Below, in pieces: positions 1-35,017 of a DNA stretch of 35,017 bases; the first letter of the stretch is position 1, and each line of letters begins with the position of its first letter. The translations under genes were made by a program, and so were the position numbers. The DNA comes from a bacterium. GTDB lineage: Bacteria; Oederibacteriota; Muellerivitia; Muellerivitales; Muellerivitaceae. The notes under the pieces are model-generated. The model ran no database searches. It worked only from the letters and a program-made list of their open reading frames with translations, and was not told the origin of the DNA. The stretch is taken from assembly GCA_035549195.1 (NCBI GenBank), contig DASZRK010000022.1, positions 1 through 35,017 of the forward strand, read 5' to 3'.

Positions 1-1
1 G

Positions 2-442
2 GCTACGCCGTCCTTCACCGCTTCGGCTTCGCCTACGCCGACGGCCACTTCGACCGCGACGAACACGGCCACGAATACCGCCACCCGGACGGCGACCCGA
101 ACGGCCACGAACACGGCGACGGATTCGATGACGGCCACGCCGTCCCTCACCGCTACGGCTTCGCCTACGCCGACAGCTACCCGGACGCCCACTTCCACGT
201 CGACGGCGACGAACACCGCGACGGACACCGCCACTAGGACCGCCACCTCGACGGCCACGGTCACCTTGACCTACACCGCCACGAACAGCCCGACGGATTC
301 GATGACGGCTACGCCGTCCCTCACCGCTTCGGCTTCACCTACGCCGACAGCTACCCGCACCCCCACCCTGACACCCACCATTACCAACACGCCGACCATC
401 ACCCCCACCTTCACGCCGACCGGGTCGGTCACCTCGACCCCG
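2..442 (+). repeat. Degenerate Thr/Pro-codon repeats with a longer superimposed period
   Basis: The linker-coding DNA is built from acg/acc/gcc triplets. A longer unit beginning ACGCCGTCC (encoding T-P-S-x-T-A-[ST]-A-S-P-T-P-T) recurs at 5, 137 and 311, so units of 132 and 174 bases sit on top of the short repeat. Both lengths are multiples of three, keeping the frame. This looks like in-frame expansion of a linker. Confidence 0.75.
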
Positions 443-730
443 ACGCCGGATGCGGCGCTCTACCTGGACGCCAACTTCTTCGATCCCACGAAGGGGCCCC
501 TGGGGATGGACGTGCGGGTGGACCAGGCGGGGAACTGCAAGGTGATGGTCTTCAACATCGCCGGCCAGCAGGTCCTCAAGCTCATGGACCAGGACCTGGC
601 TCCCGGTAACTACCGCGTTTATTGGGACGGCCGCAACCACCAGAGCGCCCTGACCGGCAACGGGGTCTATTTCGTCCTGGTCCGACAGGCCTCGGGCAAC
701 ACGGTGAAGAAGGTGATCGTCCTCAAGTGA
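2..730 (+). CDS. Secreted Thr/Pro-rich protein with FlgD-like C-terminal module (5' partial)
   Basis: The reading frame is open from the first bases, so the N-terminus lies outside the window; an internal ATG at 128 is not a credible start because the same low-complexity sequence continues upstream. The first ~145 visible residues are Thr/Ser/Ala/Pro repeats (TATNTATDTAT style), typical of extended, possibly glycosylated surface linkers. The last ~95 residues form a compact beta module: YLDANFFDP, GPLGMDVRV, KVMVFNIAGQQV, GNYRVYWDG, NGVYFVLV, ending KKVIVLK. This matches the FlgD Ig-like/C-terminal tail fold found on secreted proteins of uncultured phyla. The same module closes the next gene. 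Function of the missing N-terminal part is unknown. Surface or extracellular location is inferred. Confidence 0.8.
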   Translation, partial: ATPSFTASASPTPTATSTATNTATNTATRTATRTATNTATDSMTATPSLTATASPTPTATRTPTSTSTATNTATDTATRTATSTATVTLTYTATNSPTDSMTATPSLTASASPTPTATRTPTLTPTITNTPTITPTFTPTGSVTSTPTPDAALYLDANFFDPTKGPLGMDVRVDQAGNCKVMVFNIAGQQVLKLMDQDLAPGNYRVYWDGRNHQSALTGNGVYFVLVRQASGNTVKKVIVLK

Positions 731-860
731 TCCCCGGGGCCCGGTCCCTTCGGTCACCTTTCCCTTTTTTGCCGCCACCTTTATCCAGAGGCTTGGCGGC
801 CCCCCTTCCTTCTTTCCTTGATTGTGATACATTTCTAAAAGCCCTGTTCCCGAGGTCCCC

Positions 861-3008
861 GTGCCCCCGATCCGCCCCTCCATCCGACGACGAACCGGAG
901 CCTTCCTCTTATGGGCCCTCGGTTCGGCCGTTCCCGCCCTGGCGGGGAGCAGCGCCATCATCGGGGCCTATTTCGGGAACCAGGCGGTCATCGACAGCAC
1001 TAGCGGCCCGGTCTCCCTCACCACCACCCAACAGACCTCCTTCAGTTTCATCGCCCAAACCAGCATGATCTCCAGGGTTTGGGTCCATGGATTCCCGGTC
1101 GGGACCTGCCCGGATTATTACGCTTTCATCGTTGATGATGACGGCGGGGGGCTTCCGAACATGGGCAGTGTGCTAGGGGCCCAGAACGCGACCATGGTCT
1201 CGGGATGGACTTATTTTCAGTTCCTCAGTCCCGCTTCGGTCACTCCTGGCGTTTCCTACCATATGGTCTTGACCAGCCAAGGCGGGGCGGACAACGCCAA
1301 TTTTTACGTGGTGGATGAATATACCCTTCCGGAACACCAGATCATCCCCTATGACCAATCCCTCGATCCGGCCTTCTATACGACCTTCGACAACGGAGGT
1401 GGTTTTATCGAGACCGATCACGAGCCGGTGGGCATCGTCGGGGATGCGACCAATTACGGGAACCCCTATGTCACCACGAACAACATCCCCCTGGCGGGCG
1501 TCACCGCCGTCGGTGAAACGCTGGAGGGGCCCGTCACCAACACCTGGGTCCTCAAGATGGGCGCCTATGTCCAGAGGGTCAGCAGTCCGGCGGGACCCCT
1601 CTTGTGCGAATTGGACGATCTGACCGCGCCCCAAACCTGGGGGCCCGTGACCCTGGCCACCAACGCCACGGCCAACACTTCCTTTACCTGGATCGATGTG
1701 GCGATCCCCGGGGCGCCCATCCAGCTGATCTCCAGCCACCAATACCAGCTTTGGTTCTCCTCGCCCGGGTCCACGGCGGGCGCTTATTACCTGGTGGACA
1801 ACCCCACCAATCCCGACCCCGGAAGCCCCTATGACGACCTGACCTACGACGGGACCCTTTCCTACGCCCAGATGTCGGGTAACGGGGGCGTCCTTTGGGC
1901 CAACCAGACCTCGTCGGACCTGGCCTTCCGGTTCCTGGTGGGTTCGGCGCCCACGGCCACGCCCACGGCGACCTTGAGCCCCACCCCGACGGTCACCGCG
2001 ACACCGACCGCCACTCCCTTTCCCCCGACCTTGAGCGGGATGCTCCCCGGCAACGGTTCCACGGCGGGGGGGTATCCGGTCACCCTTTTCGGGTCCAACC
2101 TGACCGGGCCCGCGACGGTCACCTTCGGCGGGGCCGCGGTCACCCTCACCGGCCAGACCGCTTCCCAGATCGTGGTGACGGCCCCCGCAGGCGCGGGGAC
2201 GGGGATCCAGGTCCTGGCCACGGTGAACGGACAGGGAAGCAATCCGGTCAGCTTCAGCTATGACGCACCTTCGATCACCAACGTGAGCCCGGGTTCGGGG
2301 CTCATCAGCGGGGGTTATCCGGTCACGATCACGGGCACGAACTTCTTCTCCACCGCCACCGTCACCTTCGGGGGGAACACCGCCTCGGTGGTCTTCGCCA
2401 ACCCCACCACCCTGGTGGTCACCGCCCCGGCGGGGAGCGGGACCGCGTCGGTGCAGGTGTCCGTGTCGGGACAGGCCGCCGGGCCTTCTTCCTTCTCTTA
2501 CCTGGTGCCGACCGCCACCGCGACCTCGACCGCCACTTCCACCGCCACCTCCACGCCTACGATGACCGCCACCTCCACCCCGACCGACAGTCCCACCCCA
2601 ACGCCTTCCCCCACTGCGACCGATACGCCCACTGTGACGGCCACCCAGACCCCTTCGGCGACCCCGACCGCGTCCTGGACGCCCACCTTCACCCCGACCG
2701 GGTCGGTGACCCCGACGCCGACCCCGAACGCGCCCCTTTACCTGGACGAGAACTATTTCGACCCGACGAAGGGTCCCCTGGGGATGGACGTGCGGGTGGA
2801 CCAGGCCGGGACCGTGAAGGTGCTGGTCTATAACATCGTCGGGCAGGAAGTGGCCAAGATCGCGGACCAGGCCCTGGCGGCGGGAAATTACCGGTTCAGT
2901 TGGGACGGGGACAACGCCCAGGGATCCACGGTGGGCAATGGGGTCTATTTCTTCGTGGTGGTCCAGCCCTCGGGGAATACGGTCAAGAAGGTCATCGTCC
3001 TCAAGTAA
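861..3008 (+). CDS. Secreted protein with two IPT/TIG domains and FlgD-like tail
   Basis: A GTG start begins a signal peptide (MPPIRPSIRRRTG, then a hydrophobic run ending VPALAG). Residues ~35-360 are a beta-rich region I do not recognise, probably two jelly-roll-like halves (repeated W-V-like strands and 'PGVSYHMVL'/'SSHQYQLWF' motifs). A short PT linker (~362-387) leads to two IPT/TIG immunoglobulin-like domains (~388-468 and ~469-549), each with GG-YPVT-x-G-N and VTFGG motifs. A longer T/P/S linker (~550-626) precedes the C-terminal FlgD-like module (~627-715) ending KKVIVLK. The tail is about 70% identical to that of the upstream gene by eye. The product is probably an extracellular or surface-anchored adhesin- or carbohydrate-binding-like protein; this role is inference. 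Confidence 0.85.
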   Translation: MPPIRPSIRRRTGAFLLWALGSAVPALAGSSAIIGAYFGNQAVIDSTSGPVSLTTTQQTSFSFIAQTSMISRVWVHGFPVGTCPDYYAFIVDDDGGGLPNMGSVLGAQNATMVSGWTYFQFLSPASVTPGVSYHMVLTSQGGADNANFYVVDEYTLPEHQIIPYDQSLDPAFYTTFDNGGGFIETDHEPVGIVGDATNYGNPYVTTNNIPLAGVTAVGETLEGPVTNTWVLKMGAYVQRVSSPAGPLLCELDDLTAPQTWGPVTLATNATANTSFTWIDVAIPGAPIQLISSHQYQLWFSSPGSTAGAYYLVDNPTNPDPGSPYDDLTYDGTLSYAQMSGNGGVLWANQTSSDLAFRFLVGSAPTATPTATLSPTPTVTATPTATPFPPTLSGMLPGNGSTAGGYPVTLFGSNLTGPATVTFGGAAVTLTGQTASQIVVTAPAGAGTGIQVLATVNGQGSNPVSFSYDAPSITNVSPGSGLISGGYPVTITGTNFFSTATVTFGGNTASVVFANPTTLVVTAPAGSGTASVQVSVSGQAAGPSSFSYLVPTATATSTATSTATSTPTMTATSTPTDSPTPTPSPTATDTPTVTATQTPSATPTASWTPTFTPTGSVTPTPTPNAPLYLDENYFDPTKGPLGMDVRVDQAGTVKVLVYNIVGQEVAKIADQALAAGNYRFSWDGDNAQGSTVGNGVYFFVVVQPSGNTVKKVIVLK

Positions 3009-3017
3009 GCGAAGGGA

Positions 3018-4037
3018 TCAGGGGAGTCCGACGGAACGGCGCCAGGCATCCAAGACCCGCGCATTGCCCAGGCTGTCCTCCCAGGACATGGCGGGGGACT
3101 GGAACAGGCCTTGGCGGATCGAGCGGGCCACCTCATCGGCTTCCACCGTGTAAAGGCCCTTTTGGCATCGCACCGGGATCCGGCGCGGCTTTTGGGCCCC
3201 TTGGGGCTGGTGGAGGAGGTAGGAAGTCCCGCCCTCCCATTTCGCGAACCAAGGGGAAGGCACCGTCAGGCTCCCCTTGGTCCCATCCACCCGGACCATG
3301 GACTCCCCCCGGTCGGCGCGGATGGCGCAGGACAATTCGGCGAGGATGTCCCCGGGGAATCGGAGGATGGCCGAAGCCATCTCGTCCACCCCGCTCTTTT
3401 CCCCCAGGATCCCGGTCCCCTTCAATTCCACCGGTTCGGCGAAGGCCTTGCCTTGGGCCGCCCCGGCCAGCAGACGCGCCATGGAGACCGGATAACAGCC
3501 CACGTCCAGGATGCCGCCTCCTCCCAATTTTTTATTGAACAACCGGTTCTTCAGGTCCAGCGGCGCATCGAAGCAGAAGGAGGCCTGGATGAAGCGGACC
3601 TTCCCGATGGCCCCGTCCCGGACGAGGCGCACCAATTCCCGGGTCTGGGGATGGCATCGGTACATGAAGGCTTCCATCAGGAAGCGGCGGTTTTTCCGGG
3701 CCGCCTGGACCATGCGCCGGGCGTCCGCGGCGCCCATGGCCAGCGGCTTCTCGCAGAGCACGTGCTTGCCCGCCCGAAGGGCCTCCAAGGTCCAGCGGAG
3801 ATGGAAGGGATGGGGCGGGGCGATATAGACGGCCTCCACCTGCGGGTCCTTCAGGAGCGAAGGGTAGTCCCCATAGGCCCGGGGGACACGGTGTTCCTTG
3901 GCGAAGACCCGGGCGGACCGAACGTCCCGGCTTCCCACCGCCGCCAGGCGGCCCGTGCGGGAACGCCGCACCGCATGGGCGAAAATGCCCGCGATGCGGC
4001 CGGTCGAGAGGATGCCCCAGCGGAGCGGCGCGCTCAT
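3018..4037 (-). CDS. Gfo/Idh/MocA-family NAD(P)-dependent oxidoreductase
   Basis: 339 residues. The N-terminal Rossmann segment reads GILSTGRIAG (residues 8-17). The family hallmark CEKPLA follows (95-100), and GGGILDVGCYPV (~173-184) is in the C-terminal alpha/beta domain, with D178 and Y182 near the usual substrate site. Family members oxidise or reduce sugars, cyclitols or dihydrodiols with NAD(P). The frame stays open much further upstream, but ATG at 4037 is chosen because it overlaps the TGA of the upstream gene (ATGA) and gives the usual family length. It is the last gene of a four-gene minus-strand run. The substrate cannot be told from sequence. Confidence 0.88.
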   Translation of the reverse strand: MSAPLRWGILSTGRIAGIFAHAVRRSRTGRLAAVGSRDVRSARVFAKEHRVPRAYGDYPSLLKDPQVEAVYIAPPHPFHLRWTLEALRAGKHVLCEKPLAMGAADARRMVQAARKNRRFLMEAFMYRCHPQTRELVRLVRDGAIGKVRFIQASFCFDAPLDLKNRLFNKKLGGGGILDVGCYPVSMARLLAGAAQGKAFAEPVELKGTGILGEKSGVDEMASAILRFPGDILAELSCAIRADRGESMVRVDGTKGSLTVPSPWFAKWEGGTSYLLHQPQGAQKPRRIPVRCQKGLYTVEADEVARSIRQGLFQSPAMSWEDSLGNARVLDAWRRSVGLP

Positions 4038-5254
4038 CGGACCACCGCGAACTTGACGGGCTTCAGGCGCCGGGGGCCCGACGCGTCGTCGATCTCCACC
4101 AGGTAGTAATAGACCCCGTAGGCCCATCCCCCGATGGAGAGGGAAAGGTCGTTCCCGCCGGTGGCCCCCGCCGCGGAAGCCTCCCCGATCTGGGCCCCCG
4201 CCGTATTCATCACGAAGACCTTCCAGCGCGTCGCGGGCTGGCAAAGCTGGAGATGGACCTTCAAGGAGCCGCCGTTGGCCGGGTTCGGGTAGGCGTAGCT
4301 CCCGTCGCAACCCGCGTCGGGCGGCGTCGGGGTGGGCGTGGGGGCCGGTCCGCCGGGGGTCGGGGTGGCGGTGGGCAGGGCGGAAAGGCCGCAGCCCGCC
4401 ATCAGGCTCACCGAACCCCCGTTGATCAGGCTCACATAGACCTGTCCCAGGCCGTTCACCGCCGCCCCCCAGATGCCCACGGCCGGGAAGGGGCATTGGA
4501 CCTTGACGCTGAAGTCGGAACTGAATTCGTCCAGGTACTCGGGAGCGCTGCCGTTGTTCCCCTCGACGATGTAGAGATTGCCCGCCGGATCGGACCGGAA
4601 GGCGGAGGGGTCGAGCAGGCCGGTGAGGACCGTGACGGGGGAAGGGTCGGGCGGGGAAAGGCCGAACTTCACCAACTGGCCGTTCAAGGTATCGGTCACG
4701 TAGAGCCAGTTGCCGATCTTTTGCAGTTCATTGGGGCTGTGGAGCTGTCCCCCGTAAGTGGCCGCGGCGGAGTAGACGGTGGTGGCTCCGTCGTATTGGA
4801 GGACCCGCCCATCGGAGGTGGAGAAAAAGACCGAGGAAACATCGGCCCAGACGCCCTGGGCCGTGACCCCGGCGGGCCCCAGGGAACCCAGGTAAGTGAA
4901 GGCGCTGTTGAATTTCTTGATGGGCGGGGAAGAGCCGATGTCCGCCACGTAAAGGTCCCCGGCGCCGTCCAAGGCCACGTCGATGGGCCCCAGGAAGGTC
5001 GTCCCGGAATTGGCGGTGGTGAGGATGGTCAGGGCGGCCTGGGTGTTGCTGTCGAAGACCTGGACCTGGTGGTTGTTGAAATCAGCCACGTAGAGCCTTT
5101 GGGCGGCCGGGTCCACCGCCAGGCCGGCGGGCGCCAGGAAGCCGGTCAATTGGGTGACGGCCACGCAACAGGGGCCGGGTGTCGGGGTGTCGGTGGCCTG
5201 GCCCCAAAGAGGGCCGGCCAGGAGGAGGCTGAGCGGGAATAGGATCCGTTTCAT
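4034..5254 (-). CDS. Secreted NHL-like beta-propeller protein with C-terminal sorting-type module
   Basis: 406 residues. A clear signal peptide (MKRILFPLSLLLAGPLWGQA) is followed by repeated blades (~30-290) with motifs such as PAGLAVDPAAQRLYVADF, GPIDVALDGAGDLYVAD and FRSDPAGNLYIVEG, typical of NHL/SMP-30-like propellers. A PTPTP linker (~293-313) precedes a C-terminal domain beginning YAYPNPANGG and ending VKFAVVR, the FlgD-like tail common on exported proteins. The product is predicted to be extracellular or periplasmic. It overlaps the oxidoreductase start by four bases and lies 46 bases after the acetyltransferase, so the genes are probably co-transcribed, although a shared pathway is not obvious. 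Confidence 0.85.
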   Translation of the reverse strand: MKRILFPLSLLLAGPLWGQATDTPTPGPCCVAVTQLTGFLAPAGLAVDPAAQRLYVADFNNHQVQVFDSNTQAALTILTTANSGTTFLGPIDVALDGAGDLYVADIGSSPPIKKFNSAFTYLGSLGPAGVTAQGVWADVSSVFFSTSDGRVLQYDGATTVYSAAATYGGQLHSPNELQKIGNWLYVTDTLNGQLVKFGLSPPDPSPVTVLTGLLDPSAFRSDPAGNLYIVEGNNGSAPEYLDEFSSDFSVKVQCPFPAVGIWGAAVNGLGQVYVSLINGGSVSLMAGCGLSALPTATPTPGGPAPTPTPTPPDAGCDGSYAYPNPANGGSLKVHLQLCQPATRWKVFVMNTAGAQIGEASAAGATGGNDLSLSIGGWAYGVYYYLVEIDDASGPRRLKPVKFAVVR

Positions 5255-5300
5255 TCCGGCCTATTTTCCCATCCCCACGACCCTCCCACAAGGAGGGGAT

Positions 5301-5801
5301 TCAGCGAAGGTCCAGCTCCATCCGGTGGTCATCCATGACGAACCCATCCCCGATCTCGGTCACGAGGGGGCCGGTGATGCGGAAGCCCATTTTTTGGTAA
5401 ATGGCCACCGAGGGGTTCCGTTTGTGGACCCGCAAGAAAATGCGGGTGATACCCTTTTCCCGGGCGCGGGCTTTGAGGAACCCAAGGGCCTGGGAGGCGT
5501 AGCCCTTCCCCCGGTCCTCCTTGCGGATGTAAAGCTTGCTGAGGTAAAGGGACCCTTCCAGGGCCTGGAGGGCCAGGTAACCGAGGGAATCCCCTTGGGG
5601 GTCCTGGAGAAGGTAGTAGGCGGTGCCGTGTTGGACCTGGTCCAGGATGGCGGCTGCCCCTTGGAGGCGGTCCAACATGTAGTCGACCTGGGTCTCGCCG
5701 ATCAGGGGGATGTAGTGTTCGGGCCAGATGGTCCGGGCCAGGGCCTCCACTTCCGCCGCTCCGGAGGGGTCCATCACGGGAAGGAAGCGGAGGGGCGTCA
5801 T
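5301..5801 (-). CDS. GNAT-family N-acetyltransferase
   Basis: 166 residues. Motif A reads YIRKEDRGKGYASQAL (~91-106), with the R-G-K-G-Y pyrophosphate loop for acetyl-CoA. Motif B reads NPSVAIYQKMGF (~129-140). The length fits a single GNAT domain. The protein transfers acetyl from acetyl-CoA to an amine; the acceptor (polyamine, protein N-terminus, antibiotic or other) cannot be inferred. It starts 12 bases after the desaturase stop and is probably in the same transcript. No strong Shine-Dalgarno is visible, which suggests translational coupling. Confidence 0.87.
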   Translation of the reverse strand: MTPLRFLPVMDPSGAAEVEALARTIWPEHYIPLIGETQVDYMLDRLQGAAAILDQVQHGTAYYLLQDPQGDSLGYLALQALEGSLYLSKLYIRKEDRGKGYASQALGFLKARAREKGITRIFLRVHKRNPSVAIYQKMGFRITGPLVTEIGDGFVMDDHRMELDLR

Positions 5802-5813
5802 GGCCGGGAGGCC

Positions 5814-6869
5814 TTACGGCACCCGCGCGGTGGAAAGAGAAGCGGACCGCTGGGCGAGCCAGGGACGGTAGTGCTTCTCCATGAACTGCTCCTTGAAATC
5901 GCGGTATTGGTCGACGGCCCCGATCAGGTGCAGGCCCTTGATGTAAAGCCACGCGTAATCCCATTGGCTGGGCAGGAAGCCCGCGCGGGCCCCGTTGGGA
6001 TAAAGGTGATGGTTGTTGTGCCATTCGCCGGTCACCAGACCTGGCCATTTTTGGTTGATGGAAAGGTCGGTCCGGTTGAAATCATCCCCTTCCTTGCGTT
6101 TGTCCTTGCCGCCGCCGTGCCCGTCATAGTTGAAGGTGCGCACCCCCACCGCCCAAAAAGCGGTCCAGCCGATCAGGGTCGCGAGCAAGGGCATGCCGCC
6201 CAGGAGGTAAAAGACCGTGAACCAGAAGGCCCAGTTGGAGGCGAAATCCAGGACGGTCCAGAAGGGGTGGGTCACCGAACCCCATTTTTGGTATTGGGCG
6301 TAGCTGTTCACGCGGACCCCCATGTGGGCGATCATGTTGGCGGTCTTGGCGTAATCCTCGGGGGAAAGGTCCCGGGCGATGGCCTGGTGGTTCACGTCGG
6401 CCAGGAAGCAGTAAAGCCAGCCCCCGTGGACGTTGTAAGGGTCGCCCGGTTTTTCCGACCGGAAATGATGCACGTGATGGGAGATCACATAGGCTTCCTC
6501 GGGGATGGTCTTGACCACCAGGCTCCGGGTGAAATAAAGCCAGAACTTGTGGCTGAAGGTGTAGGCGTTGTGGGAGCCGTAGCGGTGGAGGTAGATGGTC
6601 CCATGGGTCCCCAGCACCACCATGCTGTAGATGAAGCCGATCAGCAGGAGCTTCCAGGTGAAGTACTTGAACAGGAAAAGGAAAAAGAAGGGCGCGAAGA
6701 GGAGGATGAGAAACCAGCTGAAAAAGGGGAGCCAGGACTTGCGGGAGTTGAAGATGTTCAGCCGATGGAAGAATTCGGCGAAGATCTCTTTTTGGGTAGG
6801 TTTATAGAGCTTCTGATCGCGGGTGTAACCGTAAGAGGGCGGGTCTAGGACCCGGTCCAGGAATGCCAT
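5814..6869 (-). CDS. Membrane fatty-acid (acyl-CoA/acyl-lipid) desaturase
   Basis: Integral-membrane di-iron desaturase. All three histidine boxes are present: HRYGSH, HHVHH and HNNHH (residues 109-114, 145-149 and 298-302 counted from the upstream GTG). Hydrophobic spans lie between the boxes at ~60-105 and ~225-262. The enzyme inserts a double bond into acyl chains at the cytoplasmic membrane, affecting membrane fluidity. ATG at 6869 (351 aa) is preferred because the family usually begins close to the F-L-D-R-V-L-x-P-P-S-Y-G motif; an in-frame GTG at 6911 (365 aa) is the alternative. Neither has a strong Shine-Dalgarno. It is the first gene of the minus-strand run down to 3018. Confidence 0.9.
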   Translation of the reverse strand: MAFLDRVLDPPSYGYTRDQKLYKPTQKEIFAEFFHRLNIFNSRKSWLPFFSWFLILLFAPFFFLFLFKYFTWKLLLIGFIYSMVVLGTHGTIYLHRYGSHNAYTFSHKFWLYFTRSLVVKTIPEEAYVISHHVHHFRSEKPGDPYNVHGGWLYCFLADVNHQAIARDLSPEDYAKTANMIAHMGVRVNSYAQYQKWGSVTHPFWTVLDFASNWAFWFTVFYLLGGMPLLATLIGWTAFWAVGVRTFNYDGHGGGKDKRKEGDDFNRTDLSINQKWPGLVTGEWHNNHHLYPNGARAGFLPSQWDYAWLYIKGLHLIGAVDQYRDFKEQFMEKHYRPWLAQRSASLSTARVP

Positions 6870-6938
6870 GAAAAGTCCGATCGACGAATAACGCCAGAAG
6901 GAAGGGGTCACTGGTCAGGAAGATTAATTTCTGGCTTC

Positions 6939-6944
6939 ATTATA
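6939..6944 (-). promoter_or_regulatory. Candidate -10 box (TATAAT) for the desaturase operon
   Basis: The minus strand reads GGCTATAATGAA here, a perfect TATAAT. The predicted transcription start is near 6932, giving a 5' leader of ~21 nt to the GTG at 6911 or ~63 nt to the ATG at 6869. No good -35 hexamer is seen at 16-18 bases. Confidence 0.5.
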
Positions 6945-6992
6945 GCCCCTTTAATGGAGCCGCAGGATTAAATCAAGGGTCGGCGGGGGGGA

Positions 6993-7009
6993 TTTAACGG
7001 TCGTTTAAC
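6993..7009. promoter_or_regulatory. Palindromic motif TTTAACG-GT-CGTTTAA
   Basis: A near-perfect inverted repeat lies in the gap between the receiver gene and the desaturase promoter, flanked by G-runs and C-runs that extend the symmetry. Its reverse complement matches the palindrome at 32684-32698 in 16 of 18 positions. It is a candidate operator; the regulator is unknown. Confidence 0.4.
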
Positions 7010-7044
7010 CCCCAAACCCGTTGAAAGAGGGGGATGGGGAAGGG

Positions 7045-7440
7045 TCAGGCCGCGCCGGCGATCGCGCCTTTCGCGCGAAGGATCTCCTGGATCATCATTT
7101 TCAGCGCGGCCATGGGCACCGGCTTGGAGAAGAAGCCGCTGATGTGGAAGCCTTGGAGCGCGAAATCGTTCTCCATGCCCTTGAAGGCCGAGGCCACGAT
7201 GATGGGAAGGTCGGGATGGTCCGTCCGGACCTGGGGGATCATCTCCATGGCGTGCATGTCGGGCATCTTGATGTCGGTCATCAGCAGGTCCACCGGATGG
7301 TCCTCCAGGATCCCCAAGGCCTGAAGGCCGTTCTCGGCGGTGAGGACCTCGTAACCCTCGTCCCGAAGTTCCTCCTCATATAAGAACCGGGCGCTCGGCT
7401 CATCCTCGGCGATCAAGATCGTGTATTTTTTGTTCTCCAT
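7045..7440 (-). CDS. Single-domain response regulator (CheY-like receiver)
   Basis: 131 residues, receiver domain only. Acidic residues sit in IAEDEP (~10-14), the phospho-acceptor is D56 in LLMTDIKMPD, the switch residue is S84 (IVASAF) and the conserved lysine is K106 (FFSKPVP). ATG at 7440 is chosen for its GGAGGA ribosome site and because it starts just before the receiver fold; the longer frame upstream is unsupported. It lies 88 bases after the histidine kinase gene, so it probably receives phosphate from that kinase or acts as an intermediate phosphate carrier or sink. No output domain is present. Confidence 0.9.
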   Translation of the reverse strand: MENKKYTILIAEDEPSARFLYEEELRDEGYEVLTAENGLQALGILEDHPVDLLMTDIKMPDMHAMEMIPQVRTDHPDLPIIVASAFKGMENDFALQGFHISGFFSKPVPMAALKMMIQEILRAKGAIAGAA

Positions 7441-7462
7441 GACGTTCCTCCGGGTCCCTCGT

Positions 7463-7494
7463 GGGGCCCCCCGGCTTTCAGGCCGGGGGGGCCT
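7463..7494. other. Strong GC hairpin between kinase and receiver genes
   Basis: GGCCCCCCGGC pairs with GCCGGGGGGGCC around a seven-base loop, with one bulged G. On the plus strand it is followed by TTTT; on the minus strand, the direction of the genes, no T-run follows. It may act as an RNA-processing or partial termination element that sets the receiver/kinase ratio, or as a weak plus-strand terminator. Confidence 0.5.
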
Positions 7495-7528
7495 TTTCGT
7501 TCCCAGCCGAAGGCCGGGTCCTCCTCGG

Positions 7529-9313
7529 TTATTCTTCCACCGGCAGGTAGAAGGTGAAGACGCTCCCATGCCCCGGCACGCTGTCCACTTCCAAGGTCCC
7601 GCCGTGCGAGGCGATGATCTTCTGGCAGATGCTCAGGCCCAGCCCCGTCCCCGTCGTCTTGGTGGTGAAGAAGGGGTGGAAAAGCTTGGAGAGGTTCTCT
7701 TTGGGGATGCCGCAACCGTTGTCGGTGACGGAGACCGCCACCATCTTTTGTTTCAGGAAGAGCCTTTGGAAGATGTCCCCTTGGGAGGCGCCAGCCTGGG
7801 GGGCCAGGCCCTCCAAAAGGCGGGTCTCGATCGACAGGACCCCGCCGGTGCGGCCCGCCATCGCCTGCAAGCCGTTGATCATGAGGTTCAGGACCACCTG
7901 GCGGACCTTGGGGATGTCGGTGGGGACCAACGGCAGGGCCGGGGCCAGGTGCTTTTCCACCCGGACCCCCCCGGCGTCGGCCTTTTCCGAAAGGAAGGCG
8001 GCGGTCTCTTCCATCAGCTTGTTCAGGTCGGCGGGCTCCTTGTGGCACTTGTCGGGGCGGCTGTATTCCAGCACGTCGTTAACGATGCCGTCCATGCGCA
8101 CCACCTCGGTGCCGATGATGTCGGCGTACTTCCTAAGGGAAGGGTCCTCCAGCTTGGCGCCCAGACGTTTGGAGAAGCCCAGGATAGCGTTGAGGGGGTT
8201 CTTGATCTCGTGGGCCACGCCCGCGGCCATCTCGCCCAGGGCCGAGAAACGTTCGGCGCGGAGCAATTGGGTCTCCATCTGGCGCAGCAGGGTCATGTCC
8301 CGCACCACCGCGATGGCGCCCAGGACCTCCCCGTTGCCGGCCTTGAGGAGCGAGGTCTCCAGGGTCACCGGGATCCCCTCCCGGCGGGCGGAGAGGATCT
8401 CCAGATGGTCCTGGACCAGGGCCTTGCCGGTCTCCAGGGTGCGGCGCAGGCCCTCGGCGATGGGGGCGAGGTTGGCGGGAAGGTCCTCGATCGACCGTCC
8501 GGCCATCTCGGCCTCCACGAAGCCGGTGATCTGGCGGGCCCCGCCGTTGAAGGTCCGGAGCGTTCCGTCCTTGCGCACCACGATGATCCCCAGGGGCAGG
8601 GAAGCCAGGACGCAATGGTGGTACTCCAGCAGGCCCTTCAGGTTCCGGTTCATCTCGGTGAGCTTGAGGGTGGAGGCGTCGGCCTGGTCGGCCAGGAAGC
8701 GGTTCATCTCGGTCAAGTGCAACTTCTCCTCCTGGTTCTTCTTGGACTCCATGGCCAGGTAGCCGCTCAGGGCCGCCGCCACGAAAAGGAAGGGGAAGCG
8801 CATCAGGGTCTGGGTGTCGCCCAGGGACAGGTCGTGGCCGGAGCGGACCTGGAGGAAACCGTAAAGGACGCAGGCGATCCCCGAGATGGTGAAGACGCTT
8901 TGGACGTTCTGGGAGAGGGCCGAGATGAAGATGGTGATGAAGAAGATGACGAAAAGGTCGACGTCCTGAAGGCCGCCCAGGGCGATGCTGCCCGTCACGA
9001 AGAGGGTGTCGGACACGAAGATGAGGGAAAGGAAGACCTGGTTCTCGAAGCGGTTCGCCCGCACGAAGAAGGTGGAGACCACCGAGACCAGGTAAAAGGA
9101 AAGGAGCCAGGCCAGGCGGGCCGGGGGGAACCCGGTGTCGCCCTTCCAATTGGAATAAAGAAGGATCACGGAGGTCATGTAGACCAGAAAACGGAAGGCG
9201 GCCAGCGCCTCCCGTTTGCCCAGGTTGCGGTGGAACTTCCAGAAACTGTCGCGCTTCTCCCGGGCCGGGGCGGCCGGAGCGCTGGATCCGAGGGTGAGGG
9301 TGTTCGCGTTCAT
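7529..9313 (-). CDS. Membrane-bound PAS sensor histidine kinase
   Basis: 594 residues. The N-terminal region has about six hydrophobic segments (~40-190), with little extracellular sequence. A short coiled coil (~190-230) and a PAS domain (~230-345) follow. HisKA carries the phospho-accepting H368 in VAHEIKNPLNAILGF. HATPase_c has an N-box around N480 (VVLNLMINGLQAM), a G1 box DNGCGIP (531-537) and a G2 box GTGLGLSI (554-561). It autophosphorylates with ATP; the signal is unknown but is likely sensed in the membrane or by the PAS domain. It is flanked on the same strand by a NtrC-type activator upstream and a lone receiver downstream. A sigma54-type promoter lies directly upstream. Confidence 0.92.
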   Translation of the reverse strand: MNANTLTLGSSAPAAPAREKRDSFWKFHRNLGKREALAAFRFLVYMTSVILLYSNWKGDTGFPPARLAWLLSFYLVSVVSTFFVRANRFENQVFLSLIFVSDTLFVTGSIALGGLQDVDLFVIFFITIFISALSQNVQSVFTISGIACVLYGFLQVRSGHDLSLGDTQTLMRFPFLFVAAALSGYLAMESKKNQEEKLHLTEMNRFLADQADASTLKLTEMNRNLKGLLEYHHCVLASLPLGIIVVRKDGTLRTFNGGARQITGFVEAEMAGRSIEDLPANLAPIAEGLRRTLETGKALVQDHLEILSARREGIPVTLETSLLKAGNGEVLGAIAVVRDMTLLRQMETQLLRAERFSALGEMAAGVAHEIKNPLNAILGFSKRLGAKLEDPSLRKYADIIGTEVVRMDGIVNDVLEYSRPDKCHKEPADLNKLMEETAAFLSEKADAGGVRVEKHLAPALPLVPTDIPKVRQVVLNLMINGLQAMAGRTGGVLSIETRLLEGLAPQAGASQGDIFQRLFLKQKMVAVSVTDNGCGIPKENLSKLFHPFFTTKTTGTGLGLSICQKIIASHGGTLEVDSVPGHGSVFTFYLPVEE

Positions 9314-9325
9314 GCCCTGATAGAA

Positions 9326-9341
9326 GGCAAACAGGATGCCA
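9326..9341 (-). promoter_or_regulatory. Candidate sigma54 (-24/-12) promoter upstream of the histidine kinase
   Basis: The minus strand reads TGGCATCCTGTTTGCC, close to the consensus TGGCACGN4TTGCW, with the required GG-N10-GC spacing. The predicted start falls about two bases before the kinase ATG (9313), giving an almost leaderless mRNA. The adjacent upstream gene encodes a sigma54-dependent activator, making a regulatory loop plausible. Confidence 0.55.
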
Positions 9342-9429
9342 GGGAGAGGTGCCGAAAAACGGCCTTTTACGGGGGGTCTAAAAGCTGGAACGGGAAAAGA
9401 AAGTCAAGTTGGGTCATTCTTACCCAGGT

Positions 9430-10773
9430 CTATTCCCCGAGTTCGTACTTCTTCATTTTATTGAAGAGCGTCTTGCGGGTGATGCCCAGGATCTCGGCGG
9501 CCCGGGAGCGGTTGCCCTGGGTCTCGAGGAGGGCCCGTTGGATGTTCTCCTTCTCCGCGTCGTCCTTGCTCATCACGCCCTTGGCGGCGGGTTTGGGCGC
9601 CCGGTTCTCCTGGATCTCCTTGGGAAGGTCCTTCGGGGTCAAGGCGGTGCCCTTGGCGGTGACCACCATGCGTTCGATGACGTGCTTGAGCTCCCGCACG
9701 TTCCCCGGCCAGGGATAGGTCTTCAGGGCCTCCAGGACGTCGTCGGAAAGCAGGTTCAGCTTCTTGTTGAAGGCCCGGCAGGACTCCTGCAGGAAGAAGT
9801 TGGCCAACTGCACCACGTCGCCGGGGCGGTCCCGGAGCGCCGGGATGGTGAGAGGGATGACGTTCAGGCGGTAGAAGAGGTCGGCCCGGAAACGCCCTTC
9901 CTTCACTTCCTTCTCCAGGTCCCGGTGGGTGGCGGCCACGATGCGCACGTCCAGCGGGATCTCCCGGGTGCCCCCCAGGCGGCGGAGGGTCTTCTGCTCG
10001 AGCACCTTCAGGAGCTTCATCTGGACCGAGGGGGTCAGCTCCCCGATCTCATCCAAAAAGACGGTGCCGAACTGGCCTTCCTCGAAGAGGCCGGGCTTCT
10101 GGCGCTTGGCGTCGGTGAAGGCCCCGGGTTCGTAACCGAAGAGCTCGGATTCGAGGATGCTCTCGGGCAGGGACCCGCAATGGAGCTCCACGAAGGGGCG
10201 GGCCGAACGGGGCGAGAGGGTGTGGATGAGGCGGGCGACGTGCTCCTTGCCGGTGCCGGTCTCGCCGAAGATGATGACGGTGACCTTGTCCTGGCCGGCG
10301 ATCTGCTCGATCTCGGTGTAGAGCTTCTGCATCTCGGGGTCGTTGAGGAAGAGGTAGTCCCGGCGGTACATCTCCCGCTGGCGCTTCTTGAGGACCTCCA
10401 CCTCCTTCTTGAGGCCCCGCTTGTCGGCGATCTTGCCCACCACCACTTTCATGCGCTCCATGTCGATGGGCTTCTCCAGGAAGTCCTCGGCGCCCATCTT
10501 CATGGCGGCCACCGCGGCGTCCACCGTGCCCTCGCCGGTGATGACGACCACCGAGGCCGGGTCGGTCCGGGCGTTCATCTGGGAAAGCACGTCGGTGCCC
10601 TTCATGTCGGGCAGGTTCAGGTCCAAAAGGACCAGGTCGGGCTTCAATTGGGAGGAACGGTCCAGGCCTTCGGTGCCGTTGGGCGCGGAAAAGACCTCGT
10701 GCCCGGCCTGTTGGAGGAATTTGGAGAGGATCTTGACGAGGGATTCCTCGTCGTCGATGACCAGGATTCGCAT
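9430..10773 (-). CDS. NtrC-family sigma54-dependent response regulator
   Basis: 447 residues. A receiver domain (1-~120) has acidic D7/D8 and phospho-acceptor D51 (LVLLDLNLPD). A coiled linker leads to a AAA+ sigma54-activation domain with Walker A GETGTGKE (170-177), the sigma54-contact loop as GAFTDA (217-222; canonical GAFTGA) and Walker B VFLDEIGEL (238-246). The C-terminal Fis-type helix-turn-helix (~400-447) reads NRSRAAEILGITRKTLFNKM. It remodels sigma54 polymerase at -24/-12 promoters. ATG at 10773 is used because it starts exactly at the receiver; the longer upstream frame is low-complexity. The probable partner is the kinase 116 bases downstream. No Shine-Dalgarno is visible; TACAAT ends six bases before the ATG, so the mRNA may be leaderless. 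Confidence 0.92.
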   Translation of the reverse strand: MRILVIDDEESLVKILSKFLQQAGHEVFSAPNGTEGLDRSSQLKPDLVLLDLNLPDMKGTDVLSQMNARTDPASVVVITGEGTVDAAVAAMKMGAEDFLEKPIDMERMKVVVGKIADKRGLKKEVEVLKKRQREMYRRDYLFLNDPEMQKLYTEIEQIAGQDKVTVIIFGETGTGKEHVARLIHTLSPRSARPFVELHCGSLPESILESELFGYEPGAFTDAKRQKPGLFEEGQFGTVFLDEIGELTPSVQMKLLKVLEQKTLRRLGGTREIPLDVRIVAATHRDLEKEVKEGRFRADLFYRLNVIPLTIPALRDRPGDVVQLANFFLQESCRAFNKKLNLLSDDVLEALKTYPWPGNVRELKHVIERMVVTAKGTALTPKDLPKEIQENRAPKPAAKGVMSKDDAEKENIQRALLETQGNRSRAAEILGITRKTLFNKMKKYELGE

Positions 10774-11258
10774 GGGCCCATTGTAACCGAAGGCCTTTCC
10801 GCCTACCCCGGCCTTTTGGGCGGGCGGGCCGAAAGTGGACAGGAATGGGGCAGTTGCGGCCGGTTTTAAGGGCCGGGAAGACGGGCAAGAGGCGGTCCGC
10901 CCGATCGGACCCGATGGGGGAGCTTCCAAGGCGCGGATCCTCGATGGGGTTCCCGCGGGCTCCGCCCCCAGGGATTGAGGTTGCGCCCGGAGGAGCCCCG
11001 TAAGGTTTAACATCCGGTCATCGGGTTAATAGATTTCCCGAAAAAGCGGCCGGAAAAGCATCCGGGGGGTGGAGCTCCCGAAAAATCCGGGGGTTATAAT
11101 TGACTCATCAGCAACAACGCGGGTGATGGAGGTGCCCCTCCCATCCTTTATCCTTCCTAGCCGTTCATCCCGAATGGGTCCGGACTCATCCGCCTGGGAC
11201 CCTTTCCCTTTCGATCCCCATCCCAGCATCCAAGGTCCGGCCGCTCGAAGGAGGCGTT
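10774..11258. other. Divergent intergenic region between two regulatory operons
   Basis: This 485-base gap has no convincing gene. The short frame at 11026-11229 (minus) has no ribosome site or recognisable content. It contains TACAAT next to the NtrC start, a small hairpin GGTCCG/CGGACC (10894-10911) and a plus-strand TATAAT at 11095-11100. It must hold the promoters for both divergent operons. Confidence 0.6.
11095..11100 (+). promoter_or_regulatory. Candidate -10 box (TATAAT) for the receiver/GGDEF/kinase operon
   Basis: A perfect TATAAT lies in GGGGGTTATAATTGAC, 158 bases before the first ATG of the operon. No clear -35 is seen at standard spacing. Confidence 0.4.
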
Positions 11259-11711
11259 ATGGTTTCTTTGACGAAAATGATCACGCGATCGATCAGGGTC
11301 CTCCTGGTCGAGGACAACCTGGGGGACGTGACCCTCATGATGGAGGCCTTCAAGGGCTGCAAGACCCCGGTCCAGGTCTTCCGGGTGAAGGATGGCGAGG
11401 AAGCCATCCAATACCTCAAGCGCCGGGGCGTCCACGGCGACGCCCACAAACCCGACCTGGTCCTTTTGGACTTGAACATGCCGAAAAAATCGGGTTTCGA
11501 GGTGTTGGAGGAGATCAAGGACGATCCCGCATTGAAGGAGATCCCGGTGGTGATCCTGACCAATTCCAAGCTGGATTCGGACATCCAACGGGCCTACGAG
11601 TCCCGGGCGAATTTCTTCATGGTGAAACCCTCGGACCTGGACGGGTTGTTCGCCGCGACCCGTTACATCGAGGACATTTGGTTGCGGAGCTTGACCGCAT
11701 TGAGGGACTGA
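11259..11711 (+). CDS. Rcp1-like single-domain response regulator
   Basis: 150 residues, receiver only. Acidic E18/D19 sit in LLVEDN, the phospho-acceptor is D71 (PDLVLLDLNMPKKSG), the switch residue is T101 (VVILTNSK) and the lysine is K123 (MVKPSDL). The sequence D-S-D-I-Q-R-A-Y-x5-A-N after beta-4 is typical of Rcp1-type receivers that pair with phytochrome-like histidine kinases. The ribosome site GGAGG is six bases before the ATG. It opens a four-gene operon and resembles the receiver at its other end (15901-16356), so the MASE1 kinase probably has two cognate receivers. Confidence 0.92.
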   Translation: MVSLTKMITRSIRVLLVEDNLGDVTLMMEAFKGCKTPVQVFRVKDGEEAIQYLKRRGVHGDAHKPDLVLLDLNMPKKSGFEVLEEIKDDPALKEIPVVILTNSKLDSDIQRAYESRANFFMVKPSDLDGLFAATRYIEDIWLRSLTALRD

Positions 11712-11760
11712 GGGCGCCGGTGCGGCCCTTCCGGTCCTTTTCCCGGACGTGGGGGTGCTC

Positions 11761-13059
11761 ATGGAAACGACAGAGACCCGGATCTTATTGATCGAGGACA
11801 ACCCCGGGGACGCCCTCCTGCTGCAGGCGGCCATCCGGGCGAAGGAAGCCCCGCAATACCACCTGGAGAGGGCGGGGCGGTTGGGGGAAGGACTGGCCCG
11901 CATCGGCCGGGGCGACCTGGACCTGGTGCTTTTGGATCTCCAACTTCCCGACTCCTCCGGCTTGGAGACGCTCCGCAGCGTGGTGCGATCGGGGCCCCAT
12001 GTGCCGATCGTCGTGCTGACCGGCACGGACGACCAGGAAACGGCCATGCAGGCCATGCGGGAGGGCGCCCAGGATTTCCTCCTGAAGGACGACCTGAACG
12101 GACAGGTCCTCAAGCGCTCCATCCATTACGCCATCGAACGCTACAACCTGCTCAAACGGATCCAGGAGGATGAGGAAAGGTATTTCCTCGTGTCCGAGGG
12201 ATCCCGGGACGGGCTTTGGGACTGGGACCTGGTGAAGGGCGAGGTCTATTTTTCGGCGCGCTGGAAGATGATGCTGGGCCATTCGGAGGAGGAGATCGGC
12301 AAGGATCCCCAGGAATGGCTCGGACGGATCCATCCCGCCGACCTGGACCGGGTGCGCCACGAGCTTTCGGAGCACTTGGCGGGCAAGAGCGACCATTTCT
12401 CCACCGAGCACCGTTTGAGGCACCGGGACGGGAATTACCTGTGGGTCCTCTGCCGGGGCTCGGCCATTTTCGAGCAGGACGGCAAGGCCCACCGGATCGC
12501 CGGTTCCTTCACCGACATCACCCACCACCGGAACATGGAGCAACGGCTGGCCCTGCGGGCCTTTTACGATCCTCTCACGGGCCTGCCGAACCGGTCGCTC
12601 TTCATGGAAGCCCTCGGACGGGCTTTCGAACGGTCCCAGCAGGAACCCAAGCCGCTCTTCGCGGTCCTTTTCGTGGACCTGGACGGGTTCAAGGCGGTCA
12701 ACGACCGCCTGGGCCATGCCGCGGGGGACGAATTGCTGGTGATCCTGGCCCAGAGGCTCCGTTCCTGCGTGCGGCCCAGCGACATCGTGACAAGGTTGGC
12801 GGGGGACGAATTCACCGTCCTTTTGGAGGGGTTGGAGGACCATGAGGAGGGGATCCAAGTGGCCCGCCGCATCCTGGACGCACTGCGGTTCCCCTTCCAT
12901 TTGAAGGAGGGGGAGGCCGGCGCCACGGTCAGCATCGGGGTGGCCTTCTCCGATTGTGGCCGGGGAACTTCCGAGTCCCTCTTGAAGGCCGCCGATGAGG
13001 CCATGTACCGTGCCAAGGTCGGAGGCAAGGCCCGGTTCACCGTATTCGGGAAGGCCTGA
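11761..13059 (+). CDS. Response regulator with PAS and GGDEF output (diguanylate cyclase)
   Basis: 432 residues from ATG 11761; an in-frame GTG at 11749 is possible but has no ribosome site. The receiver (~1-125) has phospho-acceptor D59 (LVLLDLQLPD). A PAS_3-like domain (~138-258) has WDWDL and the typical HPADLDRV and RLRHRDGNYLWV motifs. The GGDEF domain (~265-430) has DPLTGLPNR, the metal-binding FVDLDGFK and the active-site motif AGDEF (347-351), a variant usually compatible with activity. RPSD (338-341), five residues upstream, matches the RxxD product-inhibition site. Phosphorylation should control c-di-GMP synthesis from two GTP in the cytoplasm. The gene lies between the Rcp1-like receiver and the MASE1 kinase. 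Confidence 0.92.
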   Translation: METTETRILLIEDNPGDALLLQAAIRAKEAPQYHLERAGRLGEGLARIGRGDLDLVLLDLQLPDSSGLETLRSVVRSGPHVPIVVLTGTDDQETAMQAMREGAQDFLLKDDLNGQVLKRSIHYAIERYNLLKRIQEDEERYFLVSEGSRDGLWDWDLVKGEVYFSARWKMMLGHSEEEIGKDPQEWLGRIHPADLDRVRHELSEHLAGKSDHFSTEHRLRHRDGNYLWVLCRGSAIFEQDGKAHRIAGSFTDITHHRNMEQRLALRAFYDPLTGLPNRSLFMEALGRAFERSQQEPKPLFAVLFVDLDGFKAVNDRLGHAAGDELLVILAQRLRSCVRPSDIVTRLAGDEFTVLLEGLEDHEEGIQVARRILDALRFPFHLKEGEAGATVSIGVAFSDCGRGTSESLLKAADEAMYRAKVGGKARFTVFGKA

Positions 13060-13093
13060 TCCCCGATAAGTCTCAAAGGAAAGAAGGCGCCCT

Positions 13094-15904
13094 TTGGATG
13101 ACGGAACGCCGCCGGTCGTGAAGCGCTTCTGGAAGCTCCCGGTCCTGGCCGCGGTCTATTTCGCGGCGGCCAAGTGGGGATTGACCCTGGCCTTCGTCCA
13201 GGCCAACGCCACCGCAGTCTGGCCCCCGACGGGGATCGCCCTGGCGGCCCTCCTGATAGGAGGCCAGCGGCTTTGGCCGGGTATTTTCCTCGGCGCCTTC
13301 CTCGCCAACCTCTCCACCAATGGAACGGTCCTTACCTCCCTGGCGATCGCCTCCGGGAACAGCCTGGAAGCCCTCCTGGGCGCCGCCCTCATCGAAAGGT
13401 GGGCGGGGGGCCGCAAGGCCTTGGGATCGTTCCCGACCTTGTTCCGTTTCGCCCTTTTCGGCGGGCTCATCGCTCCCGTCGTCAGTGCGACCGTCGGGGT
13501 CGGTTCCCTGTCCCTGGCGGGTTTTTCGGACTCGGCCCTGGCCCCGGATGTCTGGCTCACCTGGTGGCTGGGCGACATGGCGGGGGCCCTGGTCGTGGCC
13601 CCGCCCCTCTTGCTCCTTCCTCCCATGCGATGGCCCAGGCCAAGCCCGGGACGATTGGCCGAGAGCTTCGTTTTGGTCGTCCTGGTGGTTTTGTCGGTCT
13701 GGGTCCTGTTCTCCGGCCAGTGCGGCATTTCCAGGGACCACGCTCCGGTCCCTTTCATCCTGATGCCGACGCTCCTTTGGATCGCGGTCCGCTATAGCCC
13801 CTTCACCACCTCCATGACGGTCCTCGCTGTTTCGTTCCTGGCGGTGGGGGGCACCCAACAGGGTTTCGGCCCCTTTTACGGCCCCACCCCCAATCAGTCC
13901 CTGGTCTTTCTCCAGGCTTTCATGGCCATCATCAGCCTCACGCTCCTGGCCTTGTCCACCGCCGCCGAGGAACGGCGGAAGGTGGAGGAGGAGCTTCGGT
14001 GGTCCGAGTCGGACCTGCAACTGAAGGTGCTGGTGAGGACCGAGGAGCTGACCCGGACCAACCTGAGGCTTGAAAAGGAGGCCCGGGAAAAGGAGGCCCT
14101 GGCCCAGGAACTGGGCGCCAGTCACGAGAAGTTCCGGCTCCTTTCGGAGGCCACCCAGGAGGGGGTGGTGCTGATGGACCATGGACTGATCCATGGTGCC
14201 AATTCGACCTTTTGCCGGATGTTCGGTTACGGGTTGGCCGAGGTCATCGGCCGTCCTCCGACCGATTTCGTGGTCCCGGAGGCGCGGGAGGCGGTCCAGG
14301 AGAACATTTCGTCCCATTACGAGGGGACCTACCCGGTCCGGGGCCTCAAGAAGGACGGGACGGTCCTCGATATCGAGGTCACGGGCCGGACGGTGCGGCT
14401 GGACGGGGGGACGGCCCGGGTCACGGCCATCCGGGACGTGACCGAGCGCAACCGCCAGGAGGAGGAGATCCGCAAATTGGCCCTGTTGGTGGAGACCAGT
14501 TCGGATTTCATCTGCCTGACCTCCGTGGACGGCCACATGACCTATTTGAACAGGGCGGGCCGGGACTTGACGGGCCTATCCCGGGACGAGGACATCGGAC
14601 AAAAACTCCATGAGGATTTCATCGCGCCGGGGGACGTGCCCCGGTTGCGCTCGGAGGTCCTGGCCACCCTGATGGAAAAAGGGAGCTGGGCCGGCGAGTT
14701 CGAGCTGCGGCACTTCAAGACCGGGGAGCCCCTGCCCATGCACTTCACCGCGGCCCTCATCCGCGACCCGGCCAGCGGGGAGCCTAAGGCCCTGGCGGGC
14801 ATCGGCCGGGACACAAGGGAGATGAAGAAGAAGGACGAGGAGATCCGCAGGACGGCCCTCTTCATGGAGAACGTCCAGGATTATGTCATCTACTTCCTCG
14901 ATCCCGCCGGGAAGATCATCAGCTGGAACGAAGGGGCCCAACGCGTCAAGGGATACGAAGCCCGGGAGGCGATCGGGCGGGATTTTTCCATTTTTTATAC
15001 GCCCGAGGACATCCAGGCCGGGAAGCCGGGCGCCTGCCTGGAGCAGGCCGTCCGGCGGGGACGGGTGGAAGAGGAAGGGTGGCGGGTCCGCAAGGACGGC
15101 ACCCGGTTCTGGGCCGATACCATCCTGACCGCGTTGCGGGACGAAAAGGGGGCCTTGAAGGGTTTCGCCAAGATCACCCGGGACGTCACTTCCCGGAAAC
15201 GAATGGAGGAACTGGCCCGGTCGAACAAAGAACTGGAACAGTTCGCCTACGTGGCCTCCCATGACCTGCAGGAACCCTTGCGCATGATCGCCAGCTTCGT
15301 CCAGCTCCTGGCCCATCAATACAAGGGCAAGCTGGACGCCGAGGCTGACGAATATATCGGCCATACCGTGGACGGGGTGAAACGGATGCAGGCCCTCATC
15401 AAGGACCTTTTGGCCTATTCGCGCCTGGGGACCACCCAACCCTTCACCCGGGTGGACTGCGGCAAGGCCCTGGAGGAGGCCCTCCGGAACCTGGATCCGT
15501 CCTTGCGGGAGCACCACGTCGAGGTGGAACGGGACCCCTTGCCGGAGGTCCTGGGGGACAACAACCAGATCGTCCAGGTCTTCCAGAACCTCATCGGGAA
15601 CGCGGTGAAGTTCAGGAGCCAACGATCGCCCCGGATCCAGGTCGGGGCCGCCGACCGGGGGGACGAGTGGCTCTTCAGCGTCCAGGACAACGGCATCGGC
15701 CTGGACCCCCAATATGGGGAACAGATCTTCGAGGTCTTCAAACGCCTCCATTCCCGCCAGGAATATCCCGGCACCGGCATCGGGCTGGCCATCTGCAAGA
15801 AGGTGGTCACGCGCCATGGGGGGCGGATCTGGGTGGAATCGAAACCAGGGGAAGGCGCTTGCTTCTATTGGACCCTTCCCAAGATGAAAGGAGGAACGTC
15901 ATGA
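13094..15904 (+). CDS. MASE1-PAS-PAS-PAS sensor histidine kinase
   Basis: 936 residues from a TTG start preceded by AAAGGAAAG; no in-frame ATG is nearby. The N-terminal MASE1 membrane sensor (~15-290) begins with the typical AKWGLTLAF and TAVWPPTGIALAALLIGG motifs and has about eight hydrophobic spans. A coiled coil (~293-340) and three PAS domains (~343-455, ~457-583, ~585-705) follow. The HisKA is of the phytochrome-like type, with H723 in ASHDLQEPLRMIASF. HATPase_c has N-box FQNLIGNAVKF (~830), G1 DNGIGLDP (~865) and G2 GTGIGLAICKKV (~893). It ends with an ATGA overlap with the next receiver gene, so the two are translationally coupled partners. The ligand is unknown; MASE1 signals are generally unidentified. 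Confidence 0.93.
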   Translation: MDDGTPPVVKRFWKLPVLAAVYFAAAKWGLTLAFVQANATAVWPPTGIALAALLIGGQRLWPGIFLGAFLANLSTNGTVLTSLAIASGNSLEALLGAALIERWAGGRKALGSFPTLFRFALFGGLIAPVVSATVGVGSLSLAGFSDSALAPDVWLTWWLGDMAGALVVAPPLLLLPPMRWPRPSPGRLAESFVLVVLVVLSVWVLFSGQCGISRDHAPVPFILMPTLLWIAVRYSPFTTSMTVLAVSFLAVGGTQQGFGPFYGPTPNQSLVFLQAFMAIISLTLLALSTAAEERRKVEEELRWSESDLQLKVLVRTEELTRTNLRLEKEAREKEALAQELGASHEKFRLLSEATQEGVVLMDHGLIHGANSTFCRMFGYGLAEVIGRPPTDFVVPEAREAVQENISSHYEGTYPVRGLKKDGTVLDIEVTGRTVRLDGGTARVTAIRDVTERNRQEEEIRKLALLVETSSDFICLTSVDGHMTYLNRAGRDLTGLSRDEDIGQKLHEDFIAPGDVPRLRSEVLATLMEKGSWAGEFELRHFKTGEPLPMHFTAALIRDPASGEPKALAGIGRDTREMKKKDEEIRRTALFMENVQDYVIYFLDPAGKIISWNEGAQRVKGYEAREAIGRDFSIFYTPEDIQAGKPGACLEQAVRRGRVEEEGWRVRKDGTRFWADTILTALRDEKGALKGFAKITRDVTSRKRMEELARSNKELEQFAYVASHDLQEPLRMIASFVQLLAHQYKGKLDAEADEYIGHTVDGVKRMQALIKDLLAYSRLGTTQPFTRVDCGKALEEALRNLDPSLREHHVEVERDPLPEVLGDNNQIVQVFQNLIGNAVKFRSQRSPRIQVGAADRGDEWLFSVQDNGIGLDPQYGEQIFEVFKRLHSRQEYPGTGIGLAICKKVVTRHGGRIWVESKPGEGACFYWTLPKMKGGTS

Positions 15905-16356
15905 CAACGGAACATTCAGCGTATCGGCCGTTCCAGGTCCTGATGGTCGAGGACAACGGTGGGGACGTGTTCCTGATGCAGAAGGCCCTGCGGGAGAAAG
16001 TTTTGTCCATCCGGGTCGACGTGGTGACCGACGGGGAGGATGGACTGGCCTATCTGCGGCGGGAGGGCAGATTCGAGGATGCCCTCAGGCCCGACCTGGT
16101 CCTCCTGGACCTGAACCTTCCGCTCATGGACGGCAGGACCCTTTTGAGGAAAGTGAAGAGGGACCCGGCCTTGCGGGCGATCCCCATCCTGGTCTTCACC
16201 AGCTCCTCCCTGGATTCGGACATCCGGGAGGCCTATGACCTGGACGCGAACAGCTATGTGATGAAGCCTACCGACCTGGCGGGCTTCCGGAGGGTGGCCG
16301 AGGACCTGTCGGATTTTTGGTTCAAAAGGGCCCTGTTGCCGCCCCAGGAGAGTTGA
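15901..16356 (+). CDS. Rcp1-like single-domain response regulator, coupled to the MASE1 kinase
   Basis: 151 residues, receiver only. Acidic residues are in LMVEDNGGDVF, the phospho-acceptor is D70 (LVLLDLNLPLMDG), the switch residue is T100 (LVFTSSS) and the lysine is K122 (MKPTDL). AAAGGAGG precedes the ATG, which overlaps the kinase stop codon. The sequence D-S-D-I-R-E-A-Y-D-L-D-A-N identifies the Rcp1 type. It is the most likely direct phosphate acceptor from H723 of the kinase. Downstream partners are unknown because there is no output domain. Confidence 0.93.
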   Translation: MTTEHSAYRPFQVLMVEDNGGDVFLMQKALREKVLSIRVDVVTDGEDGLAYLRREGRFEDALRPDLVLLDLNLPLMDGRTLLRKVKRDPALRAIPILVFTSSSLDSDIREAYDLDANSYVMKPTDLAGFRRVAEDLSDFWFKRALLPPQES

Positions 16357-16465
16357 CCCGGCGCCGGATCGAACCATCCCTTGGAAAGCACCTGTTTTTG
16401 ACCTTTTTTCCTGCTCATTCCCGGCCTCGAAACGTTTTTTTGGAATAAAATCAATGTTGCCACTC

Positions 16466-16471
16466 TATAAG
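16466..16471 (+). promoter_or_regulatory. Candidate -10 box for the NHL lipoprotein gene
   Basis: TATAAG lies 30 bases before the ATG at 16502, in a locally AT-rich stretch (16436-16500) that contrasts with the GC-rich coding DNA on either side. TTGGAA lies upstream but the spacing is ~20 bases, so the -35 is uncertain. Confidence 0.35.
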
Positions 16472-16501
16472 TATGGAAGGTCATATCAAAGGAGCTCTTT
16501 T

Positions 16502-17518
16502 ATGAAGAACTTTTTGCTCTCCATTTCGGTCCTGGCTCTCATCTCCACGGGGTGCAAACTCCTATGCACCGATCCGGGTGACGGCGGGCCTTTGGACCCG
16601 GGCCACTCCACCCCGACGGTGACCTTGACGCCCACCTCGACCCCCTCCGGATCGGAGACCCCCGCCCCGACCTGCCCCTATGTCTCCCAATGGGGGACCT
16701 TGGGATCGGCCAACGGGCAAATGAACCAGCCCATCGAATTGGCGTCGGATACCGGTGACAACATCTATCTCTCCGACTGGGGAAACAACCGCATCCAGGT
16801 CTTCGACTCCAACGGCAATTACCTGCGCCAATGGGGGACGGGCGGGAGCGGGAACGGGCAGTTCAACGTGCCCATCGGCATCGACATCACCCCTTCCGGC
16901 ACGGTCTATGTGGTGGACGTCTATAACTACCGGATCCAGTATTTCACCACCACCGGGACCTACCTGGGCCAATGGGGTTCCTACGGCACCGGCAACGGCC
17001 AGTTCAATACTCCCTGGGGCGTGGCCGTGGATGGTTCGGGGAACGTCTTCGTCACCGACGAGTGGAACAACCGCGTCGAGAAATTCGACGCCACCGGGAC
17101 CTACCTGGGCCAGTGGGGCTCCTACGGCACCGGCAACGGCCAGTTCAACTATTGCGTGGGCATCGCCGTGGACGCCTCGGGCAACGTTTATGTGAGCGAC
17201 CACGTGAACGGCCGGGTCCAGGAATTCACGAATTCGGGCGTCTTCCTGAACTCCTGGGGAAGCACGGGCAGCGCCCCGGGCCAGTTCAACCATCCGCAGG
17301 GCCTGAAGATCGACGCCGCCGGCCGGATCTATGTGGCGGACGACCAGAACAGCCGGGTCCAGGTCTTCGACTCCGGCATGAATTTCATCACCATGTGGGG
17401 GACCTATGGCTCGGCCGACTGCCAGTTCATCCGTCCCACGGGCATCGAGGTCAATTCGACCGGGGACGTCTTCGTATCCGATTACGGCAACAACCGCATC
17501 GAGAAGTTCCATCCCTAA
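16502..17518 (+). CDS. NHL-repeat six-bladed beta-propeller, probable lipoprotein
   Basis: 338 residues. ATG at 16502 is chosen for its AAAGGAG ribosome site; the frame extends upstream without support. The signal segment MKNFLLSISVLALISTGC ends in a cysteine, although the residue three before it is Ser, an unusual lipobox. A T/P-rich linker (~32-55) is followed by six ~47-residue NHL blades, each with W-G-x4-G-x2-N-G-Q-F, G-[IV]-x-[IV]-D and N-x-R-[IV]-[QE]-x-F motifs. NHL propellers bind protein, RNA or glycan ligands; here the role is extracytoplasmic and unknown. A strong terminator follows directly, so this is probably a one-gene transcript. Confidence 0.88.
   Translation: MKNFLLSISVLALISTGCKLLCTDPGDGGPLDPGHSTPTVTLTPTSTPSGSETPAPTCPYVSQWGTLGSANGQMNQPIELASDTGDNIYLSDWGNNRIQVFDSNGNYLRQWGTGGSGNGQFNVPIGIDITPSGTVYVVDVYNYRIQYFTTTGTYLGQWGSYGTGNGQFNTPWGVAVDGSGNVFVTDEWNNRVEKFDATGTYLGQWGSYGTGNGQFNYCVGIAVDASGNVYVSDHVNGRVQEFTNSGVFLNSWGSTGSAPGQFNHPQGLKIDAAGRIYVADDQNSRVQVFDSGMNFITMWGTYGSADCQFIRPTGIEVNSTGDVFVSDYGNNRIEKFHP
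16951..17150 (+). repeat. Two nearly identical NHL blade segments
   Basis: The 59 bases at 16951-17009 recur at 17092-17150 with only a few silent-looking changes. The offset of 141 bases equals exactly one 47-residue blade. This points to recent blade duplication or gene conversion inside the propeller gene. Confidence 0.8.
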
Positions 17519-17531
17519 AAGCGGGTCTCCC

Positions 17532-17569
17532 AAGCCCTTCGGCCTTCGGCCGAAGGGCTTTTTTGTTTT
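17532..17569 (+). terminator. Intrinsic terminator after the NHL lipoprotein gene
   Basis: A perfect 13-bp stem, AAGCCCTTCGGCC with GGCCGAAGGGCTT, surrounds a TTC loop and runs into TTTTTTGTTTT. It begins 14 bases after the stop codon. Confidence 0.93.
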
Positions 17570-17660
17570 CGGGGCCTTGGGCGGGAGGAAGGGTCCGAAA
17601 AGATCGTTTTGCGATCGGCGGCCGCTGGCCTAAATTGGTCCAAACCTCAAGGAGAGGAAC

Positions 17661-18836
17661 ATGGAACTACGGAAGATCCTGACCGCCGCTTCGGCCGTGA
17701 CCGCCGTCCTGTCATTCCTGGCTTTCCCTGGGGCCGGGGCGGAGGAGGCGGGGGCCCAGGGATCGGTTGGAACGCCCGCCCTGCTCGAAATGAGTTCGGC
17801 GGACGTGGTCCGGCAAATGGGCCTAGGATGGAACCTGGGCGACACGATGGAGTCCTGCGGGGACTCGATCCAAGGCCCGGACATCGGGAACTTCGAGACC
17901 GCCTGGGGCAACCCGAGGACCACGAAGGAAATGATCGACGCTATCCGGGCGGCGGGGTTCAGGTCCATCCGCATCCCGGTGGCCTGGTCCAATCTCATGG
18001 GGGACCATTACACCATCGACCCGGGATTGATGAAAAGGGTGCGGGAGATCGTGGATTGGGTCCAGGCGGACGGCATGATCGCGGTGGTCAATATCCACTG
18101 GGACGGCGGCTGGTGGTCCAGGTTCCCGGCCGAACCGGACAAGTGCATGGCCAAATACGAGCGGATCTGGACGCAGATATCGGCGAACTTCAAGGACCAT
18201 CCGGGCACGCTCATTTTCGAGTCCCTGAACGAGGAGGGCTGCTTCAACGACGTCTGGAACCGCTGGGGCGACAAGGACCCGGAGCACAAAAAGAAGGCCT
18301 TCGACATCCTGAACGGGATCAACCAGGCTTTCGTCGATATCGTCCGCAAGTCGGGCGGCCTGAACGCCCAGCGGCACCTCTTGATCGCCGGCTATGCCAC
18401 GGATATCGACCTGACCGTGGACCCGGATTTCCTGATGCCCAAGGACCCGGCGGGTCATTGCATCCTTTCCGTGCATTACTACACCCCTTTTACCTTCGCC
18501 GGGCTCGAACATGACGAATCCTGGGGCAAGATGCGCTCCACCTGGGGGACGGACGCGGACAAGGCGGAGTTGGACTCGAAGTTCGCGCTCTTGAAGCCCG
18601 CTTTCCTCGACAAGGGGATCCCGGTCATCGTGGGGGAATATGGCGCGACCCTGAAGAACAAGGACCTGGGCAGCGTGCGGAAATACATCCTGGCGGTGGC
18701 CCAGAAGGCCTATTCGATGGGCATGTGCCCTATGTTGTGGGACATGGGCAGCCATTTCGACCGGCGCACGCTGCGGTTCCGGGACGCGGAGCTTTTGAAG
18801 GGGTTCCGCAAGATCGAGGCGGGGAAGCGGGAATAG
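17661..18836 (+). CDS. Secreted glycoside hydrolase family 5 (endoglucanase-like)
   Basis: 391 residues with an AAGGAGAGG ribosome site. A signal peptide (1-~27) is followed by one GH5 TIM-barrel: MGLGWNLGDTME (53-64), the FRSIRIPVAWS strand (100-110), VNIHWDGGWW, the acid/base E191 in LIFESLNEE (canonical NEP is NEE here), HYYTPF (272-277) and nucleophile E326 in VIVGEYGA. Retaining cleavage of beta-1,4-glucans or mannans outside the cytoplasm is expected; the exact substrate is not deducible. There is no carbohydrate-binding module or FlgD-like tail, unlike other secreted proteins in the window. A decayed copy of its C-terminal part lies at 28195-28304. Confidence 0.92.
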   Translation: MELRKILTAASAVTAVLSFLAFPGAGAEEAGAQGSVGTPALLEMSSADVVRQMGLGWNLGDTMESCGDSIQGPDIGNFETAWGNPRTTKEMIDAIRAAGFRSIRIPVAWSNLMGDHYTIDPGLMKRVREIVDWVQADGMIAVVNIHWDGGWWSRFPAEPDKCMAKYERIWTQISANFKDHPGTLIFESLNEEGCFNDVWNRWGDKDPEHKKKAFDILNGINQAFVDIVRKSGGLNAQRHLLIAGYATDIDLTVDPDFLMPKDPAGHCILSVHYYTPFTFAGLEHDESWGKMRSTWGTDADKAELDSKFALLKPAFLDKGIPVIVGEYGATLKNKDLGSVRKYILAVAQKAYSMGMCPMLWDMGSHFDRRTLRFRDAELLKGFRKIEAGKRE

Positions 18837-18965
18837 GCTCCCCCCGGGGGCCACAGATCCTAGAACTTTTGCCTTTGAAAAATGACCGGAGTCGAAGTTC
18901 CCCGCCGGGGTCCTGGGACGGGTGAAGACCGAAATAGGCCCGGCCCTTGGTGGAAGAAGGAAAAA

Positions 18966-19775
18966 CTAAAAATTCAGGTGCAACAACTTGAATTCGGCGA
19001 AAGGCATCTTCAAAAGTACCGCTCCCGTTCCCAGGTCGCAAAATTCCGTGATGCGCAGCTTGGTGTTGGTGAAACAGACCCGCTTTTCCTTGTTGGAGAC
19101 CCCCTCCAGTCGATAGGGACCCTTTTTGGACCAAATCGTCTTCCCTTGCTCGTTCACGATGAAATAGGCCTCTTGCCGGGGATCGGGAGAGTGTTCCCAT
19201 AGGACGATCCGTTGACCCTCATCCGTGATCGCCTGTGGAAGGCCGGGGGATCCAACGGGGATCTTTCGTTCGGAATGGGACGAGAGGTCGTGAAGGACGA
19301 AGGTCCTTGGGGCGTTGGCCCCACCGGGTGGGGGGCAGGCTTCTTCAACCAGGAACCGGCCATTGGCCGAAAGGACGGCGTGCATCCCGGAAGTCCTCAA
19401 TATTTCCCGACCGGTCCTCTCGTATACGAACAATCGATATTCCTCTTTTCTCCTGAAAATGAAGAAAGACCGTCCGGATCCTTTGGAGGCGCCGCCGGAG
19501 TCCTGCGCAAAACCGCGTTGGATCCCATGGGTGCGGAGAACTTTCTCCCCCTTTAAAAAAACGATCGTGGATCGGGGTTCCCCGTCGGGATAACTCGTCC
19601 TGACCTGGACGTGATAAGGTTCGGCCGTTGGTTGGGGGGAAGGGGAACTTTGTTTTTCGGTCCCGGAAGAGGAGCCGACCACGGGTGCGGCCAGCGAAAG
19701 GGCCAAGGAAAGGGCCTTAAAAGACGGCGGCCTCAGCCCCTTGCCGTTAAGGCTCGTACGGTTTTTGAGGGCCAT
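18966..19775 (-). CDS. Exported protein of unknown function, last gene of the metal locus
   Basis: 269 residues. A hydrophobic segment (~20-35) suggests a signal peptide or anchor. The rest is beta-rich, with motifs GRFLVEE, TFVLHDLSS, GQRIVLWEHS and AYFIVNEQGKTIWS that resemble blades of a WD/Kelch-like or Tol-type propeller, but I recognise no family. Its ATG (19775) lies 29 bases inside the preceding CxCxxC gene, so translation may be coupled; a later start is possible. It could be a passenger in the operon rather than a metal protein. Confidence 0.65.
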   Translation of the reverse strand: MALKNRTSLNGKGLRPPSFKALSLALSLAAPVVGSSSGTEKQSSPSPQPTAEPYHVQVRTSYPDGEPRSTIVFLKGEKVLRTHGIQRGFAQDSGGASKGSGRSFFIFRRKEEYRLFVYERTGREILRTSGMHAVLSANGRFLVEEACPPPGGANAPRTFVLHDLSSHSERKIPVGSPGLPQAITDEGQRIVLWEHSPDPRQEAYFIVNEQGKTIWSKKGPYRLEGVSNKEKRVCFTNTKLRITEFCDLGTGAVLLKMPFAEFKLLHLNF

Positions 19776-20049
19776 TCAGGGATTCCATCCGACGCTGACG
19801 GTAAGTCTGGCATTTGGCGCAGTTGCATCCGTTCTGGAAGAACCACCCGAATGTTTTGGGTTTTGGCTGGACGGTGGGTGTCGGGGAAGGCTTTTTCACG
19901 GCCGTTCCCTGGACGGTCTTTGTGGGCGACGGGGTGGGAGAAGGCGTTCGATCCGGCGCGGAAAAGACATGGCCCGCCGCGAAAAACAACGGGATGGATA
20001 AGGCGAAGACCAGGGTTTTGGAACTGAAATTACCCAAAGGGTCACTCAT
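19747..20049 (-). CDS. Small exported CxCxxC protein with PT-rich linker
   Basis: 100 residues. The hydrophobic N-terminus (TLVFALSIPLFFAAGHVFSA) looks like a signal peptide. A TPSPTPSPTK...KPSPTPTVQPKPK linker leads to a short C-terminal segment, GWFFQNGCNCAKCQTYRQRR, with three cysteines in C-x-C-x2-C. Three clustered cysteines suggest soft-metal binding or redox. The start overlaps the MerC-like stop by eight bases (ATGAGTGA). I do not recognise the family. Its position inside a metal-transport operon supports a metal-handling role, by inference. Confidence 0.65.
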   Translation of the reverse strand: MSDPLGNFSSKTLVFALSIPLFFAAGHVFSAPDRTPSPTPSPTKTVQGTAVKKPSPTPTVQPKPKTFGWFFQNGCNCAKCQTYRQRRMESLNGPQKPYEP

Positions 20050-20479
20050 GGGCCGTGATCCCTTTGGAAGGCCCGTGATGACAGGTCCTGCATTCGAGGC
20101 AAAGCCTCCGGTTCAAAAGGTGTCCCGCGGCCAGTCCCAGCGCCCCGGGGACGGCCAGCCATAAGCCCTGGGGTCCCATGATCCAAACCTTGCCGACGAC
20201 GATCATCCCGGTGCAGAAATACAGAAGCATCAAAAGGCGCTTTTTCCGGTGGAGATGGAACCCGGAACAAAAACTCACCGTGGCCAGCAACATGGAGCAT
20301 CCGATGAACAAAAGCTCGACCCGGCGGTCCACCAAGAACGCCATCCCGATCCAGGGCAGGGCCAGGATCAAGAAGGGGAGCGCGACGCAATGCACCGCGC
20401 AGGTCAATGACAAAAGGGCCCCGACTTGATCCAGCCGTGATCGGCTTAAGACTTCCGGTTTCTTTTCCATTCGATCCAT
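20042..20479 (-). CDS. MerC-like inner-membrane protein
   Basis: 145 residues with four hydrophobic segments. The first contains C-A-V-H-C-V-A-L-P-F, the vicinal Cys/His signature of MerC-domain proteins, and the C-terminus has CLECRTCHHG, another potential metal site. MerC of mercury operons carries metal across the membrane; chromosomal relatives are often found in zinc- or other metal-responsive clusters. Starts at 20479 and 20470 (ATG) are both possible; neither has a strong ribosome site. It lies 40 bases after the ZnuB-like permease and overlaps the next gene, supporting one operon. Confidence 0.8.
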   Translation of the reverse strand: MDRMEKKPEVLSRSRLDQVGALLSLTCAVHCVALPFLILALPWIGMAFLVDRRVELLFIGCSMLLATVSFCSGFHLHRKKRLLMLLYFCTGMIVVGKVWIMGPQGLWLAVPGALGLAAGHLLNRRLCLECRTCHHGPSKGITAHE

Positions 20480-20519
20480 TCCGTGGTTCTTTGGGCAACT
20501 TCGATCGTCAATAAACCCT

Positions 20520-21347
20520 TTACCGATCGGCGTTTTTCATCCGGGTCACGACCGAAATAAAAATCACCGACAAGCCGAAAACACAAACGATGGTCGCGCC
20601 CATCGGCCAATCCCGGTCATAGGACAGGACCGCGCTCACGCTCGAGACCAACAACCCGATCCCCCAAGCCCAGTAAAGGCGGCGGTTCCCCTTTATACCC
20701 AAAAGGGTGGCGCAGACCAACGGCATGATCAGAAAAGAAAAAACGGCCAATACGCCTGACACCTTCACGGATGAAGTCACGACCAGCCCGAACGACGAAT
20801 AGAACAAGAAATCCCAAAGCCTGACGGATAAACCCTTGCGCTTGGCCGCCCTTGTGTCCGTGGAACAAAGGGTGAGGTTCTTATGTCCGAAATAAAGGAA
20901 GATCCCGACCAGGCTGTAAAGGGTTCCCATGATGAAGATATCCTTCCAGGAGACCCACCCTAAGGCTTCGCCGTTCAAGGTCCCTTGCACATGCTCGGCC
21001 CCATGGGGGGCATTGGTCAATAAAAGAAGGGAGGTGGCTGTGGCCAGGGAAAAGGCGATGCCGATGAAGGCTTCCTGCAACACGGAATGATTCCTGTCCC
21101 ATAAAAAACTGAATAGGGCCGCTCCCAAAAGGGTGAACGCGAAGGACCAATAGTAGCCCGAGGGATCGTGGGGTTCGGCGCCCAAAAGAAAAGCGACGGA
21201 CTGACCCAAGGCCGCGATCTGGGCCAGGGCCAAGTCCACGAAAATAACGCCCCGGGCCAGCACATGCTGGCCCAAGGCGGGATGGATCAGCACCAACAGG
21301 AGGCACGCCAGGATCGGTAATCCCATTATGAGAATGAATTGATGCAT
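20520..21347 (-). CDS. ZnuB-like metal ABC transporter permease
   Basis: 275 residues, hydrophobic throughout with about eight membrane spans, of the ABC-3 (zinc/manganese) permease family. Typical features are GVIFVDLALAQIAALGQS near the N-terminus, HGAEHVQGTLNGE in the middle, and the VTSSVKVSGVLAVFSFLIMP segment that couples to the ATPase. It moves metal delivered by the binding protein encoded 14 bases upstream. No matching ATPase (ZnuC) gene is next to it, unlike the usual znuABC arrangement; the ATPase in this cluster belongs to the FtsX-type permease. Confidence 0.88.
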   Translation of the reverse strand: MHQFILIMGLPILACLLLVLIHPALGQHVLARGVIFVDLALAQIAALGQSVAFLLGAEPHDPSGYYWSFAFTLLGAALFSFLWDRNHSVLQEAFIGIAFSLATATSLLLLTNAPHGAEHVQGTLNGEALGWVSWKDIFIMGTLYSLVGIFLYFGHKNLTLCSTDTRAAKRKGLSVRLWDFLFYSSFGLVVTSSVKVSGVLAVFSFLIMPLVCATLLGIKGNRRLYWAWGIGLLVSSVSAVLSYDRDWPMGATIVCVFGLSVIFISVVTRMKNADR

Positions 21348-21361
21348 GGCGTCCTCGCTTT

Positions 21362-22267
21362 TTAGAGGTTCTTGGCCAACGCGGAGACAATGGCGTCGAA
21401 TTTGGAGAAAACATCCTTGGCCTCGGGCGTCGCATCGACCTCGAACGGGATCTCCAGGGCGACCCCCCCGGCCTTCTTGGCCAGGTCTTGGCTGGCGTCG
21501 GCATCATTATAGGTGGCATAGACCACCACCTTGGCGCCCAAGGACTTCATCCTTTCGGCCGTTTCCGCCAAATGCCTGGCGCTGGGAGGGATGCCGGGTT
21601 TGATCTCCACGGTCCCCGCCAGCTTCAGGTCGAAACGCTCGACGAAATAATCGAAGTTCCTGTGATAGCTCGCGACGTAGGAACCCCTGAAAGGTTTCAA
21701 CTTTTCCTTCCAACCCTGCAAGGCGGTCTCCATCCGCTTATCGAAGGCCACGGCGTTGGCTTGATAATCCGAGGCGTTGGCCGGGTCCAATTCCGCGAGG
21801 ACCTTGGCCAAATGGTCGGCCACGATCTCCAGGTTCTTGGGGTCCGTGTAATAGTGGGGGTTGCCCAGGGGATGGATGTCCCCCTCCGCCCGGCTGACGG
21901 TCCCCGTCGGTTTTTCCAACACCTCGATCCCTTCGGACGCATCCATAAAGCCCTTGGAACCGGGCTGGATCTTCGGGTTGCGGCTTCCGGGGATCACCAG
22001 GGGGATCCAGCCTCCGTCCAATTCAAGCCCCACCGAAATGAACAAATCGGCGTCCTGGACCTTTTTCATCAGGCTGGGTTTGGCCGGGACGAAGTGCGGG
22101 TCCTCGTACCCTTTGCATAGGCTAAAGGCCGTTACGTGTTTACCCCCGACGAACTGGGCCACCGAGGCCAGATCGGTCAAGGATGTGGCGACCTTCAACT
22201 CGGCCATGGCCGGAACGGCCGTGGCTAACATCAAAACTGCGAACAGCGATCGAATCCATGTCTTCAT
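21362..22267 (-). CDS. ZnuA-like periplasmic metal-binding protein
   Basis: 301 residues, ATG 22267 with AAGGAG. Signal peptide MKTWIRSLFAVLMLATAVPAMA. This is a cluster A-I (ZnuA/TroA) solute-binding protein: ELKVATSLTDLASVAQFVGG at the start, and candidate metal ligands H58 (EDPHFVPAKPS), H138 (GNPHYYTDP), H202 (ASYHRNFDYF) and an acidic residue in TYNDADAS (~254-257). There is no long His-rich loop between the first two ligands, so specificity (zinc versus manganese or iron) is not certain; the neighbours favour zinc. The longer upstream frame is rejected because it would start before the signal peptide. Confidence 0.9.
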   Translation of the reverse strand: MKTWIRSLFAVLMLATAVPAMAELKVATSLTDLASVAQFVGGKHVTAFSLCKGYEDPHFVPAKPSLMKKVQDADLFISVGLELDGGWIPLVIPGSRNPKIQPGSKGFMDASEGIEVLEKPTGTVSRAEGDIHPLGNPHYYTDPKNLEIVADHLAKVLAELDPANASDYQANAVAFDKRMETALQGWKEKLKPFRGSYVASYHRNFDYFVERFDLKLAGTVEIKPGIPPSARHLAETAERMKSLGAKVVVYATYNDADASQDLAKKAGGVALEIPFEVDATPEAKDVFSKFDAIVSALAKNL

Positions 22268-22316
22268 GCTCTTCTCCTTAGGTTTGATTCTTGATTTCCT
22301 GACCCTGCTTCGCCTT

Positions 22317-23405
22317 TTAATAAGAATGGGGCGGGTGGAACCCAATGGTGTAATTGAACTGGACCATGACCCGGTGGTCCCACGCCGTGCCGGAAGCGTC
22401 ATCGGCGTCCGCCTTGGCGATGCTGTACTCCGCCCGGATGGCCGTGAACTCCGAGGGGGTCCAGGTGATGTTGGCGGAACCCTTCTGCACATGTCCGGGA
22501 AGGGGGTCCCCCGCGCCGTCCACCAGGGTTTCCGTCAGGCTGTGGTAGGCCTCTTCCACGCGGATGCCCGTCCACCAGGATTGGGACCAGCGGTATTGCA
22601 AAAAGGCGTTCCAACCGTCGGTTTCCTGGTTGTAGATCCCGTCCCCAAAAGAATCCCGGCGGATATACTCCCCGGCCAGGATCCAACCCCTCTGGTTCGA
22701 TTGGCGCATGGGGATCTCGCGGAAGGTCAGGTCGACGCCAAAAGCGGCGTGGTGCAGGCCGTCGTCCCCGAGGCCCATGAGGGAGGACTCCCCTAATTCC
22801 ATCGTCAGGTCCTCGCCCAGGTCCCATTGGTTCTTCAAATGGGCCAGCCAGGGAATGTTCTCGTGCGCCGTGGAGGCGAAGTTGAGGCCTTCGGTCCCGC
22901 CCCCTTGATAGCCTCCCAGGGTCAATTCACAGAACCAGGGAAGCGGCGAAAGCCAGGAGGCTTCGATCCCCGTGCCGTTAAAACCTTCCTCGCCGATCGA
23001 ATTCTCCATGATGACCGGTGCCTGGATGAAGGGGTAAGCGTGGGTATGGAGCCGCCCATGTTTACCGAAGGCGACCTTGAACTTACCCACCTTCAATTGG
23101 ATGTTATCAATTTCGTTGTTGGTCGCGAAAACCTCCTCCGGTGTCACCTCATCGGGTGCGAAGACCAGATTGGCCGTCAAGGTCCAGTAGGGGTCCACGG
23201 TGGAGATCAAGCTGATCTCCGACTCCTGGAACTGGGGCCCATAGGGTTGGTCCAAGTCCGGGGCGGCTTGCACCAGGAACAAGGCGTTGAACCCAATGGC
23301 GGGATTGGCGAGGTTCGAGATGATGGAACGGGTCTGGGCATGGGCCTGGATCGCGCCCATCCCAAGGGCCAAACAACAGATGAATAAACGAATGCAAGAT
23401 TTCAT
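22317..23405 (-). CDS. Outer-membrane beta-barrel (porin-like) of the metal locus
   Basis: 362 residues with a strong AAGGAGGA ribosome site. Signal peptide MKSCIRLFICCLALGMGAIQAHA. The mature protein has alternating beta strands with aromatic girdles (WTLTANLVFA, WFCELTLGGYQGGG, GWNAFLQYRWSQSWWTGIRV) and ends in strands with an aromatic-rich C-terminus, as expected of an outer-membrane barrel. FGKHGRLHTHAYPF and GLHHAAFGV supply histidines. There is no TonB plug domain, so it is a channel rather than a classical TonB receptor. Its place directly before znuA-like suggests passage of metal or a metal complex across the outer membrane. Confidence 0.78.
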   Translation of the reverse strand: MKSCIRLFICCLALGMGAIQAHAQTRSIISNLANPAIGFNALFLVQAAPDLDQPYGPQFQESEISLISTVDPYWTLTANLVFAPDEVTPEEVFATNNEIDNIQLKVGKFKVAFGKHGRLHTHAYPFIQAPVIMENSIGEEGFNGTGIEASWLSPLPWFCELTLGGYQGGGTEGLNFASTAHENIPWLAHLKNQWDLGEDLTMELGESSLMGLGDDGLHHAAFGVDLTFREIPMRQSNQRGWILAGEYIRRDSFGDGIYNQETDGWNAFLQYRWSQSWWTGIRVEEAYHSLTETLVDGAGDPLPGHVQKGSANITWTPSEFTAIRAEYSIAKADADDASGTAWDHRVMVQFNYTIGFHPPHSY

Positions 23406-23444
23406 TCTTCCTCCTTTTTTTGCGGTCCCAGAGGACCGGTGGTA

Positions 23445-23744
23445 CTACGCTGAAGGACGCTTTCCCGGGGGATCCCTCCCTGGATTGAAAATGAGGACCG
23501 CGGATACAACCCCGGTCTCTTTAAAAATGATCGAACCCATCCAGTAAACGGGGAAGAGTTCGGGTTGGACCGCGGGCACGATCCCTTGGGAGCCCGAGTG
23601 GTTCCAATGACAGTAGGCGCAGTGACCGTCCTGGGTTCTACCGTGGCGGTGATGGTGGACAAAGCCCTCCACGCCGATGACCAAAAGGAGCAGGAAGGCC
23701 ATTGCGGCCAACAGGGCCTTCAAGGCGGTCTTATTCGGATCCAC
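23445..23744 (-). CDS. His-rich/CxYC small membrane protein, copy A
   Basis: 99 residues from GTG 23744. One N-terminal hydrophobic span is followed by VEGFVHHHRHG and GHCAYCHWNHS, a His cluster plus C-A-Y-C-H motif suited to metal binding on the outer face of the inner membrane. The frame also has an ATG at 23819, but that would overlap the upstream gene by 61 bases. The GTG start is preceded by GAGGGA, clears the upstream stop and aligns without gaps from residue 1 to the E-G-F-V-H motif of the paralogue at 27786-28079. It is perhaps a DUF2946-like protein; function unknown. Confidence 0.75.
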   Translation of the reverse strand: MDPNKTALKALLAAMAFLLLLVIGVEGFVHHHRHGRTQDGHCAYCHWNHSGSQGIVPAVQPELFPVYWMGSIIFKETGVVSAVLIFNPGRDPPGKRPSA

Positions 23745-23758
23745 TTGGGTCCCTCGGG

Positions 23759-24532
23759 TCAAAACCAGGACCTCCTTGGCACCTTCACCCGGTCCGAGCT
23801 CATCCGGTAAAGGCACCATCCGCCGTTCTCCTCGTCGAATTCACGCCCGATGTCCAGGGTCCCATGGACCGTGACGGGCACATCCATGATCCCCTCGATC
23901 TCGGACCCGGGGACCATCTTCACGTAGATCCATTGGTTGAGCTTGGGGGTGACGCCGTAACAACAGGTCATCCGGCTTTGGGCCAGGATGAAGGATGATA
24001 CCTTTTCCTTGTCCGTCGCCATGGGGATCATGAAACCGACCACCTCGACCTTTTGCCCGTTCAAGGTTCGGATGGGCGCCGGTATGTCGTAGGTCCGTTT
24101 CTTTTTGGACGCCGGCTTTTTTTCGAAGGGATCCCCGCGGTTGGTGTCGTCCTGGGAAAGGCTCGTTCCCTGGCTGACGTCGGTGATCTCGCAGGGAAAG
24201 GAAGCCAAGGCCTCGAACCCGACCCTGTAATGGTCGCCTTCCTGGGGCCAGGGGATCTTCCCGGCGGGGACCGGCGGTTTGGGACCGGGGGCGGCGTTCT
24301 TACCCGGGGTCTCCTCCCGAGCGCTCATGGTCTTCCACCATTGACCGAGGCTGGGGGTGGAAGCCGCCTTGGACAGCATGAAAGCCAGGAGAACGAACCA
24401 GGCCACGCTCAGGGCGATCATGGCCCAGAACTTCCAGTCCGTGGGGGGAATGCGCGATTCGTAGGTGATCCTGGCCTTTCTTCCGGCCCCGGCGATCTTG
24501 ACATAGGTTTTGATCCGGTTGGGGTGGGTCAT
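23759..24532 (-). CDS. DUF3299-like membrane-anchored protein (second copy)
   Basis: 257 residues. One membrane span (~36-54) follows a cytoplasmic N-terminus. The periplasmic part contains VVGFMIPMA (~165-172), SSFILAQSRMTCCYG (179-193), KLNQWIYVKM and PVTVHGTLDIG, the DUF3299 pattern with vicinal cysteines. DUF3299 proteins accompany zinc-uptake systems such as zrg of Vibrio cholerae and PA4063-PA4066 of Pseudomonas aeruginosa. It starts four bases after a related gene (24537-25160), so the locus carries a tandem divergent pair. It has an extra anchor and a Lys-rich insertion compared with its neighbour. Its molecular function is unknown. Confidence 0.8.
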   Translation of the reverse strand: MTHPNRIKTYVKIAGAGRKARITYESRIPPTDWKFWAMIALSVAWFVLLAFMLSKAASTPSLGQWWKTMSAREETPGKNAAPGPKPPVPAGKIPWPQEGDHYRVGFEALASFPCEITDVSQGTSLSQDDTNRGDPFEKKPASKKKRTYDIPAPIRTLNGQKVEVVGFMIPMATDKEKVSSFILAQSRMTCCYGVTPKLNQWIYVKMVPGSEIEGIMDVPVTVHGTLDIGREFDEENGGWCLYRMSSDRVKVPRRSWF

Positions 24533-24536
24533 GGGG

Positions 24537-25160
24537 TCACCATGGGACCTTGGGAATGGAGACCTTGCTGGAGACCATCCGGTAAAGGGTCCAGGCCTGG
24601 TTGTCCTTCTTTTGTTCCCCGACGTTCAGGACCCCGAAGACCGTCACCGGAAAATCCATCAGGATCTCCGCCTCCTTCCCCTTGGCCATTTGGACGAAGA
24701 TCCACTCGTTCATCTTGGGGGTGATGCCGTAACAACAGGTGGCCTGGCTCCTGGCCAGGATGAAGGAAGTCGCCTTGTCCCCGGCCTCATTGGCCTCGAC
24801 GGGGATCATGAATCCGGCGACGGCGATCTTGTCCCCATCCAGCCGCTTGACGAATTCCGGAACGGGGAATTTCTTCTTTTTCGCCCTCAGTTTGGGGTGG
24901 ATCTCCTCGTCCAGGTCCGGTGTGTCATAGGGAAAATGGGACAGGGTGTTCCAAGTGACCCAATCGTGTCCATCCACCTGGGGATAGACCGTCACCGGGG
25001 CGTCCTTCACGGCGCGGTCCTTCAGGACGGGGCAGGCGGTCGGGACCGGCGTCGGGGCCTTTTCCCCGGCGTTGGACCGCCCCCAAGCGAAAAGGGATGA
25101 CCCCGCCAAGAGCGCGGCCATCACCTTCCCGAACCGGGTCCGAAACCGGGAAGCGCCCAT
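24537..25160 (-). CDS. DUF3299-like exported protein (first copy)
   Basis: 207 residues from ATG 25160, five bases after the previous stop; the longer upstream frame would overlap that gene. A signal or anchor lies at ~10-27. The conserved core is VAGFMIPVE (114-122), TSFILARSQATCCYG (131-145), KMNEWIFVQM and PVTVFGVLNVG, matching the downstream paralogue position for position. The vicinal cysteine pair CC is the most striking shared feature and may be a metal or thiol site. It is encoded between the His-rich periplasmic protein and the second copy. Confidence 0.82.
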   Translation of the reverse strand: MGASRFRTRFGKVMAALLAGSSLFAWGRSNAGEKAPTPVPTACPVLKDRAVKDAPVTVYPQVDGHDWVTWNTLSHFPYDTPDLDEEIHPKLRAKKKKFPVPEFVKRLDGDKIAVAGFMIPVEANEAGDKATSFILARSQATCCYGITPKMNEWIFVQMAKGKEAEILMDFPVTVFGVLNVGEQKKDNQAWTLYRMVSSKVSIPKVPW

Positions 25161-25165
25161 GGCGG

Positions 25166-25651
25166 TCACCCTTCTTTTCCCGGCTTCTGGACGCCTTCGT
25201 TCCCCTCCGGGTACAGGAACCAAACGTCTTTGAATTCGGTCCCCTTGGTCTTGATGCGGAGGATCGTTCCCTCGAAGCGGGTCATCCCCTTCAATTTTTT
25301 CGAGGTGGCCCGGTATTGGGAGGTGTCGCCGACCGTTTCACCCGTCAAGGCGTTGGCGATGGGTTTTAACTTGAGGACCCAGCTCCCGCCCTTCTGCTTG
25401 ACCTTGATCTGCAGGGAGGGCTGGGAGATCCTCACGGGGTTCTCCGCCTCGCCGTCCAGGGAAAAGGCGTCCAGGCGGCCCGTGGCCGGGTCCAGCAACA
25501 GTTCCACATGGGCGAATTCCTCGCCCAACTCCACGAGGGTGCCGTGGTGGGGCGGGTGGTGCTCATGGGCCCGGACCCAAGAAGCCAGGGAAAGGGTCAA
25601 AAGCAGGGCGAACACCGAGCAAAGGGTCTTCAAACTGGTCGTGAATTTCAT
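25166..25651 (-). CDS. His-rich periplasmic metal-binding protein
   Basis: 161 residues with AAAGGAGA. A signal peptide (MKFTTSLKTL...SLASWVRA) is followed at the mature N-terminus by HEHHPPHHGTLVELG and EFAHVELLLDPATGRLDAF. The H-H-G-x-L-V-E-L-G / H-V-E-L arrangement resembles N-terminal metal-binding segments of CzcB-type and related periplasmic proteins. It probably captures zinc in the periplasm and hands it to the neighbouring FtsX-type ABC complex, the position held by ZrgA/PA4063 in related loci. Overall homology to those proteins is not obvious to me. Confidence 0.75.
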   Translation of the reverse strand: MKFTTSLKTLCSVFALLLTLSLASWVRAHEHHPPHHGTLVELGEEFAHVELLLDPATGRLDAFSLDGEAENPVRISQPSLQIKVKQKGGSWVLKLKPIANALTGETVGDTSQYRATSKKLKGMTRFEGTILRIKTKGTEFKDVWFLYPEGNEGVQKPGKEG

Positions 25652-25664
25652 TTTTGTTCTCCTT

Positions 25665-26939
25665 TCAAGAGAGGGGATCGAGGTTGCGGACGACGTCGGT
25701 GGAATAAGCCTTGAACGCCGGGATGAAACCGGACAAGGCCCCCAAGACGGTCATCCCGATGGGAACGGCGGCCAAGGCCGCGTGGAATTGGAAAACGTCC
25801 AGAACGACGCCCGTTTGCCGCCGGACCACGACGGCGGCCGCCGCGAAGATGCCGAGGTAGATGGCATATCCGGCCAGGGACCCCAGCCCCGCGATGAAGG
25901 AAGCCTCCAACAGGATCGAGGAAAAAACGGTGGACCGTTTTGCCCCCAGGGCCCGGAGGATCGCGAATTCCCTCCGCCGTTCGTTCAGGGTGTTGTAAAG
26001 GCTGGAAAGGATGGAGCCGGCGGCGACCAACATCACGAGGTAGGCCACCAGGGTGAGGACCTTGGAGACCCAGCCCATCTTGTCGAACAGCTCCGCCATG
26101 ACCTTTCCGATGGGCCAGGCCAGCGTGGCCACCTTGCCCTGGCGGTTGATGGTCTGGTCCATCATGAAACCCGCCTGGGGGTTGTAGAACTTCAACATGA
26201 CCGAGCTGACCTCCTTGTTCGCGTCGGGTATCTCCACCCCCGCCTTCGCCGTGTAATCCTTTCCCGTACCCCGGAGGACGTGCCCCTTCATCCGGTAAAC
26301 GCCGTCGATGGGGATCCAGACCACCCGGTCCGAGGGGGTGTTGGTGGGTTTCAGGACGCCCACCACGGTGTAGACCTCTTCGTGCTGCATGTTGGGGTCG
26401 AAGAAGAGGCCGTGATAAGGCTTGAAGGTGTCGCCGACCTTCAACCTTGTCTTTTGGGAGACGAAACTGCCGATGACGGCCTCCCGTTGGGTCGGGTCGA
26501 AGAACCGGCCGTCGGGCTGGAGCGTCAGGTGGCGGCCCTTCTGATATTCGAATTTGGTGAATATCTCATCGGTCGTCCCGACGATCCGGAAGCCCAGGTA
26601 GTTGTCCCCGACGGCGTAGGGGATGGCCAACTGCACCCGGGGATCATTCTTCACCGCCTCGTAAAGGGCCCAGGGGATGTTCCCGGGGGAGGTCTCCAAT
26701 TGAAAGACGGCGTTGAGGACCAATTGCAATTGGCTGCCCCTGGCCCCGAGGACGGCGTCGAACCCCACCGAGCCTCCCGTGAAAGCGCTCCGGGATTGCT
26801 GTTGGATGGAGAAGACCGCCATGGTCAGGCCGGTCGCCAGCCCGACCGAAAGGACGGTGATGGTGGTCGAGAGGGCGTGCTGGCGGAGATTGTGGCCGAC
26901 CAGGAACAACAGGCTTTTGATCTTTTGAAGGAGGTTCAT
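25665..26939 (-). CDS. MacB/FtsX-type ABC transporter permease
   Basis: 424 residues. One membrane span near the N-terminus (~24-45) is followed by a large periplasmic MacB_PCD-like domain (~46-300) and three C-terminal spans (~300-420) with the FtsX coupling segment NERRREFAILRALGAKRSTVF. Such type VII ABC proteins use ATP to move periplasmic domains rather than carry solutes through the membrane. The ATG overlaps the ATPase stop by four bases (ATGA), so the two form one complex. In zrg/PA4064-PA4065-like loci this pair is zinc-regulated; that is the basis for the functional assignment. Confidence 0.88.
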   Translation of the reverse strand: MNLLQKIKSLLFLVGHNLRQHALSTTITVLSVGLATGLTMAVFSIQQQSRSAFTGGSVGFDAVLGARGSQLQLVLNAVFQLETSPGNIPWALYEAVKNDPRVQLAIPYAVGDNYLGFRIVGTTDEIFTKFEYQKGRHLTLQPDGRFFDPTQREAVIGSFVSQKTRLKVGDTFKPYHGLFFDPNMQHEEVYTVVGVLKPTNTPSDRVVWIPIDGVYRMKGHVLRGTGKDYTAKAGVEIPDANKEVSSVMLKFYNPQAGFMMDQTINRQGKVATLAWPIGKVMAELFDKMGWVSKVLTLVAYLVMLVAAGSILSSLYNTLNERRREFAILRALGAKRSTVFSSILLEASFIAGLGSLAGYAIYLGIFAAAAVVVRRQTGVVLDVFQFHAALAAVPIGMTVLGALSGFIPAFKAYSTDVVRNLDPLS

Positions 26940-27631
26940 TTGCGGCTCCTTCCCCGGCCCGCCGCCGTGGGGATGCGGTTGATCCGGCCGAGGTTCTCCA
27001 CCCGGTCGAACTTGGCCAACACCTCCCGGTCATGACTGACCAGGAGGAGGGCGGCCCCGTTCTCCCGGCAGATCTTCCGGATGAGTTCCAAGGATTCCAT
27101 GGCCCGGACGGGGTCCAGGTGTCCCGTGGGCTCGTCCGCCAGCACCAATTTGGGATGGTTCGCCAAAGCCCTGGCCACGGCGACCCGTTGCTGTTGGCCC
27201 ACGGACATCTGCCGGGGGTAGTAATGGAGGCGGTTCTTCAGGCCCACGCGTTCCAAAAGGTCCGTGGCGTAGGCTTCATCCACCCCCCTCCCGAACATCA
27301 TCCCCAGCTTCACGTTCTCCAGGGCCGTATAACCCTGCAGGAGGTTGAATGTCTGGAAGATGTAGCCGAGCGTTTGGGCCCGCACCAGGTCCCTCTCCCC
27401 CTCGCTGAGGGGACCCAAAGGCTTCCCGGCGAGGGTGATGTCCCCCTCGTCCGGCTTCAGGATCCCGGCGATGAGGTTCAGGAAGGTGGTCTTTCCGGAC
27501 CCGCTTTCCCCGGCCAGGGCGGTCTGATCGCCCGCCCCTAGGCTGAAGTGATGCGTGTTGACGACGAGATGACGCTCGCCTTCCGGTGATAGGTAAGATT
27601 TTTTCAGGTTGTTGATCTCTAAAACTTTCAT
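26936..27631 (-). CDS. LolD/MacB-type ABC transporter ATP-binding protein
   Basis: 231 residues. Walker A is GESGSGKTT (41-49), the Q-loop is in YIFQTFNLL, the signature is MSVGQQQR (canonical LSGGQ is changed to MSVGQ), Walker B is LVLADEPTGHLD and the switch histidine is in LLVSHDRE. The start at 27631 fits the family N-terminus (MKVLEINNLKKSY); the frame extends ~110 codons upstream without similarity. GGGGGA lies before the ATG. It powers the FtsX-type permease encoded by the overlapping next gene. It is not a ZnuC: the coupling to FtsX and the HD-E-P-T-G type motifs are of the LolD class. Confidence 0.9.
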   Translation of the reverse strand: MKVLEINNLKKSYLSPEGERHLVVNTHHFSLGAGDQTALAGESGSGKTTFLNLIAGILKPDEGDITLAGKPLGPLSEGERDLVRAQTLGYIFQTFNLLQGYTALENVKLGMMFGRGVDEAYATDLLERVGLKNRLHYYPRQMSVGQQQRVAVARALANHPKLVLADEPTGHLDPVRAMESLELIRKICRENGAALLLVSHDREVLAKFDRVENLGRINRIPTAAGRGRSRK

Positions 27632-27785
27632 GATTCCCCCAAGCGTTAATGGAATTGGATGAGCCGAAGATCCGGAAAGGGCGCAGTAGAGCCTTGTGCG
27701 GGAAACGAAAACCGGGGATGGAAATTCGGGAAAGGGACGCGGAGAACGCGCCCAGGTTCCCTGGTTTATTTTCCCGCCGACTGGA

Positions 27786-28079
27786 TCAGGAAAGGACGGC
27801 TGGGGGGGAACGTCCTGAATGGACGGAGAACCGGATCGAATGGAAGACCTGTTTCGGTGTAGGGGCCACCAGGAACAACGTGAAGAGGGGGATGAGCCCA
27901 AGCGGGGCGGCGGATACCTTCGATTGGGAGATGTTCTTGTGGAAACTGCAGTAGGAACAATCACTATCTTCTTTTTGGCTGTGGTGATGATGATGGACGA
28001 ACCCTTCCGCCGACACCATCAGGGCGAAGAACATCACGAGGGACAGAGAAAGGGTCTTCAGCCAATATTTGGAACGCAT
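27786..28079 (-). CDS. His-rich/CxYC small membrane protein, copy B (first gene of metal locus)
   Basis: 97 residues from ATG 28079 with GGGGGA before it (a GTG three bases earlier is possible). One hydrophobic span (~8-24) leads into AEGFVHHHHHSQKEDSDCSYCSFHK: five histidines plus C-S-Y-C. It is paralogous to 23445-23744, with the same length and the same motif order. It is the first gene after a promoter with an operator-like inverted repeat, which fits a metal-binding protein made under metal limitation or stress. The 154 bases between its stop and the ATPase gene hold nothing I recognise. Confidence 0.75.
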   Translation of the reverse strand: MRSKYWLKTLSLSLVMFFALMVSAEGFVHHHHHSQKEDSDCSYCSFHKNISQSKVSAAPLGLIPLFTLFLVAPTPKQVFHSIRFSVHSGRSPPAVLS

Positions 28080-28109
28080 CACATCCCCCGGTCATTCGAG
28101 CCAGCGCGT

Positions 28110-28139
28110 ATGATGACATTCCCCCTAAATGGATGTCAA
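28110..28139 (-). promoter_or_regulatory. Promoter of the metal locus with overlapping inverted repeat
   Basis: On the minus strand a perfect -35 TTGACA (28139-28134), an 18-base spacer and a -10-like CATCAT (28115-28110) precede the first gene, with a predicted start near 28103. An inverted repeat TGACAT-N13-ATGTCA (28138-28114) covers the -35 and abuts the -10. This is the classic geometry of a repressor operator. A Zur/Fur-type or other metal regulator is inferred; no regulator gene is in the window. Confidence 0.55.
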
Positions 28140-28194
28140 GGAGCGGGGCTTGGACCCAAGGCCCCGCTTGGCGGAGAAAAATGGGGCCCGGCAA

Positions 28195-28304
28195 GGGGAA
28201 TACGTTGAGCCCCCGAGGAACAAGAAGATCGAGAGCGTCCGGTGCTACATCCTGGCGGCGGCCCATAAGGCCTGTCCGATGGGCATTTGCCCATGCTGTG
28301 GGAC
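28195..28304 (+). pseudogene. Decayed fragment of a GH5 glycosidase gene
   Basis: The DNA aligns along its length with 18633-18743 of the intact GH5 gene at about 80% by hand count. In translation GEY...RNKKIESVRCYILAAAHKACPMGICP parallels GEYGATLKNKDLGSVRKYILAVAQ...MGMCP. One base is missing after the ICP codons; restoring it gives MLWD, as in the intact enzyme. After GGGAC the match appears to jump to the second GGGAC of the intact gene, consistent with a 42-base deletion between short repeats. There is no upstream barrel and no ribosome site, so it cannot encode an enzyme. Confidence 0.75.
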
Positions 28305-28363
28305 CCGGGGATTTTGAGGGATTGAACGGAGCCGGATGAAGCGCGACCGAGCGGCTTCGTGGC

Positions 28364-28900
28364 TCACATGAATTTGTGGCGGGTCGCTATATTCAGCAGC
28401 ACGAAGATCCCCAGGGCGCATTCGAGGGCAAAGGCGATGAGGAGCCTTCGGCGGCACTTGGGATCGGCCGATAGCAGGGCCGAAAGCAGGTCGGCTGGGG
28501 CCAAGAACAGCACACTGAATATCCGGACGAGGACCAGCAAGAAAAACAGCGACGCGGTGGTGCTCATGACGGGCGCAGGTCCATTCACCGGCCGGTTCAA
28601 GCCGATGCCAACCGCCTCCAACAAGGGCCCGGAGAGCGCCAGGGCCAGCATGGCCCAAGAATAGGTGTTCCAGAACCAGGGAACCTTCCGGAGGAAGAAA
28701 AGCGCCAAAAGCGTCGGGACAACGCAGGCGACCCCGGTGACCTCGAAAAAAAGGATGGCGCCGCCTTCCGCGTACATGCCCGAGGATTGGTTGGCCCAAT
28801 CCGGAGCCAGCCATTCATGCAGTTCATTGGCCAAAAACCCGAAGCCGAGGGCCGCGAGATAACCCAACAGGACGATGGCGATCTTCAGGCTGGTTTTCAT
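28364..28900 (-). CDS. Small integral membrane protein of unknown function
   Basis: 178 residues from ATG 28900 (AAGG upstream); further in-frame ATGs upstream (28918, 28960) lack supporting sequence. About five hydrophobic segments are visible: ~3-25, ~45-66, ~72-95, ~105-130 and ~150-172. Between the first two lies NELHEWLAPDW, which may be exposed. No family is recognised. It is separated from the metal locus by the GH5 remnant and is probably transcribed alone. Confidence 0.65.
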   Translation of the reverse strand: MKTSLKIAIVLLGYLAALGFGFLANELHEWLAPDWANQSSGMYAEGGAILFFEVTGVACVVPTLLALFFLRKVPWFWNTYSWAMLALALSGPLLEAVGIGLNRPVNGPAPVMSTTASLFFLLVLVRIFSVLFLAPADLLSALLSADPKCRRRLLIAFALECALGIFVLLNIATRHKFM

Positions 28901-29196
28901 GGCGGACACCTTGTCCATCGGTTCGATTTGGAGGAGGCCCGGGAAAGTCCCGTCCGGCATCCAATGGTATACCTTCCGACGACCGGGGAGGAACCTAGGT
29001 CCTCCCTGAAGGCCTCCCAACCCGGGTACCTAAAATAAAAAAGGGCATGGCACACCCGGCTTGGGCGTCGAACCGTCGCTTCGCTCCCGTAGGGGAAAAG
29101 CCCCCTACGTACCCCTTTTAACCACTTCATGGAAAACTCCCGTTTTCCATGAGCCTTTCCCATTTGGTTCTCGTCCAACCCGGAAACGACTTAAAC
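28901..29196. other. Intergenic region with two tandem hairpins
   Basis: No gene is seen in these ~296 bases. Two strong inverted repeats lie close together: CGTAGGGG/CCCCTACG (29088-29109, six-base loop) and TCATGGAAAA/TTTTCCATGA (29127-29152, six-base loop). They could be transcript ends or part of a structured RNA. A plus-strand frame through the tRNA is not a gene. Confidence 0.55.
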
Positions 29197-29234
29197 AAAA
29201 AAAGGCCACCCGCCTGAAGGCGGATGGCCTTTTA
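29197..29234 (-). terminator. Intrinsic terminator after tRNA-Asn
   Basis: On the minus strand AAAAGGCCATCCGCC pairs with GGCGGGTGGCCTTTT around TTCA, with one mismatch, followed by a run of T. It starts seven bases after the tRNA CCA end. Confidence 0.85.
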
Positions 29235-29240
29235 TTTAAA

Positions 29241-29315
29241 TGGCTCCCCGGGTTGGACTCGAACCAACAACCCTGCGATTAACAGTCGCATGCTCCACCA
29301 TTGAGCTACCGGGGA
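29241..29315 (-). tRNA. tRNA-Asn: tRNA-Asn (anticodon GTT)
   Basis: This 75-base gene folds as a complete cloverleaf. The acceptor stem is TCCCCGG/CCGGGGA, the D-arm has GCTC-AATGGT-GGAGC, the anticodon stem is TGCGA/TCGCA with loop CTGTTAA (anticodon GTT), and the T-arm has GTTGG-TTCGAGT-CCAAC. The 3' end encodes GCCA, so CCA is in the gene. It is flanked by its own promoter and terminator. Confidence 0.97.
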
Positions 29316-29357
29316 ATGCTTCCCGCATCACCCGCGGGCGGCTTCGGATTTCAAAAG

Positions 29358-29382
29358 AAACCCCAAGAACCTTGGGGTTTTT
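29358..29382. other. Terminator-like hairpin in the tRNA-Asn leader
   Basis: AAACCCCAAG pairs perfectly with CTTGGGGTTT around a three-base loop, with T-rich sequence on both sides (TTTTT on plus, TCTTTTG on minus). It lies between the predicted tRNA start site and the mature tRNA, where no gene end needs a terminator. It may be a processing signal or an attenuator. Confidence 0.6.
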
Positions 29383-29393
29383 GGGGGAGGGAT

Positions 29394-29422
29394 AGTCTAA
29401 ATCACCTCCTATAAATGTCAAG
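29394..29422 (-). promoter_or_regulatory. Promoter for tRNA-Asn
   Basis: The minus strand has a perfect -35 TTGACA (29422-29417), a 17-base spacer and the -10-like TAGACT (29399-29394). The predicted start, near 29387, is ~72 bases before the mature tRNA 5' end. Confidence 0.65.
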
Positions 29423-29463
29423 ATTTGCAGCCCCGTAACAGCGACGAGGCTATACTGTCGCCC

Positions 29464-29892
29464 ATGGAATGGTGGATATGGGCCGTCGCGGGTCTGGCTT
29501 TCGGTCTGGCCGAGATCGCGACACCGGGCTTCTACATGATCTTCTTCGGGGTCGGGGCCTTTGCGGCCTCGGCGATGTCCTTCGTCGCCCCCACTTCGCC
29601 CCTGTGGTCCCAGATCCTGGTCTTCACCCTCGTGTCGGTCATCTCCTTGGTGCTTTTCCGCAAGCCGCTCATGAAAAAGTTCGGCATGGACAAGCCCATC
29701 CCCTCCCGCAACGAGATCGTCCATGAGATCGCCCTGGCGATGGAGGACATCGCCCCGGAGAAGGTGGGAAAGGCGGAGCTGCGGGGCTCCACCTGGAACG
29801 CCCGCAACAAGGGGACGGCGGCCCTCATGAAGGGCCAACGCTGCCGGGTGGTCAAGGTCGAGGGGCTGACCCTTTGGCTCGAGCCGGAGTGA
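29464..29892 (+). CDS. NfeD-family membrane protein
   Basis: 142 residues from ATG 29464. Two or three hydrophobic segments (~4-25, ~27-45, ~47-64) contain the GLAEIATPGFYMIFFGVGAF motif of short NfeD (NfeD1b-type) proteins. A C-terminal OB-fold (~85-142) ends with KGQRCRVVKVEGLTLWLEP. NfeD partners with stomatin/SPFH proteins in membrane quality control, and the next gene encodes one, 29 bases on. No Shine-Dalgarno is visible; TATACT (29451-29456) ends seven bases before the ATG, so the mRNA may start at the AUG (leaderless). Confidence 0.88.
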   Translation: MEWWIWAVAGLAFGLAEIATPGFYMIFFGVGAFAASAMSFVAPTSPLWSQILVFTLVSVISLVLFRKPLMKKFGMDKPIPSRNEIVHEIALAMEDIAPEKVGKAELRGSTWNARNKGTAALMKGQRCRVVKVEGLTLWLEPE

Positions 29893-29921
29893 AACAAGTT
29901 CTTTTCCTATAAGGAGGCAGT

Positions 29922-30860
29922 ATGGGTACGTTGATCTTCTTCGGGGCCGTGGCTTTCTTCATCCTGATCGTCGTTTCCAAGACCGCCATGGTGGTGCCGC
30001 AACAGACCGCCTATGTGGTGGAGCGCCTGGGCCGTTACCGGGCGACGCTGGAAGCGGGGTTCCATATCCTGCTGCCCTTCCTGGACGTGGTCCGCAACAA
30101 GGTGATGCTGAAGGAAGTGGCCATCGAGATCCCCGAACAGGTCTGTATCACCCGCGACAACGTGCAGGTGGGCGTGGACGGCATCCTTTACTTCAAGGTC
30201 CTGAACCCGGAGAAGGCCACCTACGGGGCCGCCAACTACCTCTTCGCCATCACCCAGTTGGCCCAGACCACCCTGCGCAGCGAGATGGGGAAGATCGACC
30301 TGGACAAGACCTTCGAAGAACGGGGCCAGATCAATCTTTTGATCGTGACCGAACTGGACAAGGCCTCCGAGCCCTGGGGGGTCAAGGTGCTCCGTTATGA
30401 GGTCAAGAACATCAATCCCCCACGGGATGTGCTGGACGCCATGGAAAAGCAGATGCGCGCCGAGCGGGAAAAGCGGGCCGTGATCCTCAGTTCGGAGGGC
30501 GCGCGGGACGCGGCCATCAACAACGCCGAAGGGCAGAAGCAACAGGTCATCAAGCAGTCCGAGGCGTCGAAGCAGCAGTCCATCAACGAGGCGGAGGGGA
30601 AGGCCCAGGCCATCCTCTCGATCGCCGAGGCCACGGCCGAGGGCTTGCGCAAGGTGGCCCAGGCCATCCAGGTCCCGGGCGGCTACGAGGCGGTCCAGTT
30701 GCGCGTGGCGGAGGACTATATCCACCAGTTCGGCCAACTGGCCAAGCACAGCAATACCATGATCCTGCCGGCCAACCTGGCGGACGTGGCCTCGGTCATT
30801 TCGACGGCCATGGCGGCGGTCAATCGCAAGCCCGTGGATGTCCCGGTGAAGAAGCCTTAA
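29922..30860 (+). CDS. SPFH/stomatin-like protein (paraslipin, QmcA type)
   Basis: 312 residues with a strong AAGGAGG. An N-terminal membrane anchor (~3-20) is followed by the SPFH/band-7 domain (~22-185) with VPQQTAYVVERLGRY, GFHILLPFLDVV, the D-N-V-x-V-x-V-D-G-I-L-Y motif and GVKVLRYEVKNINPP. A charged coiled coil (~190-250) and a hydrophobic C-terminal segment come next. Such proteins form large oligomers in membrane microdomains and act with NfeD and membrane proteases in protein quality control. It is co-transcribed with the NfeD gene and ends at a strong terminator. Confidence 0.93.
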   Translation: MGTLIFFGAVAFFILIVVSKTAMVVPQQTAYVVERLGRYRATLEAGFHILLPFLDVVRNKVMLKEVAIEIPEQVCITRDNVQVGVDGILYFKVLNPEKATYGAANYLFAITQLAQTTLRSEMGKIDLDKTFEERGQINLLIVTELDKASEPWGVKVLRYEVKNINPPRDVLDAMEKQMRAEREKRAVILSSEGARDAAINNAEGQKQQVIKQSEASKQQSINEAEGKAQAILSIAEATAEGLRKVAQAIQVPGGYEAVQLRVAEDYIHQFGQLAKHSNTMILPANLADVASVISTAMAAVNRKPVDVPVKKP

Positions 30861-30871
30861 GAAACATCCGG

Positions 30872-30907
30872 AAAAAAGGCCGTCCGCCCAAGCGGACGGC
30901 CTTTTTT
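30872..30907. terminator. Bidirectional intrinsic terminator between convergent genes
   Basis: GGCCGTCCGC pairs with GCGGACGGCC around CCAA, flanked by AAAAAA on the left and TTTTTTT on the right, so it serves the SPFH operon on plus and the epimerase gene on minus. Confidence 0.93.
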
Positions 30908-30968
30908 TATTTCAGCCGGTCGTTCCATTGCCCTGTCCCTTTATTTGGATATTTAGGAGGACTGGATA

Positions 30969-30999
30969 AATCAAACCAAGATTAACCCGTGGTTTGATT
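30969..30999. repeat. Perfect 10-bp inverted repeat around the epimerase stop codon
   Basis: AATCAAACCA and TGGTTTGATT are separated by 11 bases that contain the TAA of the epimerase gene. The mRNA would fold its stop codon into a loop, perhaps as a 3' stabilising hairpin before the terminator. Confidence 0.6.
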
Positions 31000-32016
31000 A
31001 CCCCATGGGTTCCAGTCCATCCCCTCCGGCAGGTCCGGCTTTTTCCCGGCTTGATAAGCCTCGATCATGAGGTCCTCGAAGCGGTCTTCTTCCACCTTCT
31101 TCGTCTTGCCCGCCTGTTCCATCCAGGCGAACTGCCGTTTCCAGGTCTCGACCAGGGGCACGGTGGTCTTGAAGCCCAGGTCCCGCTCGGCCTTCGAGTT
31201 ATCGAAGAGGGAAGGGTATTGGTAGATGTATTTCACCCCGACCGCCCGGTGGGGGGCCTGGGCGTAGAGCCAGTCGGTGGGGATGTGCGCCGGAACGAAC
31301 TTGCCGCCCACCGCCTGGGCCATGGCTTCGTAGACCCCGTCCCAGGTGGTGTGCTCGTGGCTGGTGACGTGGTAGGCCTGGCCATAGGCCTTGGGGTTCA
31401 GGAGCGAGTTCACGAAGGCGCGGGCCACGTCGGACACGTGGGCCACCGCCCAGGCGGTCCTACCGTCGTCCATGACGATGACGGGCAGGCCCTGCTTCAA
31501 GCGGTTGGGCAGGCTGTTGTCGAAGACCAGGCCCGGATACTCGGCGCCTTCCCCCGTCGTATAGGAAGGGCGAAGGATGGTCGTCGAGAGGCCGCCTTTG
31601 CCATTGGCGGAAAGGATCGTTGATTCGATCCTCGATTTGTTCCTCCCGTAGTCGCCCACGGGTCGGTGGGGTTCATCGTCGGTGGCGGGCAATCGGGTCA
31701 TGGGGCCGCCATAGACGCAGACGGTGGAGCAGACGACCAGGTGTTGGACGCGGCCGGTGAAGGCCCGCAACAGGGAATAGGCGTTCTCAGGGGCGAAGGC
31801 CACCATGTCGATGACCGCGTCGAAGCGGTGCCTGGCCATTTCGGCCTCGAAGGCCGGGTAATCCCAGCGGCTTCCCTGGATCTGTCGGACCTCCCCGGAA
31901 AAACGCCGGGGGCTCACCCCCCGGTTGAAGAGGGTGACTTCGTCCCCCCGTTGGAGCAATTGGTCCACGATGGAGGTGGAGATGACGCCGGTGCCGCCGA
32001 TCAAAAGGACTTTCAT
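30982..32016 (-). CDS. NAD(P)-dependent epimerase/dehydratase (extended SDR)
   Basis: 344 residues from ATG 32016 with GGGAGAG; the frame extends upstream but the Rossmann fold starts here. The nucleotide-binding loop is GGTGVISTSI (7-16), where the last glycine of GxxGxxG is Ser. Further motifs are IDMVAFAP, CSTVCVYGG and the catalytic Y-G-R-N-K. The C-terminal part (H-V-S-D-V-A-R-A-F, AYHVTSHEHTTW) matches atypical SDRs related to nucleotide-sugar epimerases and plant CSP41-like proteins. The substrate, probably a sugar nucleotide or other carbohydrate, is undetermined. It stands alone on its strand. Confidence 0.88.
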   Translation of the reverse strand: MKVLLIGGTGVISTSIVDQLLQRGDEVTLFNRGVSPRRFSGEVRQIQGSRWDYPAFEAEMARHRFDAVIDMVAFAPENAYSLLRAFTGRVQHLVVCSTVCVYGGPMTRLPATDDEPHRPVGDYGRNKSRIESTILSANGKGGLSTTILRPSYTTGEGAEYPGLVFDNSLPNRLKQGLPVIVMDDGRTAWAVAHVSDVARAFVNSLLNPKAYGQAYHVTSHEHTTWDGVYEAMAQAVGGKFVPAHIPTDWLYAQAPHRAVGVKYIYQYPSLFDNSKAERDLGFKTTVPLVETWKRQFAWMEQAGKTKKVEEDRFEDLMIEAYQAGKKPDLPEGMDWNPWGNQTTG

Positions 32017-32142
32017 GTTCTCTCCCGAGGCCGTTGTCCAAAAACGGGACCATCTTCCGGCTTGCGGGTTCAAATTCAAAGGACAATCAGGAAGCGGAAA
32101 GGGGTCTCGTTGGGCCCGGTCGTGGACAGTCGGCTTCAAAAT

Positions 32143-32175
32143 GAAAAAACCCAAGACCTCAGGGAGGTCTTGGGG
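32143..32175 (-). terminator. Intrinsic terminator after the small secreted-protein gene
   Basis: CCCAAGACCTC and GAGGTCTTGGG form an 11-bp stem with a three-base loop. On the minus strand it is followed by TTTTTT. It lies ~40 bases after the stop at 32217. Confidence 0.9.
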
Positions 32176-32216
32176 CCGGCCGGGAGCGGAGGTCCGCCCC
32201 CGGGTCCTACGACGGC

Positions 32217-32525
32217 TTAGAACCGGTCGTGGTCCCGATCCCGGTCGAAGGTCCGATGGTTCCGATCATAGTCCCGGCCGTGCCGGTAAAAGGCCACGCG
32301 TTCCCGGTGCAGGCGGTAGAACTTCTCCCAGGCGACGCGGCTGTATGTGCGGCCTTGGTACCAGCAATAAACGTTGGGGCGGCCCAGGACCAAGCGCATA
32401 CCCGGCAAGGTGATGGAAGCCTGGACGACGGGGCGTGGGGCGTAGGTCACGATCTGCCCGGCCGAGGCCATGCTGGCCCCGCCCATCAGCACCAGCAAAC
32501 CTAAAGAGAGGATCCGATTTTTCAT
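32217..32525 (-). CDS. Small secreted protein with basic/acidic Arg-Asp tail
   Basis: 102 residues with a strong GAGGAGGAAGG. Signal peptide MKNRILSLGLLVLMGGASMASA. The mature part has RPNVYCWYQGRTYSRVAWEKF, resembling short YXWGxxW-type periplasmic repeats, then a tail of alternating R, D and H (YDRNHRTFDRDRDHDRF). Similar tails occur on small exported proteins that may bind metals or nucleic acids, but no function is known. It is monocistronic with its own terminator. Confidence 0.75.
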   Translation of the reverse strand: MKNRILSLGLLVLMGGASMASAGQIVTYAPRPVVQASITLPGMRLVLGRPNVYCWYQGRTYSRVAWEKFYRLHRERVAFYRHGRDYDRNHRTFDRDRDHDRF

Positions 32526-32927
32526 TGCCTTCCTCCTCGACGAATTTATTTCGACCTTCGCCTATGAGACGCCCTTTGGGCGGGCGGGGTTCCACGGGGG
32601 AACGCGGATTTCACCGGAATATTTTTTTGAAAAGTGGAACTTTTGGGGGAACTGGATCGTTCTAGGGGCTCAGCCGCCGAAGGTTAAACGTTCGTTAAAA
32701 ACGTTACCCGGGGTAAAGAGCGAAAATGGGAAAAGGTAAAACCCCCAGGGGTGGGTGGGTAAAGAGCATGACCATTCCCTTGGTGCGGAATGGGAACGGA
32801 AATTTTGCATTCCACAAAATTGTCCGGGGGGACTTTCTTGAGGCCGGGCAAAGGCGGACTTGAAGGCCCTGAAAGCTGACGTAATAATGTCCCCATTCTA
32901 GCGGTTCCCATCCATCGAGAAGAGTTT
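32526..32927. other. Intergenic region dense in inverted and direct repeats
   Basis: About 400 bases without a gene. It holds TTAAACGTTCGTTAA (32684-32698), TTACCC-G-GGGTAA (32704-32716), CCATTCC/GGAATGG (32772-32793), AATTTTG/CAAAATT (32801-32821) and an 11-base direct repeat GGGTAAAGAGC at 32711 and 32757. Such density suggests regulator binding or a structured RNA upstream of the STAS gene. Confidence 0.65.
32860..32887 (+). promoter_or_regulatory. Candidate promoter of the STAS gene
   Basis: TTGAAG, a 16-base spacer and TAATAA lie 40 bases before the ATG, downstream of the inverted-repeat cluster. Confidence 0.4.
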
Positions 32928-33449
32928 ATGAAAAACATCGCCGTCACCACTTCCGAGCATCCTTTCCAAAAAGACATCACCTTGCTCTCGGTCAAGGGCT
33001 TCATCGACACCACCACCGCCCCTGAGTTCGAGCGGACCTTCCAATCGGTCCTGGCGGAAAAAAAGTTCCGGCTGGTCATCGACCTGAAGGGCGTGGATTA
33101 CATCTCCAGCGCCGGGTGGGGGATCTTCGTGGGCGAGATCAAGCGCATCCGCGGTCAGCAGGGGAACCTCTTCCTGACGGGGATGTGCGCCGAGGTGGCG
33201 GAAGCCTACGAGCTCCTTCAGTTCAACACCATCATCAAGTCCTTCCCCGATGTGGACGAAGCGGTGCAGAAGGGTTTTGGGGCGAAGGTCCCGGCGTCCA
33301 AAGCCGTTTCCAGGGTCTCGGAGCCCAGGACGCCCAGCGTGGAGGCCGTTCCGGCCGTCCCTTCCGGGCCCGTCTCCGTCATGGCCCCGCCCCGCCGCAG
33401 CGGTCTTTCCAAGTTGTTCCGCCCCTGGACCTGGTTCGACCGGTCCTGA
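32928..33449 (+). CDS. STAS-domain anti-sigma-factor antagonist
   Basis: 173 residues with GAGAAGAG before the ATG. The STAS domain (~1-112) has LSVKGFIDTTTAPEFE, LVIDLKGVDYISSAGWGIFV and the likely phosphorylated serine S61 in ISSAG. An unusual ~60-residue Pro/Val/Ser-rich C-terminal extension ends in a basic/aromatic segment (RRSGLSKLFRPWTWFDRS), perhaps for membrane or partner binding. SpoIIAA/RsbV-type proteins bind an anti-sigma kinase when unphosphorylated and release a sigma factor; no kinase or phosphatase gene is nearby. Confidence 0.88.
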   Translation: MKNIAVTTSEHPFQKDITLLSVKGFIDTTTAPEFERTFQSVLAEKKFRLVIDLKGVDYISSAGWGIFVGEIKRIRGQQGNLFLTGMCAEVAEAYELLQFNTIIKSFPDVDEAVQKGFGAKVPASKAVSRVSEPRTPSVEAVPAVPSGPVSVMAPPRRSGLSKLFRPWTWFDRS

Positions 33450-33526
33450 TTTCCCTTTGATCTTCAGGTTTTTTTACAGGCGGCCCGCCCCGGGCCCGGC
33501 CTGAGGACGTTATAGCGATAAACTGG

Positions 33527-33555
33527 TTGCCATGATCCACAAAGCAACTTAATTT
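33527..33555 (+). promoter_or_regulatory. Weak promoter candidate for the TPR/GYF gene
   Basis: TTGCCA, 17 bases and TAATTT lie in an AT-richer patch ~55 bases before the ATG at 33609. A second AT-rich patch, TATAGCGATAAA, lies just upstream. Confidence 0.3.
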
Positions 33556-33608
33556 TAGGTGGTCCGAGGGCGGCTCCGCCCCGGCGACCAATCCGACCAA
33601 AGGCTTCC

Positions 33609-34817
33609 ATGGGCATCCTCACACCACTCACTTCCCTCCTTCGAAAGGGCTCCGACTTCGAGGCCGAGCTGAAACGTTACCGGATCGCCCTCCAGCGCAA
33701 TCCGAACGATCTCGACCTGAAGACGGACCTGATCAAGTTCATCCTCTTGAACCGTTTCACCGATCCCCAGAACGTGGGCGAATACATCCAGGAAGCCTTG
33801 AGGACCTTCGAGACCGTCGCGGGTTCGGATCTCTTCGATTTCCAGTGCCATTACCTGGTGGGGAAGTACTACCAGGAGGTGAAGGACGGGAAGAACGCCT
33901 ACCGGGTCTACTTGGGGGCCCTAAAACGATTCAACAAGATGTCCGAAAAGGATGTGAACCTCCGGGCGGAGCACACCGAGCTGGCCTATTCGGTGGCCCT
34001 GAACCTCATGACCCTCCAGCACGACCCGGTCGATCCGGAGGTCGAGAAATGTTTCAAGGTCATCCGGCGCTCCTTCCCCCTGCATTTGAAGCGGATCGAA
34101 TACGAACATGAGATGGGGAAACCCGCCCCGGACCGCTCCAAGCTCAAGAAGCTGGTCGAGGAGATCAAGAGCCTGAGGGGCGAGGAGGAGAAGTCCCCCC
34201 CAGGCGCGCCGGAAGCCGTCGCTCCCGCCTTGTCCGCCCCTCCCGCGGAGAAGCCCGTCGAAAGGAAAGCGGAGGAAACCAAGCCGGCCCTATCCACCGC
34301 CGAGGAAGTGCTCGAACGGGAAAAGCGGATCGCGGCCGCCCGGGCCGCCTTGCCGGTCATCGGCAAGCCCGTGGACAAGGTCCCGGAAAAGAAGGAAGAC
34401 CCGGCTCCCGCCGCTTCGGCCCCGGCGCAAAAGGTCCCTGAGAAGAAGCCCGAACCGGTCCAGGCCCCATCCCCCGCGTCCAAAGCCTCCGAAGCCAAGG
34501 GATTCTTCTCGCCCCTTTTCAACCAATTGGCCCCCGCCGCGGTCGGTTTGACGGCCCCGGGCGGGACCAAGGAAAACCCGGGCCGCCAGGGGACGGGTTC
34601 GGGACCCGAATCCCTCACCCTGTTCGGTTCCTTCGAGGCCGGCGACAAGATGTTCATGGCCTTCCACAACGACCAATGGGAAGGGCCCTTCACGGTCGAC
34701 AAACTGAAGGACATGCATTTCCTCCAGCCCTCCACCTGGGTCTGCCGGGCGGGAAGCCAGATGGTCATGCAGGCCTATGAAGCGCCCGAATTAAGGCCCC
34801 TTCTCACGGCGGAATGA
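33609..34817 (+). CDS. TPR-like protein with GYF_2/DUF4339-type C-terminal domain
   Basis: 402 residues; AAAGG precedes the ATG. The helical N-terminal part (~1-160) has TPR-like pairs (AELKRYRIALQRNPNDLDLKT, CHYLVGKYYQEVKDGKNAYRVY). A charged, low-complexity Glu/Lys/Pro/Ala linker (~170-320) follows. The last ~65 residues (~334-398) resemble GYF_2: F-H-N-D-Q-W-E-G-P-F, then KLKDMHFLQPSTWVCRAG. GYF_2 usually binds proline-rich peptides. No signal peptide is seen, so a cytoplasmic adaptor role is likely. It follows the STAS gene by ~160 bases, with a possible promoter of its own. Confidence 0.78.
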   Translation: MGILTPLTSLLRKGSDFEAELKRYRIALQRNPNDLDLKTDLIKFILLNRFTDPQNVGEYIQEALRTFETVAGSDLFDFQCHYLVGKYYQEVKDGKNAYRVYLGALKRFNKMSEKDVNLRAEHTELAYSVALNLMTLQHDPVDPEVEKCFKVIRRSFPLHLKRIEYEHEMGKPAPDRSKLKKLVEEIKSLRGEEEKSPPGAPEAVAPALSAPPAEKPVERKAEETKPALSTAEEVLEREKRIAAARAALPVIGKPVDKVPEKKEDPAPAASAPAQKVPEKKPEPVQAPSPASKASEAKGFFSPLFNQLAPAAVGLTAPGGTKENPGRQGTGSGPESLTLFGSFEAGDKMFMAFHNDQWEGPFTVDKLKDMHFLQPSTWVCRAGSQMVMQAYEAPELRPLLTAE

Positions 34818-34900
34818 ACCGGAGGGGAACCCGTTCCCTCCTTGGGCCGTCCAATCGATACAGCCTTCGGACCGTCGAACCTGCGCCGAAAGGGGATCCT

Positions 34901-35017
34901 ATGCGGACCATCTTGGGAACGTTCTTCGCGCTGAGCCTTACCCTTTTGCCCGCTTGCGGGAAGAAGAGTGAAGAAACACCGGTCCGCGTCATCCCCACCC
35001 CCGGCATCGTCCTGACC
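34901..35017 (+). CDS. Lipoprotein, 3' partial
   Basis: The frame is open from ATG 34901, preceded by AAAGGGG, to the end of the window (39 codons). It encodes a lipoprotein signal, MRTILGTFFALSLTLLPAC, with lipobox LPAC and Cys19, followed by a charged GKKSEETP segment. The rest lies outside the window, so no function can be given. Confidence 0.7.
   Translation, partial: MRTILGTFFALSLTLLPACGKKSEETPVRVIPTPGIVLT

Follow-up and report, generated by a model that had tools for sequence, protein, structure and literature searches.

How is a bacterial operon that joins two metal-transport modules switched on, and which metal does it serve? Here we analyzed a window of 35,017 nucleotides, which is one entire contig of genome G000 (3.2 Mb, 98% complete) from an uncultured bacterium. 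A preliminary description of this DNA had reported thirteen packed ORFs on one strand, all of which are present at that place on the minus strand, running from 28079 to 18966 (termed g1~g13). The intergenic gaps from g1 to g13 are 154, -4, 13, 5, 4, 14, 39, 49, 14, 40, -8 and -29 nt, values that depend on the start codons chosen in the present analysis. A promoter scan placed a sigma-70-like promoter, TTGACA-18-CATCAT, upstream of g1 (28110~28139, minus strand). Taken alone this promoter is weak, because the scan gave 2 sites in the window compared to 2.6 in shuffles; similar TTGACA...TAnnnT sites also lie upstream of most orthologous leaders.

The operon is composed of two separable modules, a LolD/FtsX-type ABC transporter with DUF3299 proteins and a set of barrel, ZnuA and ZnuB that lacks ZnuC. 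The first begins with g1 (27786~28079; minus strand, as for all genes below), followed by a 154-nt spacer (27632~27785) that accounts for the single large gap between this leader and the ATPase gene g2. The product of g2 (26936~27631) is a LolD/MacB-type ABC ATPase (PF00005, 3e-32), the closest NCBIfam models of which are LolD/DevA, with scores under their cut-offs. The Pfam-assigned g3 (25665~26939) is an FtsX-family permease with a MacB periplasmic core domain (FtsX+MacB_PCD), sharing 81% identity with the copy in the sister genome G001. Next to it, g4 (25166~25651) encodes a small exported His-containing protein with the stretch HEHHPPHHG, which forms a family of its own and keeps its position after FtsX in G001, G002, G007, G031, G024 and G027. 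A relationship of g4 to ZrgA was ruled out by an hhalign probability of 0.3 against DUF2796, and Pfam matched DUF2796 to none of the operon genes. Two DUF3299 proteins follow, assigned by Pfam: g5 (24537~25160), a TCCYG variant, and g6 (23759~24532), which possesses an N-terminal membrane segment. The DUF3299 A3 profile matches PDB 4HSP (E=1.2e-10), which is PA4066 (PMC8561739).

The second module is preceded by an internal small ORF, g7 (23445~23744), which has no promoter of its own. It comprises the outer-membrane beta-barrel g8 (22317~23405), a relative of Vibrio Omr with an invariant HxH and a C-terminal His, the ZnuA-like cluster A-I binding protein g9 (21362~22267; PF01297, 2e-46) and the ZnuB-like ABC-3 permease g10 (20520~21347), the sole ABC-3 permease found in G000. 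The barrel has a weak BBP2 match (E=0.0011), and its identity is also backed by its relatives; single-sequence structure models of g4 and g8 were uninformative (pLDDT 43 and 31, respectively). In g9 the three His ligands are conserved, and the nearest solved structure is the zinc binding protein 2ov1. The operon ends with the MerC-family membrane protein g11 (20042~20479; PF03203, 8e-18; 64% identical to the G001 copy), the small exported protein g12 (19747~20049) with a CNCAKC motif and an orthologue in G001, and the exported protein g13 (18966~19775), whose linkage to the DUF3299 module extends to G001, G002 and G007. Pfam matched no family to g12 or g13, whereas it agreed with the earlier calls of ABC ATPase, FtsX, DUF3299, ZnuA, ABC-3 permease and MerC. 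Downstream of the operon lie convergent plus-strand genes for a GH5 protein and an NHL-repeat protein.

To speak of two ABC systems, as was done before, is an overstatement, because the ZnuAB arm lacks ZnuC. In two of the genomes from which it was built, a ZnuC profile of this phylum gave 346 and 334 bits, compared to at most 158~179 bits in the four family genomes G000, G001, G004 and G006, where the top match, a FecE-like ATPase, lies next to a FecCD permease. Thus, no ZnuC is recognizable by profile search in these four genomes, each of which has one ABC-3 permease. With ZnuC missing, a further question is which ATPase powers ZnuB. For the other arm, the proposal that an FtsX-type ABC transporter serves zinc uptake holds as far as the match of the module goes, but the transporter itself may not import, as a MacB-type export function has been reported for PA4064/4065 (PMC11481552). 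The FtsX/LolD/DUF3299 part might therefore export a metallophore or a metal complex and stand outside import, a reading to which we give serious weight while holding it the less probable one. Consistent with export, g3 carries a MacB core domain, and PA4064/4065 was modelled as MacB and affects pyochelin-cobalt export (PMC11481552). However, the operon has no MacA or TolC gene, the module is linked to ZnuAB or TonB uptake modules, and Vibrio cholerae that has lost znuA depends on zrgA for growth at low zinc (PMC9820375).

The small proteins with His clusters and a CxYC motif had been taken as unrecognized, new metal-binding components. Instead, g1 and g7 look like DUF2946-like leaders of the CruR/CutF type by their sequences, and are probably regulatory rather than metal-carrying parts of the system. 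The g1 product scores 19.4 bits against Pfam DUF2946, under the gathering cut-off of 23.7, and among 13 aligned leaders nine match the model, with a best E of 2.1e-5. From the N-terminal side, g1 presents HHHHH, CSYC, 45 residues, RSPP and four residues before the stop codon; g7 presents HHH, CAYC, 44 residues, RDPP and a longer tail. In the 13 aligned leaders, the H, H, C, C and P, P positions and the CxxC are invariant, the spacing from CxxC to RxPP varies from 44 to 46 residues, most of the other members have RAPP or RSPP, and usually 3~4 residues follow this motif. The proline motif and its spacing are kept while the remainder diverges. Searched in six frames over 251 kb, the strict pattern does not occur outside the leaders. 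Compared with their G001 orthologues, g1 and g7 are saturated at synonymous sites with a nonsynonymous proportion of 0.27~0.35, and they are therefore real genes; g1 is 58% identical to the leader heading the G001 operon.

Searching 44 genomes of the phylum with a leader profile gave 27 matches, distributed over 21 of them. Import modules follow 22 of these leaders: barrel-ZnuA(-ZnuB) in 12, a TonB receptor in five and LolD-FtsX in five, as read from the downstream ORFs, with Pfam checks for some. Most leaders, like g1, are the first gene of their operon; g7 is internal. RSPP and RDPP are partially arrest-permissive in ApdA/ApdP, CruR arrests ribosomes in vitro, and the Arg was irreplaceable in the arrest peptides tested (PMC12992588). 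Members with KSPP, LAPP or HAPP may therefore not arrest. We considered g7 as a dead leader and did not conclude so, because RDPP is arrest-permissive; that it is the barrel module's own leader was ruled out, as it is closest to the TonB leader of G001 (48%). Downstream of one further leader lies a gene for an M23 peptidase, which recalls, as an association only, the Zur-controlled endopeptidase of Vibrio (PMC6381278). A ZIP transporter gene adjoins one leader.

Zinc is the best-supported metal, in line with the earlier suggestion of a probable zinc acquisition locus. Both arms match operons of Vibrio parahaemolyticus that respond to Zn limitation, the zrg operon being induced 76-206 fold and omr-znuAII-znuBII 283-1034 fold (PMC9817125), and given these counterparts zinc is the likeliest metal. 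The three His ligands kept in ZnuA and the ZIP transporter gene beside a leader also speak for zinc. As for the usual regulator, none of the three Fur-family genes of G000, one of which was classified, was assigned as Zur: the Fur-family gene beside the TonB module scores as PerR/Fur, not Zur. A Zur box upstream was rejected, since the dyads differ among loci and a palindrome common to them is absent. The leaders and the operon could alternatively serve copper, by CruR-type copper sensing and copper import for a heme-copper oxidase. CruR and most CutF-like leaders are linked to copper (PMC9426467, PMC9973294), the DUF2946 leaders characterized to date sense copper, TonB receptors with ExbBD/TonB behind cruR import copper (PMC12914433), and ORFs similar to Sco and to heme A/O synthesis proteins were recognized by eye at G000:C2. 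Nevertheless, we consider the copper reading unlikely, in that both modules match the Zn-limitation operons (PMC9817125), the metals known for ZnuA/ABC-3 proteins are Zn, Mn and Fe (PMC9820375), and NCBIfam assigned the TonB receptor to no copper-receptor model.

Further analysis of the RNA revealed a predicted pairing between the end of the leader and the Shine-Dalgarno (SD) sequence of the next gene, which in many of the loci involves codons of the arrest motif or those directly behind it. Two classes of spacer occur, short ones of 35-50 nt ahead of a barrel gene and long ones of ~100-215 nt ahead of LolD or TonB genes. In the window, the predicted MFE and centroid structures both show the g2 SD GGGGGAA (27640-27634) paired with the g1 codons for R-S-P (27811-27804), although the whole-fold z-score of only -0.62 is unremarkable versus shuffles. 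In the barrel operons of the family, the last leader codons ATC CTC CTG TAA are predicted to pair with the barrel SD CACAGGAGGA, and in G025 and G037 the Pro codons CCT CCG themselves are predicted to do so; downstream of g7 the SD hairpin is a weak prediction. Complementarity between leader ends and downstream SDs exceeds that of permuted partners (P=0.0004, n=19; P=0.0005 for 14 less-related representatives), in a test that was devised after the hairpin had been seen and in which related loci are not independent. The z-scores range from -2.2 to -4.5 for four barrel hairpins and reach -3.8 for one hairpin of another family. The family hairpin shows compensatory changes, with a covariation score reached by 0 of 500 shuffles and by no slid version, in an alignment of few (five) sequences. 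With a ribosome mask, predicted SD accessibility agrees for some leaders and not all (mononucleotide-shuffle control), and for several leaders with long spacers the predicted release of the SD is small. Within the 154-nt spacer, C>G bubble (rut-like) windows reach the top 1% of the operon, a signal that is not decisive because similar windows occur elsewhere. An Rfam search for riboswitches found none, and only a tRNA matched.

These features bear on whether g1 and g7 are instead ordinary small secreted or membrane metal-binding proteins, with the operon under a Fur-family repressor only. Their His/Cys clusters would suit such a role, and they have CzcI-like relatives without the proline motif (PMC9973294). 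Against this, the proline motif and spacing persist amid divergence, leaders sit at the operon head, the leader end is specifically complementary to the next SD, and CruR and CutF went undetected as accumulated proteins (PMC9426467, PMC9973294). We regard this explanation as quite improbable and retain that of regulatory leaders.

Gene-neighbourhood comparison showed that the fusion of the FtsX/DUF3299 arm with the barrel-ZnuAB arm, although present here, is seen in G000 only, whereas relatives keep both modules at separate loci; the combination claimed before thus stands for this genome but lacks conserved linkage. The gene order of module 1 (leader, LolD-like ATPase, FtsX, g4, DUF3299) is kept in G001 and G031 as well as, with greater divergence, in G024 and G027. 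Its core is also present in G002, where TonB genes precede it, and on a truncated contig of G007. Module 2 (leader, barrel, ZnuA, ZnuB) lies alone at its own locus in G001, G003, G004 and G006, and is also present in G025, G037, G043 and G040; in G034, G009 and G017 the copies are incomplete or were read only in part. ZnuC adjoins none of these copies. Module 3 (leader, TonB receptor, ExbB, ExbD, TonB) is located on contig 29 of G000, near a Fur-family gene and another MerC. In G001, module 3 fills the exact slot of module 2 in the window, which is bounded by leader g7 and MerC, and the leaders before this slot are orthologous (48% identity). The conserved modules and the slot swap indicate that the window operon is a lineage-specific reshuffling of conserved parts, in which barrel-ZnuA-ZnuB would have been placed into the slot that holds TonB-ExbBD in the sister genome. 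A misassembled contig is highly improbable: the fusion is known from a single assembly, but tight gene spacing and ribosome sites run across the junction, and g7 and the MerC/g12/g13 block, flanking the swapped module on both sides, are common to G001. Beyond these relatives, a DUF3299 profile search of genome contigs found one planctomycete locus only and that of plasmids gave no match; a Phaeobacter plasmid carries Fur, DUF2796, ATPase, FtsX and DUF3299, and barrel-ZnuA-ZnuB is present in V. campbellii and Sulfurovum plasmid records.

On balance, we favor, with some confidence, a metal-scarcity operon, most likely for zinc, in which transcription starts at the promoter upstream of g1 and a leader peptide resembling CruR/CutF adjusts expression. 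As g1 is translated, a membrane/export segment and then an HxH/CxxC site emerge, both evident in the sequence, and the latter could bind metal. When metal is scarce, the ribosome would arrest at the C-terminal RSPP, as its motif suggests. Such an arrest might free the g2 SD, because its predicted pairing partners are the arrest codons themselves, and the import genes would then be expressed. Metal bound to the nascent peptide would relieve the arrest, so that the ribosome moves off and the SD is paired again; as for CruR, termination by Rho within the 154-nt spacer may contribute. Judging from the protein families, the metal may enter through the barrel, and periplasmic g4, the DUF3299 pair and the FtsX/LolD machine may pass it to ZnuA and ZnuB. 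More tentatively, and a little short of an even chance, leaders throughout this candidate phylum may sense zinc during their own translation, with arrest-motif codons, or the next ones, acting as an anti-SD whose opening on arrest permits translation of outer-membrane and ABC importers of zinc. Such leaders would be the zinc-sensing equivalent of CruR, with another RNA output.

Bacterial zinc uptake is described mainly as repressor-controlled (Zur, AdcR), and nascent-peptide metal switching of transporter genes is known so far mainly for copper. A nascent-peptide switch of the zinc type, placed ahead of 22 import modules within a single phylum, would be a second principle of control. It would also suggest asking whether other small genes at operon heads, for example zrgD of Vibrio, are leaders too. 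In the open literature (subscription journals lay outside the scope), no match joined an arrest peptide, zinc and RAPP.

Comparison with known systems places each part of the operon. The LolD/FtsX-type module resembles Vibrio zrgDACBE and Pseudomonas PA4063-PA4066, which share a split LolD-like ATPase, an FtsX/MacB-like permease and DUF3299, but here g4 takes the place of DUF2796 and there are two DUF3299 genes and a DUF2946-like leader. The second module has the barrel, ZnuA, ZnuB order of the Zur-regulated Vibrio operon omr-znuAII-znuBII (VP_RS21430-21420), without an adjoining ZnuC, and the Omr barrel is related to g8 by its HxH motif and His-containing end. In Vibrio, however, ZnuC exists elsewhere and this module is an operon of its own, V. 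parahaemolyticus keeping it and zrg as two operons (PMC9817125); V. campbellii, unlike the present case, has no leader of at least 70 residues in the 1.1 kb upstream of barrel-ZnuA-ZnuB. On a Sulfurovum mangrovi plasmid (LN246_RS13125-13140), a small HHH/CQVC ORF ending in HAPPYTFS also precedes barrel-ZnuA-ZnuB, but has ~69 residues from CxxC to the proline motif, and His replaces Arg. The switch would be CruR-like in logic and CutF-like in RNA architecture, and ON when metal is scarce. CutF of Rhodobacter capsulatus is likewise an exported leader, the end of which adjoins a stem-loop hiding the SD of the next gene; it switches on a copper oxidase in the presence of copper, whereas the import operon here is expected to be ON without metal. 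CruR of Bordetella pertussis (bp2923, DUF2946) has a CxxC, a 45-residue gap kept within 1-2 in its family and RAPP three residues from its end, and heads an import operon with a spacer of 162 nt (PMC9426467). It shares with g1 the CxxC, the 45-residue spacing, R-x-P-P near the C-terminus and the first place in an import operon with a long spacer (154 nt here). By contrast, g1 has a conserved HxH cluster and RSPP instead of RAPP, its arrest codons are predicted to pair with the SD, and its operon is of the zinc type, not the copper type.

An observation on contig 17 of the window's own genome G000 and on G001, G004 and G006 (loci L032, L094, L095 and L096) is that these four near-complete genomes of the family have ZnuB but no recognisable ZnuC; the top-scoring ATPase matches in these four genomes adjoin FecCD permeases. 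Beyond the operon, the window carries a tRNA-Asn (29241-29315) and then a strong terminator-like hairpin (29200-29233), past which NfeD and SPFH genes lie on the plus strand.

On contig 29 of G000 (locus L049, 3039-10554), a DUF2946-like leader sits in a single stretch consisting of a Fur-family gene, a MerC-like gene, the leader and the genes for a TonB receptor, ExbB, ExbD and TonB, with a 244-aa ORF separating the receptor from ExbB. Elsewhere in the phylum, the leader of the leader-barrel-ZnuA-ZnuB module of G025 (L080, 857-6285) is immediately preceded by a ZIP transporter gene, and DUF1007 and NicO genes are located downstream of ZnuB. Downstream of a RAPP-ending leader on contig 77 of G019 (L079) lie genes for an M23/LysM peptidase and for a Fe/Mn-SOD-like protein.

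Leader-like ORFs ending in QAPPLS occur in three genomes from a single genus (L085, L086 and L087), followed by a small alanine/proline-rich lipoprotein-like gene. Outside the phylum, a plasmid of Sulfurovum mangrovi (L101) encodes a 118-aa HHH/CQVC ORF (2343-2699) with the C-terminal end HAPPYTFS, downstream of which lies a barrel-ZnuA-ZnuB module.
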